Shown here one piece after another: positions 1 to 64,000 of a stretch of DNA of 64,000 bases; within the stretch, counting starts at the first letter, position 1, and every line of letters starts with the position of its first letter. The notes under the pieces were generated by a model, which saw only the letters and a list, made by a program, of their open reading frames with translations, did no database searches and was not told where the DNA came from. The DNA is from Prevotella jejuni. GTDB lineage: Bacteria; Bacteroidota; Bacteroidia; Bacteroidales; Bacteroidaceae. A program made the translations under genes and the position numbers. The stretch covers positions 1 through 64,000 of the forward strand of contig NZ_FZNZ01000009.1 in assembly GCF_900187995.1 (NCBI RefSeq), given 5' to 3'.

Positions 1-314
1 TACTTGCCGTCCTTGGCCAATACACCAGATATTTGTTCTGGAGACCATTGCTCAGTAATAAGAAGGCACTTCGCCTCTTCCATGACATCCTTGTCGACTG
101 AACGATTGCCTGGCTTTCTGCGCCTTGTTTGTACTGCATTTGCTTGGGCAGTTTCCCAATTATAGTGTCTTCTGACTCCACTATTACGTCTTATTTCACG
201 AGACACTGTACTTGCACTTACATTTATCGCCTTGGCAATATCTTTTTGTTTCGTTCTATTTTGGAGTAGCACAGAAATTGTGTACCTTTGCTCCGAGGTT
301 AATTGTTTGTACAT
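1..314 (-). CDS. IS30-family transposase, N-terminal part (runs off window)
   Basis: Read on the minus strand from ATG at 314, the protein begins MYKQLTSEQRYTISVLLQ and continues through a helix-turn-helix (KDIAKAINVSASTVSREIRR), then WSPEQISGVLAKDGK at the window edge. This is the N-terminal DNA-binding region of IS30-type transposases; the catalytic DDE part lies outside. The reading frame is open over all visible codons, so the copy may be intact. Its first six codons and about 180 bp upstream recur at 22418-22610 and 30482-30672, where the rest of the transposase is missing. Confidence 0.88.
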   Translation of the reverse strand, partial: MYKQLTSEQRYTISVLLQNRTKQKDIAKAINVSASTVSREIRRNSGVRRHYNWETAQANAVQTRRRKPGNRSVDKDVMEEAKCLLITEQWSPEQISGVLAKDGK

Positions 315-492
315 TGCAATGCAAAATTAATTAATCTTTGGGAGACAGAGGTCTCCCTTTCTTATTTTTATGCATTGCTTGTTGATTTTCTTCTCATGGG
401 GGCTTCTCGCCCCCAAACCCCGCGGTGTTTTCAGGTATAGATTATTAAGCTACACCAGCACTTGGGATTGCAGTTCTATGTTGAACTTGCGG
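314..492 (-). repeat. IS30 5' end with two hairpins, copy 1
   Basis: This segment upstream of the IS30 transposase start carries two strong hairpins, GGGAGAC-agag-GTCTCCC and GGGGGC-ttctc-GCCCCC. Homology with the copies near 22.5 and 30.6 kb stops at the motif CCGCAAGTTCAACATAG, which probably marks the outer end of the element. Hairpins ahead of a transposase commonly block read-in transcription; that role is inferred here. The remaining bases to 610 show nothing recognisable. Confidence 0.75.
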
Positions 493-617
493 AACCATAA
501 AAAAACTCTTGTATAATACGTGGTAAATTCCTTCTTACTTTAGCGGACTTTATCACTCCATATTATCGAAGTATCTCAAAAAAGAAAGGAAAGCACGAAT
601 ATTAGCTATTTTTTCGT

Positions 618-625
618 TATCTTTG
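618..625 (+). promoter_or_regulatory. -7 element upstream of rlmN
   Basis: TATCTTTG matches the Bacteroidota housekeeping -7 consensus TAnnTTTG and lies 25 bp before the ATG at 651. No good -33 TTTG is visible at 19-21 bp spacing. Confidence 0.55.
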
Positions 626-650
626 CAGCAACAAAACATTGAGAACGAGA

Positions 651-1709
651 ATGGAAAGTGCAAAGAAGTATTTGTTGGGAATGACACTTGGCGAACTGAA
701 AAAGGTTGCCAAGTCGCTCGGAATGCCAGCTTTTACAGGCGGACAGATAGCCAAGTGGCTCTATACACAGCATGTGAAAAGTATTGATGAGATGACGAAC
801 ATCTCAAAAGCAAACAGAGAGAAACTCGCTGCAGAATATGCTATTGGCTGTAAGGAACCTATTGATGCACAACATTCTAAGGACGGAACCATCAAATATC
901 TCTTCCCAACTGATAATGGTAAGTTTGTTGAAACGGTGTATATACCAGATGAAGACCGTGCCACACTCTGCGTTTCTTCACAAGTGGGGTGTAAGATGAA
1001 CTGTCTCTTCTGCCAGACAGGAAAGCAGGGTTTTGAAGGTAGTCTTTCGGCTACAGACATTCTCAATCAGATTTACTCCCTCCCTGAACGTGACAAGCTG
1101 ACGAATATCGTCTTCATGGGGCAGGGCGAACCAATGGATAATCTTGATAACGTACTTCGTACCACAGAGGTTATGACAGCTGATTTCGGCTATGGATGGT
1201 CACCAAAGCGCATTACAGTGAGCAGTGTAGGTGTCAAAGGAAAACTCAAACGGTTCCTTGATGAAAGTGACTGTCACGTTGCTATCAGTATGCACACCCC
1301 TCTGCACGACCAGCGTTCGGAGTTGATGCCAGCAGAAAAAGGAATGTCTATAGAGAGTATCATCGAGTTACTCAGCAATTACGATTTCTCACATCAACGT
1401 CGTCTGTCGTTTGAATACATTGTCTTCAAGGATTTCAATGATAGTGAGGAACATGCTAAGGCGATTGTACATCTACTCAAAGGATTGGACTGCCGTATCA
1501 ATCTTATTCGTTTCCATCCTATCCCTAATATTCCATTGCAGGGTGTTGATGACAATAGGATGGAGAGATTCAGAAACTATCTGACACAACATGGTATCTT
1601 CACAACAATCCGTGCCAGTCGTGGACAGGATATCTTTGCTGCCTGTGGTCTGCTCTCAACGGCAAAGAAGATTGATGAGGAAAGAGGAAGAAAGAAAAGT
1701 AAAAGATAA
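651..1709 (+). CDS. rlmN: 23S rRNA (adenine-C2)-methyltransferase RlmN
   Basis: Radical-SAM enzyme that methylates C2 of A2503 in 23S rRNA (and A37 of some tRNAs) in the cytoplasm, using two SAM molecules. The radical-SAM cluster motif is visible as CKMNCLFC about residue 114, followed by the family motif GQGEPMDN. A conserved Cys (FAACG) near the C-terminus fits the methyl-accepting cysteine. Length (352 residues from this start) is normal. I chose ATG 651 over TTG 639 because it starts close to the conserved region and has a -7 box at proper distance. pdxA-like starts 42 bp after the stop, so the two may be co-transcribed. Confidence 0.95.
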   Translation: MESAKKYLLGMTLGELKKVAKSLGMPAFTGGQIAKWLYTQHVKSIDEMTNISKANREKLAAEYAIGCKEPIDAQHSKDGTIKYLFPTDNGKFVETVYIPDEDRATLCVSSQVGCKMNCLFCQTGKQGFEGSLSATDILNQIYSLPERDKLTNIVFMGQGEPMDNLDNVLRTTEVMTADFGYGWSPKRITVSSVGVKGKLKRFLDESDCHVAISMHTPLHDQRSELMPAEKGMSIESIIELLSNYDFSHQRRLSFEYIVFKDFNDSEEHAKAIVHLLKGLDCRINLIRFHPIPNIPLQGVDDNRMERFRNYLTQHGIFTTIRASRGQDIFAACGLLSTAKKIDEERGRKKSKR

Positions 1710-1751
1710 AAAGGAAACTGAATAAAACAAAACAATACAAGATATAATTAT

Positions 1752-2888
1752 ATGAACGAGAATAAAAGAATCCGTATAGCAATCACACACGGAGACACGA
1801 ACGGCATTGGTTATGAGCTTATCTTTAAGACCTTTGCTGAACCAGAGATGTTGGAACTCTGCACGCCCATCATCTATGGTTCGCCTAAAGTAGCCACCTA
1901 TCATCGCAATGCACTCAATATTGAAGCTAACTTCACTATCATTAAAGATGCATCAGAAGCACAGAATGGACGGCTTAACCTGCTCCCTGTCTTCGATGAC
2001 GAGATTAAGGTTGAATTAGGTGTACCTTCTGAGGAAGCTGGTGTAGCTGGTTTACGTGCTGTAGACAAGGCTTTAGAAGACTATCGTCAAGGACTATTTG
2101 ATGTTCTCGTAACCGCTCCTATCGATAACAATGAACATTTCCACTTTAGTGGTCAGAGTCGATATATTGAAGACCATTTGGACACAGAGGAGCAAGGACT
2201 ATCTGTATTGATTAATGATGGACTACGTATTGCCCTCGCTACACGTAATCTCCCATTACGCCAAGTAGCAGAGTCTATTTCAAAAGCAAGTATTGTCAAC
2301 AATGTAAGTGCACTCTTTAAGACTCTTCGTCGTGATTTCCGCCTTTCTTGTCCACGCATTGCCGTACTCGGTTTGAACCCCAAAGCTGGCGACAATGGTT
2401 TGTTGGGCTCTGAAGAACAAGAGATTATCTTGCCAGCTATAGACGAACTGGTAGAAAATGGAATACAAGCTTTCGGTCCTTACCCTGCTGACACCTTCTT
2501 TGGCTGCAACGATGCAGAACAGTTTGATGGTATATTAGCAATGTATTACGAACAAGGACTTGCTCCTTTCCGTACTCTTTCGTCATGCCATGGTATCATA
2601 TATACAGCGGGATTATCACTTATTCGTACAGCTGCAGAAATACCAAATAGTCTGGCATTAGCAGGTAAGGGGATTGCAGACGAACTACCCTTCCGCCATG
2701 CAATCTATCTCGCTATAGACATCTTCCGCAATCGTGCAGAATACGATGCACCTATGGGCAATCCTCTTCCAAAGCTTTACAAGGAAAGAAGAGATGAAAG
2801 CGACAAGGTGCGCTTTGCCATTCCACGTAAGCGTGAGGACCGCACACCAAATAATGGCGAAAGCCGTAATACGAAAGAGACACACTAA
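1752..2888 (+). CDS. PdxA-family protein with degenerate active site
   Basis: Overall this is a full-length homologue of 4-hydroxythreonine-4-phosphate dehydrogenase (PdxA, pyridoxal phosphate synthesis): ITHGDTNGIGYELI at the N-terminus, LVTAPIDNN, LNPKAGD, GPYPADTFFG and MYYEQGLAPF in the expected order over 378 residues. The key positions are changed. The substrate motif GHTE reads GQSR, the metal histidine of LNPHAGE is Lys, that of YHDQG is Tyr with Asp to Glu, and that of THLPL is Asn (ATRNLPL). The C-terminal HGTAYDIAG segment is also lost. The frame is intact, so a non-catalytic or altered function seems likelier than simple decay. It lies between rlmN and a YbhN-like gene. Confidence 0.85.
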   Translation: MNENKRIRIAITHGDTNGIGYELIFKTFAEPEMLELCTPIIYGSPKVATYHRNALNIEANFTIIKDASEAQNGRLNLLPVFDDEIKVELGVPSEEAGVAGLRAVDKALEDYRQGLFDVLVTAPIDNNEHFHFSGQSRYIEDHLDTEEQGLSVLINDGLRIALATRNLPLRQVAESISKASIVNNVSALFKTLRRDFRLSCPRIAVLGLNPKAGDNGLLGSEEQEIILPAIDELVENGIQAFGPYPADTFFGCNDAEQFDGILAMYYEQGLAPFRTLSSCHGIIYTAGLSLIRTAAEIPNSLALAGKGIADELPFRHAIYLAIDIFRNRAEYDAPMGNPLPKLYKERRDESDKVRFAIPRKREDRTPNNGESRNTKETH

Positions 2889-2929
2889 GCGTGTCCTCTT
2901 TCTACTACTGATATTAATAAAGAAGACCT

Positions 2930-3931
2930 ATGAACAAAAAGTTTCAGAACATCTTCTTCATCTTTGGCTTGGTTGTACTCTGTATTATGGTGTACAACCT
3001 TGACTTTACTGATGCATGGCAAAAAATACAGCATGCAGGTTATTGGTTCCTTGCTGTAGTTATACTTTGGGCATTCCTCTACATCTTTAATACGGCAGCT
3101 TGGTACACGATTATACGTAGTCAGACACAGGATGCAGAGGAACGAAAGAAGGTTTCTTTCCTATGGCTTTATAAGGTTACTGTGTCAGGCTTTGCCCTTA
3201 ACTACGCTACTCCAGGAGGACTTATGGGTGGTGAACCTTATCGTATCATGGAACTTACACCAAAGATTGGAGCTGAACGTGCAACCTCTTCTGTCGTCCT
3301 TTATGCCATGACCCACATCTTTAGTCATTTTTGGTTTTGGCTTGTCTCCATCTTTCTTTATATCTTCACGCAGCCTGTCAACCTTCCAATGGGTGTGATG
3401 TTAACTGCAGTCTTTGCCTTTTGTGTGTCTGCCATTTGGTTCTTCCTCACAGGCTATAAGAAAGGTTTAGCAGTTCGGGGAATGAACCTTGTACGGCATA
3501 TACCTCTTATAAAGAGATGGGCAGAACCCTTTATTACCAGTCATAAGGAAGAGCTCGACAGAATTGACACACAGATAGCATCATTACACAACCAAAACCC
3601 ACGTACCTTCTTCACCGTCGTTCTACTTGAGTTTTCATGCCGAATTTGTAGTGCATTAGAGATATTCTTCATCCTTTTAGTATTACTCCCGTCAGTCAAT
3701 TACTTTGACTGTATTCTCATTCTTGCCTTCACCTCTCTCTTTGCCAACATGCTCTTTTTCATGCCTCTACAATTAGGTGGTCGTGAAGGAGGCTTCCTAA
3801 TGTCTGTCAAAGGCTTAGGACTTACGCTCGAAGCGGGCATTTTCGTTGCCCTACTGGTACGTATTCGTGAGCTCATTTGGACAGCTATTGGCTTACTACT
3901 TATCAAACTGAATAGAAGACAAGACAAGTAA
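2930..3931 (+). CDS. YbhN/UPF0104-family membrane protein (flippase-like domain)
   Basis: Integral inner-membrane protein of 333 residues with about eight hydrophobic segments. Family motifs are visible: ATPGGLMGGEPYR about residue 95 and LGGREGGFLMS about residue 280, both glycine-rich signatures of the lysylphosphatidylglycerol synthase membrane domain (UPF0104/YbhN). No soluble MprF synthetase domain is attached. Family members are implicated in lipid or glycan transfer across membranes; the substrate here is unknown. It follows the PdxA-like gene by 41 bp, suggesting one transcription unit. Confidence 0.85.
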   Translation: MNKKFQNIFFIFGLVVLCIMVYNLDFTDAWQKIQHAGYWFLAVVILWAFLYIFNTAAWYTIIRSQTQDAEERKKVSFLWLYKVTVSGFALNYATPGGLMGGEPYRIMELTPKIGAERATSSVVLYAMTHIFSHFWFWLVSIFLYIFTQPVNLPMGVMLTAVFAFCVSAIWFFLTGYKKGLAVRGMNLVRHIPLIKRWAEPFITSHKEELDRIDTQIASLHNQNPRTFFTVVLLEFSCRICSALEIFFILLVLLPSVNYFDCILILAFTSLFANMLFFMPLQLGGREGGFLMSVKGLGLTLEAGIFVALLVRIRELIWTAIGLLLIKLNRRQDK

Positions 3932-4164
3932 TCCGCAATATAAAAACAGTTATAAAAAAGTTCGCGAACAATCATCAAGATGTTCGCAAACTCTTTGTGA
4001 ATTATTCGCAAACTTTTTTTAACTTGTTATACGACTGACGTTCATAATTCTAAACTATTTGAATTATCCTTTATCAGAGGCGGCAAAGAAAGACAAAAAG
4101 AAAGTTGTTAAAGTCTGCCAAAGTTGCAGTTTTTTCAAATTTAATAGGTAAATTTGTCAGTTAA

Positions 4165-5406
4165 ATGAATACAACAGAATTACAGAAAACCAAACAACGA
4201 TATAATATTGTCGGTAATAGTGACGGACTAAACCGTGCATTGGATGTTGCTCTACAGGTAGCACCCACTGATTTGTCAGTACTTATTATCGGCGAGAGCG
4301 GTGTTGGTAAGGAAATTATCCCACGTGTAATACACGACAATTCGCCTCGTCGCCGTGAGAAATACTTTGCTATCAACTGTGGTTCTATCCCAGAAGGAAC
4401 CATTGATAGCGAGTTATTCGGTCATGAGAAAGGTTCTTTCACTGGTGCTATAGGTGAGAGTGAAGGTTATTTCGGTATAGCCAATAAAGGCACAATCTTC
4501 CTTGATGAGGTTGGTGAACTACCAATAGCAACGCAAGCTCGACTGCTTCGTGTACTTGAGACAGGAGAGTATATTCGTGTCGGAGGACAGGAGATTCGCA
4601 AGACTGACGTACGCATTGTTGCTGCTACCAATGTAAACATGCGTAAAGCCATCAGCGAAGGAAAGTTCCGTGAAGACTTGTTCTATCGTCTGAATACAAT
4701 TCCTATCCAAATGCCACCACTCCGTGATCGTGGCGAAGATATCCTACTTCTATTCCGTCTTTTCGCAATGCAAATGGCCGAGAAGTATCATCTTCCAAAG
4801 ATTACACTTACCGAAGAAGCCCGACAGATACTGTTACAATATAAGTGGCCAGGCAATGTTCGTCAACTAAAGAACATTACCGAACAGATGTCAATCCTTA
4901 GTGAGAAACGAGAGATTGATGCTGACACATTGCTGCACTTTATCCCTCGTGATCAGGATAGTACACAACTTGCACCAATACAAAGTGGTGGTACGCATAG
5001 TTATGAGAGCGAACGTGAGATTCTCTATAAGATACTCTATGAGTTAAGAGGAAATGTAAGTGACTTACGTCGCGACCTCACCAACGTTCGTAAACAGTTG
5101 GAAGAGAGTAGACAACTCAATGGGGCAAGTGGATTCCAACCTGCTCCACAGACAGTCTCAAACCTCCCAGCCACTGCTAACAAGCAACCTATCACCCCTA
5201 CTCGTACGATAGAACCGGTTGAAGATGCTGAGGCTGAAGAGATCTCTGAACCAGAGACACTCAACCTAAATGATATTGGGAAGCAACTCGTGGAGAAAGC
5301 ATTAGAACGCAACAATGGCAATCGCAAGAAAGCTGCCTTAGAGTTAGGTATCAGCGACCGCACCCTCTATCGTCGCATCAGACAATACGGGTTAGACAAA
5401 GATTAA
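4165..5406 (+). CDS. sigma-54 interacting transcriptional regulator (AAA+/Fis)
   Basis: Enhancer-binding activator of 413 residues. The AAA+ core begins almost at the N-terminus: Walker A GESGVGKE (about residue 45), the sigma-54 contact loop GSFTGA (about 93), Walker B GTIFLDEVGELP (about 116), and sensor/arginine-finger segments through FYRLNTIPIQMPPLRDR. A proline-rich linker follows, then a Fis-type helix-turn-helix (ALELGISDRTLYRRIR) at the end. There is no receiver or sensory domain, so its activity is probably set by expression or protein partners. It heads a cluster with lptE, a TPR-like gene and secG, which suggests an envelope role. Confidence 0.93.
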   Translation: MNTTELQKTKQRYNIVGNSDGLNRALDVALQVAPTDLSVLIIGESGVGKEIIPRVIHDNSPRRREKYFAINCGSIPEGTIDSELFGHEKGSFTGAIGESEGYFGIANKGTIFLDEVGELPIATQARLLRVLETGEYIRVGGQEIRKTDVRIVAATNVNMRKAISEGKFREDLFYRLNTIPIQMPPLRDRGEDILLLFRLFAMQMAEKYHLPKITLTEEARQILLQYKWPGNVRQLKNITEQMSILSEKREIDADTLLHFIPRDQDSTQLAPIQSGGTHSYESEREILYKILYELRGNVSDLRRDLTNVRKQLEESRQLNGASGFQPAPQTVSNLPATANKQPITPTRTIEPVEDAEAEEISEPETLNLNDIGKQLVEKALERNNGNRKKAALELGISDRTLYRRIRQYGLDKD

Positions 5407-5446
5407 ACAATAACTACGTAAAAGAATTATCCTCTCATAAAAGACA

Positions 5447-5983
5447 ATGAAGATAGGAAAGAACATAATATCTATTCGTCCACTCACATGGGGTGTAACA
5501 GCTATCTGCTTGCTCTTGCTTGTAGCGTGCAGTGTATCTTATAAATTCAATGGTGCAAGCATTGATTATAGTAAGGTACATACTATCCAGATTTCAGATT
5601 TCCCTATCCGTTCATCCTACGTATGGGGCCCTATGGGACCAATGTTCAACAACCAGTTGAAAGATGTCTTTGCCAATCACACACGCTTACAACAAGTGAA
5701 GCGAAATGGAGATATGAAGATTGAGGGTGAAATCACACAATACCAGCAACGTAATAAGAGTGTTTCAAGCGAAGGATATTCTGCACAAACAGAACTTTCC
5801 ATCACCGTCAACGTGCGTTTCACAAACAATACTAACCATAGCGAAGACTTTGAGCGACAGTTCACAGCCACAGCAAGCTATGAAACAGTACGTAGTCTGA
5901 ACTCTGTACAGGAGGAACTCGTCACACAGATGGTGAAAGATCTTACTGACCAAATATTTAATGCAACCGTAGCTAATTGGTAA
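5447..5983 (+). CDS. lptE: LptE-family LPS-assembly lipoprotein
   Basis: 178-residue outer-membrane lipoprotein, predicted partner of the LptD barrel in the last step of lipopolysaccharide insertion. A signal sequence ends in the lipobox LLLVAC about residue 27. The mature part shows the Bacteroidota LptE pattern, with YKFNGASIDYSKVHTIQI near the start and a C-terminal helix ending QIFNATVANW. The gene starts 40 bp after the sigma-54 activator. The assignment rests on family resemblance and position. Confidence 0.88.
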   Translation: MKIGKNIISIRPLTWGVTAICLLLLVACSVSYKFNGASIDYSKVHTIQISDFPIRSSYVWGPMGPMFNNQLKDVFANHTRLQQVKRNGDMKIEGEITQYQQRNKSVSSEGYSAQTELSITVNVRFTNNTNHSEDFERQFTATASYETVRSLNSVQEELVTQMVKDLTDQIFNATVANW

Positions 5984-6039
5984 ATACAATTCATTTGCAC
6001 TATCATTCTTACCATTCCCCCTCATAAACGCTTCAACAC

Positions 6040-6810
6040 ATGGATATAGCCAATCTGATTAATCACCCAGAAAATCTGAACAAGGAGACCTTATATGATC
6101 TCCGAAGTCTGCTTGCGCTTTATCCTTATTACCAACCAGCACGTATCCTACTATTACAGAATCTCTTCCTACTCCACGACCCGACCTTCGATGACGAGTT
6201 GAGACGTGCTGCTGTTTATATCTCTGATCGTCACATACTATTTAAGCTTGTAGAAGAAGCTCACTATCGGTTGATTCCACAACAGAAACAAGTAAAAAAG
6301 CAATCAGAGACTTCTACTGCTACACAGACAGCCAAAGAGGAACAGGATCGTACGACCTCACTGATAGACAATTTCCTGGAACAAATCCCAGAGGAGGCCG
6401 AAAGAGAACAAGAGACAGCTGGTGTACGTAAACCAACACCTGCCGATGCAACTGTAGACTACGTTGCTTATTTACTGGAAAGTGAGAGTAAACAGAAAGA
6501 AGAGGTCACCCCGCAGCTTAGAGGCCAAGAACTTATCGACGACTTCATCTTCAACGAAGGAGGTAAGATAACCTTACAAGAGGAAACAGAATACGAACCA
6601 GAAGAAAACAATCATAACGAAGCAGCCGAAAACGAAGATACTGGCTACTTCACCGAGACCTTAGCAAGAATATATATAAAACAAGGTAGATATTCCAAAG
6701 CATTGGAAATTATTAAGCGATTAAATTTGGTATATCCGAAAAAAAATCGTTACTTTGCAGACCAAATACGGTTTTTAGAGAAATTGATAATAAATAACAA
6801 TAAAAAATAA
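6040..6810 (+). CDS. TPR-like hypothetical protein of the lptE-secG cluster
   Basis: 256-residue cytoplasmic protein without signal peptide or membrane segment. The N-terminal ~80 residues are helical, with a YPYYQPARILLLQNLFLLHD segment. The middle is charged and Gln/Glu-rich. The C-terminus contains one clear TPR-like helix pair, YFTETLARIYIKQGRYSKAL about residue 205. I do not know its function. It starts 57 bp after lptE and ends 10 bp before secG, so co-expression with secG is very likely. Confidence 0.8.
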   Translation: MDIANLINHPENLNKETLYDLRSLLALYPYYQPARILLLQNLFLLHDPTFDDELRRAAVYISDRHILFKLVEEAHYRLIPQQKQVKKQSETSTATQTAKEEQDRTTSLIDNFLEQIPEEAEREQETAGVRKPTPADATVDYVAYLLESESKQKEEVTPQLRGQELIDDFIFNEGGKITLQEETEYEPEENNHNEAAENEDTGYFTETLARIYIKQGRYSKALEIIKRLNLVYPKKNRYFADQIRFLEKLIINNNKK

Positions 6811-6820
6811 GACAAGAAAA

Positions 6821-7204
6821 ATGTACACGTTATTAGTAATCCTTATCGTGATTGCAGCACTTTTGATGATTGGTGTCGTACTGATTCAAGAGTCAAAGGG
6901 CGGTGGTCTTTCTTCAAATTTCTCATCTTCTAATGCCATCATGGGCGTTCGCAAGACTACGGATTTCATCGAGAAGACTACATGGGGTTTAGCTATTGCT
7001 ATGGTAGTTATCAGTGTTGCCAGTGCATACGTGGCTCCAAGAGCAAGCACTGATGAGAGCGTAATAGAGAAAGCTGCAACGCAGGACAATACAACTAATC
7101 CTAATAACCTGCCTAACTTCGGCGCAAGCCAGCAGAAGCAGGCCGCACCAGCTGCTCAAGCTCCTGCTGCACCAGCTCAGGCACCAGCATCTCCAGCTAA
7201 ATAA
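6821..7204 (+). CDS. secG: preprotein translocase subunit SecG
   Basis: Small inner-membrane subunit of the SecYEG channel. Two hydrophobic helices (residues ~2-22 and ~55-75) flank the conserved loop IQESKGGGLSSNF. The 127-residue protein has a low-complexity Ala/Pro/Gln tail (PAAQAPAAPAQAPASPAK), a common and variable extension in Bacteroidota SecG. Confidence 0.95.
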   Translation: MYTLLVILIVIAALLMIGVVLIQESKGGGLSSNFSSSNAIMGVRKTTDFIEKTTWGLAIAMVVISVASAYVAPRASTDESVIEKAATQDNTTNPNNLPNFGASQQKQAAPAAQAPAAPAQAPASPAK

Positions 7205-7221
7205 AAAGAAATAACAAAAAA

Positions 7222-7260
7222 GTACGGGAAATATTTGGTCGTTCCAAATAAAACCCGTAC
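7222..7260 (+). promoter_or_regulatory. inverted repeat overlapping the tRNA-His promoter
   Basis: GTACGGG (7222-7228) pairs with CCCGTAC (7254-7260), and TATTTGG (7232-7238) with CCAAATA (7244-7250), giving a long interrupted hairpin just after secG. The same bases hold a textbook promoter for the downstream tRNA: TTTG at 7234-7237, 20 bp, then TACCTTTG at 7258-7265. The hairpin may end secG transcription or bind a regulator; both are inference. Confidence 0.65.
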
Positions 7261-7292
7261 CTTTGCACTCGCTAAGAAGAAATAGCCAACAT

Positions 7293-7367
7293 GGTGGATG
7301 TAGTTCAGTTGGTTAGAGCGTCAGATTGTGGTTCTGAATGTCGTGGGTTCGAATCCCACCACCCACC
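7293..7367 (+). tRNA. tRNA-His (GTG)
   Basis: The cloverleaf folds with D arm GTTC...GAGC, anticodon stem TCAGA/TCTGA around loop TTGTGGT (anticodon GTG), and T arm GTGGG-TTCGAAT-CCCAC. The extra G at -1 opposite C73, diagnostic of tRNA-His, is encoded. The acceptor stem has one A-C mismatch at pair 5-68. CCA is not encoded. Confidence 0.95.
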
Positions 7368-7378
7368 CTTCTTAAATT

Positions 7379-7417
7379 AAGCGGAAGTCTTTAATAGATT
7401 TCCGCTTTTTCTTTTAT
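7379..7417 (+). terminator. terminator after tRNA-His
   Basis: AAGCGGAA pairs with TTCCGCTT (7400-7407) and is followed by a T-rich run, a classical intrinsic terminator 12 bp after the tRNA. Confidence 0.85.
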
Positions 7418-7632
7418 ACACATGATCAGCAATAGTACTAATACAAAAATTAGTGATTTTGTAGTTTAATAACCGACTTAGATAAAACAAGAAATCTCTA
7501 TCTCATAACTACCTCCTCATGGATAAAACTATAAAACACTGAGGGAATATAGCTTGTTCAGTATTTGACGTCATAAAGACTTGCTAACAAGAGAAGCTAT
7601 TACACATATTACAAGAATATTTTTTATTTTAG

Positions 7633-7718
7633 TTTGCTGTCATTTTTAACATTTTATGTAACCATACTGATAACTAATTAGTTAGATGACGACTCCACAT
7701 GACAGTAATGACAGCAAA
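7633..7718. repeat. 86-bp GCTGTCAT dispersed repeat, copy 1
   Basis: TTTGCTGTCAT at the left is matched by ATGACAGCAAA at the right, with a TTAACAT...GTAAC...TTAGTTAGATGAC core. Related copies lie at 44776-44860 and 56125-56210. The rest of the 7418-8088 interval shows no gene that I can support. Confidence 0.75.
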
Positions 7719-8088
7719 TTTAAAACCATCTCAAAACAAAGAAGTAGACTCATCCCCACTCTCACTCCGAAACAACGGGCACTACCCCAAAAGATATAAG
7801 AGAGAAGGACACATAGATTGAAGGCGTCTGGTAAGGCAGACTAAGTTCTTTATCAAATGTCATACACTAAATCTCAAAAAGACTACTTATTCACGAAATA
7901 CTCTCATAACATTTCTTATTAATAGATGTCTACACATCATTACTGAATATAGCTAATTCCCTTTCTTACAACTGCCGAGAACCGTAAACCCACTTTCCAA
8001 CGCTCGAGCCCATACTCTATTATCACCTTCTTACTCCCACTGAATACAAAGAAATGGGATAATATTCATTTGTTTACTAATTATTTCC

Positions 8089-8096
8089 TATATTTG
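8089..8096 (+). promoter_or_regulatory. -7 element upstream of the 134-residue gene
   Basis: TATATTTG fits TAnnTTTG and lies 26 bp before ATG 8123. A TTTG at 8069-8072 is only 16 bp away, shorter than the usual spacing. Confidence 0.45.
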
Positions 8097-8122
8097 CAAA
8101 GGGAAAGAAACACCTAAACAAA

Positions 8123-8527
8123 ATGGAAGTACACATTGTAAAAAAGAAATTGGGGAGTAGAAAGGAATTAGGCAGACACCCTATAGAGATTGATGATACC
8201 GTCAATACGCTCGAAGCCCTACTCTACACCTTGACCCGACAAGGTCTGACAGAAGCCCAGACTCCGAAAGAGAACCATGCTTTATCCGACAGTGAGATAG
8301 CCGAACAAGCAGAAGAAGGACGCATCCGCTTTGCTGAGAACTATGGTGAAAACCATGACACACTTGAAAAGGCTATACAACGAACGCGGCAGGCATACGA
8401 CGACAGCCTCTTTAGAGTATTCATCAACGGTGAAGAAATAACAACATGGGACGCTCCCATCAAGCTCTGTCAAGGAGCAGAAATCGTTATTATCAGACTC
8501 ACCATGCTCACAGGACTTTATTTCTAA
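8123..8527 (+). CDS. hypothetical protein upstream of the DUF4132 gene
   Basis: 134-residue soluble protein that I cannot assign to a family. An N-terminal half with segments VHIVKKKLGSRKELG and DTVNTLEALLYTLTRQGL is followed by a charged helical middle. The last ~40 residues look beta-rich (LFRVFINGEEITTWDAPIKL and EIVIIRLTMLTGLYF). It has no signal peptide or transmembrane segment. It precedes the giant DUF4132 gene by 142 bp in the same direction, which suggests shared function. A beta-grasp relation for the C-terminus is only a visual guess. Confidence 0.75.
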   Translation: MEVHIVKKKLGSRKELGRHPIEIDDTVNTLEALLYTLTRQGLTEAQTPKENHALSDSEIAEQAEEGRIRFAENYGENHDTLEKAIQRTRQAYDDSLFRVFINGEEITTWDAPIKLCQGAEIVIIRLTMLTGLYF

Positions 8528-8669
8528 GACATCCCCTTAGAAATTCTGCCTACAAAGGCAAACTCTTAGTTTCTGCCATTCACCATAATTTCACCAACCC
8601 TTTCAGTCAGCAATACCGCATTGACAATAAAGGATTTATCATCTAAGAACCTACTAAAAAGAATAAGAT

Positions 8670-11600
8670 ATGAAAACAAAGCAAGAACTACAGGAACACT
8701 GTAAACAATATATTGAAAACATCAACCTATATAAATGCAATATATGGGAGGAGAAACTTGTAAAACGCTGCAGGGAGGATAACTATCAATTCGGCAACTA
8801 TCTGAATATTTTCTATAATCCAATCACTGAGGAAAATTTCTCTTTTCAAACAATAGAAGAACTCCTTTCCTCAGGAGCAAACCTCCCTCACATTCTCCCC
8901 AAAGACTTTTCCGAACTCTTAGAAGCGCATTTGAGACAGCTCAAAGACCTCTCCCATACGAAAGGAATCTATCGCATAGACGTAAGAGGCGACCTCGACT
9001 TAATGGAGATAGCATCTGACATATCAGACATAATGCGAACTTTCTTTGCCACAGCTGCCTATGGCCTCACTATTGACGAGCTCATCCGTGGACAGTACCC
9101 AGATGTTACAAACTATTTCTTCTCGTTCACTCCGGTTCTTACTGCTGCCATCCAACAAGGTAAGCCAGAAACTATCGAAGCTACAAAAGAGGTGTTGACC
9201 AGTGAGAACAACATCGGAATCCTCACAAAAAGCCTCATCACAGCCATAGAGTCTAATAACAATGAGGAGTTGCACATGCTCCTACTCAACGTGTTGAGGG
9301 CAGCAAAACTACAAGAAGGTCTACGCCAAAGTATCGTAGAATGTGGTAATGAATATAGTCTGACATTCTATAAACGATTGATTGGTGTCATTGCTGAAGA
9401 AGGACTCCTACGTTATAGCTCCGTTAGACGGTCTGTGCAGACGTGGGTAGGAATAGGCTACGAGACTGTTACCGACAAAGATATAAAGACCATCTTTGAA
9501 GGTATTTGCCTGTTCCTGAGCCACCCTAAGGAACGAGCAAAAGCCTATACAGGTCCGAATGCACTACTCGTTTACGTTGCTTTATATACCGCTGGCGCTG
9601 AAGACTTCAATGTTGCACAACATGATGCTATACAGTTAATCAACAATGATGCCCCACTCCAAAATCGTATTGCAGCCATCTACTATCTTGACCGTTCAAG
9701 TCATTTCAAAGTTACTGACCACCTCGAGTTCTTTGCGAAGCATCTGGATGATCCTTTCACAAAGGCTTTCTTCATACAACAATTAAGTTGTACAGCCAGG
9801 GAGGAAAAGTATGAATATGGGAAGGTTGGCCGTGTCTCGGGAAAACAACGTGAACTTTTTCAACAGCTTTTTGATGAGATTGCGAAATGGGAGAAGGAGG
9901 TTAAGAATAACACAGACTTCATCTTCAAAGGCTTTGAATGGTTCAGAATCCGTCTTACACGCGAGACCTTCATCAATGCTTTGTGGGTGTTTGCCTGCCA
10001 ACTGAAGACGCAAGAGACCATTGACCACATCCTTCTTGAGAAGATTCCTAACTGGAGTGTATCCTTTACCAGATATTATAGATATGGTCAAGACGATGAA
10101 CGCAAAGAGCCACTACGTGCTTTTATGCAGGACTATTACCCCTTAGGCAGTCCTGAAGCACGTCGCCAGTACCTTACAAAGAATATCTTTAGCTACGAGA
10201 AGGAGGGTTTTGAATTTCTCTTGACCTTCTTCCCCAAGGAAGACTTTACCACCACGGATATCAAGGAGATAGAGAAGAAACTGAAATCCAAGGTCTCTGA
10301 CACACGTAATAAGGCTGTCCGCATCCTTCTCACCTTACCTTACTCGCTGCTGAAAGCATCTTACGAACGCTTGCAGACTACTAATGGAGACTATATCCCA
10401 GCCGCTTTGACCGAACTTAGGGAGGGCAACAAACAGCTTGCAAAGGACTTTGCTCCTACAAGTGTAGAGACAAGCACTGTCACACCAACGTCCTATCCTG
10501 GCCCTGAAGGTGGTTACGGTCTGTACAAGACGGGGGAGATACCAACCATTAAGCTATCCGATCCTTTCCTGACAAAGAACGATTCGCAGTCGTTCCTTGG
10601 TAAGGTATTCAATAAGATTACCGGTAAGAGCCATGCAGATGCAAGCTCTGTCTTTACCTATACCATTGACGAACTACGCAAGCTATACACCGAACTGGAA
10701 AAGATTATAGTAGAGAATGCCGACAAGGAGTATAAGAGTCGCTGGGGAGGTACACAAATACTTGGAGATAGCTATCTTTCTTTTACGTCTGATGAGCAAA
10801 CCCTTGACACCCTTCCCTACCCCGAGCTATGGAAAAGTTTTCTGACCGACCATCCTCTCAAAGACGAAGATTTATTAGGTATCTATCTGATGCTTATTGT
10901 GTTTGAAGGCAACTATCATACAGAAATCGTAGACCTTAACGCAGACAACTATCCCTTCAAGGGTCTAAAGAACGTTGAAAGCTGGAAGTATGACTACCAT
11001 TTCAAACTTATCATAGCGACCTTACTTGCCGACTTAAACAGGAGAAATCCGGCCCTACTATTCCGTCAAGCCTACGCGACACTTGCGCTGATATATTTCT
11101 ATTGTCCGACTAACAAGTATATAAGAATTTCTTCTTACGATTCAGAGAAAGAGGGATATATATTCAACAGCCATTTCTTCTCAATTGCGATGAGGTATGC
11201 CGAAAGTAGTTGGAGAACCGAAGAAGAGTTCAAGCTCTTTGCTGAGATGACATTGGCAATGTATGAGAAGTATGCACCATTGGCCCGAACTGACAAATCG
11301 ACATATTACTCTGACTATAGCATAGATGCACTCTTACTATCCCGCTACAACCTTCAAGGACATCTATCTGACGATGCCTTTATGGAACTACTGCTGCAGG
11401 ACGAGGGCAAACAGCTACAGGAAGCAGGGAATTACATCTATAACACACGCGGTCACCGACTCTCTTTACAATATGAGGACGAGAAGATATTTGATGCTCG
11501 ATACGGCAAAGAGACTTACGAGAATTTGCGGAGAGTCATCAACAAGATAGCTCAACACCTCTTTAAGATTGAGATGACGCGCCTTAATGCACCAACGACA

Positions 11601-13610
11601 GCCTCCTACCTCATCACCCGTGCGGGCAACGCAATGGTGCTGCAGGGTGCTGAATATATGGTTAAGGCCATGAAGACACTGGGTAAAGACCACCTGATGG
11701 CAAGCAGCTATGGCACAGAGAAGCGTGTAGTACTGACCGATATCATCGAACGTACCTTCCCACTCGACACAGACGAGCCTGAAAAACTCAAGTCAATCAA
11801 AGACGACAGACTCTTAGAATTAGCCTATTTTGCACCGCAGTGGGTTCCACTTATCAAAGCACATCTCAACTGGGAAGGCTTCGATCTTGCCTACTACTAC
11901 TTCATTGCGCATACAAAGGAGATGGGCGAAGACGAGAAGAGGGCTACAACAGCGCTCTTCACCGACCTCGACCCAGCTGATCTTGCCGATGGAGCCTTTG
12001 ACGAAAAACTCTTTCACGAAGCTTATACCGTGGTTGGAGAAAAGCGTTTCGAACTGTTCTACAAAGCAGCACGATACATCGGAAGCAGTAACTATCACAG
12101 TCGTGCGCGTCGCTTTGCTGACACGGCTCTCGGCAAGATAGATGAAGAAACCATCACAGAACAGATACATTCCAAGCGCAACAAGGATGCTGTTTGTTCA
12201 TTGGGACTACTCCCAGACAAAAGCGACAAAGCATTGCAACGCCGCTATCAGCTTATACAAGCCTTTCTGAAAGAGTCGAAGCAGTATGGTGCACAGCGTC
12301 AGGCGTCAGAGAAACGGGTATGTGAGATTGCCCTACTGAACCTCTCACGTGGTGCAGGCTATGCTGACCCAATGCAGCTGACGTGGCGCATGGAGAGTCA
12401 GCAGGTGACTGATAATGCTGCTTACTTGCAGGGAATCAATGTGGAAGGATACACACTGAGACTGCAGTTGGCCGAGGATGGCACCAATAAACTCATCATC
12501 CAACAAGGCGAGAAGGTATTGAAAACAGTACCAACAAAGATTAAGAAGCATCCCGACTACCTCAGTATTGCCGATATGGGCAGGGAATGGACGAAACAGA
12601 GAAAGCGTGCTCGCACAATGCTGGAGGACATGATGATACGACAGACACCATTACGTCCACAGGATGTAGAGGTGATTGCGCAAAATCCTATTGTCAGTCC
12701 GATGTTCCGATTACTGCTCCTTCGACAAGGGACAACCACAGGCTTCCTTACTGACAAAGGTTTGGAGACCCTCAATGGTGTACGTAAAGTGAAAACTAAT
12801 GAGCCTCTCACCATTACCCACGCGCAACAACTCTATGCCGACGGTACATGGTCAGCCTGGCAACACACCGTCTTCAATAAGAAGATAGTACAACCTTTCA
12901 AACAGATATTCCGTGAGATCTACATCCCTACACCTGCCGAAGCAGAACAGAGTGAGTCGCTCCGTTACAGCGGATACCAGATTCAAGTGAAGCAAGCCGC
13001 AGCCGCATTGCGTAGCCGTGGATGGAATGCTGACTACGAAGGAGGCCTCCGCAAGGTGTTCTATCGCCAAGGTATCTCGGTTGAACTCTATGCAAAAGCC
13101 AACTGGTTCACACCTGCCGATGTGGAGGCTCCAGCCATTGAGTATGTAAGCTTCTCATCTACACGTTCTGACAAGCAACTGAAGATTGCCGATATCGACC
13201 CTATTCTTTATAGCGAGGTGATGCGTGATGTGGATATGACAGTCAGCATAGCCTTCGTTGGTGGCGTCGACCCAGAGACAGGAAACTCAACGAAAGAACT
13301 CCGTGCAGCCATTGTCAAGTGTACTGCCGAGCTGATGAAATTCAACAATATAGCGGTTTCTGACAACTTCATCCACGTCAAAGGCACACTTGCTGACTAT
13401 ACTATCCACCTCGGTTCGGGCAATGTGCGACAGGTTGGTGGTGTAGAGATTCCTATCATCCCCGTACATGGTCAGCACCGTGGGAAACTCTATCTCCCCT
13501 TTATGGATGAAGACCCAAAGACCGTGGAGATTGTTTCCAAGATGGTACTCCTTGCAGAAGATAACAAGCTGAAAGACCCAACAATTTTGAAGTGGATTAA
13601 ACGGGAATAA
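8670..13610 (+). CDS. giant DUF5724/DUF4132-domain protein
   Basis: 1646-residue cytoplasmic protein, largely alpha-helical with HEAT-like stretches in the first ~1100 residues (DUF5724-like). A C-terminal DUF4132-type region includes SIADMGREWTKQRKRARTML, LRPQDVEVIAQNPIVSPMF and the ending PTILKWIKRE. DUF4132 proteins, such as E. coli YehI and MolR-like proteins, are usually found with a MoxR-type AAA ATPase, a VWA protein and SWIM-domain proteins. None of those partners is next to it here. Function is unknown. No signal peptide. A convergent hairpin repeat follows. Confidence 0.85.
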   Translation: MKTKQELQEHCKQYIENINLYKCNIWEEKLVKRCREDNYQFGNYLNIFYNPITEENFSFQTIEELLSSGANLPHILPKDFSELLEAHLRQLKDLSHTKGIYRIDVRGDLDLMEIASDISDIMRTFFATAAYGLTIDELIRGQYPDVTNYFFSFTPVLTAAIQQGKPETIEATKEVLTSENNIGILTKSLITAIESNNNEELHMLLLNVLRAAKLQEGLRQSIVECGNEYSLTFYKRLIGVIAEEGLLRYSSVRRSVQTWVGIGYETVTDKDIKTIFEGICLFLSHPKERAKAYTGPNALLVYVALYTAGAEDFNVAQHDAIQLINNDAPLQNRIAAIYYLDRSSHFKVTDHLEFFAKHLDDPFTKAFFIQQLSCTAREEKYEYGKVGRVSGKQRELFQQLFDEIAKWEKEVKNNTDFIFKGFEWFRIRLTRETFINALWVFACQLKTQETIDHILLEKIPNWSVSFTRYYRYGQDDERKEPLRAFMQDYYPLGSPEARRQYLTKNIFSYEKEGFEFLLTFFPKEDFTTTDIKEIEKKLKSKVSDTRNKAVRILLTLPYSLLKASYERLQTTNGDYIPAALTELREGNKQLAKDFAPTSVETSTVTPTSYPGPEGGYGLYKTGEIPTIKLSDPFLTKNDSQSFLGKVFNKITGKSHADASSVFTYTIDELRKLYTELEKIIVENADKEYKSRWGGTQILGDSYLSFTSDEQTLDTLPYPELWKSFLTDHPLKDEDLLGIYLMLIVFEGNYHTEIVDLNADNYPFKGLKNVESWKYDYHFKLIIATLLADLNRRNPALLFRQAYATLALIYFYCPTNKYIRISSYDSEKEGYIFNSHFFSIAMRYAESSWRTEEEFKLFAEMTLAMYEKYAPLARTDKSTYYSDYSIDALLLSRYNLQGHLSDDAFMELLLQDEGKQLQEAGNYIYNTRGHRLSLQYEDEKIFDARYGKETYENLRRVINKIAQHLFKIEMTRLNAPTTASYLITRAGNAMVLQGAEYMVKAMKTLGKDHLMASSYGTEKRVVLTDIIERTFPLDTDEPEKLKSIKDDRLLELAYFAPQWVPLIKAHLNWEGFDLAYYYFIAHTKEMGEDEKRATTALFTDLDPADLADGAFDEKLFHEAYTVVGEKRFELFYKAARYIGSSNYHSRARRFADTALGKIDEETITEQIHSKRNKDAVCSLGLLPDKSDKALQRRYQLIQAFLKESKQYGAQRQASEKRVCEIALLNLSRGAGYADPMQLTWRMESQQVTDNAAYLQGINVEGYTLRLQLAEDGTNKLIIQQGEKVLKTVPTKIKKHPDYLSIADMGREWTKQRKRARTMLEDMMIRQTPLRPQDVEVIAQNPIVSPMFRLLLLRQGTTTGFLTDKGLETLNGVRKVKTNEPLTITHAQQLYADGTWSAWQHTVFNKKIVQPFKQIFREIYIPTPAEAEQSESLRYSGYQIQVKQAAAALRSRGWNADYEGGLRKVFYRQGISVELYAKANWFTPADVEAPAIEYVSFSSTRSDKQLKIADIDPILYSEVMRDVDMTVSIAFVGGVDPETGNSTKELRAAIVKCTAELMKFNNIAVSDNFIHVKGTLADYTIHLGSGNVRQVGGVEIPIIPVHGQHRGKLYLPFMDEDPKTVEIVSKMVLLAEDNKLKDPTILKWIKRE

Positions 13611-13705
13611 CGTTAACAACTCTTCCGAATGACGCTGAAGATTGTAAGGATATTTTAATCATCCCTCTCCTCTCAATTTGAGAAGGGGCCGAGAATGAGC
13701 CTAAA

Positions 13706-13830
13706 AGAGGCCCTTCTACGTTCAAGAACATGCCCTTCAAGGGTTAAGAAGACGCCCTTCTTGCTTCAAGAAGGGCGTCTTCTTCAACACTGTTTGTAAT
13801 CAACTGATTTGTTGCATGTTACAAACTTAC
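13706..13830 (+). repeat. GCCCTTCT palindromic repeat, copy 1 (convergent terminator-like)
   Basis: Contains an almost perfect 16-18 bp stem with 3-nt loop at 13746-13784 (GAAGACGCCCTTCTTG / CAAGAAGGGCGTCTTC). It is preceded by the related words AGGCCCTTCTACGTTC and GAACATGCCC, and followed by a conserved flank CTGATTTGTTGCATGTTA. It lies between convergent genes and could stop transcription from both sides. Other copies are near 46.1, 56.6, 58.7 and 62.2 kb. Confidence 0.8.
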
Positions 13831-13956
13831 TTTTAAGGGAGATTATACTCCGTCATTAAAGATGTTTTGCTCGATACTATGTAATGATTTTTCATAATCT
13901 TATTAATTTCTCTGAACAGTGGAGTGACAGACATTCAAGCTACGTAAGCCCCACTT

Positions 13957-15999
13957 TCACCTCAAGATAGAACTCTCCGCAGCCTTCGACTCATACTTAG
14001 GGGAATGGTTAACCTTCTTACCATAGTCAAGAGAATAGGCTACTTTTACAGAAGCAAAAGAATTATCCCGCTCGCTAACATCACGCTCATAACACTGGTA
14101 GTTAGAGGCTAATAAACTTCGTGTACGCTCATTTCCTTGTATAAAGAGATTTCGTGCAGTAACGACTACTGACAGATTTCCGTGACTCCATTCTGCTGAC
14201 AAATCATAGAGGAATGGTAGGTGTACACGTTCCTGACAACCCATCAAATCCTTGCGAGCTGTCTGTGCAGAAGCTGAGAGCGAGAAATCGCCCAAGTAAT
14301 AACTGGCTTCCATACGTGCATAACAGCATCCTAAACGTTCGTCGGCAGCTCCGCTTACACGGTAATAATCATATCCGCCCTCCCATTTCACATTGAAATC
14401 ACTCACAGGTTTCCACGTTGCAGAGAGCAACAGTTGGTATTGATGATAGCGTGTGTCACTCGAATAGGTATTTATCAGTCTGTTATTATCTTTTAGAAAA
14501 ACATTGGCAATAGCATTACTCATATATTCATAGTTGGCAGACAACAGAGCCGACCACTTCTTAAAGTTGAGTGAATAAGTCAAAGCAGGACCAAGCAGCG
14601 TGGAGTTGTCCATCGTTGGGTTACCACGACGCACCAAGACACGATCTACCTGCTGCTCTGCTGCATTCACGGTATTCAGTGTCGGGAACGTATTCCCTAA
14701 GGCAAAGAATAGTTGTAAAGCCTGATGCTGATTTGGACTCCACGAAAACATTGAGTAAAAACGTGGTGCCAGATGTGTCACCTCCTGCTCTCCACGCAAC
14801 TTGTAAGCAAGGTAAGACATACCAGGACGAGCTACCAACATCACCTTTCTCCCCCACCGCTTCGCATAATCAACAAAAAACAAGGATTCAGAAGACCGCA
14901 GATGCTGCAGACTCGGAGAACTACCTCTATACTCATCTTGACTTATCTTCAAGAATTCAATCAGACTAAACGTTAGATTATGTCCCTTGGGAAGGGGCAT
15001 CACATAGCTTGAATTAAAGTTTAGATACGTATAATCTTCTTTCACATCACTCAAGAAAACCCTGTCTTCAAGGCTATTACGCTTATAAGTATTACGTGCA
15101 TAATAACCATCCAATGAACATTCAAGACTCTTTTCACCCTTGAAATTACGATTAAAGTATAGGGAAAGAGTGGGTTTTACAGTCTTATCATGCTCAAGAA
15201 CATTATTTGTAAACGACAAAGGAACGGTATAACCCGTATATTCCAAACTACCATTCAAGACATCATCACGCCTTGTACTGACTTCAACACCACTTCTAAT
15301 CATCCACGTTGTACGCTCCATCCTCCGACTAAGACTGACATTAACGTAACGACCGATACGCTTCATATCAGTATCATACGCTGCTTCTTGTTTGTGAATA
15401 GGGTTATCCAGCAGATAATCTGTCGTAGTTTCACCATAAACCTTAGGGTTCTGTACACTGCAACCTGCCCATAGATTAACATTATAATGCCCAAGACTAT
15501 ACTTTGAGGTAAGGTTGTAATCACCCCTCAGATAGCCTACTCCCTGCAAAGCATCCACTTGTGTATAACCACCCGAAGTATAAGTCTTAACAATATAGTT
15601 TATCACAGCCTTGTCGTTAGCATACTTTCCCGTAGGCATATCATAGTATTCTACATGCAGGATATCCTTTGGACGTAACGAAGTTATCTCTCTCACAGAA
15701 GCCTTCCTACCGTTGATATACAGCGTTGCCGTACCTACTGGCGTTGTTATAACACCATTCTCAGTATCCACATTGACGCCAGCCAACATCATATTCCTTA
15801 TAAGCTCAAATCCGGAATGAGCATGTTTCCGCTGTTTCGGAGTAGGAATACAGTCGATATGGTCCACCTCTCGTTTCGTCATATCACCAGCAACAACCAC
15901 CTCCTTCAGCTGAACACTCTTTGATACAGAATCAGTCTGTGCAACAGCAGGAAGTGTCATCACACCAAAGACCACACAAATTATCTTCCTTCTATCCAT
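13957..15999 (-). CDS. TonB-receptor-like outer-membrane beta-barrel protein
   Basis: 680 residues. A signal peptide (MDRRKIICVVFGVMTLPAVAQ) is followed by a short region containing VQLKEVVVAGD, typical just before a TonB-receptor plug. The plug ends in INGRKASVREITSLRPKDI and VEYYDMPTGKYAN, then a long aromatic-rich barrel. It lacks the N-terminal carboxypeptidase-like domain of SusC proteins. The plug resembles that of the barrel gene at 23360 (EYYDIPPARYA, INVITKT). No SusD partner is adjacent, so the cargo is unknown. Confidence 0.85.
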   Translation of the reverse strand: MDRRKIICVVFGVMTLPAVAQTDSVSKSVQLKEVVVAGDMTKREVDHIDCIPTPKQRKHAHSGFELIRNMMLAGVNVDTENGVITTPVGTATLYINGRKASVREITSLRPKDILHVEYYDMPTGKYANDKAVINYIVKTYTSGGYTQVDALQGVGYLRGDYNLTSKYSLGHYNVNLWAGCSVQNPKVYGETTTDYLLDNPIHKQEAAYDTDMKRIGRYVNVSLSRRMERTTWMIRSGVEVSTRRDDVLNGSLEYTGYTVPLSFTNNVLEHDKTVKPTLSLYFNRNFKGEKSLECSLDGYYARNTYKRNSLEDRVFLSDVKEDYTYLNFNSSYVMPLPKGHNLTFSLIEFLKISQDEYRGSSPSLQHLRSSESLFFVDYAKRWGRKVMLVARPGMSYLAYKLRGEQEVTHLAPRFYSMFSWSPNQHQALQLFFALGNTFPTLNTVNAAEQQVDRVLVRRGNPTMDNSTLLGPALTYSLNFKKWSALLSANYEYMSNAIANVFLKDNNRLINTYSSDTRYHQYQLLLSATWKPVSDFNVKWEGGYDYYRVSGAADERLGCCYARMEASYYLGDFSLSASAQTARKDLMGCQERVHLPFLYDLSAEWSHGNLSVVVTARNLFIQGNERTRSLLASNYQCYERDVSERDNSFASVKVAYSLDYGKKVNHSPKYESKAAESSILR

Positions 16000-16229
16000 C
16001 TTACTGCTATTTTTCAGTCATATACAAGCATATATGACATTATACTTTAAGCTTTATAACTATCGCTACAAAGTAAGAAAATAAATAGGAAAAAAACAAG
16101 TGAAAAGGTGACAAATGATATTGAAAAGTAATATTTTTTGCTCTAATTATATTCTACAATAGATAGAGAAAGATGACATATAGGCGTGAGGTACAGAATA
16201 ATTGTCTACTGTTTATTGTAAGCTCCTAC

Positions 16230-17780
16230 TTACGGAGCAGGTTCTATCCTCCACGCATCAATACAACGTTTCTCCAAAGAGAAATTCACACCAATCTTAT
16301 AGAGGTGGCGTTCATCCATCAAGAATGGTTTGTCATAGCCCTTTTCATTAATCTGCTGCAAGGCTACATCAGCCGAACCATCTAACTTAAACTCCACGAT
16401 ATAAACATAATCCTTAGTTTCTATCGTTAGGTCCATCCGACCATTACTCGTCGTCCGTTCCACCTTTGTGTAGAAGCCCATCATCTTTGCGACAAGATAA
16501 AAAGCATTCTGAAAATAGAGTTCAGAATTACCTACAATCTTATAGTCTGTATCTGAGAAGAGTGATGCTATTCGTTGCATAAACTGTTCTGGACGACCAG
16601 ATCGGAGATCACCAATGAACTGGCTCATGGAGAAGGGAGTTGTCACATCGTGCAAACCAGTATAATAAGGAAGAAGATAGCGTAGGAACCCTTCTTCCAC
16701 CTCCTCATTAGGAAAGCCCAATCTATATTCCCCGAATTCAGCATTGTAATCCTTGATTGTAAGATAGCCACTCTGATAGAGCACAGAAATTGGATTATTA
16801 GAAACGACATCAATACTATTCAAAACGTCAGCCGTAGAAACTTCTTCTGTCAGATGTGGCAGAACATAGTCATCACGCTTCAACAGTTCAACAAGATAAG
16901 ATGGTGTTCCTGTCTCAAACCAGTAACTACCAAACTGTAATCGTTCAAAAGTATTTAAAAGACTGAATGGATTATAGATACCGATACCATTCTCAACAAA
17001 ATGATAACCATCATAACGTTTCTTCAATTTGGCAAGCGTTTCTTCTTCACTCAGTTTATTCTTGATAGCCAATGCACGGATAGGCTCGCCAAAATAACGT
17101 ACAACCTCGTCCTCTGTCATACCACATAATGCTTGGTATCTCGCATCCATTGAGAGGTCCTGTAGATTATTCAAATCACTAAATACACTCACTTTTCCGA
17201 ACTTCGTAACACCCGTGAGTAGAGCAAAACGTATATAACGATCCTGCGACTTCAGGGCACCATAAAATCCTTTTAAAATCCCACGATATTCGTTTTGCAG
17301 CTCTTCATTACCAATAGCTTGCAACATTGGCTTATCATACTCATCAACAAGAATTACCACAGGGTGGCCTGTCTTTTCATAAGCATATCGAATGACATAC
17401 TCAAAACGAGTAGCAAAAGACTTTGCAACTGGGTTCTTACCATACAACTGCTCCCAGTCATTAAGGTTGGCTTCCAACTTGTCAGTCAAGGAGTCAACTG
17501 TATTATAACGTTCTGTATTTAGGTCAAGATGTAAGATAGGATGACATTCCCAATCTTTTTCCATTTCATCTATTGCCAAGCCTTTAAACAAATCCTTCCG
17601 TCCTGAGAAATAGGCTTCAATCGTGGAAACGAGCAGACTCTTGCCAAAACGACGCGGGCGGCTAAGAAAGTAATACTTTCCTCTTTCAGCCAACTCATAT
17701 ACCATCTCCGTCTTGTCAACATACACATAGTTTTCTTTTCTTAAACTTTCAAAACTCTGTATACCGATAGGATATTTCAT
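16230..17780 (-). CDS. AAA-ATPase-like / PD-(D/E)XK nuclease-like protein
   Basis: 516 residues from ATG 17780, chosen because the AAA-like family starts MKYPIGIQSFESLR and a purine-rich AAAGAGAAGGAGAC precedes it. An AAA-ATPase-like domain has RPRRFGKSLLVST (P-loop variant) about residue 40 and HPVVILVDEYDKP about 135. The C-terminus holds the DUF1703 nuclease-like motif GRMDLTIETKDYVYIVEFKL about residue 460. These proteins are abundant in Bacteroidota genomes and often amplified; their role is not established. It appears complete. Confidence 0.9.
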   Translation of the reverse strand: MKYPIGIQSFESLRKENYVYVDKTEMVYELAERGKYYFLSRPRRFGKSLLVSTIEAYFSGRKDLFKGLAIDEMEKDWECHPILHLDLNTERYNTVDSLTDKLEANLNDWEQLYGKNPVAKSFATRFEYVIRYAYEKTGHPVVILVDEYDKPMLQAIGNEELQNEYRGILKGFYGALKSQDRYIRFALLTGVTKFGKVSVFSDLNNLQDLSMDARYQALCGMTEDEVVRYFGEPIRALAIKNKLSEEETLAKLKKRYDGYHFVENGIGIYNPFSLLNTFERLQFGSYWFETGTPSYLVELLKRDDYVLPHLTEEVSTADVLNSIDVVSNNPISVLYQSGYLTIKDYNAEFGEYRLGFPNEEVEEGFLRYLLPYYTGLHDVTTPFSMSQFIGDLRSGRPEQFMQRIASLFSDTDYKIVGNSELYFQNAFYLVAKMMGFYTKVERTTSNGRMDLTIETKDYVYIVEFKLDGSADVALQQINEKGYDKPFLMDERHLYKIGVNFSLEKRCIDAWRIEPAP

Positions 17781-17813
17781 AATCGTCTCCTTCTCTTTTA
17801 ATGGATGATACCG

Positions 17814-17821
17814 CAAAGATA
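17814..17821 (-). promoter_or_regulatory. -7 element of the AAA-ATPase gene
   Basis: Read on the minus strand the bases are TATCTTTG, matching TAnnTTTG, 33 bp ahead of the start codon. Confidence 0.55.
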
Positions 17822-18065
17822 CATATAATATTCCGAATAAATGACTATAAGCCCCTCTTCCAATTGCAATTCTACATTTTTTCTTTTCATGTTATAGCTT
17901 CACACGGTGCCTACTGATAGTAAACGCATTTCATGCTGTACCTTAACACAGAATTAAAAGGGCATATACAGAGGCTAAAACAAAATTCTCCTACATCTTA
18001 TGAGTCAACAGAAAGACAGATATAAGGCGGTGATAAAATATTACATAAAACGGCCATCAATGAAA

Positions 18066-18102
18066 AAAGGATGCTTTAAAGAAACCTCAAAAGCATCCTT
18101 TT
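18066..18102 (-). terminator. terminator behind the orphan glmM 3' end
   Basis: AAAAGGATGC...GCATCCTTTT forms a hairpin with T-runs on both sides, 22 bp past the stop codon of the orphan glmM fragment. It looks like the native glmM terminator, left behind when the island separated it from the gene. Confidence 0.75.
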
Positions 18103-18123
18103 CTTTTATATGATAAGGTCATT

Positions 18124-18248
18124 TTACTGCATATCGTAAACTACCTGCATCAGTTTTTTACCTAACGCATCAGCAGCTTCCACGGTGTTAGCCTCGCTGT
18201 AAACACGAATAATAGATTCTGTGTTTGACTTACGAAGATGAACCTAAG
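18124..18248 (-). pseudogene. orphan duplicate of the glmM 3' end (putative attachment site)
   Basis: On the minus strand this encodes the last ~38 residues of GlmM (HLRKSNTES...YSEANT...KKLMQVVYDMQ, stop TAA). It matches the 3' end of the intact gene at 31897-32021 over 122 bp with about 10 differences, mostly at third codon positions. A 32-bp stretch, 18184-18215, is identical in both. Homology stops abruptly at 18248. The fragment marks the left edge of the accessory island. Confidence 0.85.
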
Positions 18249-18258
18249 TAGGAAGATT

Positions 18259-18547
18259 ATGGAACAGGTAAGAGACTTAAACATGGAGGATGACAATATG
18301 CAGGTGGTGCTGTCTGCTATCAGCGGAATAAGCAAGAGAATTAAGGAAGTACACAGACACACAAGCCGCTCTTTGCCGGTGAGCACTTCCTCACAAGTAA
18401 AGAAGTATGCGAAAGGCTGTATATCAGCCCAGCCCCCTGCAGAGCTATCGGGACAAGAGGATTATTCCCTATACACAGTTCGCAGGAAAGTTACTCTATA
18501 AGGCTTTAGATTTGGAGAGGCTGCTGGAAGAGAATTATAGCGCATAG
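18259..18547 (+). pseudogene. frameshifted excisionase-type HTH gene, copy A
   Basis: Frame 1 reads MEQVRDLNMEDDNMQVVLSA...KRIKEVHRH. A -1 shift continues FLTSKEVCERLYISP, and a further shift gives YRDKRIIPYTQFAGKLLYK...LERLLEENYSA. The whole resembles the ~100-residue helix-turn-helix (MerR/excisionase-like) proteins carried by Bacteroides mobile elements. Copy B at 26096-26385 is closely related and carries the first frameshift at the same site. Confidence 0.75.
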
Positions 18548-18981
18548 ACAGGAGAAAACTCTTTTATCATATAGGAATTGCATCCATCATGTGTTTTATG
18601 AGAAATACGTGACGGATGTTTTTTCATGTTTTTGCCGTTTGCCATGTATGAAACGTAGAAAACGATACGAATATTTGCAGATAAACACCAACCTCTCAAG
18701 AAATCGTGAGAAAATTCCTTAGATGGGACATACGGACACATACATGTCAAAACGAACAACTATGAATATGCCCAAAGGTCAATTAGTCTGCATTTTACGG
18801 TGGTTTAATTGTTAAATTTTAGATTCCCATTGATATTTCAGGTAAGATTCTTGCACTCTAAAGAATAAAAGACTATATTCGCATAAACAACCATTAGATA
18901 TTCTTATATATGTTATATAGATATTGTAAGAAGATGGTACAAAAATTGGAATTATCCTGACGTAAATTGTCCAAAGTCCCT
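18548..18981. other. non-coding stretch ahead of the first island barrel gene
   Basis: AT-rich; I see no gene and no copy of the TTACAC box here. The barrel gene downstream presumably has its promoter in this interval, but no clear TAnnTTTG element stands out at useful distance. Confidence 0.5.
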
Positions 18982-21141
18982 ATGAAAAAGTATTTATACA
19001 TTCTTTCTTTTTGTTTTTTGCAATGTGCACTAACGGGCTTTGCACAGAACAAACATACCTCAATATCAGATACAATAAATCTTTCTGAAGTAACTACATT
19101 AGCAGAAAGACCATTTGTTCAACATAAAGCTGACAGAATGATAGTTAGTGTAGAACATAGTAAATTGTTAAAGGCACGTTCTCTTTCTAATATTTTGAAT
19201 TTGATTCCGGGTGTAAATTATGATGGAGAAGGTGGAATTACCATTATGGGCAATGGTATCAAAATATATGAAAATGGAAAATTGGTAAGGTTAAGTGGGG
19301 CGCAGCTCAAAAGCTATTTATCATCCTTGCGCGGTAATGATATAAAGAATTTGGAGTTGCTGCCTCAGGCAACAGCCGGGTATGATGCAGAAGGAGGCAC
19401 GGCTGTTCTTGTTATTAACCGGCAGAAGAAACATGAGTACGGACTATCAGGTTATGTGGGCAGTGAATACGAACGGAAAAGCAAGAATCTATTTTCGGAA
19501 TTTGCAGGGGTAACCTATTCGTGGGGTAACGTTGCTCTTTATGCTAATATGGCGTTAGGGCAGTCGGCAAATCATAGTAAGATATCCGAAAGCGACTATG
19601 GACAAAACATTACCATCAATAGTATGTCTGAATCTACAGATAAAAGTCTTTATTATAGACCTAAGTTAGGCTTTGACTTTTATATTTCTCCGAAGCATTA
19701 TTTAGGCGTAGAATGGGCGGGCAACTATTCAAAGGATTATGCCAATGCCTGTTGGGTTCATTCTACTATTACCGACAATAGTCCTTATCAAACAAGTATT
19801 AGGAGTTATGCACCATATACATTAAAGCCTAATACCAATAATGTTACATTAAATTATGAATGGAAAACAGATACACTAGGCAGTAAACTGAACCTTATTG
19901 CAGATTATGTAGGAGAAAGAGAATATGATTTGTACGAGTATGAGAATAAATACACCCAAGGTATAGGTGGGGATAGTATTATATCTAAATCGCAATCTTC
20001 ATTCGAATACATCAACATCTGTAGTGCACAGGTAGATTTTACAAAGTTCTTCAACCGTCATCAGTTTACTCTTGGTACCAAGTATATCAATTCCTGTATC
20101 CATTATGATAATAAGCTATATCTCGGAAACACGACTTTAGGAGGAATGTTATCGGAAGATGTTGACCAATGGGATGATTTCTGTTATGTTGAGCGACGAT
20201 ATGCGATATATGGAATGTACAGGTACTCCTCACGACCTTGGGATTTTCAAGTGGGACTACGTGACGAATATACAGAATGGAATACCCAACAAAGAGTTAG
20301 AACCCAATTACATAACAATCAAAAAGGCAATAATATCTTCCCGTCTTTCTTTGTGAGAAAAGGTATGGGGCAAGGGAATGCCCTGTCGCTTAGTTATACG
20401 CAATCGATAAACCGTCCGTCGTATCAGATGGTAAATCCATTTGTTTTTCATCTGTCCGAAACATCTTATAAGGAAGGTAATCCTAATCTGAAAGGCGAAT
20501 TGCTGTACAATGCAGCACTACAATTCGTTTTGAAGTCAAGATCAGTTTTCTCGTTATCTGCTCTTTTTATTGATAGGAAAATCAATGAAGTATACGAACA
20601 GATGAACGAACGACAAACACGCTACACATTAAGAAATGATGGCAATTTAAAGAAATTAGCTTTATACATAGAATTTCCTTTTACGTGTGGTCTATGGAAT
20701 AGCAGAAGTAATGTCGAACTAAGTGAGAACTTCTATCGGAACAGTACCAAACGTGTTAATGACTTTGGGCTTATCCTGTCAAGTTTTAATCGTTTCAGGT
20801 TGTCCAAGCAACTTACTGCAATGGCTAATTTACACTATATCAGGCATTATAAACAACTTTATCTTATTCAGAAATCAGATTACCTTGGAGTAGATATAGA
20901 GGGGGATTATAGTTGTTTGAAAGACAAGCTGAATATCAATTTTGGTGTAAAAGACTTGCTGAATAGCAGAGGAAAGAACCAACAAATATTCAAGAACGGT
21001 GACTTTGAGCACCGTACAGACTTTGATTTCATTTCCCGAAAATTCTTTGTCAGCGTAACATTTAGTTTTTCTACCGGGTCAAAACATGCAATCCAGCATG
21101 ATAAGATACACTCTAATGAAGAAGAAAAAGATAGAATATAA
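18982..21141 (+). CDS. TonB-receptor-like outer-membrane beta-barrel protein (C39-exporter operon)
   Basis: 719 residues from ATG 18982, chosen over TTG 18967 because MKKYLYILSFCFLQCALTGF is a clean signal peptide. The plug region (LSEVTTLAERPFVQHKADRM...ILNLIPGVNYDGEGG...) leads into a long aromatic-rich barrel. The last base of the stop codon is the first base of the ATG of a C39-peptidase exporter fragment, so the two were translationally coupled. Barrels paired with C39 exporters are known in Bacteroidota bacteriocin-type clusters, which suggests a role in peptide passage. The gene itself looks intact. Confidence 0.85.
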   Translation: MKKYLYILSFCFLQCALTGFAQNKHTSISDTINLSEVTTLAERPFVQHKADRMIVSVEHSKLLKARSLSNILNLIPGVNYDGEGGITIMGNGIKIYENGKLVRLSGAQLKSYLSSLRGNDIKNLELLPQATAGYDAEGGTAVLVINRQKKHEYGLSGYVGSEYERKSKNLFSEFAGVTYSWGNVALYANMALGQSANHSKISESDYGQNITINSMSESTDKSLYYRPKLGFDFYISPKHYLGVEWAGNYSKDYANACWVHSTITDNSPYQTSIRSYAPYTLKPNTNNVTLNYEWKTDTLGSKLNLIADYVGEREYDLYEYENKYTQGIGGDSIISKSQSSFEYINICSAQVDFTKFFNRHQFTLGTKYINSCIHYDNKLYLGNTTLGGMLSEDVDQWDDFCYVERRYAIYGMYRYSSRPWDFQVGLRDEYTEWNTQQRVRTQLHNNQKGNNIFPSFFVRKGMGQGNALSLSYTQSINRPSYQMVNPFVFHLSETSYKEGNPNLKGELLYNAALQFVLKSRSVFSLSALFIDRKINEVYEQMNERQTRYTLRNDGNLKKLALYIEFPFTCGLWNSRSNVELSENFYRNSTKRVNDFGLILSSFNRFRLSKQLTAMANLHYIRHYKQLYLIQKSDYLGVDIEGDYSCLKDKLNINFGVKDLLNSRGKNQQIFKNGDFEHRTDFDFISRKFFVSVTFSFSTGSKHAIQHDKIHSNEEEKDRI

Positions 21142-21740
21142 TGAATAACTTCCCTTTTATTAAGCAACATAATGCGATGGAGTGTGGAGTTGCATGCCAT
21201 GCGATGGTATGTAATTTTTTAGAATAGAATATCTTTCTAAAATTTGCTTTGCAACCACAGAAAGCGTCTCATGACTTGGTATTAATGAAACAGCTTTACA
21301 ACTTGGATTACGAACCATCAGCGGAAGAATCAGTATTAATAAACTTTGGGAGGCTCATTACCCCTGTATCCTCCACTGGAATCAAAATCATTTTGTAGTA
21401 CTGTACAAGGACAAGAAGGGAAATACATTCTACATTGCTGATCCTGCTAAGGGACTTGTTAAATACTATCTCAAAGAATTTAAGAAGCACTGGGTAAGCA
21501 CACAATCGAACGGTGAGGAAAAGGGTATCGCTATGTTCTTAGAACCTACTCCTGCATTTTATGAAAAGAAGATGGACGAAGAACCTAAAGAGGAACACTC
21601 GTTTAAGTTCCTCTTTGGTTACATTAAGCAATATCGTAAGTATTTCGGTCAAATTGTTTTAGGCTTACTCGTTGGCAGTCTGCTGCAGCTTATTCTGCCT
21701 TTACTCACACAATCAATCGTAACTATTCAGCGGTATTGAT
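21141..21740 (+). pseudogene. truncated C39-peptidase ABC exporter
   Basis: The start encodes FIKQHNAMECGVACHAMV, the N-terminal C39 peptidase motif with its catalytic Cys, then stops at about 21227. Another frame continues with HWNQNHFVVLYK and YIADPAKGLVKYY (the His and Asp parts of the C39 active site), then LFGYIKQYRKYFGQIVLGLL, the first exporter transmembrane helix. The sequence ends against IS66 debris. The membrane and ATPase parts are gone. The intact ancestor would have cleaved double-glycine leaders and exported peptides. Confidence 0.85.
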
Positions 21741-22374
21741 CAGTCAGTATTCTCTCCTCTAAGTCTTCGTATAAAGGCTATAAAGAAGCCCATTTCCCTA
21801 CTGATGGAAGAGGGTCGAAGGTGTTGGCAGACAAGTTTAGCGATAGCTTAGAACGGATGACTGCCGTTACCGACCGCCATAGCGCATACTTTGCACTCCA
21901 TTTTCTCAATCATCAGGTTTGTCTTGCACACTTGTTCCGTGGACTGCAATATCTCTCAAAGTTGAACACTGAACAAGAGTGGTCTGAGAAGTAACCAATC
22001 TTTTCCGTGAGCCCATTCACGAGCGAAACACCAATCCAAATGGTGTTATAGACAAGGTATCATGGATTGAACGTTTGGATAATCTACTCAAACAGAATAT
22101 AGAACGGCTTGGTAAAAAGTTTATTACGTTCAGAAAAGGTTTGGTCAAATGCAGAGACTACATTTTCAAAATCCTTGAAAATCCGATGATCCCATCTGAC
22201 AATAACGGAAGCAAACGGGGAATACGCAAGCTAAAAATCAAACAGAAGAACTCCTGTACATTTCGTTCTAACTTCGGAGCAGACGCTTTTCTTGAACTTC
22301 ATTCGGTTGTAGAAACAGCTAAGAAACACGACAAAACACCATATAATACGATTCAAGCTTTATTTAAGGTTTGA
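21741..22374 (+). pseudogene. IS66-family transposase C-terminal remnant
   Basis: Broken frames encode the late part of an IS66-type transposase: VLADKFSDSLERMTAVTDRH, FLNHQVCLAHLFRGLQYLS, an in-frame stop near 21995, and then the C-terminal segment from 22075 (PMIPSDNNGSKRGIRKLKIK). The N-terminal half is missing. It abuts the exporter fragment, so its insertion or a later deletion destroyed the exporter. Confidence 0.8.
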
Positions 22375-22417
22375 TAAATTGATATGCACTGTATAATATC
22401 GGGGAGCGCTGAATAAC

Positions 22418-22610
22418 GCAAGTTCAACATAGAACTGCAATCCCAAGTGTTGGTGTAGCTTAATAATCTATACCTGAAAACATAGAGACCCTTGGGGCGA
22501 GAAGCCCCCATGAGAGGAAAATCAACAAGCAATGTATAAAAACAAGAAAGGGAGACCTCTGTCTCCCAAAGATTAATTAATTTTGCATTGCAATATACAA
22601 ACAATTAACC
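22418..22610 (+). repeat. solo IS30 5' end, copy 2
   Basis: Matches the IS30 5' region at 314-492 (opposite orientation) from CGCAAGTTCAACATAG through both hairpins to the first transposase codons, ATACAAACAATTAACC. It stops where the acyltransferase fragment begins. No transposase body follows. Confidence 0.8.
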
Positions 22611-23056
22611 ACAAATCTCATACCTATATTGTAAGGGATGCCTTTGAAAATATAGTTGGCTGCATCAGGAGTTTTCATTGGGATAAACACAAGACTCTTC
22701 CTATCGAAAAAATATATGGGATAAACCCACTAAATGCTATTCACCAGGAAAGTAAATATAATTTTTGGCATATCAGACGCTTTGCCGATGCAAAGGATTC
22801 GGGAATATCAACATTGACATTGTTCAAGCGATTAATGGCATTAGCAGTAAAGCCGATAGTTGAGGACAAGTACAGCTATATGATTGCAGAGATTGACAGC
22901 AAACTATTGAAAGTAATGAAGGTGTTGAGATTTGGTACAAGTCAAATCGGAAAATCCATCGACTACCTGACATCCGAGACCATTCCTGTATGTTTCAGCA
23001 AAAGAGGTATTATGGGTTTCTTTTCCAAGTATGGTGAACTTTGCAAGGCAGCATGA
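22583..23056 (+). pseudogene. 5'-truncated LuxI/FeeM-like GNAT acyltransferase (C-terminal part)
   Basis: The open frame starts inside the IS30 end (TTG 22583); gene-specific sequence begins about 22608 with HKSHTYIVRDAFENIVGCIR. Features of autoinducer-synthase/N-acyl-amino-acid-synthase-type acyltransferases are visible: FENIVGCIRSFHW, FWHIRRFADA, a helix TLFKRLMALAVKPIVED, then VMKVLRFGTSQIGKSIDYL and ETIPVCF. The first ~50 residues are missing. A separate 48-codon piece at 28226-28372 may be the N-terminal part of a sister gene. The stop codon abuts a TTACAC box. Family call is by pattern only. Confidence 0.6.
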
Positions 23057-23072
23057 TTACACTTTTGTGTAA
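23057..23072 (+). promoter_or_regulatory. LuxR-type box 1 (upstream of barrel gene 23360)
   Basis: Perfect 16-bp palindrome TTACACTTTTGTGTAA, directly after the acyltransferase stop codon. Its start lies exactly 39 bp before that of box 2. Confidence 0.75.
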
Positions 23073-23095
23073 TATTTCAGGCAACAAATTCAGAA

Positions 23096-23111
23096 TTACA
23101 CAAAAGTGTAA
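23096..23111 (+). promoter_or_regulatory. LuxR-type box 2 (upstream of barrel gene 23360)
   Basis: Perfect palindrome TTACACAAAAGTGTAA ending 22 bp before the -7 element TATATTTG at 23134-23141. The same 22-bp geometry occurs at 26452-26467 and 28152-28167. Confidence 0.8.
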
Positions 23112-23133
23112 CGATATAATTTGGAGATATAAA

Positions 23134-23359
23134 TATATTTGCAATAGAAATAATCAAGTCGACAAGATTATAAAAACAGACCAAACTGTATAAAGGAAAG
23201 CAATGCCTTAAGCTGTAAGACGGCATTCTGACCAGACAGAAAAGAAAAGGGGTAGATGTCGAAAAAACTACGAGTAGACAATTTAAAAATCGTTTTTTAA
23301 AACCAACAAGTAATATTGGACGTATAGAATGATAAATAAATTTTAATAGGATTAGTATT
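23134..23359 (+). promoter_or_regulatory. promoter and long 5' leader of barrel gene 23360
   Basis: TATATTTG at 23134-23141 implies a leader of about 210 nt before ATG 23360. The leader contains a possible stem AATGCC...GGCATT near 23202-23227 and a 14-codon reading frame beginning MSKKLRVDN. I cannot assign a function to either. Confidence 0.5.
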
Positions 23360-25666
23360 ATGAACGATAAAATAATATTTTCTTTGATTTGCTTTTCCCT
23401 TTGTAGTATGGGGCTACATGCTCAAAGAAAAATAGAAGGCAATGTGAAGGATTCTCAAACAGGTAAAAATATTGCTTTTGCAAATGTGACTTTGCAATTA
23501 CAGGCCGATACAACAAAGAACTATTCTGGCTCATTAACGGATTTAGAAGGAAATTTCTCTTTAGATAATGTTCCTACGAAATCTTATAGAATTGTCGTGT
23601 CTTATTTGGGGTATAAGACAATAAAAGAAAATATCGTTTTATCAGACTCCTCTCGTTTAAACAGAAATTATTCTTTACAACCATTAGCTGTAGAATTAAA
23701 GGAGACAGTAGTAACGGCAAATAGAAATATACAACATATCGATCATAGATCTATCACTTTTACCAGTGAGCAAATAAAGCATGCTCAGGTGGGTAGAGAC
23801 TTGGTCAAGGATATTCCAGAAATAAGAGAAGATGCCTTAACAGGAACTTTAAAGAATGTTGATGGAAAAGCTCCTTTTATCCTTATCAATAACATTCGTT
23901 CTTCTGAAGTGGATCTTAAAGCCCTAAAACCAAGTAATATAAAGTATATAGAATATTATGATATACCACCAGCGCGATATGCTACAGCTAGTTCTGTTAT
24001 AAATGTTATTACAAAAACATTAGAAAAAGGTTACAGCTTCGGACTAAAGACGAGGGATGCATTCAGCACAGGATTCTCAGATGATGGGGTCTACCTCTCT
24101 ATCACACAAGGTAAGAGTAAGTTTGATCTTTCTTACGATTTTAGCTTACGTGATTACAAGAATGTGGTAAATAGCCGTTCGTATGAATATACGAAGGGTG
24201 TGGATAATTATATCGATAAGTCTTCTGGAAAGGAAAAATTCGGGTATATTAATCAAGATATTAGTGTGAAATATGCTTATATCCCAAATATGAAATCTAT
24301 CTTCCAGATTTCCTTTGAGCCTAATATTCTCTGGGAACATAGTAAAAGTATCCAAAATGGTGTATATGGAGTGCTGGGACATAAAGACGGTATTATTCGT
24401 AATTCTCATGATAATATTCATACCTTTAATCCTTCTTTAGATCTCTACTTTGATAGGCAGTTTAATGATAAAAATAATTTATCTGTAAATATTAATGCAG
24501 CTACCTTTGGTACTCATAGCACTTCCTATGAAGATGAGAAAATTTCAAATGGAGCAGTGCCATATGTAGATGATATGAGGCTGAAGAATAGAAAGAATAG
24601 CATCATCGGTGAGATTGATTATTCGCATCGATTTGCAAATATTAAATTGAATACAGGTTACCGTACAGAATTTTCACATTCAAGATCCAACTTGAATAAT
24701 TTATCAGGTCAAGATGTATATTCCACCAACCAGTCACAACATTATCTTTATGCAGAATTAGTAGGGGGTAAAGGTAAACTTATGTATAAAGCAAATGTGG
24801 GAGTTACAACATTAAAAATTAATTCACCACTTGCGTCTCATTCAGAGATTATGTTTACCCCTAAGGCAGAATTAGGTTATAATGTGTCGAATAACACATC
24901 ACTGAGATTTGAATTTACTTCTAACCCAATTATTCCTTCTTTAAATATGCTTAGTAGTAATGTTACCATGCTAACAAGAGATATTTATAAGAAAGGTAAC
25001 CCTCATTTAAAGAATGGACAGGATACTAGAGTAACGCTTATGCTGAATCACTATAGTAAATATATAGACTTAATGATGAAGACAACATATTCCTATCAGT
25101 CAAAAGCTATTTATCAATATTTTTATACCGATAACAATGAACTGATATTAGGTTATAAAAATTGTAAGCATGTAAATAGCTATGGGGGATTCATTATGCT
25201 CCAGTATAAGCCATTTGGAAATTACTTGTTGTCTTTCTCTCTGGCTGGTGTACCTCAAATGGAGAATGTATACAATGAGGATGATGTTAATAAAATCTTC
25301 TCCGTAGACAATCTGTTCGACGTAGACTTTAATTATAAGAATTTCAATGCACATTATCATTTGGTAATCCCGGTATACACTGCCAACGGAAGCTTTAAAA
25401 GTAGTACTGAAAATAATAATGATTTTACAGCAAGCTATAGAGTAAATAATTGGAAATTCTCAGCATCAGTATTTTTTATTGGCAAAGATGCGAAATACAT
25501 TACAAAGACAAATTCTTCTTCTTTTGTAAACTATAACGAAGAGCGCAGAATAAAAGACAACCATTCGATGTTTGCAATAGGGATAGAGTATAATTTCAAT
25601 GCAGAGAAAAACAAATCATTTACCCGCAGGTTGAATAATAGAGATACAGATTCTCCAACATTCTAG
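23360..25666 (+). CDS. outer-membrane beta-barrel protein with CarboxypepD-like domain
   Basis: 768 residues. Signal peptide (LICFSLCSMGLHAQ), then a carboxypeptidase-regulatory-like beta-sandwich (RKIEGNVKDSQTGKNIAFAN...YRIVVSYLGYKTI) typical of SusC-type receptors. A plug follows (LKETVVTANRN...LVKDIPEIREDALTG...IEYYDIPPARYA) and then the barrel. No SusD neighbour. It stands behind two TTACAC boxes and is predicted to be activated by the LuxR-type regulator at 27277-28035. The plug resembles the barrel encoded at 13957-15999. Codon use is AT-rich relative to flanking housekeeping genes. Intact. Confidence 0.88.
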   Translation: MNDKIIFSLICFSLCSMGLHAQRKIEGNVKDSQTGKNIAFANVTLQLQADTTKNYSGSLTDLEGNFSLDNVPTKSYRIVVSYLGYKTIKENIVLSDSSRLNRNYSLQPLAVELKETVVTANRNIQHIDHRSITFTSEQIKHAQVGRDLVKDIPEIREDALTGTLKNVDGKAPFILINNIRSSEVDLKALKPSNIKYIEYYDIPPARYATASSVINVITKTLEKGYSFGLKTRDAFSTGFSDDGVYLSITQGKSKFDLSYDFSLRDYKNVVNSRSYEYTKGVDNYIDKSSGKEKFGYINQDISVKYAYIPNMKSIFQISFEPNILWEHSKSIQNGVYGVLGHKDGIIRNSHDNIHTFNPSLDLYFDRQFNDKNNLSVNINAATFGTHSTSYEDEKISNGAVPYVDDMRLKNRKNSIIGEIDYSHRFANIKLNTGYRTEFSHSRSNLNNLSGQDVYSTNQSQHYLYAELVGGKGKLMYKANVGVTTLKINSPLASHSEIMFTPKAELGYNVSNNTSLRFEFTSNPIIPSLNMLSSNVTMLTRDIYKKGNPHLKNGQDTRVTLMLNHYSKYIDLMMKTTYSYQSKAIYQYFYTDNNELILGYKNCKHVNSYGGFIMLQYKPFGNYLLSFSLAGVPQMENVYNEDDVNKIFSVDNLFDVDFNYKNFNAHYHLVIPVYTANGSFKSSTENNNDFTASYRVNNWKFSASVFFIGKDAKYITKTNSSSFVNYNEERRIKDNHSMFAIGIEYNFNAEKNKSFTRRLNNRDTDSPTF

Positions 25667-25728
25667 CTATTTAAAGAATGAAAAATAAATGCCTCAAAGA
25701 AGCTGATTGATAATAGAATTTAAGGCAT

Positions 25729-25816
25729 AATGGACATTTGGTAGACTGAAAACTCTCTCGGGTTCTAGTAATAGACATTTGGTAGACTGGAATGATCAGC
25801 CTACCAAATGTCCATT
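25729..25816. repeat. inverted repeat ahead of the IS982 remnant
   Basis: AATGGACATTTGGTAG (25729-25744) is matched by CTACCAAATGTCCATT (25801-25816), with a third partial copy, GACATTTGGTAGACTGG, at 25774-25790. This probably reflects collapsed ends of an IS element. Confidence 0.6.
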
Positions 25817-26060
25817 ACGCCGAAAGCATGAAAGGAGCTTTAATGAGTGTTTCAGACAGGCTTTTACTCAGAAAAAGAGCCATTATAGAAACTATGAATG
25901 ATGAACTTAAGAACATTGTGCAAGTGGAATACTCCAAACATAGATGCTTAAAAAATCATCGTCAACTTATTCGGGGCAATTGCTGCCCATAATCTGTTCC
26001 CAAAGAAGCCGTGCATCAATGTGCAAAGGACCATTGACACACAGCTTACATTTTTCTGAA
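25801..26060 (+). pseudogene. IS982-like transposase C-terminal remnant
   Basis: Encodes MKGALMSVSDRLLLRKRAI and ETMNDELKNIVQVEYSKHR. After a frameshift the usual C-terminal segment follows: AIAAHNLFPKKPCINVQRT...IDTQLTFF, stop near 26060. The N-terminal two thirds are absent. The family name is from recall of this conserved C-terminus. Confidence 0.7.
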
Positions 26061-26095
26061 TTCGTCGAACTCACGTTAAAATAAACAAGTAGATT

Positions 26096-26385
26096 ATGGA
26101 ACTGATAAGAGATTTGAATATGGAAGCGGACGATATACAAGTGGTGCTGTCCGTTATCAGTAGTGTAAGCAAGAGAATTAAGGAAGTACACAGACACACA
26201 AGCCACTCTTCGGAGATAAGCATTTCCTGACAGGCAAGGAAGTGTGCGAGCGGCTGTATATCAGACCCCGTACCCTGCAGGACTATAGGGAAAGGAAGAT
26301 TATCCCCTACACGCAGTTTGCAGGGAAGATACTCTATAAGGCTTCGGATTTGGAAAGGTTGTTGGAGGATAACTATAAGGAGTAG
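26096..26385 (+). pseudogene. frameshifted excisionase-type HTH gene, copy B
   Basis: First frame MELIRDLNMEADDIQVVLSV...RIKEVHRHT. After a -1 shift comes KPLFGDKHFLTGKEVCERLY, then RTLQDYRERKIIPYTQFAGK and ERLLEDNYKE. This is a helix-turn-helix protein of the kind found in Bacteroides mobile elements. The shift is at the same GACACACAAGCC site as in copy A (18259-18547), so it preceded their duplication, or both derive from a split gene. Confidence 0.75.
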
Positions 26386-26451
26386 CAACACAAACATGTT
26401 ATCTTCTGAATATGTTATAAAATCTAAAATAATCAACAATGTGATTGATTA

Positions 26452-26467
26452 TTACACTTTTGTGTAG
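26452..26467 (+). promoter_or_regulatory. LuxR-type box 3 (upstream of the ThiF-like gene)
   Basis: TTACACTTTTGTGTAG, one mismatch from the perfect palindrome, ends 22 bp before the -7 element TACTTTTG at 26490-26497. No convincing second box is seen 39 bp upstream. Confidence 0.75.
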
Positions 26468-26517
26468 AGTATATATGCTTTATTACATCTACTTTTGCCT
26501 AAAATAACTATTTCGTT

Positions 26518-27267
26518 ATGGAAGAAAGATACAGCAAAAACAGGCTCTATGTGAGCGAAAGAGAACAAAGCGTCATCAAGGAATATAAGATATTCCTTGG
26601 TGGTGCAGGTATTGGCAGTATTATCTCAGAATGCGCTTTAAGATTTGGTTTTGAACATATCACCATCGTTGATGGCGACATGGTGGAGGAAAGCAACCTT
26701 AATAGGCAGAATTATACAGAGAATGACATTGGCAGATACAAGGCGGAATGTTTGGCTGAGCGTTTGCAAAGTATCAATCCTGATGCACAGATAGATTTCC
26801 ATACAGAGTTTTTGACTCCTGATAACATCGAAGAGATGCTGAATGAGCACGATGTAGCCATCAATGCATTGGACTTTAAGGATAAAACTCCATTCGTCTT
26901 TGATGAAATATGCAAAGAAAGAAAAATCCCTATACTGCACCCATACAACTTTGGTTGGGCTGGATTTGTTACGATTGTAGACCCATTGGGGCATTCTTTA
27001 TCGGAACTGACTGAAGAACCAAAGGGATTTGAATTAAAGGTGGCAGAGTATGTTACCGGACACGGGGCTTTTTGGAATCAACCTAAAGAATGGTTAGACA
27101 AAATTGTAACCCAATATAAAAAAGAAAGCGAAATGCTACCGCCTCCACAACTATCCATAGCATCATGGATTGCAGCAGGCTTGTGTACAACGGCAATGTA
27201 CAATCTTGCTACAGGAAAACCTGTGAACTATTTTCCTAAATTCTATCTCTCTTCGCTTTTGCCGTAA
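26518..27267 (+). CDS. ThiF/E1-like adenylyltransferase
   Basis: 249-residue cytoplasmic enzyme of the ThiF/MoeB/E1 superfamily, which adenylates a carboxyl terminus of a carrier protein or peptide. A Rossmann start FLGGAGIGSIISE (about residue 26) is followed by ITIVDGDMVEESNLNRQNY with the canonical Asp and Arg, DIGRYKAECLAERL with the conserved Lys, and HDVAINALDFKD. It lacks the paired CxxC zinc motifs of MoeB/ThiF and has no rhodanese domain or obvious ThiS/MoaD partner nearby. It has its own TTACAC-box promoter and faces the LuxR-type gene tail to tail. Confidence 0.85.
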   Translation: MEERYSKNRLYVSEREQSVIKEYKIFLGGAGIGSIISECALRFGFEHITIVDGDMVEESNLNRQNYTENDIGRYKAECLAERLQSINPDAQIDFHTEFLTPDNIEEMLNEHDVAINALDFKDKTPFVFDEICKERKIPILHPYNFGWAGFVTIVDPLGHSLSELTEEPKGFELKVAEYVTGHGAFWNQPKEWLDKIVTQYKKESEMLPPPQLSIASWIAAGLCTTAMYNLATGKPVNYFPKFYLSSLLP

Positions 27268-27276
27268 GTTATTTTT

Positions 27277-28035
27277 TCAGAAGAGTTTGTTTAAGGTAGC
27301 TCTTGAAATAGCTTCAGTGATATTCGTCACGCCTAATTTGTCAAAGGCGTGGCGTTTATAGGTTTTGATAGAATCTAACGAGCGGCACATTCTGTTCGCA
27401 ATTTCCGTCATGGTAAGCCCTGCTGCTGACAACCGTAGCACTTCAAGTTCTTCTTCTTTGAGTGATATTCCATCACATTCTTTCCACCGATGTTCTTCGA
27501 AAGAATATTTCCAATAGTTAAGATTACCCTTTTTGTGAAACTCTACATGTCCCACTGTTTTATGTGAAGATAGTGATACGACACACATACCAATCCATAT
27601 CTTGCCTTCATCTGTCAATAGAATGGGAGTAAGCTGGTGATTAATCAACTTACTTTTTGTTGTTTTACTCTTCAGATGAAAATGATATGACATGGAACAT
27701 TGGTATTTATCAACATTGTCGAAAGTATCAAAGAACTTAAACCCACTGCTGTTTAACTCAACAAGCATTTTTTGTTCTTCCTCTGATACATGCTCCAAGT
27801 AAAAGCTGTAGCCTAATTCCTTCACTTCCTTTGCCGTATGTCCACAAAGAAACAAAGGGTTGTCCGACACATAAAGAAATTCCTGCCTGTAATAGTCTAT
27901 CAAGTAAACACTCTGATAGGTAACACGAGCAAAAGCCTCTACGGTTTGCACTAATGTAGAGAGTACATTGGAATCATAGTCAGGTGCGTTGCGCACGGTG
28001 TTCGATGCTATAAAGAAATCTTTTATGTCTGTCAT
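27277..28035 (-). CDS. LuxR-family transcriptional regulator with PAS-like sensor
   Basis: 252 residues from ATG 28035 (MTDIKDFFIASNTV); a start at 28107 would place coding sequence over its promoter. Residues ~30-180 resemble a PAS fold (VYLIDYYRQEFLYVSDNPLF, GHTAKEVKELGYSFYLEHV), suggesting ligand sensing. The C-terminus is a GerE/LuxR helix-turn-helix: LKEEELEVLRLSAAGLTMTE, IANRMCRSLDSIKTYKRHAF, DKLGVTNITEAI. A dyad-symmetric target such as the TTACAC-N4-GTGTAA boxes around it suits this family. A minus-strand -7 (28083-28076) and box 4 suggest autoregulation. Confidence 0.88.
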   Translation of the reverse strand: MTDIKDFFIASNTVRNAPDYDSNVLSTLVQTVEAFARVTYQSVYLIDYYRQEFLYVSDNPLFLCGHTAKEVKELGYSFYLEHVSEEEQKMLVELNSSGFKFFDTFDNVDKYQCSMSYHFHLKSKTTKSKLINHQLTPILLTDEGKIWIGMCVVSLSSHKTVGHVEFHKKGNLNYWKYSFEEHRWKECDGISLKEEELEVLRLSAAGLTMTEIANRMCRSLDSIKTYKRHAFDKLGVTNITEAISRATLNKLF

Positions 28036-28075
28036 ATATGCTAAACATGTTAAGGTTCTCTGATATATTTCACTA

Positions 28076-28083
28076 CAAAAGTA
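28076..28083 (-). promoter_or_regulatory. -7 element of the LuxR-type gene
   Basis: Read on the minus strand it is TACTTTTG. Box 4 (28113-28128) lies 29 bp upstream of it, a different spacing from the three rightward promoters. Confidence 0.55.
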
Positions 28084-28112
28084 CATTTTTAATGCGGAAT
28101 ACCGCAAACAGA

Positions 28113-28128
28113 TTACACAAAAGTGTAA
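28113..28128 (+). promoter_or_regulatory. LuxR-type box 4 (divergent region)
   Basis: Perfect palindrome TTACACAAAAGTGTAA between the divergent LuxR-type gene and the barrel operon. Its start is 39 bp before that of box 5, the same spacing as boxes 1 and 2. Confidence 0.8.
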
Positions 28129-28151
28129 AAAACAAAGAGAGAGATGCCAAA

Positions 28152-28167
28152 TTACACAAAAGTGTAA
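28152..28167 (+). promoter_or_regulatory. LuxR-type box 5 with -7 element
   Basis: Perfect palindrome TTACACAAAAGTGTAA ending 22 bp before TATTTTTG (28190-28197), which precedes the start of the short acyltransferase-like gene piece by 28 bp. Confidence 0.8.
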
Positions 28168-28225
28168 TAGGTGATATTTGGATAAGAAGTATTTTTGCCA
28201 TATAAATCAAGAAACAAAAAGCATT

Positions 28226-28372
28226 ATGGAAAAACAGATTGCAACATTTAAGGACTACGCTATCTTCATGGCGGACAAAACGAATCTGTTGGAAATAGCA
28301 CAGTTTGTGGTCAAGGAAAATTACTCCCATAACTTATTTTCATTTACAGAAATTTTATCAACAGAATTATGA
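28226..28372 (+). pseudogene. 48-residue N-terminal piece of an acyltransferase-like gene
   Basis: MEKQIATFKDYAIFMADKTN, then LLEIAQFVVKENYSHNLFSF, ending STEL. It looks like the first ~45 residues of a GNAT/autoinducer-synthase-like protein, the part missing from the fragment at 22583-23056. The stop overlaps the ATG of the next barrel gene (ATGA, 4-nt overlap), so it could still serve as a translated leader. Family call is tentative. Confidence 0.5.
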
Positions 28373-30447
28373 AACACTATCTAAATAAATGTTTTATACC
28401 CTGTCTATTGATGTTTTGCTCAACGGGGTTAGCGCAAGAAACAAAGCACCTTGATGAAGTTGTTGTTATAGCATCTCGGACAGTTAATAAAACAGACGGA
28501 TACATAACCAATCTCAAAGGAATGAACATTGTTAAAGCTAAACCTGCTGCCTCTATACTCTCTTTCCTTCCAAACATTTCATTTGAAGAAGGCAAATTCA
28601 AGATAAATGGACTATCTGTTAGTGAAATATATGTAGATGGTGTAAAACTGTCTGACACTTCTGAACTTAACAAGATACCAGGGGAAAGGATTGATAAGGT
28701 TGAAGTAAAATACCTTGCTGGTGCAGAAAATAATGCAGCGTTGAGTGGAGGAAGCATTATAATAACTTTACGCCGTCCTGAAAATGGAGGCTTCTATGGT
28801 AGTATTATGGGGAACTCCGAGTGGTTTCGATCTTGTGGCTTTGGAAATGAGGATGTAGGATTACTTTTTAATGCCCGCTATAAGAATCTTAGTCTATATG
28901 ATAATATGGATTTCGGACATAAGAAGATAAAGGAAACTGCAGAGCAATGGCAGGCAGAACAAGATATACAATCATTAATGTCTAATAGTTTGGTTTCCTG
29001 TTCTGTTAATTTCAGGAATCGAATCAGCCTTACGCAAGAATTCAAATCTGGAGTTCAGATAGGCGGAAGCTATCTTTATGCCTCTTCAAACCCGTCTCCA
29101 ACAACTAAAACGTTTGCAAACAACGAATGGACTTCAATTAGCGAGGTAACGAATATTCATCTGCATGAAGGAACCATCAAGTTCTTCATGCCATTAAATA
29201 AAAGAGGAAGTTCTATAGAAGTAACCACCGACTATTTGAATAGACATAGTAACAATAATTCGCTATATTATATTGAAGAGGAAAACACTAACAATATTAC
29301 GGAACAGAATCAGCTCAACTTATGGAAGTTTAAGGCTGATATTTTGTATCCATGTAATCGTTCACTTGTATTTAAATTTGGAACATCTGCCCAATTATTA
29401 TCTTCACAGTATAGTCCTTCTGGGAATAATATAAGTAATCGTTTTAATACGAGTACAAAGACTACGAAAACCTCCGGTGTGACTCCAATTGTTTATGCTG
29501 TAGCACAAGGAAAAATTAGTAAATTCCGATATAGTGCAGGTTTGAACTGGCAACTCAATCATATCGGTTTTAGCGATTTGACCAGCAATATTCATGAACA
29601 TAACAATCAATGGAGTTTCAATCCTATTATTCAGATAATGATGCCATTTGGAAAAAGGAAAGAACACAGTTTGATGCTTAACTACAAACGAACGATGAGT
29701 GACATTCCCTACTCTGCAATATCTTCAGCTATCACGTGGAAAGATGCATACAACTATAGTGTAGGTAATGCAAATCTGAAGGCACCGTCGTCTGATATGC
29801 TAATGGTCGGTCTTTCTATGTTTAGAAACAAGGTGACGCTTACTGCTATTTATGCTTACTCGCATAACCGTATCTATTGGCAAACCTTTAATGATGAAAT
29901 AAATTCTAATATCCTTTATACAAAACCCATTAATATTTCAGGACAATCTTATTGGGGAATGGGAGCTGAATATATGGAAGCTCCGACTAAATGGTGGAAC
30001 TTTAAATTCTCAGGACGTGTAGAGATAACCCCTGAAAATTTACAAATAGGTACGACCTTTTATAACAAGACCCGTTTCAAAGAATACTTCTCTTTTAACA
30101 ATAACTTTGAATTTACAAATGGATGGGGAGGTATGCTAAATGCAAGCATTGAACCAAAATACCAAACACTTGAAAGAACTTATCATACAGTATATAGTGT
30201 TAATGGGAGAATTTATAAATCATTCTTAAATGATAATCTTCAGTTTGCTATTGACTTTACTCCTCTTGCCAATAGACGTAAACTTGATAGACAAATAGGA
30301 ACAAGCAAAATTACCTATCAAAATACCTCTTCAACTCAGTATGTTGGACTGTCTATTACTTGGAATTTTTCTAAAGGTAAAAAAGTAAAAGTAAATTCTG
30401 TAGATGGGATACAAGAATATCATCAGACAAAAGATAACTGGGAATGA
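28369..30447 (+). CDS. TonB-receptor-like outer-membrane beta-barrel protein (LuxR-box regulated)
   Basis: 692 residues. Signal peptide (FIPCLLMFCSTGLAQ), then the pre-plug motif HLDEVVVIASRTVNKTDGYI. The plug includes ILSFLPNISFEEGKFKING and RIDKVEVKYLAGAENNAALS, and a barrel follows. No carboxypeptidase-like domain and no SusD. It is translationally coupled to the 48-codon piece and driven by the promoter with boxes 4 and 5. Predicted outer-membrane uptake or release channel for whatever compound the locus handles. Intact. Confidence 0.87.
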   Translation: MKHYLNKCFIPCLLMFCSTGLAQETKHLDEVVVIASRTVNKTDGYITNLKGMNIVKAKPAASILSFLPNISFEEGKFKINGLSVSEIYVDGVKLSDTSELNKIPGERIDKVEVKYLAGAENNAALSGGSIIITLRRPENGGFYGSIMGNSEWFRSCGFGNEDVGLLFNARYKNLSLYDNMDFGHKKIKETAEQWQAEQDIQSLMSNSLVSCSVNFRNRISLTQEFKSGVQIGGSYLYASSNPSPTTKTFANNEWTSISEVTNIHLHEGTIKFFMPLNKRGSSIEVTTDYLNRHSNNNSLYYIEEENTNNITEQNQLNLWKFKADILYPCNRSLVFKFGTSAQLLSSQYSPSGNNISNRFNTSTKTTKTSGVTPIVYAVAQGKISKFRYSAGLNWQLNHIGFSDLTSNIHEHNNQWSFNPIIQIMMPFGKRKEHSLMLNYKRTMSDIPYSAISSAITWKDAYNYSVGNANLKAPSSDMLMVGLSMFRNKVTLTAIYAYSHNRIYWQTFNDEINSNILYTKPINISGQSYWGMGAEYMEAPTKWWNFKFSGRVEITPENLQIGTTFYNKTRFKEYFSFNNNFEFTNGWGGMLNASIEPKYQTLERTYHTVYSVNGRIYKSFLNDNLQFAIDFTPLANRRKLDRQIGTSKITYQNTSSTQYVGLSITWNFSKGKKVKVNSVDGIQEYHQTKDNWE

Positions 30448-30481
30448 AACATTTTTATGGATTAAGCAAGCTGATTCTATG

Positions 30482-30672
30482 CCGCAAGTTCAACATAGAA
30501 CTGCAATCCCAAGTGCTGGTGTAGCTTAATAATCTATACCTGAAAACACAGAGGTATTTGGGGACGAGAAGCCCCCATGAGAGGAAAATCAACAAGCAAT
30601 GTATAAAAATAAGAAAGGGAAACCTCTGTCTCCCAAAGATTAATTAATTCCGCATTGCAATGTACAAACAAA
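30482..30672 (+). repeat. solo IS30 5' end, copy 3
   Basis: Matches copies 1 and 2 from CCGCAAGTTCAACATAG to the transposase start ATGTACAAACAA, then diverges at once. Both hairpins are present, the second degraded (TTGGGGACGAGAAGCCCCCA). Confidence 0.8.
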
Positions 30673-30804
30673 CAGTAGTGAATATATATTATAGAGGAAT
30701 AGCTATAAAGAAAAATAAAAGAGATACGACGCAAGAGAATAAGAGTTGAAAATGAAGAGATCTGGGAAGAGTACTTGCCACAAAGCATCCATAAATGGCG
30801 ACTA

Positions 30805-31425
30805 TTATCGCTTACTTTGAATGGAGATAGTATCGCCAATGACAACTATAGCTTGTTTGTTCGTTATTGGTTTTAAGAGTAGATGTCTGTTCTCTCGTAT
30901 GACTGTCTGTGTTGATTCTTCAAAAGGATAACTTTTGAAATGCACAACAGGATAGAAGTTAACAATACCAAGTGCTGTAAAATCATTAAATCCAGGTGTC
31001 ATAGAAAGATGATTATCCATTTTCTTCGCATACTCTATATTAGGAGCAAAGACCATAGCACCTGCTGATTCTCCAATATACAGTTTCCCCTCCTCTACCT
31101 GTTCAACAATTAACCTGTCAGTCCCTGTCCTCCGTAACTCTTGCATAAGAAAGAAAGTATTGCCACCTGTGATATAGATACAGTCACAGTTCCTCAGCAC
31201 CTCCCTTATCTCTTTCTGTTCACATTGTGTAATTTCTAATTCTTTTATAGTCAATCCGAGAGATACAAGAGCTTCCCTTCCATCTTCAACATATTGATTA
31301 AAATCTTCATGAATACTTGCTGTTGGTATAAATGCTACTATCTTTCCATGCAAAGAATTAGGGATACTATGAGGCAAAAGAGCGGCTACCTCAGCAAAAT
31401 ATGAGCATAAAAAGATTTCTCTCAT
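30805..31425 (-). CDS. peptidase S51-family (dipeptidase E-like) protein
   Basis: 206-residue cytoplasmic serine peptidase-like protein of the class-I glutamine amidotransferase fold. Family features: CDCIYITGGNTFFLMQELR and the nucleophile elbow LYIGESAGAMVFAPNIEY with the catalytic Ser, then MTPGFNDFTALGIVNFYPVV. PepE-type enzymes cleave aspartyl dipeptides; substrate here is unproven. It lies at the right edge of the island on the opposite strand from the barrel genes. The C-terminus is somewhat short but includes the usual final strand. Confidence 0.85.
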   Translation of the reverse strand: MREIFLCSYFAEVAALLPHSIPNSLHGKIVAFIPTASIHEDFNQYVEDGREALVSLGLTIKELEITQCEQKEIREVLRNCDCIYITGGNTFFLMQELRRTGTDRLIVEQVEEGKLYIGESAGAMVFAPNIEYAKKMDNHLSMTPGFNDFTALGIVNFYPVVHFKSYPFEESTQTVIRENRHLLLKPITNKQAIVVIGDTISIQSKR

Positions 31426-31682
31426 TGTTATTTTGCACTTTAAGGAACAAGATCATGTTTTCTATTTTTTATACTATAAAAGAATTAAAGATGAGAGGTA
31501 AGAGCCTTAAATAGGGATTAGCATACTCATCATTTCAACCTCTTCTAATCTAACAAAACGAAAACACTAATATTTTTTTAAGTAAATAACATTATCTATG
31601 AGATTCTAAACTAAAAAAAGATTGTGTAATTAGAAGCTCGTTACATCGTTTTATTCTTATATATCAGACAATAAGTCTATTG

Positions 31683-31873
31683 AAAGAGAGGGTGTGTCAA
31701 AATGCAAATATCATTTTGATAATCTTACAGTTTGAAACAATCCAATAAAAAATGACCATTTCTATACTCGATTTTGAGTAAAGAAATGGTCTTTTCTTTG
31801 CCTTTAGAAGAATCCTACTTATAGATTGAAAGTTGTCAAGTTATTAATTTGCATTTTGACACACCCTCTCTTT
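31683..31873. mobile_element. 191-bp MITE with 27-bp inverted ends
   Basis: The ends are perfect inverted repeats of 27 bp, reading AAAGAGAGGGTGTGTC then AAAATGCAAAT at the left, with the reverse complement at the right. The interior has a second hairpin ACCATTTCT...AGAAATGGT and no coding capacity. It lies 24 bp from the glmM stop, in the place where the glmM terminator would be expected. The rest of 31426-31896 shows no gene. Confidence 0.8.
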
Positions 31874-31896
31874 TATTTCATTGTAAATAGTTTTAT

Positions 31897-33288
31897 CTAT
31901 TGCATATCGTAAACCACCTGCATCAGCTTTTTGCCTAATGCATCAGCAGCCTCCATGGTGTTAGCCTCGCTGTAAACACGAATAATAGGTTCTGTATTTG
32001 ACTTACGAAGATGAACCCAAGCATCAGGGAAGTCGAGCTTAACGCCATCAATATCAGTTACCTGTACATCTTTCTCCTTTCCATAGAGTTCTTTCACACG
32101 TGCAAGGATTGCATCAACGTCTGTATCAGGAGTAAGGTCAATACGATTCTTTGCTATGAAATACTCTGGGAAAGTCTTGCGAAGTTCGCTTGCCTTCAGT
32201 CCCTTCTGTGCCAAAGAACTAAGGAAGAGCGCAATACCAACAAGGGCATCACGACCATAATGGCTTTCTGGATAGATAACACCACCATTACCTTCACCAC
32301 CAATAACGGCACCGACTTCCTTCATCTTTGTGGTAACATTCACCTCACCAACAGCAGAAGCATAATACTTACCGCCATGTTTCTCTGTTACATCACGTAA
32401 AGCACGTGTTGAAGAGAGGTTGCTAACAGTATTACCCTTCACATGCTCGAGGATATAGTCTGCCACTGTGACGAGTGTGTACTCCTCACCATACATCTTA
32501 CCATCCTCCTGAATGAATGCCAAACGGTCGACATCTGGGTCAACAACGATACCCAAATCATAACCACCCTTGGCAACCTCGTCCATGATACCTGTGAGGT
32601 TCGCTGCGATAGGTTCTGGATTATGAGCAAAGTCACCTGTTGCTTCACCATTCAAGAACTTATATTCAACCCCTAAACGATCAAGAAGCTTAGGTAGAAT
32701 GATACCACCAACAGAATTGATAGAATCAACTACGACACGAAACTTACGATTCTTAACAGCCTCAAGGTCGAGCAATTCAAGGTTCATCACCTCTTCTATA
32801 TGGCGCTCATCAAATGAATCGTCATCAGTATAACTACCCAAACCATCTACATCTGCATAAACGAAATCCTCACGCTCAGCGATGTCTAACACCTCTGCCC
32901 CATCAGCAGCAGTAAGGAATTCACCCTCCTCATTCAGAAGTTTTAAAGCATTCCAGTGGCGTGGATTATGAGAAGCAGTGATAATAATACCACCATCTGC
33001 CCCACTCATGCGTACAGCCAACTCTGTGGTAGGTGTTGTAGCCAGTCCGATATTCACTACATCAGCGCCAATACCCATCAGCGTACCGCATACCACATTT
33101 TTTACCATTGGTCCAGAGATACGTGCATCACGACCAACAACAATCTTTAATTTCTTTCCTGGGTGCTTGCAAGCAATGAAAGTTGCGTAAGCAGAAACGA
33201 ATTTAACAATATCCAGCGGATTAAGCGTATCACCCGCACGACCTCCGATAGTACCACGGATGCCGGAAATAGATTTAATAAGCGTCAT
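31897..33288 (-). CDS. glmM: phosphoglucosamine mutase GlmM
   Basis: Converts glucosamine-6-phosphate to glucosamine-1-phosphate for peptidoglycan and LPS precursors. 463 residues of the alpha-D-phosphohexomutase family: N-terminal SISGIRGTIGG, phosphoserine loop IIITASHNPRHWNALK about residue 100, metal loop IVVDPDVDRLAF about 245, sugar loop GEGNGGVIYPE about 325, phosphate-binding loop LRKSNTEPIIRVYSEA near the end. It lies just downstream of a DUF4827 gene, probably in one transcript. Its last 122 bp recur at 18124-18248, suggesting the 3' end was the integration site of the island and was rebuilt by it. Related phosphomannomutase activity cannot be excluded. Confidence 0.92.
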   Translation of the reverse strand: MTLIKSISGIRGTIGGRAGDTLNPLDIVKFVSAYATFIACKHPGKKLKIVVGRDARISGPMVKNVVCGTLMGIGADVVNIGLATTPTTELAVRMSGADGGIIITASHNPRHWNALKLLNEEGEFLTAADGAEVLDIAEREDFVYADVDGLGSYTDDDSFDERHIEEVMNLELLDLEAVKNRKFRVVVDSINSVGGIILPKLLDRLGVEYKFLNGEATGDFAHNPEPIAANLTGIMDEVAKGGYDLGIVVDPDVDRLAFIQEDGKMYGEEYTLVTVADYILEHVKGNTVSNLSSTRALRDVTEKHGGKYYASAVGEVNVTTKMKEVGAVIGGEGNGGVIYPESHYGRDALVGIALFLSSLAQKGLKASELRKTFPEYFIAKNRIDLTPDTDVDAILARVKELYGKEKDVQVTDIDGVKLDFPDAWVHLRKSNTEPIIRVYSEANTMEAADALGKKLMQVVYDMQ

Positions 33289-33377
33289 ACTTAAAATATG
33301 TTTGAAGGGTATTCCCCTTATTGTTCTCTTATATTGTTGTTCTTTCTCGTCTTTCTAATCCCCCTCGCCACATTCTA

Positions 33378-34016
33378 TTAAAGTCCTCGTTGGAAAGTAA
33401 GGTCATAGAAGCAAGGGTAAACAGACTGTGAAGCATTAATCTGTCCTTGCTGTGAAGGAACAATAAGTCTTACGTGTGACAGCTTTGAGTCTGCTCTAAC
33501 TAATCTGCCCAAACCGATGTAAGGCATTGGAACCAACCAACCATTAGGAACGGAAGTACTCTGATAAACCTCATACATCACACTTGACAAAGGGTCGAAG
33601 GAAGCTGTATAAGTACCACTTGTGTTTGTTACAGACATCTTATCAACCTTCGGTCCAAAGACAAGATACTGATTTGACAACTGAACAGTGTCCCTAAGAA
33701 GATTACGTTCGGTAAAACGGCAAAGGACAGTCGCAGTCTCTCCTTTTTTAATAACTTCGCCAGTTCCCTTCTCAACAATCTGCATATAAATACCTGTATT
33801 AGGGAAGAGAACATACTGATTCTTTGTTGTGTCTGTCGTGTTCCCTTGTTTTGTGAATTGCGCTTCAGTAATTACATTTATTCCTTTCTTAACAATAAAT
33901 GCGTGAATAGCATCGTTCTCTCGCTCTAATTGGTCTGCATAGGTCTCAGACTTATTACATGAACTAAATGCCAGCACCACTGCCAACACTACAAGGAGAA
34001 AATTTATCTTCTTCAT
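33378..34016 (-). CDS. DUF4827 lipoprotein (FKBP-like)
   Basis: 212-residue envelope lipoprotein with signal peptide and lipobox AFSSC about residue 19. The body resembles an FKBP-type fold: IYMQIVEKGTGEVIKKGETA is the usual entry strand, and PMPYIGLGRLVRADSKLSHV follows. DUF4827 proteins commonly sit beside glmM in Bacteroidota. It starts the unit that continues into glmM after an 89-bp gap. Peptidyl-prolyl isomerase activity is not established. Confidence 0.85.
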   Translation of the reverse strand: MKKINFLLVVLAVVLAFSSCNKSETYADQLERENDAIHAFIVKKGINVITEAQFTKQGNTTDTTKNQYVLFPNTGIYMQIVEKGTGEVIKKGETATVLCRFTERNLLRDTVQLSNQYLVFGPKVDKMSVTNTSGTYTASFDPLSSVMYEVYQSTSVPNGWLVPMPYIGLGRLVRADSKLSHVRLIVPSQQGQINASQSVYPCFYDLTFQRGL

Positions 34017-34042
34017 TTATGCTTTCTTTTTAATATATTGTG

Positions 34043-34050
34043 CAAAGATA
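34043..34050 (-). promoter_or_regulatory. -7 element of the DUF4827-glmM unit
   Basis: TATCTTTG on the minus strand, 26 bp before the DUF4827 start codon. Confidence 0.55.
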
Positions 34051-34450
34051 AGAAAAGTATTTAGAAAGGGGAAATATGTAACAAGAAAATATATTAATCT
34101 GTTCAATATATCTCTCTAATCCTTTTAGTATGACGAAAAGAATACAAAATTATTTGTCCCTTTTTAATCATTTAGAGTGATAGTACAAGCCTCAACGTTG
34201 TTTGCTTCGAAGCTGAGAATAATTGGGTAGAAACAGGATAAGTCCTCACCGTATCATTCGTGGAATAAGGAGGGACTCAACGATGCACTTTTTATGTGAT
34301 TGACTAACCTCCCATCAACAAACAATTCCTGCAAAATTAATTGTCCTGTTATGTCTGTCATACATTTGACGGAGATAACTTATTAAGTTATAGTACACTT
34401 ACAAGGGATACTAAATATGACAGCCAAATAAAATAAAAAAATATTTTATT
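34051..34450. other. non-coding stretch before the IS1380 composite
   Basis: AT-rich; I recognise no gene, RNA or repeat in it. Confidence 0.5.
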
Positions 34451-34455
34451 GTTAA

Positions 34456-34859
34456 CCTTAATTCCGCAGCATAAATTCTTGTAAGAACTCCAAGTATCTG
34501 AGAAACAAAGTTCTCAAAACACTTGGATATGTCAGAAATTTCACCTATCTTGGTGCTACAAACATAATAAGTAAGCAAAAATCTGACATGACAAAGGTAG
34601 CAATTAAAAACGAGAATATCACTTCTTTCGGTGGAATTTATCATATTATGGATGTTTTCTCAAAGCTGGGCTTTGAAAAACTTATCGAATCCGTATTGGG
34701 CAGACGTGGAAGTAGCGGCAAAGCATTCAGCCATGGAAGTATTTTCGGCTCTCTCCTTTTCAGCTACCTTTGTGGTGGAGATTGCCTTGAGGACATATCC
34801 CAAAATGTCACTTCAATATATAAAAGTACCTCACAAGGAATAATGCTGCGGAATTGAGG
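34456..34859 (+). mobile_element. internally deleted IS1380 copy
   Basis: Left end CCTTAATTCCGCAGCAT and right end ATGCTGCGGAATTGAGG are those of the full copy. Only the first ~70 transposase codons (from ATG 34588) are kept, joined directly to the last ~60 bp of the element. It is 404 bp against 1602 bp for the full copy and could move only with transposase supplied in trans. Confidence 0.85.
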
Positions 34860-34882
34860 AAATCGGAGAACGAGTAAAAAAA

Positions 34883-35314
34883 TTACTTTATTCTCACAAA
34901 GAAAACCTTGTTTATTTCTGTTGGTTTCTTGATTTTTTTTTGCGGAGTTGGCGAATTTATATATATAATCGTATCCCCATCATCAAATTTCCCAAATTGA
35001 TCTATAATGTCATTATGATAGACAATTTCATTCCATTCATTCATTCCTCCAACCTTCCATGTTCCTACAGTATCAGCCATAAATGGCACGGAAAATGATA
35101 AGGAAAATGTCATATCAGAATTAAATATTAATCTTAAATTATTATATTTTTCAATAGAATCCTTATAAATTTCAGAATCAGTATGATTAAAATCTAATTT
35201 ATAAATTCCTACGATACTATTTATTTTATTGTATCTATAATTATTATCAGATATGCACCAATATAGCGCATATCCAATTATAAAAAAGAAGAATATTATA
35301 GTGGGTCTTTTCAT
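34883..35314 (-). CDS. hypothetical membrane-anchored protein carried between IS1380 copies
   Basis: 143 residues with an N-terminal hydrophobic anchor (TIIFFFFIIGYALYWCISD). A soluble part follows containing GIYKLDFNHTDSEIYKDS and DTVGTWKVGGMNEWNEIVYH, the look of a small beta-barrel or lipocalin-like domain. I do not recognise the family. Strongly AT-rich compared with surrounding genes, and the only gene in the composite apart from transposase, so probably acquired cargo. Confidence 0.65.
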   Translation of the reverse strand: MKRPTIIFFFFIIGYALYWCISDNNYRYNKINSIVGIYKLDFNHTDSEIYKDSIEKYNNLRLIFNSDMTFSLSFSVPFMADTVGTWKVGGMNEWNEIVYHNDIIDQFGKFDDGDTIIYINSPTPQKKIKKPTEINKVFFVRIK

Positions 35315-35353
35315 TTTGGGTTCTTTATATATAGATTAAATGTTTGACTAACA

Positions 35354-36955
35354 CCTTAATTCCGCAGCATAAATTCTTGTAAGAACTCCAAGTGTCTGAG
35401 AAACAAAGTTCTCAAAACACTTGGATATGTCAGAAATTTCACCTATCTTGGTGCTACAAACATAATAAGTAAGCAAAAATCTGACATGACAAAGGTAGCA
35501 ATTAAAAACGAGAATATCACTTCTTTCGGTGGAATTTATCATATTATGGATGTTTTCTCAAAGCTGGGCTTTGAAAAACTTATCGAATCCGTATTGGGCA
35601 GACGTGGATGTCGCAGCAAAGCATTCAGCCATGGAAGTATTTTCGGCTCTCTCTTCTTCAGTTACCTTTGTGGTGGAGAATGCCTTGAGGACATCAATGT
35701 GCTTATAGGGCAGTTCAAGCAGAGACCTAATACGCTATTACCCGGTGCCGACACTGTGGGGCGCGGACTAAAGGAGCTTGCTGAAGAGAACATTGTCTAC
35801 AAGAGCGATACCTCCGGCAAGTCTTACAGTTTCAACACGGCAGAGAAGCTGAACACCTTACTATTACGGATGATACGGAGAATGGGGCTTATAAAGGCGG
35901 GCAGTCATGTTGACCTAGACTTTGACCACCAGTTCGTTCCAGCCAACAAGTTCGATGCAAAGTATTCTTACAAGCAGGACTTTGGTTATTTCCCTGGTTG
36001 GGCTTCCATTGGGGGAATCATAGTCGGAGGTGAGAACCGTGACGGAAACACCAATGTGAGATTCCATCAAGAAGACACGCTCCGTCGCATTATGGACCGT
36101 GTAACCTCAGAACTTGGTGTGGTAATAGAGCGTTTCCGTGCTGATTGTGGATCGTTTTCAAAGGAAATTATCCAAATCGTAGAGCAGCGCTGCAACACGT
36201 TCTACATTCGCGCTGCCAACTGCGGCAGTCGATGCGAGGAGTTTCGCCAGTTGAAAGAATGGAAGAGCGTTGAAGTTGGCTATGAGAAATGCGATGTCAC
36301 ATCCATCAGCATGGACAGCTTGATAGAAGGAAAGTCATACAGACTTGTCGTACAGCGTAGTCCTTTGAAAGACAAGGATGGCAAGCAACAGACGGATATG
36401 TTCGGAGTAATATACACATACCGCTGTATCCTCACCAATGACTGGCTGTCTACCGAGAAGGACATCATTACATTTTATAATGAGCGTGGGGCAAGTGAAA
36501 AGAACTTCGACATACAGAACAATGATTTCGGCTGGTCACATCTGCCCTTTTCCTTTATGGCTGAGAACATGGTTTTCATGATGGTTACTGCCATGCTGAA
36601 GAATTTCTATATCTATCTCGTCCGTCATATCAGCGAAAAGGTCAAGCCGCTGAAAAAGACAAGCAGGCTGAAAGCCTTTATCCTGCATTTTGTCAGCATA
36701 CCAGCAAAATGGGTGAGAACGGGAAGGCAGAACGTTCTGAACCGATATACAAATAAAACATACTACTCTGAAGTATTTCTTGAATAAACAGTATTTCTTT
36801 GTGGATATCATATCCCCCATTGGGTTTGGGTGGGGGATTTTATGCCTATGCAAGAACCAAGAACCCCAGAAAAATCCCAAATCAATGGATAAATACCAAA
36901 ATGTCACGTCAATATATAAAAGTAGATCGCAAAGAATAATGCTGCGGAATTGAGG
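35354..36955 (+). mobile_element. complete IS1380-family insertion sequence
   Basis: 1602 bp with terminal inverted repeats CCTTAATTCCGCAGCAT / ATGCTGCGGAATTGAGG and one intact transposase gene. A hairpin ATCCCCCA...TGGGGGAT (36812-36838) after the gene looks like its terminator. Confidence 0.85.
35486..36787 (+). CDS. IS1380-family transposase
   Basis: 433-residue DDE transposase. The N-terminus (MTKVAIKNENITSFGGIYHI) is shared with the deleted copy. Catalytic-core segments are VDLDFDHQFVPANKFDAKYS, VIERFRADCGSFSKEIIQIV and ITFYNERGASEKNFDIQNND, which carry plausible D, D and E residues. Length is normal for IS1380 elements of Bacteroides. No stop or frameshift is seen, so it is probably active. 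Confidence 0.92.
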   Translation: MTKVAIKNENITSFGGIYHIMDVFSKLGFEKLIESVLGRRGCRSKAFSHGSIFGSLFFSYLCGGECLEDINVLIGQFKQRPNTLLPGADTVGRGLKELAEENIVYKSDTSGKSYSFNTAEKLNTLLLRMIRRMGLIKAGSHVDLDFDHQFVPANKFDAKYSYKQDFGYFPGWASIGGIIVGGENRDGNTNVRFHQEDTLRRIMDRVTSELGVVIERFRADCGSFSKEIIQIVEQRCNTFYIRAANCGSRCEEFRQLKEWKSVEVGYEKCDVTSISMDSLIEGKSYRLVVQRSPLKDKDGKQQTDMFGVIYTYRCILTNDWLSTEKDIITFYNERGASEKNFDIQNNDFGWSHLPFSFMAENMVFMMVTAMLKNFYIYLVRHISEKVKPLKKTSRLKAFILHFVSIPAKWVRTGRQNVLNRYTNKTYYSEVFLE

Positions 36956-37029
36956 GTTAAGTATAACAATTGATCATCTCTCACATGTAGGGTTAGCTCC
37001 GTCATTTCACGATACACAAAGGACTGGTG

Positions 37030-37896
37030 TTACAGTAGTTGAGGAAGATTCTCTTTCACAAACTCTTCTCCCAAACGGAAACCTTCTTCATATAGCGCTT
37101 CAAGTTTCTCTACATCTTTCTCCATCCGTCCGACAACTACTGGTGCCACTGGACGAATAACAAGTATCTTCCCTTGTTCTTCTAACTCATCTACCAAATC
37201 GAGCTGACGATTATATGCTTCTATTCGATGGCTAAGAGCAACCCGAAGACGTGGGTAATTACGATAGATAAACTTAGGCTGTTTATAGTCACGTCCGGTA
37301 TCTCTCCAACCCTTATTACGCGTACTAATAACGACATTGGTAGTGTGTCCTGTTTCTATAGAACGGAGAACAGGAATAGAGTCAACAATCCCACCATCTA
37401 ACAAATCCTTACCATCGATCGTAACCATCTTACTTACATAAGGAAGACTTGAAGATGCTCGTGCTAACTCATTGAGTCTCTGTTTGTCTCCTGATGCCTC
37501 CGTAAGATACTCAGCAAAACCAGTCTGACAGTTTGTGACCACCATTTCAAATACATCACCATTCTTACAATTACGGAAATATTCCTCATAATCAAATGGA
37601 ATAATCTCATAAGGGAAACGGTGGTAAAGTAATTCAGGATCAAAGATACATCCCTGCGTAACGAGATAACGCAGTCCTATGTAATCATATTTGGCAAGCA
37701 TATCAATGTTAGAGATGCGTGCACGACGTGGCTGACGACTGGCATACGACAAGCCGTTACACGCTCCTGCAGAGACAGCAACAGTGTAATGAAAGTAGAG
37801 CTTATACTTCATAAAAGCATCCAACACACCAGAGGTAAAGACGCCACGCATGCCTCCCCCTTCTAACACTAAGCCTGTATTCCTATCTATTTGCAT
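37030..37896 (-). CDS. patatin-like phospholipase family protein
   Basis: 288-residue cytoplasmic or membrane-associated acyl hydrolase. Oxyanion motif GLVLEGGGMRGVFTSGVLDA starts about residue 9, the nucleophile elbow is VAVSAGACNG about residue 40, and the second dyad residue is in DLLDGGIVDSIPV about residue 165. The usual G-x-S-x-G elbow starts with Ala here (A-V-S-A-G). The C-terminal part resembles the YjjU-type extension. It is divergent from the peptidase gene at 37984 with overlapping promoters. Substrate unknown. Confidence 0.9.
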   Translation of the reverse strand: MQIDRNTGLVLEGGGMRGVFTSGVLDAFMKYKLYFHYTVAVSAGACNGLSYASRQPRRARISNIDMLAKYDYIGLRYLVTQGCIFDPELLYHRFPYEIIPFDYEEYFRNCKNGDVFEMVVTNCQTGFAEYLTEASGDKQRLNELARASSSLPYVSKMVTIDGKDLLDGGIVDSIPVLRSIETGHTTNVVISTRNKGWRDTGRDYKQPKFIYRNYPRLRVALSHRIEAYNRQLDLVDELEEQGKILVIRPVAPVVVGRMEKDVEKLEALYEEGFRLGEEFVKENLPQLL

Positions 37897-37919
37897 AAAA
37901 TCTCGTTAAAAAACAACTG

Positions 37920-37957
37920 CAAAGTTAATAACTTTCAAACAAAAATAACTATCTTTG
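37920..37957. promoter_or_regulatory. divergent promoter pair (patatin / Xaa-Pro peptidase)
   Basis: Minus strand: TAACTTTG at 37927-37920 for the patatin gene. Plus strand: TATCTTTG at 37950-37957 for the peptidase, 26 bp before its ATG. The -7 elements are 22 bp apart back to back, so the two promoters may compete. Confidence 0.6.
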
Positions 37958-37983
37958 CAATCAAACCAACTAATAATTGAAAT

Positions 37984-39390
37984 ATGTTTAACAAAGAAAC
38001 CTATGTAAAGCGCCGTGCAGAGCTAAAGAAGCTTGTTGGGAAAGGTATTATTATCCTTTTTGGCAACAACGAGTCGCCTGCAAACTTTCCTGCGAATGGA
38101 TATTATCCTTTCCGTCAGGACTCATCATTCCTCTATTATTTCGGTCAAAAACGTGACGGATTAGTTGGTGTTATTGATATTGACAATGACACCGAGACTC
38201 TCGTTGGCGATGATATTGATATTGACGACATTGTTTGGTATGGTAGTGTTGACTCTGTAAAAGATATGGCAGACGCTGTTGGCGTAGCTAACACCGTCAA
38301 CATGAAGGGATTGAAGACTATCTGCAACAATGCACTAAGAGAGCATCGTAAGGTTCATTTCTTACCACCTTATCGTGCAGACATCATGATTCAAATCTTT
38401 GACCTCTTTGGTATCCACCCAAACCAGCAGAAAGAGTCAGCAAGCATGGACCTTATTCATGCGATTGTTAAGATGCGTTCTGTAAAGACACAGGAAGAAA
38501 TCGAAGAACTGGAGCGTGCTGCTGTTATTGGACATAAGATGCACACAACTGCAATGATACTGGGTAAGCCAGGTGTGACAGAGCTGTTCGTCGGTGGTCA
38601 GGTTAGTGGTATTGCCAACTCATACGGCTCAATGGTATCATTCCCTACTATCTTCACCCAGCATGGTGAGATTATGCATGGTAATCCTTCAATGGCTGTA
38701 TTGGAGGCTGGTCGCCTTGCTCTCTGTGATTGTGGTGCTGAAACCATCAACCACTACTGCTCTGATAATACCCGTACATTCCCTGTAAGTGGTAAATTCA
38801 CACAGAGACAATTGGAGATTTATAAGGTGGTAGAAGAATGCCACGACGCTGCATTGAAGCTTTCTAAGCCTGGCGTTAAATATATGGATGTTCACTTTGC
38901 AATCTGCCGCATTCTCTTTGACCGAATGAAAGAGCTTGGATTGGCTAAGGGCGACACCGATGCTGCCGTTGCTGCTGGTGCTCATGCTATGTTCTTGCCT
39001 CATGGACTCGGTCACATGATGGGTATGGATGTTCATGACATGGAGTCATTCGACCAGATTAATGTTGGCTTTGATGAAGAGACACGCCCTAACCTTGAGC
39101 AGTTCGGAACAAACTGTCTACGTATGGGTCGACGCTTGGAAGAAGGCTTTGTTGTTACCGATGAACCAGGTATCTACTTTATCCCAGCATTGATTGATGA
39201 ATGGCGTGCAAAGAAACATTGTGCTGATTTCCTCAACTTTGATAAGTTGGATGGGTACAAGGACTTTGGAGGTATTCGTCTTGAAGATGACCTTCTCATT
39301 ACCAAGGATGGTTGCCGCTTCATTGGCAAGGATATTATTCCTTATCATCCACAGGATGTTGAAGATTTCATTGCAGCAAACCGAAAGTAA
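37984..39390 (+). CDS. pepP: Xaa-Pro aminopeptidase (M24B family)
   Basis: 468-residue metallopeptidase that removes N-terminal residues ahead of proline. The N-terminal creatinase-like domain (FPANGYYPFRQDSSFLYYFG) is followed by the pita-bread catalytic domain. Metal ligands are visible in LALCDCGAETINHYCSDNTR, FLPHGLGHMMGMDVHD and VVTDEPGIYF, the last Glu lying in GGIRLEDDLLIT. No signal peptide, so cytoplasmic. Fits the amino-acid fermenting, peptide-using lifestyle of this group. Confidence 0.94.
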   Translation: MFNKETYVKRRAELKKLVGKGIIILFGNNESPANFPANGYYPFRQDSSFLYYFGQKRDGLVGVIDIDNDTETLVGDDIDIDDIVWYGSVDSVKDMADAVGVANTVNMKGLKTICNNALREHRKVHFLPPYRADIMIQIFDLFGIHPNQQKESASMDLIHAIVKMRSVKTQEEIEELERAAVIGHKMHTTAMILGKPGVTELFVGGQVSGIANSYGSMVSFPTIFTQHGEIMHGNPSMAVLEAGRLALCDCGAETINHYCSDNTRTFPVSGKFTQRQLEIYKVVEECHDAALKLSKPGVKYMDVHFAICRILFDRMKELGLAKGDTDAAVAAGAHAMFLPHGLGHMMGMDVHDMESFDQINVGFDEETRPNLEQFGTNCLRMGRRLEEGFVVTDEPGIYFIPALIDEWRAKKHCADFLNFDKLDGYKDFGGIRLEDDLLITKDGCRFIGKDIIPYHPQDVEDFIAANRK

Positions 39391-39473
39391 TAAAACATTT
39401 TAATTAATATTTACATCAAGGTTGCCGCAAGAGTGTCACTCACAACGGCAACCCGATTTATAAGAAACAACTT

Positions 39474-40676
39474 ATGAAAAAAACTTTAGTAGTAGCATTG
39501 TTCGCTTTGCTTGCGTTAGGTGCTAATGCCGCAGACAAGAAAGAGGGTGCAACCTCAAACAAGCCTGTTTTCACAGTAGTAAAGCAGAATCCAATTACAA
39601 GTATTAAAGACCAGAACCGTTCTGGTACGTGTTGGGACTATTCAACTCTCAGTTATTTTGAGGCTGAGATTTTGAAGAAGACTGGTAAGACTTACGATCT
39701 TTGTGAGAGTTTTGTAGCTAATAAGACATATATGGAACGTGCTATCCAAGTAGTACGTTTGCATGGTGATTGCCAGTTTGCTCAAGGTGGCTCTGCATAC
39801 GATGTATTGCACACCCTTGAGACTCATGGTATTTGTCCAGAGAGTGCTATGCCATTCCCAGGCTCACTCTATGGTGATTCATTGAACAATTTCAATGAGT
39901 TCTTCTCATTGTTAGAGCCATACGTAAATAGTATTGCACGCAACAAGGCAAACAAGATTTCAGGTCAGTGGAAGCAAGGCTTGCAGGGTATCCTCGATGC
40001 TTATCTTGGCAAGTGTCCAGAGACATTCACTTACGAAGGCAAGCAGTACACTCCAAAGAGCTTCGCAGCAAGTCTTGGTTTGAACTGGAGTGACTATGTA
40101 ACCATTACTTCTTACACACATCACCCATTCTACTCACAGTTTGCTGTTGAGGTACAGGATAACTGGCGCAACCCATTGTCTTATAACCTCCCAATGGATG
40201 AGATGATGCGTATCATTGATAACGCTGTCATGAACGGCTACACTGTAGCATGGGGTGGCGACGTTAGTGAGCCTGGTTTCACTCGTAAGGGTTTGGCTTA
40301 CATGGTTGACGGTAAGAAGGTTGAGAGCATGAAGGGTAGTGATATGGCTCATTGGCTCGGTCTTTCTGCAGCAAAGAAGAAGGATATCATCGACTCACTC
40401 GGTGTAAACGTACCAGAGGTTGTTCCTACACAGCAGCAGCGTCAGGATCGTTTCGATAACTGGGAACTTACTGACGACCACGGTATGCTTATCTTCGGTA
40501 TCGCTAAAGACCAGAATGGTAAGGAGTACTATATGGTAAAGAACTCATGGGGTGAGACTGGCGATTACAAGGGTATCTGGTATATGAGCAAGAATTTCAT
40601 CGCAGCTAACACCATGGACTATATGGTAAACAAGAATGCTATTCCTAAGGATATCCGCAAGAAGATGGGTCTCTAA
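39474..40676 (+). CDS. secreted C1-family cysteine peptidase (bleomycin-hydrolase-like)
   Basis: 400 residues. Signal peptide (KKTLVVALFALLALGANAA), so exported to the periplasm or surface. Papain-type catalytic Cys in IKDQNRSGTCWDYSTLSYF, catalytic His in TDDHGMLIFGIAKDQNG, Asn in EYYMVKNSWGETG. The architecture is that of the C1B/PepC group: a large insertion between Cys and His. It follows the M24 peptidase by 84 bp and has its own strong terminator. Likely degrades host or dietary peptides. Confidence 0.92.
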   Translation: MKKTLVVALFALLALGANAADKKEGATSNKPVFTVVKQNPITSIKDQNRSGTCWDYSTLSYFEAEILKKTGKTYDLCESFVANKTYMERAIQVVRLHGDCQFAQGGSAYDVLHTLETHGICPESAMPFPGSLYGDSLNNFNEFFSLLEPYVNSIARNKANKISGQWKQGLQGILDAYLGKCPETFTYEGKQYTPKSFAASLGLNWSDYVTITSYTHHPFYSQFAVEVQDNWRNPLSYNLPMDEMMRIIDNAVMNGYTVAWGGDVSEPGFTRKGLAYMVDGKKVESMKGSDMAHWLGLSAAKKKDIIDSLGVNVPEVVPTQQQRQDRFDNWELTDDHGMLIFGIAKDQNGKEYYMVKNSWGETGDYKGIWYMSKNFIAANTMDYMVNKNAIPKDIRKKMGL

Positions 40677-40752
40677 AAGAATAAAACAAGTTGAATTGAT
40701 AACAAAGAACAAGCCTTACTGATATTATCATTTCAACAATCTATAAATCATA

Positions 40753-40788
40753 AACAATCCCGCTCTAAGCAATTGGAGCGGGATTGTT
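40753..40788 (+). terminator. terminator after the C1 peptidase
   Basis: A perfect 13-bp stem, AACAATCCCGCTC / GAGCGGGATTGTT, with a 10-nt loop, followed by GTTTTATTAT. Confidence 0.9.
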
Positions 40789-40923
40789 GTTTTATTATCA
40801 ATTGAGCTAATTAGCCTGATAGGGCTAATATCATAAAAAAACAGAACCAAATAATACGCTACATAACATTCTCATTTGGCTTTTTTTTTGTACCTTTACG
40901 GACAGAAATAAAAACAACTTAAA

Positions 40924-42648
40924 ATGCAATTTAAATGGAACTACATTCCACCTACAGAGACTCAGGACAATGCAGCTAAAGACTTAGGAGAGAAGTTAGG
41001 TATTAGCACTATTCTTGCTTCACTGCTGATACGTCGTGGTATAACGACGGAGAGTGCTGCAAAACGGTTCTTCCGTCCTCAGTTGGCAGACCTCATCAAC
41101 CCTTTCTTAATGAAGGATATGGATGCTGCTGTCGACCGTCTCAATGATGCGATGGGGCATAAGGAGCGTATTCTTGTCTACGGAGACTATGACGTAGACG
41201 GCTGTACAGCTGTAGCGTTGGTATATAAATTCTTACGACAATTCTATTCAAACATCGATTACTACATCCCCGACCGCTATGATGAGGGTTATGGAGTAAG
41301 CAAGAAGGGAATAGACTTTGCTAAAGAAACAGGAGTTAAACTTATTATCATTCTCGATTGTGGCATCAAAGCAATCGAAGAGATAACCTATGCCAAGGAG
41401 CAGGGAATAGACTTTATCATCTGTGACCACCATGTTCCTGATGAAGAGATGCCTCCTGCAGTAGCTATCCTTAACCCAAAACGACCAGATGACACTTATC
41501 CTTTCAAGAACCTTTGTGGTTGTGGTGTAGGTTTTAAGTTCATGCAAGCATTTGCAAAGAACAATAATATTCCCTTTTCTCGACTTGTTCCCCTACTCGA
41601 TTTCTGTGCTGTCAGCATTGCAGCCGATTTAGTTCCTGTAGTAGACGAGAATCGTATTCTTGCCTTCCACGGACTGAAACAGTTGAATCAAAACCCAAGT
41701 CTCGGATTGAAAGCCATTATAGATATCTGCGGATTGAATGGTCGTGAATTATCTATGAGCGATATCATCTTCAAGATTGGACCACGTATTAACGCCAGCG
41801 GCCGTATGGAGAATGGCAAGAAAAGTGTTGACCTACTTGTTGAAAGAGAATACAGTCTGGCATTCGATCAAGCAAAGCATATTGACGAATACAACGAACA
41901 GCGAAAGGATGTAGACCGTCAGATGACAGAAGAGGCCAACCAGATTGTTGCTCGTTTGGAGAGCCAGAAGCATCAATCAAGTATCGTTCTCTATGATGAG
42001 CATTGGAAGAAAGGTGTCATAGGTATCGTTGCCTCTCGTCTGACTGAAATCTATTTCCGTCCGACAGTAGTCTTAACACGTGACGAGAACCTTGCTACAG
42101 GGTCTGCACGTAGTGTAGCTGGATTCGATGTATATGCAGCGATTAAGAGTTGTCGTGATTTATTGTTGAACTTTGGTGGACATACATACGCAGCCGGACT
42201 AACCATGAAGTGGGCAGATGTAAAGGAGTTCCGTAAAAGATTCCAAGCCTACGTAGAGCAGCACATTGAGCCTGAACAGCGTGAGGCGATCCTCGATATC
42301 GATGCTGTTATCGACTTTAAGGATATAACCAAAAAGCTACACACTGATCTGAAACGCTTTGCCCCATTTGGTCCTGGTAATCCCAAACCACTCTTCTGTA
42401 CGTTAGATGTTTACGACTTTGGAACGAGTAAGGTTGTAGGACGCGAGCAAGAGCATATCAAGTTGGAACTGGTTGACTCTAAATCCAACAACGTAATGAA
42501 TGGTATCGCTTTCGGACAGAGTGCTTCAGCCCGTTACATCAAATCAAAACGCTCGTTTGACATTGCCTACACGATTGAAGATAACGTCTTTAAGCGTGGC
42601 TCTGTTCAACTGCAAATAGAAGATATCAGACCTACTGAGGATTGCTAA
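40924..42648 (+). CDS. recJ: single-stranded-DNA-specific exonuclease RecJ
   Basis: 574-residue DHH-family 5'-3' exonuclease acting in recombination and repair. Motifs: YGDYDVDGCTAVAL (motif I) about residue 86, LIIILDCGI, then FIICDHHVPDE (DHH) about 165. The DHHA1 part includes VIGIVASRLTEIYFRPTVVL and NFGGHTYAAGLTM. An OB-like C-terminus ends the protein. recQ follows in the same direction after 103 bp, matching the functional pairing of RecJ with RecQ. Confidence 0.95.
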   Translation: MQFKWNYIPPTETQDNAAKDLGEKLGISTILASLLIRRGITTESAAKRFFRPQLADLINPFLMKDMDAAVDRLNDAMGHKERILVYGDYDVDGCTAVALVYKFLRQFYSNIDYYIPDRYDEGYGVSKKGIDFAKETGVKLIIILDCGIKAIEEITYAKEQGIDFIICDHHVPDEEMPPAVAILNPKRPDDTYPFKNLCGCGVGFKFMQAFAKNNNIPFSRLVPLLDFCAVSIAADLVPVVDENRILAFHGLKQLNQNPSLGLKAIIDICGLNGRELSMSDIIFKIGPRINASGRMENGKKSVDLLVEREYSLAFDQAKHIDEYNEQRKDVDRQMTEEANQIVARLESQKHQSSIVLYDEHWKKGVIGIVASRLTEIYFRPTVVLTRDENLATGSARSVAGFDVYAAIKSCRDLLLNFGGHTYAAGLTMKWADVKEFRKRFQAYVEQHIEPEQREAILDIDAVIDFKDITKKLHTDLKRFAPFGPGNPKPLFCTLDVYDFGTSKVVGREQEHIKLELVDSKSNNVMNGIAFGQSASARYIKSKRSFDIAYTIEDNVFKRGSVQLQIEDIRPTEDC

Positions 42649-42751
42649 CAATAGTATAGAGCTGTATTATTTGTATCAACAATAAGGACTATCAACCCTA
42701 AAGTCCAAAAGCTCAAAACCTCAATGTTCATCGTTCAAAGCATGTAGTTTA

Positions 42752-44644
42752 ATGTCTTATCTCGACATTCTTCATCAATATTGGGGCTATCCTGATTTCC
42801 GTGGTATTCAGAAGGACATCATCGAGAGTATCGGTTCAGGAAAGGATACCTTAGGACTAATGCCAACAGGAGGAGGAAAGTCCATAACTTTCCAAGTACC
42901 AGCATTAGCCCAAGAAGGAGTGTGCCTGGTCATTACTCCTCTTATTGCGTTGATGAAAGACCAGGTTGACCATCTCCGTCAACAAGGCATCACTGCTGCT
43001 GCTATTTATTCTGGCATGCGCCATGATGACATTGTATCAACCTTGGATAACTGTTCTTTTGGTGGAATAAAGTTACTTTATATCTCTCCTGAGCGTATAG
43101 GGTCTGACCTTTTTCAAACAAAACTACGACACATAAAAGTGAGTTTCATCACTGTTGATGAAGCCCATTGTATCAGTCAATGGGGTTATGACTTTCGCCC
43201 TTCGTACTTACAGATTGAGAACATCCGAAAGTTAGTACCTGATGCACCTATCCTTGCCTTAACTGCAACAGCTACACCAGATGTCGTTGATGATATTCAA
43301 GACCGCTTAGGATTTAAAGAGAAGAATGTCTTCCGAATGAGCTTTGAGCGTAGGAACTTAGCTTATGTCGTACGCCAGACTGAAGACAAAGATGCCGAGA
43401 TGGTACATATTCTGCAATCCTTACCCAAGACAGCTATTGTCTACTGCCGTAGCAGAAAACGCACAAAGGAGATTGCAAAGATGCTCACAGAACATGGTAT
43501 CTCGGCTACATGGTATCACGCAGGCTTAGAACCTGGTGTTAAAGACCAACGCCAGAACGACTGGCAGACTGATAAGATACGTGTCATGGTTGCGACGAAC
43601 GCATTTGGTATGGGTATTGACAAGCCTAACGTACGTGTAGTTATCCATATTGATTGCCCGAGTTCATTGGAGGCTTACTTCCAAGAGGCGGGTCGTGCAG
43701 GTCGTGATGGTAATAAGGCATACGCTGTTCTACTTTATAATGGCAATGACAGACGCACACTGCAGAAGCGCATCGAAGATACCTTCCCACCTAAAGACTA
43801 TATCCAAACAGTCTATGAACACTTAGCCTACTTCTATCAGATAGGCGTTGGGAGTGGCTACGGATGTATATTTGAGTTTCCGATTGACAAATTCTGCAAT
43901 ACTTTCAAGCATTTTCCCATACGTGTTAATGCAGCATTGACCATCCTTCAACGAGCAGGATATATTGATTACGAACTTAACCCAGACACTAAGGCACGTG
44001 TTCGCTTCCTTCTCAATAGGGATGAACTTTACCGATTAGACTCGCTGAGCGATAAGGAAGACAATATCGTAACAGCACTACTTCGCAATTATGGTGGACT
44101 CTTCTCTGACAATGGCTACATAGATGAAAGTTATCTTGGACAGGAAGCTGGGTTGGATAGAAACCAAACCTACATGATACTCACCAATCTTAGTAAAAAG
44201 CGTATCATCAATTTCATCCCTCGTAAGAATATACCACTTATTAGCTACACACAAGATCGTATTGACGGCGTTGATGTTGTTCTTAGTAAAGAGGTATATG
44301 AAAATCGAAAAGAAGAATTTATCAAACGCATCAACTCTGTTATCAATTACGCACAAAATGAGCGAGTGTGTCGCAGCAGACAGCTACTATCCTATTTCGG
44401 AGAAAATAAATCAACCGACTGCGGACAATGTGATGTTTGCTTATCGCATACCAAAGAGGATGATACGAACGAGAAAGAACAAATCAGAAAACAACTGCTG
44501 ACACTCTTAGAAGATGGGCATAAGCATGCTATTACAGAGATTCGTCAACTGAATGATGATTGGGACCTTGTTCAGCAAGTTATGCGAGAGATGATTCTGG
44601 AAGAGGAAATCCTTTTGGATGGAAGTTTCTTACTTCTACCCTAA
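42752..44644 (+). CDS. recQ: ATP-dependent DNA helicase RecQ
   Basis: 630-residue superfamily-2 3'-5' helicase. Walker A LMPTGGGKSITFQ about residue 35, DEAH box TVDEAHCISQWGYDFRP about 135, helicase C motifs ATNAFGMGIDKPNVR and FQEAGRAGRDG, then the zinc-binding region with Cys in ERVCRSRQLLSYFGE and DCGQCDVC. A winged-helix part lies between. No clear HRDC domain at the end. Placed after recJ. Confidence 0.95.
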   Translation: MSYLDILHQYWGYPDFRGIQKDIIESIGSGKDTLGLMPTGGGKSITFQVPALAQEGVCLVITPLIALMKDQVDHLRQQGITAAAIYSGMRHDDIVSTLDNCSFGGIKLLYISPERIGSDLFQTKLRHIKVSFITVDEAHCISQWGYDFRPSYLQIENIRKLVPDAPILALTATATPDVVDDIQDRLGFKEKNVFRMSFERRNLAYVVRQTEDKDAEMVHILQSLPKTAIVYCRSRKRTKEIAKMLTEHGISATWYHAGLEPGVKDQRQNDWQTDKIRVMVATNAFGMGIDKPNVRVVIHIDCPSSLEAYFQEAGRAGRDGNKAYAVLLYNGNDRRTLQKRIEDTFPPKDYIQTVYEHLAYFYQIGVGSGYGCIFEFPIDKFCNTFKHFPIRVNAALTILQRAGYIDYELNPDTKARVRFLLNRDELYRLDSLSDKEDNIVTALLRNYGGLFSDNGYIDESYLGQEAGLDRNQTYMILTNLSKKRIINFIPRKNIPLISYTQDRIDGVDVVLSKEVYENRKEEFIKRINSVINYAQNERVCRSRQLLSYFGENKSTDCGQCDVCLSHTKEDDTNEKEQIRKQLLTLLEDGHKHAITEIRQLNDDWDLVQQVMREMILEEEILLDGSFLLLP

Positions 44645-44775
44645 AAGATTTGGTCTTCTGATACATGGATTAATGTGGTAGGTCTCAACACATCTCGGTT
44701 TATTGGAGTCCTCACTAATTGGACTAAAATTAAAGCTGAAATACAACGTTTATAACAAATTTATTTTTAAATTCA

Positions 44776-44860
44776 TTTGCTGTCATTTTAACATTTAGAA
44801 CTAACTCATTGCAATCTAATTAGTTAGATACTCATAAAGCATGACAGATGTGACAGGAAA
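44776..44860. repeat. 86-bp GCTGTCAT dispersed repeat, copy 2
   Basis: TTTGCTGTCAT at one end and a degraded GTGACAGGAAA at the other, with core AACATTTAGAAC...TTAGTTAGATACTCATAAAGCATGACAG split by divergence. It lies between the convergent recQ and thioesterase genes; otherwise 44645-44950 is empty. Confidence 0.7.
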
Positions 44861-44950
44861 AATTATTTTGTAGATACAGCCTACTTATTGTAGGCTCGCA
44901 TCAGTAAGAACCAACAGCTTCTCGTTGGTTCTACTAATATTTGATTGGTA

Positions 44951-45715
44951 TCAAACAAACTGAACTCTACAACGACAAACCTCTACTTCTGCGCTGTCTC
45001 TATTACTCTTGGTTATTCTAACATTAAAATCAGTATCTGAATCCCGACCCTCTCGATAGAAGTGGAGTCTATCTCCTTGATGAGATTCTGCTACGTATGC
45101 TATCTCAAAACGCTTGATACAATGCTGCTTATACCAAGCTACGTCCCACAGATCTAATACATGCTCTATGTACTTGACTGAGTTTATATGCCCATTGATA
45201 TCTACATCATTATAATAAGTGTCGATTGAACGGATTGGAGTTGCACCAACTAATAGCTTCACACGTGAAGACTTTTCTATCGGACAAGGGTATTCGGTTT
45301 CTATATACTCAGTTATCAAGCCGCCACGAACGGCAAGTATGTCGGCAGGATGACGTGTATCAAGGTCTATCATGGCCCACACACTCTTTCCGTAACCATA
45401 AACATGCCCAGACTCCCCGACTATCTTAAAGTTACGGCTTGTAAAAGACCTCAGAGCACTGTCCACCCAAGTCTCTACGAAAAACTTATCGTAGGCCTTC
45501 GGCATGTCCATCACCTCAATAGCCAGGCGACTCAATACCCACGTCTTATTGACAGTATTGAGATAATTCATACCATAACCACGATCATTACTATGGAAAT
45601 CAGCAGCATTCAACAAGTGATTGCCTAAGTGACCCATAAACAAATGATTGGAAAAGTCGCAATGAAACGGCTCAGCCAAAAACTCATATCTTCCTATCTT
45701 TGATAACTTTTCCAT
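44951..45715 (-). CDS. acyl-ACP thioesterase (FatA-like, double hotdog)
   Basis: 254 residues. Releases free fatty acids from acyl carrier protein. The N-terminal hotdog includes HLFMGHLGNHLLNAADFHSN and WVLSRLAIEVMDMP. The C-terminal hotdog carries the FatA/B-type catalytic segment YYNDVDINGHINSVKYIEHV with Asn and His about residue 175. No signal peptide. Stands alone between unrelated genes. Confidence 0.88.
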   Translation of the reverse strand: MEKLSKIGRYEFLAEPFHCDFSNHLFMGHLGNHLLNAADFHSNDRGYGMNYLNTVNKTWVLSRLAIEVMDMPKAYDKFFVETWVDSALRSFTSRNFKIVGESGHVYGYGKSVWAMIDLDTRHPADILAVRGGLITEYIETEYPCPIEKSSRVKLLVGATPIRSIDTYYNDVDINGHINSVKYIEHVLDLWDVAWYKQHCIKRFEIAYVAESHQGDRLHFYREGRDSDTDFNVRITKSNRDSAEVEVCRCRVQFV

Positions 45716-46019
45716 ATTACACTTATCTTACACGAACATTTACTTTATGCATTTACCAATGCCTAACTTACTATTATAACGGAAAAATTGTCATTATATT
45801 CTATGTAAGCAAGAAAATCTGAAGACTCGTAGTTGCCCTTAGTAGAAATGAATCGTTATATCTAAAGAGGGCATACTCCACTTCTTAGGGAACAGGTCAA
45901 ACATTTAACCTCACTCTTCATGAGGATTAATAGGATTAAGAAAAATAATTACACATAGTCGAGCAGGACACCCCTTATGTTGGGGTATAATATCCTTTCA
46001 GATAAAATTCATAACACAC

Positions 46020-46118
46020 ATTGTATCAACATGTTACATATTGCATTAAAGAACATGCCCTTCTTGAGGCAAGAAGGGCGTCTTCATCACCCAAGAAGAG
46101 CATGTTCTTGAATACTGT
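46020..46118 (-). repeat. GCCCTTCT palindromic repeat, copy 2
   Basis: GAACATGCCCTTCTTGAGGC, then AAGAAGGGCGTCTTC, then AAGAGCATGTTCTTG. Compared with copies 4 and 5 the order is reversed, so it lies on the minus strand. The rest of 45716-46363 shows no gene. Confidence 0.75.
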
Positions 46119-46363
46119 TAGGCCTCTTCTTCTATCTTAAAGACCATGTATTACTCTCTTGAGAGTCGAAAAAAGTTTACGTTAAGACAAGGGATAGGCC
46201 CTATATATAGATTCTATTTGCGTGCAAAATTCAGTGTTCCTCTATGGAAAAGAACTTTCCCACTTGATAAGATGACATGTATGGTAGATGTTAAGTGTTA
46301 TGTTTCTCACAGAGAACACACTATATGACAAGCAGTAAGTTGATAACGAAAAAGCAAAATAAA

Positions 46364-46392
46364 AAGGGATGCACCTTAAAGATGCATCCCTT
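46364..46392 (-). terminator. terminator of the ompA-type gene
   Basis: AAGGGATGCA pairs with TGCATCCCTT; read on the minus strand it is followed by a T-rich run, 47 bp after the OmpA stop codon. Confidence 0.88.
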
Positions 46393-46438
46393 ATTGTTAT
46401 TGTTTGAAGGATTGTCCTTCTTAACCTACTCGTTTAGA

Positions 46439-47587
46439 TTACTTTACGTAAACAACTGCAAGACGGTTAGAAGTTACACCCTGTACACCCTTACCAGTTG
46501 CCTCGTCAACGATAACGCCACGACCCTTGAGGTAGTTAGCAACTACGTCAGCACGAGCCTGTGAGAGACGATCGTTAAGTTCCTTAGAACCCTCTGGAGA
46601 AGCTGTACCAACAACCTGAACGTGAACACCTTCCTTAACGTTGTTGAGAGCAGCCTTAGCCTCTTTAGTAAGAGCAGACTTACCCTGAGCGAATGTTACA
46701 AATACAAGGTCAGATACAGTGAACTCCTTAACCTTAACAGAAGGAACCTCCTTAACAATCTCCTTAGTAATAACCTCTGGCTTACGGTTACGGAGCTCGT
46801 TAATCTGAGCGTTCAAAGCATCGATCTCAGCCTGGTCACGTGGAGTAACGATTGTGAAGTTGTGTGTACCGTTAGAGTTCTTGAACTTGTAAACAAGACC
46901 AGCATTCAACTGAACGAATGAGTTGTTGATGTTGTAAGCTGGCTGACCTGCCTGTGAAGCTGCCTTGTAACCATACTCCTGATGATCAGCTAAAGCTACT
47001 GGATTCAAAGCATTACCAGTTGCAACCAATTCCTTGTTCTTTGACTGACCCAAGAATGCGAAGTTGATAGAAGGCTCTACGTAGAACTGGAACTGCTTCT
47101 CTGAACCAAAGTTGAAAGCGAAATCAAGAGCTGCCTTAGAAGTCATACGGTTACGGTTGTCAGCAGTAGCATCCTTGAATGCCTTGTTGCTTGTGAATAC
47201 GTGCATCCAACCAAGACCATAAAGTGCGCTAACCTCGAAGGTACGTGGCTCACCCTTGTAACCACCGAAGAGGTTGCTCAAGTTTACAGTACCGAGCAAG
47301 CTTGCGTTTGTAGCGCGAACTACAGTACCTGTAGAAGTCCAAGGCTTGTTAGAGAAGTATGCATTACCCTCAATTGCCAAACCGAATACTGGAGTGAAAT
47401 AACGACCGATACGGATACCAGCGTTTGGATCGAGGTCGCTCAACCACTTGTGACCAGTTGTCTTTGTTGCAACACCACCGTTAATACCAACGTAGACGTT
47501 GTCAAATGCCTTGCTTTCTGCCACTGTCTGAGCAGAAACTGAAGCTGCCATAGAAGCAGCTGCCAACATTAAAACTAACTTTTTCAT
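46439..47587 (-). CDS. OmpA-family outer-membrane protein
   Basis: 382 residues. Signal peptide (LVLMLAAASMAASVSAQ), an N-terminal ~230-residue eight-stranded-barrel-type domain, a coiled linker (QAEIDALNAQINELRNRKPE), and a C-terminal peptidoglycan-binding OmpA domain with FAQGKSALTKEAKAALNNV and VVGTASPEGSKELNDRLSQA. Codon choice is uniform and GC-favouring, as in highly expressed genes. It is likely one of the major surface proteins, anchoring the outer membrane to the cell wall. Confidence 0.93.
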   Translation of the reverse strand: MKKLVLMLAAASMAASVSAQTVAESKAFDNVYVGINGGVATKTTGHKWLSDLDPNAGIRIGRYFTPVFGLAIEGNAYFSNKPWTSTGTVVRATNASLLGTVNLSNLFGGYKGEPRTFEVSALYGLGWMHVFTSNKAFKDATADNRNRMTSKAALDFAFNFGSEKQFQFYVEPSINFAFLGQSKNKELVATGNALNPVALADHQEYGYKAASQAGQPAYNINNSFVQLNAGLVYKFKNSNGTHNFTIVTPRDQAEIDALNAQINELRNRKPEVITKEIVKEVPSVKVKEFTVSDLVFVTFAQGKSALTKEAKAALNNVKEGVHVQVVGTASPEGSKELNDRLSQARADVVANYLKGRGVIVDEATGKGVQGVTSNRLAVVYVK

Positions 47588-48177
47588 TGTTTTCTCTGAA
47601 TTAATTAATATTTGTAAAATCTATAATGTCAGTGTCTTAAACTCGCTGCAAAGTAATAAAAAAATAATGAGACAGCCAAATTTTTTTAGATAAAAAATGC
47701 ACAGGCCCCTATATTATGAGCATAAGAAACCATAAAGATGGAAATATTGAACAATGTTATATATCTTTTATCTTATTGTAACATAATAACATGTGAAACA
47801 ATGGGGCTATATCACATATATTGTAGGGAGAACCCTCTTCAATACCGAAAGCGATATTTCAAAATTATTGGAAGTCCACAAAGTGGTTCGAACAGGCCCT
47901 TATCGTTTGTTTCACTTACGGCTATCGAAAGTTCTACCTCCGACTTTCTACAATCATGCGAACACACTACAAATATGGTGCTATAAGTTATTATGTTTCG
48001 TGCTAACTCGTAACGCCAAGCAACAAATAGCTATAATAGCCTTCTACTTGTTGTTAGAAGATTGCTTGCATGCTAATGAGAATCTATTAGCAAGATAACA
48101 GAAACAATATCTGTTCAGCCCTCAACGACAAATATAAGAAGACACAATCTTGAAGGATAAGATGTTTACTAAAGAAA
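47588..48177. other. non-coding stretch upstream of the ompA-type gene
   Basis: Contains the leader and promoter region of the minus-strand OmpA gene; a near-consensus ATTACTTTGCAG is read on the minus strand near 47650. I see no gene or RNA in the remainder. Confidence 0.5.
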
Positions 48178-48210
48178 AAGGGACCCGTAGCATCACTGCT
48201 TAGGTCCCTT
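48178..48210 (-). terminator. terminator of the 2-oxoacid oxidoreductase operon
   Basis: AAGGGACC pairs with GGTCCCTT; on the minus strand it runs into CCCTTTTTCTTT. It closes the seven-gene minus-strand run. Confidence 0.88.
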
Positions 48211-48289
48211 AAACAAATTAGAGAGTTATAAAAAATCAGGTTAAATTCCTTTATTATAACAACAGTTACTATTGTTGTTTACCACTTAA

Positions 48290-48832
48290 TTATTGCTGAG
48301 TAATGATTTTCATTCCCTCTTCCACTGCTTCCATATTTAGTGGGATGAGGTTATGATGGCGTTCAGGAAGACTCTTGAAGAGTGCCTTCTTTAGTCCATC
48401 AGTGCTGACAACAGGGCAAACCTTAAGCAGACCACCCAGCACAATCATATTAAACACTTTTGCATTCTTCATCTCAGCAGCTTTATCCATAGCATTAATG
48501 CGATAGATGGTGATGTCCTTACGCGTAGGAGGATTGAATACACCATAACCATCATAGATAAGAATACCACCTGGCTTAACCTTTGGTTCAAACTTATCAA
48601 GCGAAGGTTGGTTCAGCACAATCGCAACATCATACTTACTAAGGATAGGAGAAGAGATGCGTTCGTCGCTTACAATAACAGTAACGTTGGCTGTACCACC
48701 ACGCTGCTCTGGTCCATAAGCAGGCATCCATGTTATCTCCTTATCTTCCATTAGTCCCGAATAAGCCAGGATCTTACCCATAGAGAGTACGCCCTGACCA
48801 CCGAAGCCACTAATAATTATCTCTTTTTTCAT
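48290..48832 (-). CDS. 2-oxoacid:ferredoxin oxidoreductase, gamma subunit
   Basis: 180 residues of the POR gamma family: ISGFGGQGVLSMGKILAYSG at the start, then MPAYGPEQRGGTANVTVIVS and VFNMIVLGGLLKVCPVVS. Part of the complex that oxidatively decarboxylates 2-oxoacids to acyl-CoA and reduces ferredoxin (or runs in reverse in anaerobes). Last gene of the operon, 27 bp after the beta subunit gene. Confidence 0.92.
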   Translation of the reverse strand: MKKEIIISGFGGQGVLSMGKILAYSGLMEDKEITWMPAYGPEQRGGTANVTVIVSDERISSPILSKYDVAIVLNQPSLDKFEPKVKPGGILIYDGYGVFNPPTRKDITIYRINAMDKAAEMKNAKVFNMIVLGGLLKVCPVVSTDGLKKALFKSLPERHHNLIPLNMEAVEEGMKIITQQ

Positions 48833-48859
48833 TTTACACCTTATTTATATAGGGAAGGA

Positions 48860-49627
48860 TTAAAGACCTGTAGTATCTTTCAAATCACCCTTTTCATATT
48901 CAGGGAACATATTCTCACGCATCCACTCGTTAGCCTTAACAGGAGAAAGCTTCCAACCACTGTTACAGGTTGCAACAATCTCTACTAATGAGCTTCCCTT
49001 TCCTTGCATACTTGCCTCAAACGCTTTGCGGATTGCACGCTTCGCCTTATTAATTGAAGCAACGGTGTCAACACTCTGACGAGTTACATAGCAAGTTCCT
49101 TTCAGATGACTTGCCAACTCCGTAATGTTCAGATTATAGCCATGCAGTTCTGGTTCACGACCGTATGGACAAGTTGCTGTCTTCTGACCCATAAGCGTTG
49201 TAGGCGCCATCTGTCCACCTGTCATACCATAAATGGCATTATTAATAAAGATGATAGGAATATTCTCGCCACGGTTCAAGGCATGGATTGTTTCTGCTGT
49301 ACCAATACAAGCGAGGTCACCATCTCCTTGATAAGTGAAAACCAAACGGTCCTCCCAAAGTCGCTTAATACCTGTTGCTACAGCCGGTGCACGACCATGA
49401 GGAGCCTCCTGCCAATCGATATCAAGATAACGATAAGCAAATACGGCACAGCCAACAGGGCATACACCAATCGCCTTATCACTCATTCCCATCTCTTCGA
49501 TAACCTCTGCAACTAACTTATGAACCACACCATGAGAACAACCCGGACAATAGTGCATTGTCGTATCGTTCATCAAAGTAGGCTTCTTATACACCAGATT
49601 CTCAGGTGAAATGATATCATTTGCCAT
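48860..49627 (-). CDS. 2-oxoacid:ferredoxin oxidoreductase, beta (TPP-binding) subunit
   Basis: 255 residues. Cluster/TPP signatures: MHYCPGCSHGVVHKLVAEVI about residue 25, then TYQGDGDLACIGTAETIHAL and IIFINNAIYGMTGGQMAPTT. These bind thiamine diphosphate and Mg. The 2-oxoacid specificity (2-oxoglutarate or branched-chain) is not readable from these motifs alone. Follows the alpha gene by 18 bp. Confidence 0.92.
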   Translation of the reverse strand: MANDIISPENLVYKKPTLMNDTTMHYCPGCSHGVVHKLVAEVIEEMGMSDKAIGVCPVGCAVFAYRYLDIDWQEAPHGRAPAVATGIKRLWEDRLVFTYQGDGDLACIGTAETIHALNRGENIPIIFINNAIYGMTGGQMAPTTLMGQKTATCPYGREPELHGYNLNITELASHLKGTCYVTRQSVDTVASINKAKRAIRKAFEASMQGKGSSLVEIVATCNSGWKLSPVKANEWMRENMFPEYEKGDLKDTTGL

Positions 49628-49645
49628 AATATACGTCCTCCCTTC

Positions 49646-50731
49646 TTACTTTACTAACTTTTCCTTGAGTGCCTTGACTATCTCTTCAGGGTCAGGAACG
49701 ATACCACCTAAGCGACCAAAATGCTCTACAGGTAAGGCGCCATTGATAGCCAAACGAACATCTTGTACCATCTGACCTGCATTGATTTCACTAACCAATA
49801 CACCCTTCTTACCCTTGCATAACTCTGCAAGTTGCTTGCTTGGGAAAGGCCACAAAGTAATAGGACGGAACAAGCCGACCTTCAATCCCGACTCACGAGC
49901 CAGCTCAACAGCCTTCTCACCAATACGTGCTGCACTACCGAAACTAACGATAATATAGTCGGCATCTTCGCATTGCTGCGTCTCAAAGCGTACCTCATTC
50001 TCACGAATCTGACGATACTTCTCCTGTAAGTGGAGGTTTCTTTCTTCCATTATCTCTGGCTTCAATTCCAAAGAGGTAATGATATTAGGATTACGATCAG
50101 CTGTACGACCCATTGAAGCCCATGGACATTCCTTACGGACTTCTTCCTCTGTACGACGTGGCTTCTGCGGTGGAAGGACAACCTTCTCCATCATCTGACC
50201 AATCACACCATCAGAAAGAATCATTGCAGGATTACGATACTTGAATGCTAACTCAAATGCTAAGTCAACAAAGTCAGCCATCTCCTGTACTGAGCTTGGT
50301 GCCAATACAATCACATTATAATCGCCATTACCACCTCCACGTGTCGCTTGGAAATAATCACTCTGACTTGGTTGGATTGTTCCAAGACCTGGTCCACCAC
50401 GCTGAACGTTTACAAAGACGCCTGGAAGTTCGGCACCTGCCATATAGCTGATACCCTCTTGCATTAAAGCTACACCAGGTGATGAAGAACTTGTTAGCAC
50501 ACGCTTACCAGCACCAGCACCACCATATATCATATTGATAGAAGCCACCTCGCTCTCAGCCTGAAGAACAACCATACCCGTTGTCTCCCATGGCTTCAAT
50601 GCTGCAAGTGTCTCTATTATCTCACTCTGAGGAGTGATAGGGTAACCGAAATAGCCATCAGCGCCACAGCGGATAGCTGCATGAGCGATAGCCTCATTAC
50701 CCTTCATTAGTTTTACATCTTGTTCTGCCAT
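49646..50731 (-). CDS. vorB: 2-oxoacid:ferredoxin oxidoreductase, alpha subunit (VorB-type)
   Basis: 361 residues, pyrimidine-binding plus transketolase-like C-terminal domains. MKGNEAIAHAAIRCGADGYF and YPITPQSEIIETLA open the protein, then QRGGPGLGTIQPSQSDYFQA about residue 115 and ILSDGVIGQMMEKVV. It resembles the subunit usually named VorB (3-methyl-2-oxobutanoate dehydrogenase), but 2-oxoglutarate is equally possible. Starts 3 bp after the ferredoxin-like gene, so translation is probably coupled. Confidence 0.92.
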   Translation of the reverse strand: MAEQDVKLMKGNEAIAHAAIRCGADGYFGYPITPQSEIIETLAALKPWETTGMVVLQAESEVASINMIYGGAGAGKRVLTSSSSPGVALMQEGISYMAGAELPGVFVNVQRGGPGLGTIQPSQSDYFQATRGGGNGDYNVIVLAPSSVQEMADFVDLAFELAFKYRNPAMILSDGVIGQMMEKVVLPPQKPRRTEEEVRKECPWASMGRTADRNPNIITSLELKPEIMEERNLHLQEKYRQIRENEVRFETQQCEDADYIIVSFGSAARIGEKAVELARESGLKVGLFRPITLWPFPSKQLAELCKGKKGVLVSEINAGQMVQDVRLAINGALPVEHFGRLGGIVPDPEEIVKALKEKLVK

Positions 50732-50734
50732 AAA

Positions 50735-50968
50735 TTATTCCTCCACTTTTTTACGATAGACCGTGATACAGCCATCAGGACAAACCGTAGCACAAGCAGC
50801 ACAACCGATACAATCATCTGGTCGTGCAGACTCAATATACGGATAGCCGTGGACATTTACCTTTTTCTGAGCCAATGCAATAACATCCTTGGGACATGCA
50901 ACGATACACAACTGGCATCCTTTACATCGATCTGTGTTTACTACAATGGCACCTTTCATCTTGCTCAT
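50735..50968 (-). CDS. 2x[4Fe-4S] ferredoxin subunit of the oxidoreductase
   Basis: 77 residues with two cluster motifs, CKGCQLCIVACPKDV and CIGCAACATVCPDG. Delta subunit-type ferredoxin passing electrons from the TPP enzyme. Sits between the small TPR gene (12 bp gap) and vorB (3 bp gap). Confidence 0.95.
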   Translation of the reverse strand: MSKMKGAIVVNTDRCKGCQLCIVACPKDVIALAQKKVNVHGYPYIESARPDDCIGCAACATVCPDGCITVYRKKVEE

Positions 50969-50980
50969 AGTTTTTGTATT

Positions 50981-51160
50981 TTAAGGATTATACGCATCCT
51001 TGTTATAGAAGTTGAGAATATTCTCCAGCATCTCTTTTGCGACTACTGCTGGAGAATTAGGGTCCAACTCGATAGCCTCCATATAATTAGCTAAGGCTTC
51101 CTGCCAGTCGCCTCTCTGTCGGTATTCATTACCTCGTTGGAAGTATTCTTCTGCTGTCAT
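50981..51160 (-). CDS. 59-residue TPR protein
   Basis: Short intact gene on the minus strand: MTAEEYFQRGNEYRQRGDW, then QEALANYMEAIELDPNSPAV, ending FYNKDAYNP. This is a single canonical tetratricopeptide unit. The ATG follows the folD stop codon with no gap and its stop is 12 bp before the ferredoxin gene, so it is an operon member. Possibly an assembly or docking factor; function unknown. Confidence 0.82.
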   Translation of the reverse strand: MTAEEYFQRGNEYRQRGDWQEALANYMEAIELDPNSPAVVAKEMLENILNFYNKDAYNP

Positions 51161-52045
51161 CTACTTATAATATTCTTTCTTGCCTGCCGCAAGTGTATTT
51201 TTCATCAGTGAGCAGATGGTCATAGGACCAACACCACCTGGGACAGGCGTAATGAAAGAGCAAAGAGGAGCAACCTCATCAAATTTCACATCACCACACA
51301 GTCTGAAACCACTCTTGCGTGTTTTGTCTTCTACACGTGTCGTACCGACGTCAATAACCACTGCACCAGGCTTCACCATATCAGCTGTTACAAATTCAGG
51401 TCTGCCAATAGCTGCAATAATGATGTCTGCCTCTTGGCACTCTTTCTTCAAATCCTTTGAACGAGAGTGACATACTGTTACCGTTGAATCACCATATTGT
51501 TTCTGCATCATCAGCTGTGCCATAGGCTTACCAACAATATTGCTGCGACCTAAGATAACACATTTCTTACCAGAAGTCTCAATATGATAATGCTGCAATA
51601 AGGTGAGAATACCCAATGGAGTAGCTGAGATAAAGCAAGGTAAACCAATCGCCATACGACCCACATTGATAGGATGGAAGCCATCCACATCCTTGCGATA
51701 GTCGACAGCCATAATAATCTTCTGCTCGTCGATATGCTTTGGCAAAGGAAGCTGAACGATGAAGCCATCAACATCTTCGTCTTTATTCAGCTTATCCACA
51801 CAAGCCAAAAGCTCTTCTTCTGTAACATCAGCCTCAAAACGAATGAGCGTAGACTTAAATCCACACTGCTCGCAGGCAATGACCTTATTCTTAACATAGG
51901 TTTCACTTCCGCCATCGTGTCCCACCAAAACAGCAGCCAGATGAGGTTGTTTACCACCCGCGGCAACAATGGCCTCCACTTCTTCGGCAATCTCCTGCTT
52001 TATTGCAGTTGCTGTTGCCTTTCCGTCTATTAACTGATATTCCAT
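51161..52045 (-). CDS. folD: bifunctional methylene-THF dehydrogenase/cyclohydrolase FolD
   Basis: 294 residues, interconverts 5,10-methylene-, methenyl- and 10-formyl-tetrahydrofolate with NADP. Motifs: [20 protein letters not shown] (catalytic Lys), [33 protein letters not shown](P)-binding [16 protein letters not shown], and [17 protein letters not shown] at the end. Begins 32 bp after ffh. Confidence 0.96.
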
Positions 52046-52077
52046 AGTAATGATATTATTTAATGAATATGTGTTTC

Positions 52078-53430
52078 TTACATCTTCGGCATCTTTGGCA
52101 TACCCGGCATACCTTTCATCTTGCCCATCATACCAGCCATCTTCGAGCCAGTAACCATCTTCATCATCTTACGAGTCTGGTCGAACTGCTTAATGAGTCG
52201 GTTTACCTCTTGTATATTGGTACCAGAGCCCTTTGCAATACGCTGACGACGGGAGTTATTGAGCAATTCTGGGTTCGTGCGTTCCTTCGGTGTCATACTT
52301 TGGATAATAGCTTCAATACCCTTGAAGGCATTATCGTCGATATCAACATCACGGATAGCCTTGCCTACACCAGGAATCATAGAAGCAAGGTCTTTCAAGT
52401 TACCCATCTTCTTGATTTGTTGTATCTGGTTATAGAAGTCGTTGAAATCAAATTGGTTCTTCTGTATCTTCTTCTGCAGACGCTTTGCTTCTTCCTCATC
52501 GAACTGCTCCTGCGCACGTTCTACAAGTGAGACAACGTCACCCATACCTAAGATACGATCGGCCATACGACCTGGATGGAACACATCAATAGCCTCCATC
52601 TTCTCGCCTGTACCAATGAACTTGATTGGCTTTGTGACGACAGTGCGGATTGATAACGCCGCACCACCACGCGTATCACCATCAAGCTTTGTGAGAACAA
52701 CGCCATTAAAATCCAAACGGTCATTGAACTCCTTGGCAGTATTCACTGCGTCCTGACCTGTCATTGAGTCAACAACGAACAGAGTCTCGTCGGGATGAAC
52801 ATGATTCTTGAGACTCTCGATCTCATTCATCATCTCTTCATCAACAGCCAAACGACCAGCAGTATCGATGATAACTACGTCATTTCCCTTTGCCTTTGCT
52901 TCTGCAAGTGCATGATCAGCAATCTCGTTTACATTCTTATTCTCTGGCTCGCTATAGACAGCTACTCCCACCTGCTCTCCAACGACCTTCAACTGGTCGA
53001 TAGCTGCAGGACGATAGACGTCACAAGCAACCAACAAAGGATTCTTATGTTCCTTTGTTTTAAGCATGTTTGCCAACTTTCCAGAGAATGTAGTCTTACC
53101 AGAACCTTGCAAACCACTCATAAGAATGATTGAAGGACGACCTGACAAATTCAGACCGACAGCCTCGCCACCCATCAATTCTGCCAACTCATCATGTACT
53201 ATCTTAACCATGAGTTGTCCAGGCTTAACGGCTGTAAGCACATTCATACCTAATGCCTTCTGCTTTACAGTATCTGTAAACGACTTAGCTACTTTATAGT
53301 TAACATCGGCATCAAGAAGTGCTCTACGCACGTCCTTCAGGGTTTCTGCTACATTTATCTCTGTTATCTTTCCTTCTCCCTTGAGTATCTTAAAGGAGCG
53401 TTCAAGACGATCACTTAAATTTTCAAACAT
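52078..53430 (-). CDS. ffh: signal recognition particle protein Ffh (SRP54)
   Basis: 450 residues from ATG 53430 ([16 protein letters not shown]); longer upstream reading has no family support. GTPase of co-translational membrane targeting. N domain, then G domain with [18 protein letters not shown] (P-loop), [16 protein letters not shown] and [17 protein letters not shown]. Methionine-rich M domain ends with the repeat [17 protein letters not shown] and binds signal peptides and 4.5S RNA. First gene of the minus-strand run. Confidence 0.96.
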
Positions 53431-53470
53431 TGCTTTAAAAGTAAACTTATATATTTCTGATTCTATCTTA

Positions 53471-53478
53471 CAAAGATA
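53471..53478 (-). promoter_or_regulatory. -7 element of the ffh operon
   Basis: TATCTTTG on the minus strand, 40 bp before the ffh start codon. The remaining bases to 53987 show no gene. Confidence 0.55.
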
Positions 53479-53987
53479 ATAAAAAGAGAAATAATACAGC
53501 AAGCGAATAACCTCTATTTTAATGTATTTTAAAACACGCTCCTTATAATAATGCGCACATAAATAGACTTTGTGCAAAAAAATGTAAAACATAACCTTCT
53601 CTACCCCACTTTCCAACTTCAACAATGAAGGGTACGAATTAATCCTATCTAAGTATCTTTCTTCTACTGATATTGATTACGTTTCTAATCTTGCTGATTA
53701 AAAGTAAGACTAATGGTCTTCTAAGAGCGGATACCACCTGTTTTGCATTTACACTCGGCCTAAAGACTAACCGCAAAGGCAAACATCTCTTAAACTAATA
53801 AACGAAAATAAGTACTGACAACGCCTTATAGAAGAGGTGGAGACATTGTCAGCACTTAGCTTTTCTTTAAGGAACTACGTTTATAAGACTTTGCTCGTCC
53901 ATCCATATCTACGAACAATGACAGTATTTATCACCATTCGTCTTCCATGTAACGAACTATTCCTACACCTTTCCTTACCCTACATGT

Positions 53988-54896
53988 CTATGCCAGACAA
54001 TTAATGATTTCTGTTACAGACTTACAGCCATGACGGTCGAGCCAATCATTAATACCATCACGCACCTTTATCGTTACTTGAGGGTCAAGGAAATTTGCTG
54101 TACCTATTTGGATAGCAGTGGCACCCGCCATAAGGAACTCTATCGCATCTTCCGCAGTTGAGATTCCACCCAACCCAATGACTGGTATCTTTACAGCCTT
54201 TGCCACATCATTGACCATTCGGACTGCTACTGGTTTTACAGCTGGACCGCTCAACCCTCCTGTACGAATACTCAACTTAGGGCGACGACGCTCTATGTCG
54301 ATTGCCATTCCCATCAACGTGTTTATCAGCGACACTGAATCGGCACCTTCATCTTCGCAGGCACGTGCAATGCTGGCGATGTCTGTGACATTAGGTGATA
54401 GCTTGACTATCATCGTCTTATGGTAGTGTTCGCGTACAGCCTTTACGATTGAAGCTGCCCCAGAACAGGTGACACCGAACGACATACCGCCTTCTTTCAC
54501 GTTTGGACAAGAGATATTCACCTCGATAGCTGGTATTCTCTCCAACGCATCGAGCTTCTCTGCCGTCTCAGCATACGTCTCTGGAGAATTTCCACTCACA
54601 TTAACTATCATATTCGTGTCGATATCCTTTATCTGAGGATAGATATGTTCGATGAAGTAATCTACACCTTTATTCTGCAAGCCTACACAATTAAGCATCC
54701 CTTGAGGTGTCTCCACCATGCGCGGATAGTCATTTCCTTCTCGTGGCTTCAGCGTCGTTCCCTTGACGATGATTCCTCCAATCTCTTCCAATGGTACGAA
54801 ATCGGCAAACTCCAAACCATAGCCAAAGGTACCACTGGCCGTCATCACGGGGTTCTTGAGATGTAAGTCACTTATCTTTACACTTAAATCAGCCAT
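53988..54896 (-). CDS. pyrD: dihydroorotate dehydrogenase, catalytic subunit (class 1B)
   Basis: 302 residues from ATG 54896 ([20 protein letters not shown]); the upstream in-frame codons overlap pyrK and lack family similarity. FMN enzyme of pyrimidine synthesis: [27 protein letters not shown] with the catalytic-region Cys, [32 protein letters not shown]. The class 1B form works with PyrK, encoded just upstream, and uses NAD. Confidence 0.95.
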
Positions 54897-55015
54897 ATTA
54901 TAATCATCTATTTTTACGAAACATTGTGGTATTCTCCTTCTATCAACCTTATTAAGACGATTCATTTTATCGACCGAATAAAAGCAAACAAAGTCTCCTA
55001 CCACTTCTTTCTGAT

Positions 55016-55792
55016 TTATTCTCCCCACATCAATCTACGTGTATCAAAGACAGGACCTTCCTTACATACGCATAGATTACCTTCTGTTGTCTTCTCTACA
55101 CAACACAGACAAGCACCGACACCGCAGGCCATCATGTTCTCTAACGATGCTTCGCAAGGGATTGAGGCTTGATAGGCATAATGTGCTACGGCCTTCATCA
55201 TGGGCTTAGGACCACACGTAGATATACGGTCAAAACGCTCTGTGGACAGGACGGAATGGTTTGTGACAAACCCCTTCTCACCTGCTGAACCATCCTCAGT
55301 GGTTATACATACCCTTCCATACTGCTCAAAAAGCGATATTTCTGCTAAGTCGGCTGCTGTACGAGCACCCAACAAGAAGACCGGTGTTCCGCCTGCTTCC
55401 TTTATCTGCTTACCGAAATATAATAGTGGAGCCACCCCTACTCCTCCACCAACGAGTAGTACTCGTTCAGACGAACTTGCCAAGGGGGTGAACGTATTAC
55501 CTAATGGGAGCACACAGTTTAACATGTCGCCTTTGCGCAAACGTGCGAGCGCATGCGTTCCTTCTCCTACTGTTGCTACAAGCAGCCACAGCTCATTACG
55601 CTCAATATCAACGAAATTTATGGATATAGGACGGCGAAGAAAGGTAGAAGGTGAGCCGTCCACTCTCACCTCTACAAACTGACCAGGCAGCATCTCTGGG
55701 AGTGGTTTATCATCTGTCAACCTGATAAGGACATTCCTTGCATTGACTCTCTCCACAGAAGATACCTTCAAGTCGAGGACATACTTCTTCAT
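55016..55792 (-). CDS. pyrK: dihydroorotate dehydrogenase electron-transfer subunit PyrK
   Basis: 258 residues: FAD-binding [15 protein letters not shown]-binding [19 protein letters not shown], and the [2Fe-2S] cysteine cluster [20 protein letters not shown] with Cys repeated in CVCKEG near the end. Passes electrons from PyrD to NAD. A minus-strand -7 element TATATTTG lies at 55825-55818. Confidence 0.95.
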
Positions 55793-55817
55793 CTTTGCTT
55801 TGCTTTATAACACAATG

Positions 55818-55825
55818 CAAATATA
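55818..55825 (-). promoter_or_regulatory. -7 element of pyrK-pyrD
   Basis: TATATTTG on the minus strand, 25 bp before the pyrK start codon. Confidence 0.55.
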
Positions 55826-56124
55826 GATAAAATATCTCGATTATTAGCTGATTGACGTAAAAAACAGAAATAAATCTTACCAAAATGGGGTTAGCATGTT
55901 ATTCACTCATAAAAAGACTGTGATATACTTCCTCCATGAATACTATCCCTAAAACAGTCTAACATTAAGCTGTGGGCTCTCTCGCCATGCCTACAACTCA
56001 ATAATAAATCACGCTGTTTTGAACTCTTGATTGTTAACTGATGCTCTGACATTATGAGGTAATAACTCACCTTACTGACAGAAGGAAAACACAACACATT
56101 ATACAAGAATTATTTTTATTTTAA

Positions 56125-56210
56125 GTTGCTGTCATATTTAACACTTCGTGTAACACTACTGATTACTAACAAGTTAAATGACAACATCGAATGACAGTAA
56201 TGACAGCAAA
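56125..56210. repeat. 86-bp GCTGTCAT dispersed repeat, copy 3
   Basis: GTTGCTGTCAT at the left and ATGACAGCAAA at the right, core TTAACACTTCGTGTAACAC. Same length and layout as copy 1 at 7633-7718. The surrounding 55826-57260 interval contains no gene I can support. Confidence 0.75.
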
Positions 56211-56512
56211 TTTGATTTTGACTGAATAACCTTACTATGACTATAGTTACGCAAGTCTTCCGAGACGGGATATAGTTAAGACTGAGTAAACACTTTTAGC
56301 CAGAAGATGATAGCCAAGGTAACAGAGTGAACGATGCTTGGCGGAGTAACAGGTTTCATCATCTTTTTTCCTCACATGTGGAACATCCATACATCATCCG
56401 AAAAGCGTGAAAACATTGATAGAAGATAGGAAAGAAGGAGGGAGCATAGACTTACAATAAGTGACAGTAAGTTCACTCTGTAAATCTTTTTCGCTTATCT
56501 CACAACCAATAC

Positions 56513-56650
56513 TTGCCCTTCATGCTTCAAGAAGACGCCCTTCTACGTTCGAGAACATGCCCTTCTTGAGGCTTGAAGACGCCCTTCTTATCCCTTAATA
56601 ACGCCCTTCTCAATAGGTAATCATAACCAACTGACTTATTGAATGTTATG
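56513..56650 (+). repeat. GCCCTTCT palindromic repeat, copy 3
   Basis: Units in order: AAGAAGACGCCCTTCTACG, GAGAACATGCCCTTCTTGAG, GAAGACGCCCTTCTTATCCC, then AACGCCCTTCTC, followed by the conserved flank CCAACTGACTTATTGAATG. Confidence 0.75.
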
Positions 56651-57260
56651 AGCTCTATTCTTACCCATCTTCGTTATCGTTAGCCTCAACCACTCAAATG
56701 ATTCATGTCAAAACTTTTCCTAATCGTACAAAGTACCATAAATATACAAAGACAATGGGGCATTCGAATGATAAAAAGACGGAATGTACATAGATAGAAT
56801 GGTATAATAAAAAATGAAACATCGTCACATGAAATTTAGAAGGGGATATAACACAATTAACAGAAGCAGCATATAGCTACGTGTGGCACAAAGGGAAACT
56901 ACTAATCTAAGCGTAGAAGGTTGAATAAACAGTACTAAGAATTACGCAAATGACATGAATGTAAAGCGTTTATTAAGCTGCATACAATCATACATGGCCC
57001 TATCTCGATCATCATTCCTCAACTGATTCGAAGAGAGGACGGGGATAAAATCGCTTGATGGATAGGCGTAAAAAATGACAAATAAACCAAAGGTAGAATA
57101 AGCATAACACCCAAAAGAATAAATGAAGATTTGCTTTTAAGAAAAAGAATATGTAGATTTGCACTTGAAACCATTGTTCTGCAATCATCACTAAATAATA
57201 AAGTGCATCTGCATGTTCTATGGTAATGAACAAAGATGGGCCTAAATATCAGATAAGAAT

Positions 57261-57418
57261 ATGAGAAGACTCATCACTTACCTTTTATTATTTATAGTCT
57301 CACTGTCATGTGTTGTTTGAACGATTCCATAACGGATATAAGTGGAGACATTACCTACACATGGAATGCCAAGACTGGTCGACTACTCTGCAAAGAGATG
57401 GGACAGGCCATAGAATAA
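57261..57418 (+). pseudogene. frameshifted small lipoprotein
   Basis: ATG 57261 starts a lipoprotein signal (MRRLITYLLLFIVSLSCVV) that meets a stop after 19 codons. The other frame continues CLNDSITDISGDITYTWN then AKTGRLLCKEMGQAIE. Together they would make a ~52-residue lipoprotein. Similar small lipoproteins occur as immunity-like genes in this region. Confidence 0.55.
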
Positions 57419-57489
57419 GAGGGTTGAATAAACTAAAAGACTACATCAAGAACCTTAAAGTAGAGGTTGTAAATTATAATACATAAAGT

Positions 57490-57837
57490 ATGAGGATATT
57501 TAGTACTGCACCAGAAGGAAATGAAATGGCCGAATTAGAGAATGCACGGTATATCAACTTAGCGTTAAGGCAGATAGAAGAGAACATAGAATGGCTTAAA
57601 ACAGCTAATAAACCAGTTCAAGCTGTAATGACTCATATCGATATATTAGTGTCCTTAGCAAAGAGGTTTCCTGTCAATGCAAACCTTCTAATCAAGAAAG
57701 AGAAGGTACAAGAGTGGAAAAAGGTGTTTAACGATTGGTTCGAACGATGCGGTAATAAAATCCCAGCAAAATACCGAGAAGGAATAAAAACTAACAGTGA
57801 TGAACTCTTTATTCAATTAGAACAATATGGACACTAA
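57490..57837 (+). CDS. hypothetical protein paired with Imm51
   Basis: 115 residues, soluble and mostly helical (LRQIEENIEWLKTANKPVQA, VTHIDILVSLAKRF-like segments). It could start at ATG 57490 or at the internal Met 13 (MAELENARY). It overlaps the next gene by 11 nt, so the pair is translated together. Family not recognised; position suggests a toxin-immunity function. Confidence 0.65.
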   Translation: MRIFSTAPEGNEMAELENARYINLALRQIEENIEWLKTANKPVQAVMTHIDILVSLAKRFPVNANLLIKKEKVQEWKKVFNDWFERCGNKIPAKYREGIKTNSDELFIQLEQYGH

Positions 57838-58177
57838 ACATTTCAAAAGTAAGATAGCACCCTTTTTCTGGGTCAATCATGAAGATCAATTCTCTGTATG
57901 TTTGAGTACAGGAGAATACAAACAAGAACTATTTGAAACAAGAGAAGAAGAGGGCTTTGAAGGGAATGGATATGACTGGTGTGCTTTGGCCAAAGCTTTC
58001 TTGAAAGAATATATGCCTGAATTAAAAGCTACCATACACCATGATCCAGAAGCAGGCATGTATTGTGCCTATGCTACAGATGCTGATGCCTTAAGGGATT
58101 TCATACTGAAGTTTAGAGAGATATGCGATAAAGACTCTTTAATAAAGGATTTGTTTTTAAGAGTAGAAATCGAATAG
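57827..58177 (+). CDS. immunity protein 51 (Imm51)-family protein
   Basis: 116 residues. The Imm51 pattern is visible: EDQFSVCLSTGEYKQELFET, EEGFEGNGYDWCALAKAFL, and HHDPEAGMYCAYATDADALR followed by FILKFREIC. Imm51 proteins neutralise toxins delivered by contact-dependent polymorphic systems. No toxin gene is adjacent, so this is an orphan. Cytoplasmic, no signal peptide. Confidence 0.8.
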   Translation: MDTKHFKSKIAPFFWVNHEDQFSVCLSTGEYKQELFETREEEGFEGNGYDWCALAKAFLKEYMPELKATIHHDPEAGMYCAYATDADALRDFILKFREICDKDSLIKDLFLRVEIE

Positions 58178-58322
58178 CACCTCCCTAACGGGGCATTTCT
58201 ATTACTGACCTATAGTCTAACTACAAGATAACAGGCGCATCAACAGACTGACTATAACCTCTATGGATAAGCTTGTCAAGCTTCACTCATGCTGAAACAT
58301 CATCCCTTCCTACTAACTAAGC

Positions 58323-58370
58323 CAGTATGAGTACAAGGAGTCTGGAGCTTTATTATAACCGCTTCTGCTG
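58323..58370 (+). pseudogene. Rhs core-end remnant
   Basis: Reads QYEYKESGALL in one frame and LYYNRFC in the next, matching the terminal Rhs-core pattern (GQYxDxExGLYYNRxxYY) with a frameshift. No other Rhs sequence adjoins it. Confidence 0.5.
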
Positions 58371-58489
58371 ATATATATCAAGGATAGATAATCATGTTAG
58401 TCAAGACACAATGAGCTTGACAAGGGGCAAACTCACGCTGTATGAATATAATGTAAATTATCATTTCGATCCTAATATATATAGCTGTT

Positions 58490-58860
58490 ATGCCGTCTTA
58501 GCTGCCTACAAGGCATGACTACCAAGGAATCATATCACACTTTGGCCCCTTACGCATTAGCCAAGCATTGATATCTTTAAGTTTACACACATGTATAATC
58601 TACGCATGCCCATCGTCTTAATGTCAAGGAATTTCGCTCCCTTCGAACACAATACACCCTCTTCATGCTTCAAGAAGACGCCCTTCTACGTTCGAGAACA
58701 TGCCCTTCTTGAGGCTTGAAGACGCCCTTCTTCGGGCAAGAAGGGCATGTCCTCAAACGCTATTCGTAATATATTGATTCATTGCATGTTATAGACTTAA
58801 TTCCAAGAGACCTTATATTCCTATTATGAAGGGATATAGCTCGACGCAAAGTAAAGATTT
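58490..58860 (+). repeat. long direct repeat with GCCCTTCT core, copy 4
   Basis: Closely related to 61960-62340 over the whole stretch: TTAAGTTTACACACA, CCCATCGTCTTAATGTCAAG, TTCGCTCCCTTCGAACACAA, then the palindromic core (58661-58760) and the flank TTGATTCATTGCATGTTA. The rest of 58178-59549 carries only a short Rhs-like RYDYNAAGYLSG piece near 59251 and a TATCTTTG at 59340-59347. Confidence 0.75.
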
Positions 58861-59549
58861 TTCAAGAGCTAACAGGTTCCTAAGATAGGTCAAGTTATTG
58901 TCCTCACAGCTCTATGGAGGTACAGATAAGAGTCTTGGGATGTGTCCATCTCCCATAGAGAAAGTAAAACATCCTACGAGTTGCATGCGTATCTTACTAA
59001 GAGGGTAAGTAAGTTCGCTGTAACTTTTAGTACATGGCGGGAGGACGCATGGGAGCTTTCTGTTATCATAAAGGCATCTAAAGGCTTGCAGAGAAACTAC
59101 ATTTAAGTACATAAAAGTTGATTAGAACAGCACTTAAAAAGCGAGCTGAAACGAAAAGGGTTCTGTCAATCACACACCTACTGATATATGAGGCTGTGAT
59201 AACCTTCGCTTTCTACGGCCACTTGATACAATAAACAACAGAAGTGTCCGTTACGATTATAATGCCGCTGGTTATCTGTCTGGCCCCGTGCATATTAAAT
59301 GTGAAGTATCAAATACAGCAAAAGTATTGAAAAAAAACGTATCTTTGTTGCTGATATAAGGCCTTACTTTACACAAAAAACATTACCAAGCACAAGTAGC
59401 AAGAATGAATTTCATCAGCATATAGATAATGTTCGTTGTAGCCTGCAGAGCCTATAGAGCGAACAAAAAGGAGTCTGATATACAGGTTAGTAGTCCAAAT
59501 CTATTCCACACTCTATGGGCATAAATTCATAAAAGAAATATCATCAAGA

Positions 59550-60476
59550 ATGAAAGAAAGTAATATCAGCGTTTTAGATCTTCAAGGAGAAAGAAGCTTA
59601 CCGACAGGGGGGAAGACTATTATAAGGAAGGAGTATTTCGGAAAAGAATATGCTTTTATGCAAGCAAATATAGAACAGAAACCCGACATATCTTATATAA
59701 ATACGAACAATATTGATGGCCTTATAGCAATCTCAGAGGGCATAAACAAGAAGATTGAAAATATTGAAAAGATATCTATTTTAGAGCATATAAGAGCATT
59801 AGACCTGAATTCATATACTTATGAAGACCTGTCTCACTTGTCTTGTTTGAGAAAGTTAGAGTATTTAAAGATACATGGTAGCGCAGACAAAGAAATCCCT
59901 TTTTCTTCATTACCCTTGCTATGGTGCATTTATCTAAACTATAATAAAAAGAACTGTAAATCAATCTTCCAATGCAAGAACTTAGAATATATCTTTATTG
60001 ATAACTACTCTGGAACGACCTCAAATGAGTTTGTCTCTTTTGGAAAAGCAAGACGAATAGGATTGATGAAAAGTAAGTTAAGCGAATTTAATGCACTACA
60101 GAATATGCCACACTTAGAGCACATCGGAATAGGTTACAATTCTAAAATGGAGTCTATAAGCTGGCTAAAAGATAACAAATCTCTTACCTCTGTTGCATTT
60201 CAGAACTGTAAGAAGATAAAAGACTGGGAGATACTTGGCTCATTAACAAACATGGAAAGACTAACAATTGATAACTGTGGAGAGTTACCTTCTATTGCTT
60301 TCTTGCTACATTTGTCCAATCTTAAAGAAATAAGGATGATTGGGTCAACAAGTGTTAGAGACTGTAAAGTGAGGGATATTATGAGTATTCCTCATCTCAA
60401 AAGTTTCTTTATACCAGTGAAGAAAGAATATGATATTACCCTACAAGACATCACTTTATTCAATAATAAATTGTAG
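59550..60476 (+). CDS. leucine-rich-repeat-like cytoplasmic protein
   Basis: 308 residues. Leucine/isoleucine periodicity typical of LRRs: ILEHIRALDLNSYTYEDLSH, LRKLEYLKIHGSADK, CKNLEYIFIDNYSG, MPHLEHIGIGYNSKMESI, KSLTSVAFQNCKKIKD, LTNMERLTIDNCGELPSI and LSNLKEIRMIGSTS. No signal peptide. LRR proteins of this kind occur among immunity-like genes next to Rhs debris; that role is inferred. Intact frame. Confidence 0.75.
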   Translation: MKESNISVLDLQGERSLPTGGKTIIRKEYFGKEYAFMQANIEQKPDISYINTNNIDGLIAISEGINKKIENIEKISILEHIRALDLNSYTYEDLSHLSCLRKLEYLKIHGSADKEIPFSSLPLLWCIYLNYNKKNCKSIFQCKNLEYIFIDNYSGTTSNEFVSFGKARRIGLMKSKLSEFNALQNMPHLEHIGIGYNSKMESISWLKDNKSLTSVAFQNCKKIKDWEILGSLTNMERLTIDNCGELPSIAFLLHLSNLKEIRMIGSTSVRDCKVRDIMSIPHLKSFFIPVKKEYDITLQDITLFNNKL

Positions 60477-60622
60477 TTTTTTGCGTTTAAGTCATATTAC
60501 AAAGAGTATGACCATCAGACAGGAAATAACTATATGACAATGGTACGCTGTAGGAAATACGGCCTGCTTACAACAAGACAGCCATTTCACAGCTGCAAAA
60601 ACTTACTCTTTTCCACCAGTGA

Positions 60623-60709
60623 GGGCAGTATGAGGATGATGAGGTAGGACTCTACTACAACCGTCTCCAGTATTACAACCTATGGAGAAGGAATGACATT
60701 AACCAATAA
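60623..60709 (+). pseudogene. Rhs core-end remnant with short tail
   Basis: GQYEDDEVGLYYNRLQYYN followed by LWRRNDINQ and a stop. This is the conserved end of an Rhs core, where the variable toxin tip would begin. Upstream is a stop codon in the same frame, so no parent Rhs gene remains. Confidence 0.65.
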
Positions 60710-60983
60710 GTGATAAGCCTGTCAAACGATGAGTTTAATCTCTACTCTTATATATAATAATGATTTGGTAAATACATTGGGCTTAAGTCCAACAAACCCC
60801 ATTTGATATTATAATATATAAGTACTCAAGTTCAACCCTTGAGAATTATTGTTTTCTTTTTGAACAGCAAACAAGACATGGGATAAGCACAAACTACTCC
60901 ATAGGAACTCGCATCAATGAATCTCTATAGACATACTGAATATAAATTAAGAAAAGTAATTGAAGAAACAAACTCTTGGTAAT

Positions 60984-61448
60984 ATGGATGAAATAAATAG
61001 ATTTATCAATGGTAAAAGTTATGAACTTCTTCTAAGGAACATACTACAAAAAAGAAATATAGAGATTGAGAGTAATATCCCTTTTGTACTGTTAGATTAT
61101 GACAAAGAGCAGTTAAAAGCCGCACAAATTGAGGTCGAGGACTTAGAAACCTTGCTCATTTCAAACATGACAGAAATTGTTTCTTTTGTGGAAAGGAAGA
61201 TGAGTTATGATTTTGAGGATGAGGATGAATATCCTAAAGGAGAAGAACTAAGTGATGATGAGAAGCCTAAACTCATCACAGAACTTCCTTACTATAAAAA
61301 CTTTCTGGTTGCTTTTCTAATCGAGTACTATCTACTTAAAGAGCATCCAACAACTTTGTGTGGATACTTAAAAAGGATACACATTGCGAATGCAACTAAA
61401 TATGAAAGGGAATTGAAGGCCATCTGGCAAGACGTTATAAAGACTTAA
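60984..61448 (+). CDS. hypothetical acidic protein, immunity-like
   Basis: 154 residues from ATG 60984 (MDEINRFINGKSYELLLRNI); a TTG at 60960 is possible but weaker. Helical with an acidic patch (DFEDEDEYPKGEELSDDEKP) about residue 85. No signal peptide. Family not recognised; sits between Rhs debris and another small gene. Confidence 0.65.
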   Translation: MDEINRFINGKSYELLLRNILQKRNIEIESNIPFVLLDYDKEQLKAAQIEVEDLETLLISNMTEIVSFVERKMSYDFEDEDEYPKGEELSDDEKPKLITELPYYKNFLVAFLIEYYLLKEHPTTLCGYLKRIHIANATKYERELKAIWQDVIKT

Positions 61449-61484
61449 TTCGATTCGGTTAGGGCTGCTACTAAATATAAGAAT

Positions 61485-61733
61485 ATGAAGAATAAATTAG
61501 ATAAAGTAATAGTTGATCTAAAGAACAAACTACCTTACGAGCCTAAATTAGACCTAATTATTTCAAGATTGGAGAGCGTAAAGAGTTTATTATCCGATAA
61601 CTGTCAGAGCCTGACATTAAATCCAATCAACGGAATAACGAGAGCCTATTTAGATATTGTTAGCGATTATGAAGATCCAATAACGAATGATTTATACTCC
61701 TTAGAGAAAGAGATAAGTGCTCTCATAAAGTAA
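61485..61733 (+). CDS. small hypothetical protein, immunity-like
   Basis: 82 residues: KVIVDLKNKLPYEPKLDLII, then LESVKSLLSDNCQSLTLNPI and NGITRAYLDIVSDYEDPITN. Soluble, helical. It follows the 154-residue gene by 36 bp. Family not recognised. Confidence 0.6.
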   Translation: MKNKLDKVIVDLKNKLPYEPKLDLIISRLESVKSLLSDNCQSLTLNPINGITRAYLDIVSDYEDPITNDLYSLEKEISALIK

Positions 61734-61959
61734 TGTAATAATTGGTTAGCTTTACCCATAAACTTAAAGATATGAGTACTTATAAGCAATGTTGCCCATA
61801 GTCATTGACCATGAAGAGCGGAAGTACGGCAAGATAGGAGACTACTCTATATCCGCCATTACTACTGTCTCTATGCTGTAGAGGGTCATATCATCATAAA
61901 AACTACACATCGTAGATAGACACAGCTCACTAACCGAGAGATATCGAAGGGAGCTGATT

Positions 61960-62340
61960 GCCATCTTAGTAGCCTACAAGACGTGTCTATAAAGGACTCA
62001 CATCATACCCAAAGGCCTTAAACCTCAGCCAGCCATCGATGTCGTTAAGTTTACACACAAGTATTATCTACGCACGCCCATCGTCTTAATGTCAAGAAAT
62101 TTCGCTCCCTTCGAACACAACCCACCCTCTTCATGCTTCAAGAAGACGCCCTTCTACGTTCGAGAACATGCCCTTCTTGAGGCTTGAAGACGCCCTTCTT
62201 CGGGCAAGAAGGGCATGTTCTCAAAAACTATTCGTAACTTACTGATTTATTGTAGGTTATTAAGTAGATTGCACGAGATATCATTCCCCTATTTAGAGGG
62301 TGTTTTGTTTGTTACAATGTAATGATTTTTCACCTCCTTA
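61960..62340 (+). repeat. long direct repeat with GCCCTTCT core, copy 5
   Basis: Direct repeat of 58490-58860, with core 62133-62225 including GCCCTTCTTCGGGCAAGAAG and TTCTCAAAAACTATTCG. The distal flank TACAATGTAATGATTTTTCA also matches sequence downstream of copy 1 near 13880. No gene is seen in 61734-63026. Confidence 0.75.
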
Positions 62341-62461
62341 TTAAAACGCCTCTCTCACAAGCAGCATGTCCCCCAACAGCAGAAATGCTCTGTGCCTTCT
62401 GTCGACCGAAGGCTATTCGTACGCTCTACATGTACGCTAATTGGCTCTGTTTCATCTGTGC

Positions 62462-62522
62462 ACTCTGTGAGAGAACGACTCATCCTCTGTGAGAAAACGA
62501 CTCATCCACCGTGAGAGAAGAA
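62462..62522 (+). repeat. 22-bp tandem repeat, about 2.7 units
   Basis: CTCTGTGAGAGAACGACTC, then CTCTGTGAGAAAACGACTC, then CACCGTGAGAGAAGAAC, each ending ATC where complete. Non-coding; purpose unknown. Confidence 0.6.
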
Positions 62523-63026
62523 CCTACTAACAAACAATACAAACTGTCCAATAGAAGCGATCTCACAGACTATGCGCCTCCCAGCGAGGGACAGAAACCT
62601 CATCCCCAGACCCTTTCTTACGCTAAAAAGTATTAAAGAGTACAGGCTAACGGCCGCTGTTTACGTAAGAATGAATACCTTTGATAACAAATGGACAAGT
62701 TGGTTATTCCAACTGACTACCTATCAACCTAAACACGTTATGCGCTTTCAGCTATGAGGATGAATGTCGAGAGAATGACTGAGAGTAAGATACATACCCG
62801 TAGGGAGATAGGAAAACAAAATATTTACGAACGTTTCAATTAACGATAACACGCTATGAGAAAGGGCAGTTTAGACTGGTTTTGATATGCGTTCAGCAGA
62901 CTAACCAATTACAAAAGGGCCGTAGAACTATACCTCCCCTACTTAATAAGCAAAGAGGAGTTCAAGGAACGATAGGGAAAGGGAGAGTAGGAATAAAGTA
63001 ATATACACATCTTTATATAATGAATC

Positions 63027-63644
63027 ATGGTAAGACAAATGTTTGCCGCACTTACATTACTTCTGATTACAGGGTGTTGTAAGGCACAAAATACGGGTTG
63101 TAATAACATTAAAAACAAAGAAAGGACTACCGAGAGATTTGATTCTACGAGATACTACACGCATAAGCAAAGAACAGAATACGTTTTTGAAGATAGTATA
63201 AAAGGTAGGGTGCGTCAGTTCGGAGGTGAGAATGGATCTGAGTTCGTTGAGTATGCAAGGAAAGATCATGAACTATTCGGTACCTATAAGGAATATTACA
63301 ACAAGACAAAGACGCTCAAGAAAGTAGGACGCTACTATTATAATCAGTTTAATATAGGCCTCTGGAAACGCTATGATGAGAATGGCTATTTAATAGAAAC
63401 TATCGATAAAGATGCTCCTTACACGAACTATCCATGGGAGAAAGTAATGAAGTTCGTAAAAGAACAGTTAAAACTGGACTTGTTCGATAAGGGAGTTTCG
63501 ATAAATCGTTACATTGCTAAGGACCATAATATCCCCGTTTGGTTTATTACATGGAACCCATGTGATGGCAAAATCCATTTTGTTAAGATAAATGCAAATA
63601 CAGGACAAGTTATAGAACAAGGTGCTAATGAAATAATAGAATAA
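63027..63644 (+). CDS. hypothetical lipoprotein
   Basis: 205 residues. Signal peptide with lipobox (MFAALTLLLITGC), so membrane anchored. The body has MORN-like or toxin_15-like segments (ELFGTYKEYYNKTKTLKKVG, YYYNQFNIGLWKRYDENGYL) and ends with KIHFVKINANTGQVIEQGA. The YYxxGxWKxYdenG pattern is common in antitoxin-like repeat proteins. Function unknown; probably another accessory immunity-type gene. Confidence 0.65.
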   Translation: MVRQMFAALTLLLITGCCKAQNTGCNNIKNKERTTERFDSTRYYTHKQRTEYVFEDSIKGRVRQFGGENGSEFVEYARKDHELFGTYKEYYNKTKTLKKVGRYYYNQFNIGLWKRYDENGYLIETIDKDAPYTNYPWEKVMKFVKEQLKLDLFDKGVSINRYIAKDHNIPVWFITWNPCDGKIHFVKINANTGQVIEQGANEIIE

Positions 63645-63708
63645 CCTCATGAGGCTATTAATGTTCAATACTCATATAAGTCATCTATCACTTTGTCAAT
63701 AAATAGAT

Positions 63709-64000
63709 ATGTTAGAATTAGGACTTACGAAGGATGCACCAGGTGCAAGTTGGTGTAAGATATGGGAAATAGAAGAAGAGCTATACGAATATGAGGCAGC
63801 CGTTTTCCCTAAATACAAGAACTGTTTTCCATTTAAGTTATGGCTATGTTTTCGTTGTCTTCCTAAAGAATATGAGCGGAGATCAATGCGAAGATTTTAT
63901 AAGGATGACAACGCATTGGGTATAGACATAGCTATCGATGAGGAAATCATCAGACCTTTTATAGATGGAAAATATCATCCACTCCCCAAGAATTGTCAGC
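63709..64000 (+). CDS. hypothetical protein (runs off window)
   Basis: From ATG 63709: MLELGLTKDAPGASWCKIWE, IEEELYEYEAAVFPKYKN, then KLWLCFRCLPKEYERRSMRR and a long open frame to the edge (97 codons). Soluble, no family recognised. It continues the small-gene array. Confidence 0.6.
   Translation, partial: MLELGLTKDAPGASWCKIWEIEEELYEYEAAVFPKYKNCFPFKLWLCFRCLPKEYERRSMRRFYKDDNALGIDIAIDEEIIRPFIDGKYHPLPKNCQ

Follow-up and report, generated by a model that had tools for sequence, protein, structure and literature searches.

Quorum sensing in Bacteroidota was long poorly understood. A 2026 review (PMC13419125) attributes the N-acyl-cyclolysine (ACL) signals of this phylum, gut and oral samples included, to Linares-Otoya et al. 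(Nature 2025), and from this review and the structure entries PDB 9EGB, 9EGC and 9EGD the ACL/AclA system is the closest known to the locus described here. In the related clusters of the acyl-oxazolone type, a ThiF enzyme closes the ring on tyrosine, phenylalanine or tryptophan that carries an N-acyl group (PMC10404671, PMC12856293, PMC12479983). We analysed a window of 64,000 nucleotides of Prevotella jejuni, and the locus which it contains is very probably a rearranged, synthase-defective copy of the Bacteroidota ACL signalling system; we make this assignment with high confidence from sequence comparison, the title of the AclA structure and one sentence of this review. The features of the locus are the following.

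22417..22604, plus strand: 184-bp interspersed repeat, abutting the C-terminal acyltransferase piece (self-BLAST)
22604..23053, plus strand: C-terminal piece of a FeeM-like acyltransferase (codons ~60-209), upstream part absent (identity to the C36 paralogue; PF21926)
23057..23072: box TTACACTTTTGTGTAA, directly 3' of the FeeM stop (box search)
23096..23111: box TTACACAAAAGTGTAA, 39 bp past the 23057 box; -7 element TATATTTG 22 bp on
23360..25666, plus strand: outer-membrane protein with a CarboxypepD_reg-like N-terminus, read as cargo (Pfam)
26091..26377, plus strand: remnant of a small HTH_17 gene (HTH_17; match to the 6634-6919 region of locus L031)
26452..26467: box TTACACTTTTGTGTAG, one mismatch; -7 element TACTTTTG 22 bp on
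26518..27267, plus strand: AclA-type ThiF/E1-like enzyme, 249 aa, intact (PF00899)
27277..28035, minus strand: LuxR-type regulator, ATG start at 28035 (GerE; alignment A6)
28113..28128: box TTACACAAAAGTGTAA, between the LuxR gene and the N-terminal FeeM piece
28152..28167: box TTACACAAAAGTGTAA, 39 bp past the 28113 box; -7 element TATTTTTG 22 bp on
28226..28372, plus strand: N-terminal piece of the FeeM-like acyltransferase, 48-aa ORF (identity to C36; sequence)
28369..30447, plus strand: outer-membrane beta-barrel OMP_b-brl_3, at the place of the acyltransferase, read as cargo (PF14905)
30483..30671, plus strand: second copy of the 184-bp repeat (self-BLAST)

The acyltransferase fragment, E1-like gene, LuxR regulator and two outer-membrane proteins which the initial annotation had listed are thus all present. 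The E1-like gene is a ThiF (PF00899, E 8e-36), and its product shares 58% identity with the AclA of Tenacibaculum discolor (PDB 9EGB, 2025). The profile of its family matched 9EGB/9EGC with an E of 3.6e-111, and the model of the ThiF of C36, another contig of the same genome, agrees with the AclA of 9EGB at a TM of 0.95 and 58% identity; the fold is also similar to MccB and PaaA. By sequence and structure together, the ThiF of the window is an AclA orthologue. AclA is itself 94% identical to the ThiF of T. gallaicum, where a ThiF-LuxR-acyltransferase trio is adjoined by an NRPS (locus L126). A Vibrio plasmid carries a ThiF of 35% identity, in whose neighbourhood neither FeeM nor LuxR was found. 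The composition of the locus, taken at first for an undescribed one, is that of the AclA / N-acyl-cyclolysine system: the ACL system itself is already described and the trio is not novel.

The acyltransferase of the window exists only as split, incomplete pieces: codons 1-43 lie at 28226-28354, a piece which had escaped the initial annotation, codons 60-209 lie at 22604-23053, and about 17-20 codons are missing. An intact paralogue stands on contig C36, and the two pieces are respectively 91% and 86% identical to its product over these codons. The stop of the 48-aa N-terminal ORF overlaps the start of the 28369 gene (ATGA), and the first ~7 codons of the ORF at 22583 belong to the 184-bp repeat, not to FeeM. 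The fragment 22583-23053 matches PF21926 weakly (E 6.5e-4, under the Pfam cut-off, as is the C36 protein too), while its intact relatives match it in 12 cases out of 12; PF00765 (Autoind_synth) is matched by one of these 12 members, with an E of 0.026. As the search of PDB by sequence gave no relevant match for the acyltransferase, we used a fold search instead. When the intact C36 protein was modelled with AlphaFold (pLDDT 91), its best match in PDB was FeeM (2G0B), the second was TofI, and BjaI and LasI were among the top matches. By its predicted fold the acyltransferase is a FeeM/LuxI-type GNAT, which agrees with the comparison to LuxI and FeeM initially proposed. MT836930, a record of a phage collection with the acyltransferase, is an unverified 8-kb contig carrying LuxR, FeeM, radical SAM, OMP and ABC genes; from this gene content it is probably bacterial rather than phage.

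The regulator at 27277..28035 has a GerE/LuxR HTH (E 3.8e-10), and alignment A6 assigns its start to the ATG at 28035, the listed TTG at 28107 being upstream. It had been called a PAS-LuxR protein: the LuxR part of this name holds, but PAS is weak in the family (of 15 relatives, a single one matched PAS_3 of Pfam, at E 0.04), although the profile of the regulator aligns with the sensor region and the HTH of the solved regulator 3CLO (E 3e-15). In the 71 testable Bacteroidota loci, the E1-like gene adjoins LuxR 64 times and FeeM 55 times, a co-occurrence which the initial annotation had suggested looking for, and the order ThiF(+)-LuxR(-)-FeeM(+), that of C36, is invariant in 52. In Prevotella loci a small HTH_17 gene is commonly found 5' of ThiF. 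There is good support for the idea that such a locus makes and senses an acylated amino-acid compound: neither of the two outcomes initially named as speaking against it was obtained, the fold being of FeeM/LuxI type and the E1-like gene adjoining the other two in most Bacteroidota loci. The dN/dS of ThiF and LuxR is 0.04-0.18 where dS is unsaturated (0.07-0.18 for those of the window), which indicates that AclA and LuxR are under purifying selection.

These genes share a regulatory box, the palindrome TTACACNNNNGTGTAA, present in five copies in the window: it is exact at 23057, 23096, 28113 and 28152, and has one mismatch at 26452. When up to two mismatches are allowed, the window holds 10 matches against 2.7 expected (0/100 shuffles). 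In the whole genome the palindrome is confined to three loci of this kind, and the reversed control pattern had no match; the common box initially announced is real. Of 42 promoter-proximal sites, 37 have the box exactly 22 bp 5' of a Bacteroidota -7 element and one has it at 21 bp, when only 2.8% of random 50-mers hold a -7 motif at all; in the window, all three promoters are in exact 22-bp register. The box lies ~42 bp 5' of the start point. Such a placement before the -7 element is as expected of an activator site, and we predict the box to be the site of the LuxR protein. Its positions are conserved (-105/-66 of FeeM, about -58 of ThiF, +9/+48 past FeeM), and its sequence depends on the clade (CTACAC, TTACCC), the architecture being unchanged; many Bacteroidales loci showed no clear 6-4-6 box. 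Set against the box variants, the K/R differences within the recognition helix of LuxR are suggestive but not clean, and we make no use of them. We thereby add, from sequence alone, a sharp definition of the putative operator, a pair of boxes 39 bp apart placed 22 bp 5' of a -7 element, with which the regulon of each ACL system can be read directly from genomes.

In the intact copies, C36 included, the FeeM-like acyltransferase would put a fatty acyl group on the alpha-amine of lysine, and AclA would adenylate the lysine carboxylate, whereupon the side-chain amine would close a caprolactam ring; we propose acylation and cyclisation in either order. The divergent LuxR-type protein is taken as the ACL sensor, and would activate the promoters of the acyltransferase, of AclA and of the downstream cargo through the TTACAC-N4-GTGTAA boxes. 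The head group or the acyl chain of the Prevotella product could differ from the known ACL.

As for the barrels, the 28369 gene is indeed one (OMP_b-brl_3, PF14905, E 9.8e-50), with a close relative in locus L035 (dN 0.012, dS 0.051), while the 23360 gene, also announced as a barrel, is matched by Pfam chiefly in its CarboxypepD_reg-like N-terminus; its DNA is 95% identical to a ThiF-adjoining gene of Prevotella amnii (L078). In loci whose ThiF are 92-98% identical, the barrels share just 20-33% identity (97% in one pair). Their neighbours in intact loci are GG-leader peptides, enzymes of the radical SAM or LanC-like kind and ABC transporters with a C39 peptidase, and the cargo consists mostly of ribosomal-peptide or outer-membrane genes. 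Because the barrels diverge beside near-identical ThiF and keep company with peptide genes, they are better read as exchangeable regulated cargo, outside the signal core, than as the outer-membrane passage of the signal which had been attributed to them. In species of the mouth and gut, ACL signalling is thereby linked to cargo of RiPP, NRPS and outer-membrane type that can be exchanged.

An acyl-oxazolone was our first candidate product, FeeM and ThiF being known together from OxzAB/Tyz, and was dropped on the AclA match. That the two enzymes make an acyl-oxazolone or an N-acyl amino acid rather than a cyclolysine is improbable: clusters of the OxzAB, TyzABC and TrzAS type do use both enzyme families, but with a nitroreductase-type oxidase, fused or adjacent, of which none was found among the annotated genes adjoining the trio (annotated loci only), and the ThiF here is orthologous to AclA. 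Still less probable is a tailoring of the peptide cargo, by N-acylation and MccB-like C-terminal activation, with LuxR as a local regulator. The folds of MccB and PaaA and the frequent GG-leader peptides and maturases would suit it; we dropped it, as the trio remains constant while the cargo varies, near-identical trios having unrelated cargo. The trio also occurs beside an NRPS, or beside an outer-membrane gene without peptide, and acyltransferase and ThiF each have their own box promoter.

A reading compatible with the ACL identity is that the copy in the window is dead, a pseudo-locus without present role, which we hold possible but rather unlikely. The acyltransferase is split and has lost codons, and IS remnants and repeats flank the locus. 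Against this, ThiF and LuxR are intact, as are both barrels and the five boxes, the dN/dS of ThiF and LuxR is low and the promoters are in register, even if dN/dS averages over the time before the break and is compatible with a recent death. Moreover, loci resembling this one, with a barrel in place of the acyltransferase, are found in other strains. FeeM was repeatedly lost or shortened in Bacteroidota (the ThiF tree shows 13 such changes, and well-supported branches force at least 7), an outer-membrane gene often takes over its box promoter, and in some of these genomes no intact acyltransferase was found in the whole assembly. Because FeeM is repeatedly lost while AclA and LuxR stay selected, the recurrent synthase-less loci, which are possibly new, suggest a satellite or receiver-only role. 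That they form a functional class across Bacteroidota is a tentative proposal, which we would not count as probable. The genomes lacking an intact acyltransferase may be listening to the signal of neighbours, the retained AclA suggesting a processing or re-closing of acquired N-acyl-lysine or ring-opened signal; if so, eavesdropping on the ACL signal is directly testable. In the window, a repeat-associated rearrangement has split the acyltransferase; AclA and LuxR are intact, both outer-membrane genes keep complete box promoters, and one occupies the acyltransferase place. The 184-bp repeat has 20 copies in the genome, several of them at contig ends, and the arrangement, lying between copies of it in a draft of 92 contigs, may be a misassembly. 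In our main reading, this copy is most likely a satellite answering the signal from C36 or from neighbours.

Compared to known systems, the acyltransferase resembles FeeM and the exosortase-associated acyltransferases by its best fold and by PF21926 in all 12 members, but its identity to FeeM is ~16% and no PEP-CTERM context was seen. With LuxI/LuxR quorum sensing by AHL the locus shares a GNAT-fold acyl synthase, a divergent LuxR-type regulator, an autoinduction layout and a palindrome, the putative regulator site, near -42 of the synthase promoter; it differs by the separate ThiF cyclase of ACL-type loci, the sensor domain, the Bacteroidota -7 promoters and the lack of any significant Autoind_synth match among the 12 members. 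OxzAB, TyzABC and TrzAS also join an N-acyl amino acid synthase to a ThiF-type cyclase, but they have a flavin oxidase for desaturation and cyclise to an oxazolone. From the ACL/AclA system the window departs in its split acyltransferase, replaced by an outer-membrane gene; it resembles it in its AclA-type ThiF (58% identity, TM 0.95, same phylum), and the T. gallaicum gene, so close to AclA, lies within the same ThiF-LuxR-acyltransferase trio.

The profile of the ThiF family matched PDB entries 9EGB, 9EGC and 9EGD (3.6e-111), and the model of the ThiF protein from contig C36 of the same genome aligned with 9EGB at a TM-score of 0.95 and 58% identity. Entry 9EGB, released on 2025-08-13, is titled "AclA from Tenacibaculum discolor in complex with substrate". 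The ThiF protein of T. gallaicum is 94% identical to AclA, and its gene lies, upstream of an NRPS, in a trio composed of ThiF, a divergent LuxR-type gene and a FeeM-like acyltransferase. A 2026 review (PMC13419125) attributes the discovery of N-acyl-cyclolysines (ACL) in Bacteroidota to Linares-Otoya et al. (Nature 2025) and describes these signals as widespread in the microbiomes of gut and mouth. From AclA orthology and gene neighbourhood, we infer that the whole trio would constitute an ACL system. In the window, the locus contains the following features:

22417-22604 and 30483-30671: two copies of a 184-bp repeat
22604-23053: acyltransferase piece, codons 60-209 (search with the intact protein)
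23360-25666: outer-membrane protein gene
26518-27267: ThiF/E1-like gene
27277-28035: LuxR-type gene, ATG start, divergent
28226-28354: acyltransferase piece, codons 1-43 (search with the intact protein)
28369-30447: outer-membrane protein gene (barrel)

The initial annotation had noticed an acyltransferase fragment, which is indeed present; when searched with the intact protein, the gene proves to be in two pieces. It had also described the E1-like gene as devoid of a carrier partner, and no carrier-protein partner is found at the ThiF locus. A 48-aa acyltransferase remnant sits behind the acyltransferase promoter, and its stop codon overlaps, as ATGA, the start codon of the barrel gene at 28369. 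The gene at 23360 is faced by the post-acyltransferase promoter. The piece with codons 60-209 adjoins the 184-bp repeat, possibly a small mobile element, which has 20 copies in the genome, several of them at ends of contigs; the arrangement seen in the window could be affected by assembly across repeats. An intact paralogue (ThiF, LuxR, 209-aa acyltransferase and box pair) lies on C36, and a third copy, on contig C86, has decayed further. The C36 locus also encodes a 57-aa double-glycine-leader peptide (11990-12160 of locus L004) and, after it, a PapB-like radical SAM enzyme, an outer-membrane protein and a C39-peptidase ABC transporter. Together these genes form an uncharacterised RiPP cluster preceded by an ACL box pair.

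PF21926 (FeeM) was matched by 12/12 acyltransferases, the C36 protein falling just under the cut-off. The AlphaFold model of this intact protein (pLDDT 91) has FeeM (2G0B) as its best match, with TofI, BjaI and LasI among the top hits. Few genomes carry a FeeM-type acyltransferase: 11 of 150 in a genus sample, 10 of 301 in a family sample and 2 of 295 in an order sample. Searching named genomes with the ThiF profile gave 224 relatives, of which 80 were kept, from Prevotella, Segatella, Hoylesella, Bacteroides fragilis, Parabacteroides, Tannerella, Chryseobacterium, Tenacibaculum, Flavobacterium and Sphingobacteriales. Over the 71 ThiF loci with sufficient flanking DNA, a LuxR gene lies within 3 kb of ThiF in 64 and an acyltransferase within 4.5 kb in 55, the strict order ThiF(+) LuxR(-) FeeM(+) being kept in 52. 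In a divergent relative, possibly a further subtype (L061, 8388-10685), ThiF and the acyltransferase form a single run, LuxR is divergent and the neighbouring genes differ. In Vibrio sp. THAF191d, a ThiF with 35% identity to the AclA type (L155, 5995-6741) stands alone, with neither FeeM nor LuxR nearby and a 388-aa ORF adjoining upstream. A record filed as a bacteriophage (MT836930; L156, 1-8252) carries genes of an ACL locus, namely LuxR, FeeM, radical SAM, outer-membrane and ABC genes; it is probably bacterial DNA.

The palindromic box TTACACNNNNGTGTAA occurs exactly at 23057, 23096, 28113 and 28152 of the window, and with one mismatch at 26452. In the whole genome (3.65 Mb in 92 contigs, of which the window, on C46, represents 64 kb), 12 sites have at most one mismatch to TTACACAAAAGTGTAA, all of them on C36, C46 and C86, and the reversed control pattern has none under the same search. 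Intact loci have a box pair with 39-bp spacing before the acyltransferase, one box at about -58 before ThiF and a further pair immediately past the acyltransferase stop (+9 and +48). The Bacteroidota -7 element TANNTTTG begins exactly 22 bp 3' of the box in 37 of 42 promoter-proximal boxes and 21 bp in one more; it occurs anywhere in 2.8% of random 50-mers. This spacing places the box centre near -42, and LuxR-type activators bind near -42. The box reads CTACAC-N4-GTGTAG in Chryseobacterium and TTACCC-N4-GGGTAA in some clades; at a number of other Bacteroidales loci no clear box of the 6-4-6 form was seen. Between loci with different cargo, the stretch of about 130 nt that follows the post-acyltransferase box pair (window 23112-23240) is 91-94% identical, and might be a regulatory 5' leader.

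The initial annotation had seen in the barrels a possible outer-membrane passage for the compound. Outer-membrane proteins are only 20-33% identical between loci whose ThiF proteins are 92-98% identical, one pair excepted (97%). As cargo, Prevotella and B. fragilis have double-glycine-leader peptides accompanied by radical SAM enzymes and C39 ABC transporters. In Chryseobacterium culicis, five tandem near-identical 59-aa peptides with such leaders and then two LanC-like proteins (L116, 13848-17361) come directly after the trio plus an outer-membrane protein. The T. gallaicum trio precedes a NusG-like gene, a PPTase and the NRPS (L126, 11450-18744), so that cargo is not confined to ribosomally made peptides. 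The barrels are thus taken to be regulated cargo and not part of the signal core.

A broken or missing acyltransferase is not peculiar to the window. Remnants of about 40-66 codons similarly precede an outer-membrane gene in L075, L079 (identical to L037) and L038, and a barrel directly follows the box pair in L076, L081, L097 and L122. A record of Riemerella anatipestifer, listed as a plasmid but carrying mnmG, aroQ and ybeY, has ThiF and LuxR (L154, 8998-11481) with no acyltransferase beside them, and is another synthase-less locus. The ThiF tree, with branch support from SH-aLRT only, requires at least 13 changes in acyltransferase presence, of which well-supported branches force 7, truncated and frameshifted genes being counted as absent. 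For ThiF and LuxR, every pair with unsaturated dS keeps a dN/dS of 0.04-0.18; among these are L076/L081 and L076/L079, where neither locus has the acyltransferase. Among 15 genomes with synthase-less loci, 4 have a long acyltransferase match elsewhere, 3 have fragments only and 8 have none, an absence which is weak evidence because the assemblies are drafts. Such loci fit satellites inside signalling strains, and some may be listeners.

What the analysis shows is layout, folds and orthology; the chemistry is read from the enzyme families, for which the simplest route would be that the FeeM-like enzyme N-acylates lysine and that AclA closes the lactam in an ATP-dependent manner, in either order. 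The resulting acylated caprolactam would be bound by LuxR, which would then activate the box promoters. From the layout of the boxes, positive feedback on the acyltransferase and AclA is predicted, as is induction of the cargo. The proposed product, an acylated caprolactam, would resemble an acyl-homoserine lactone.
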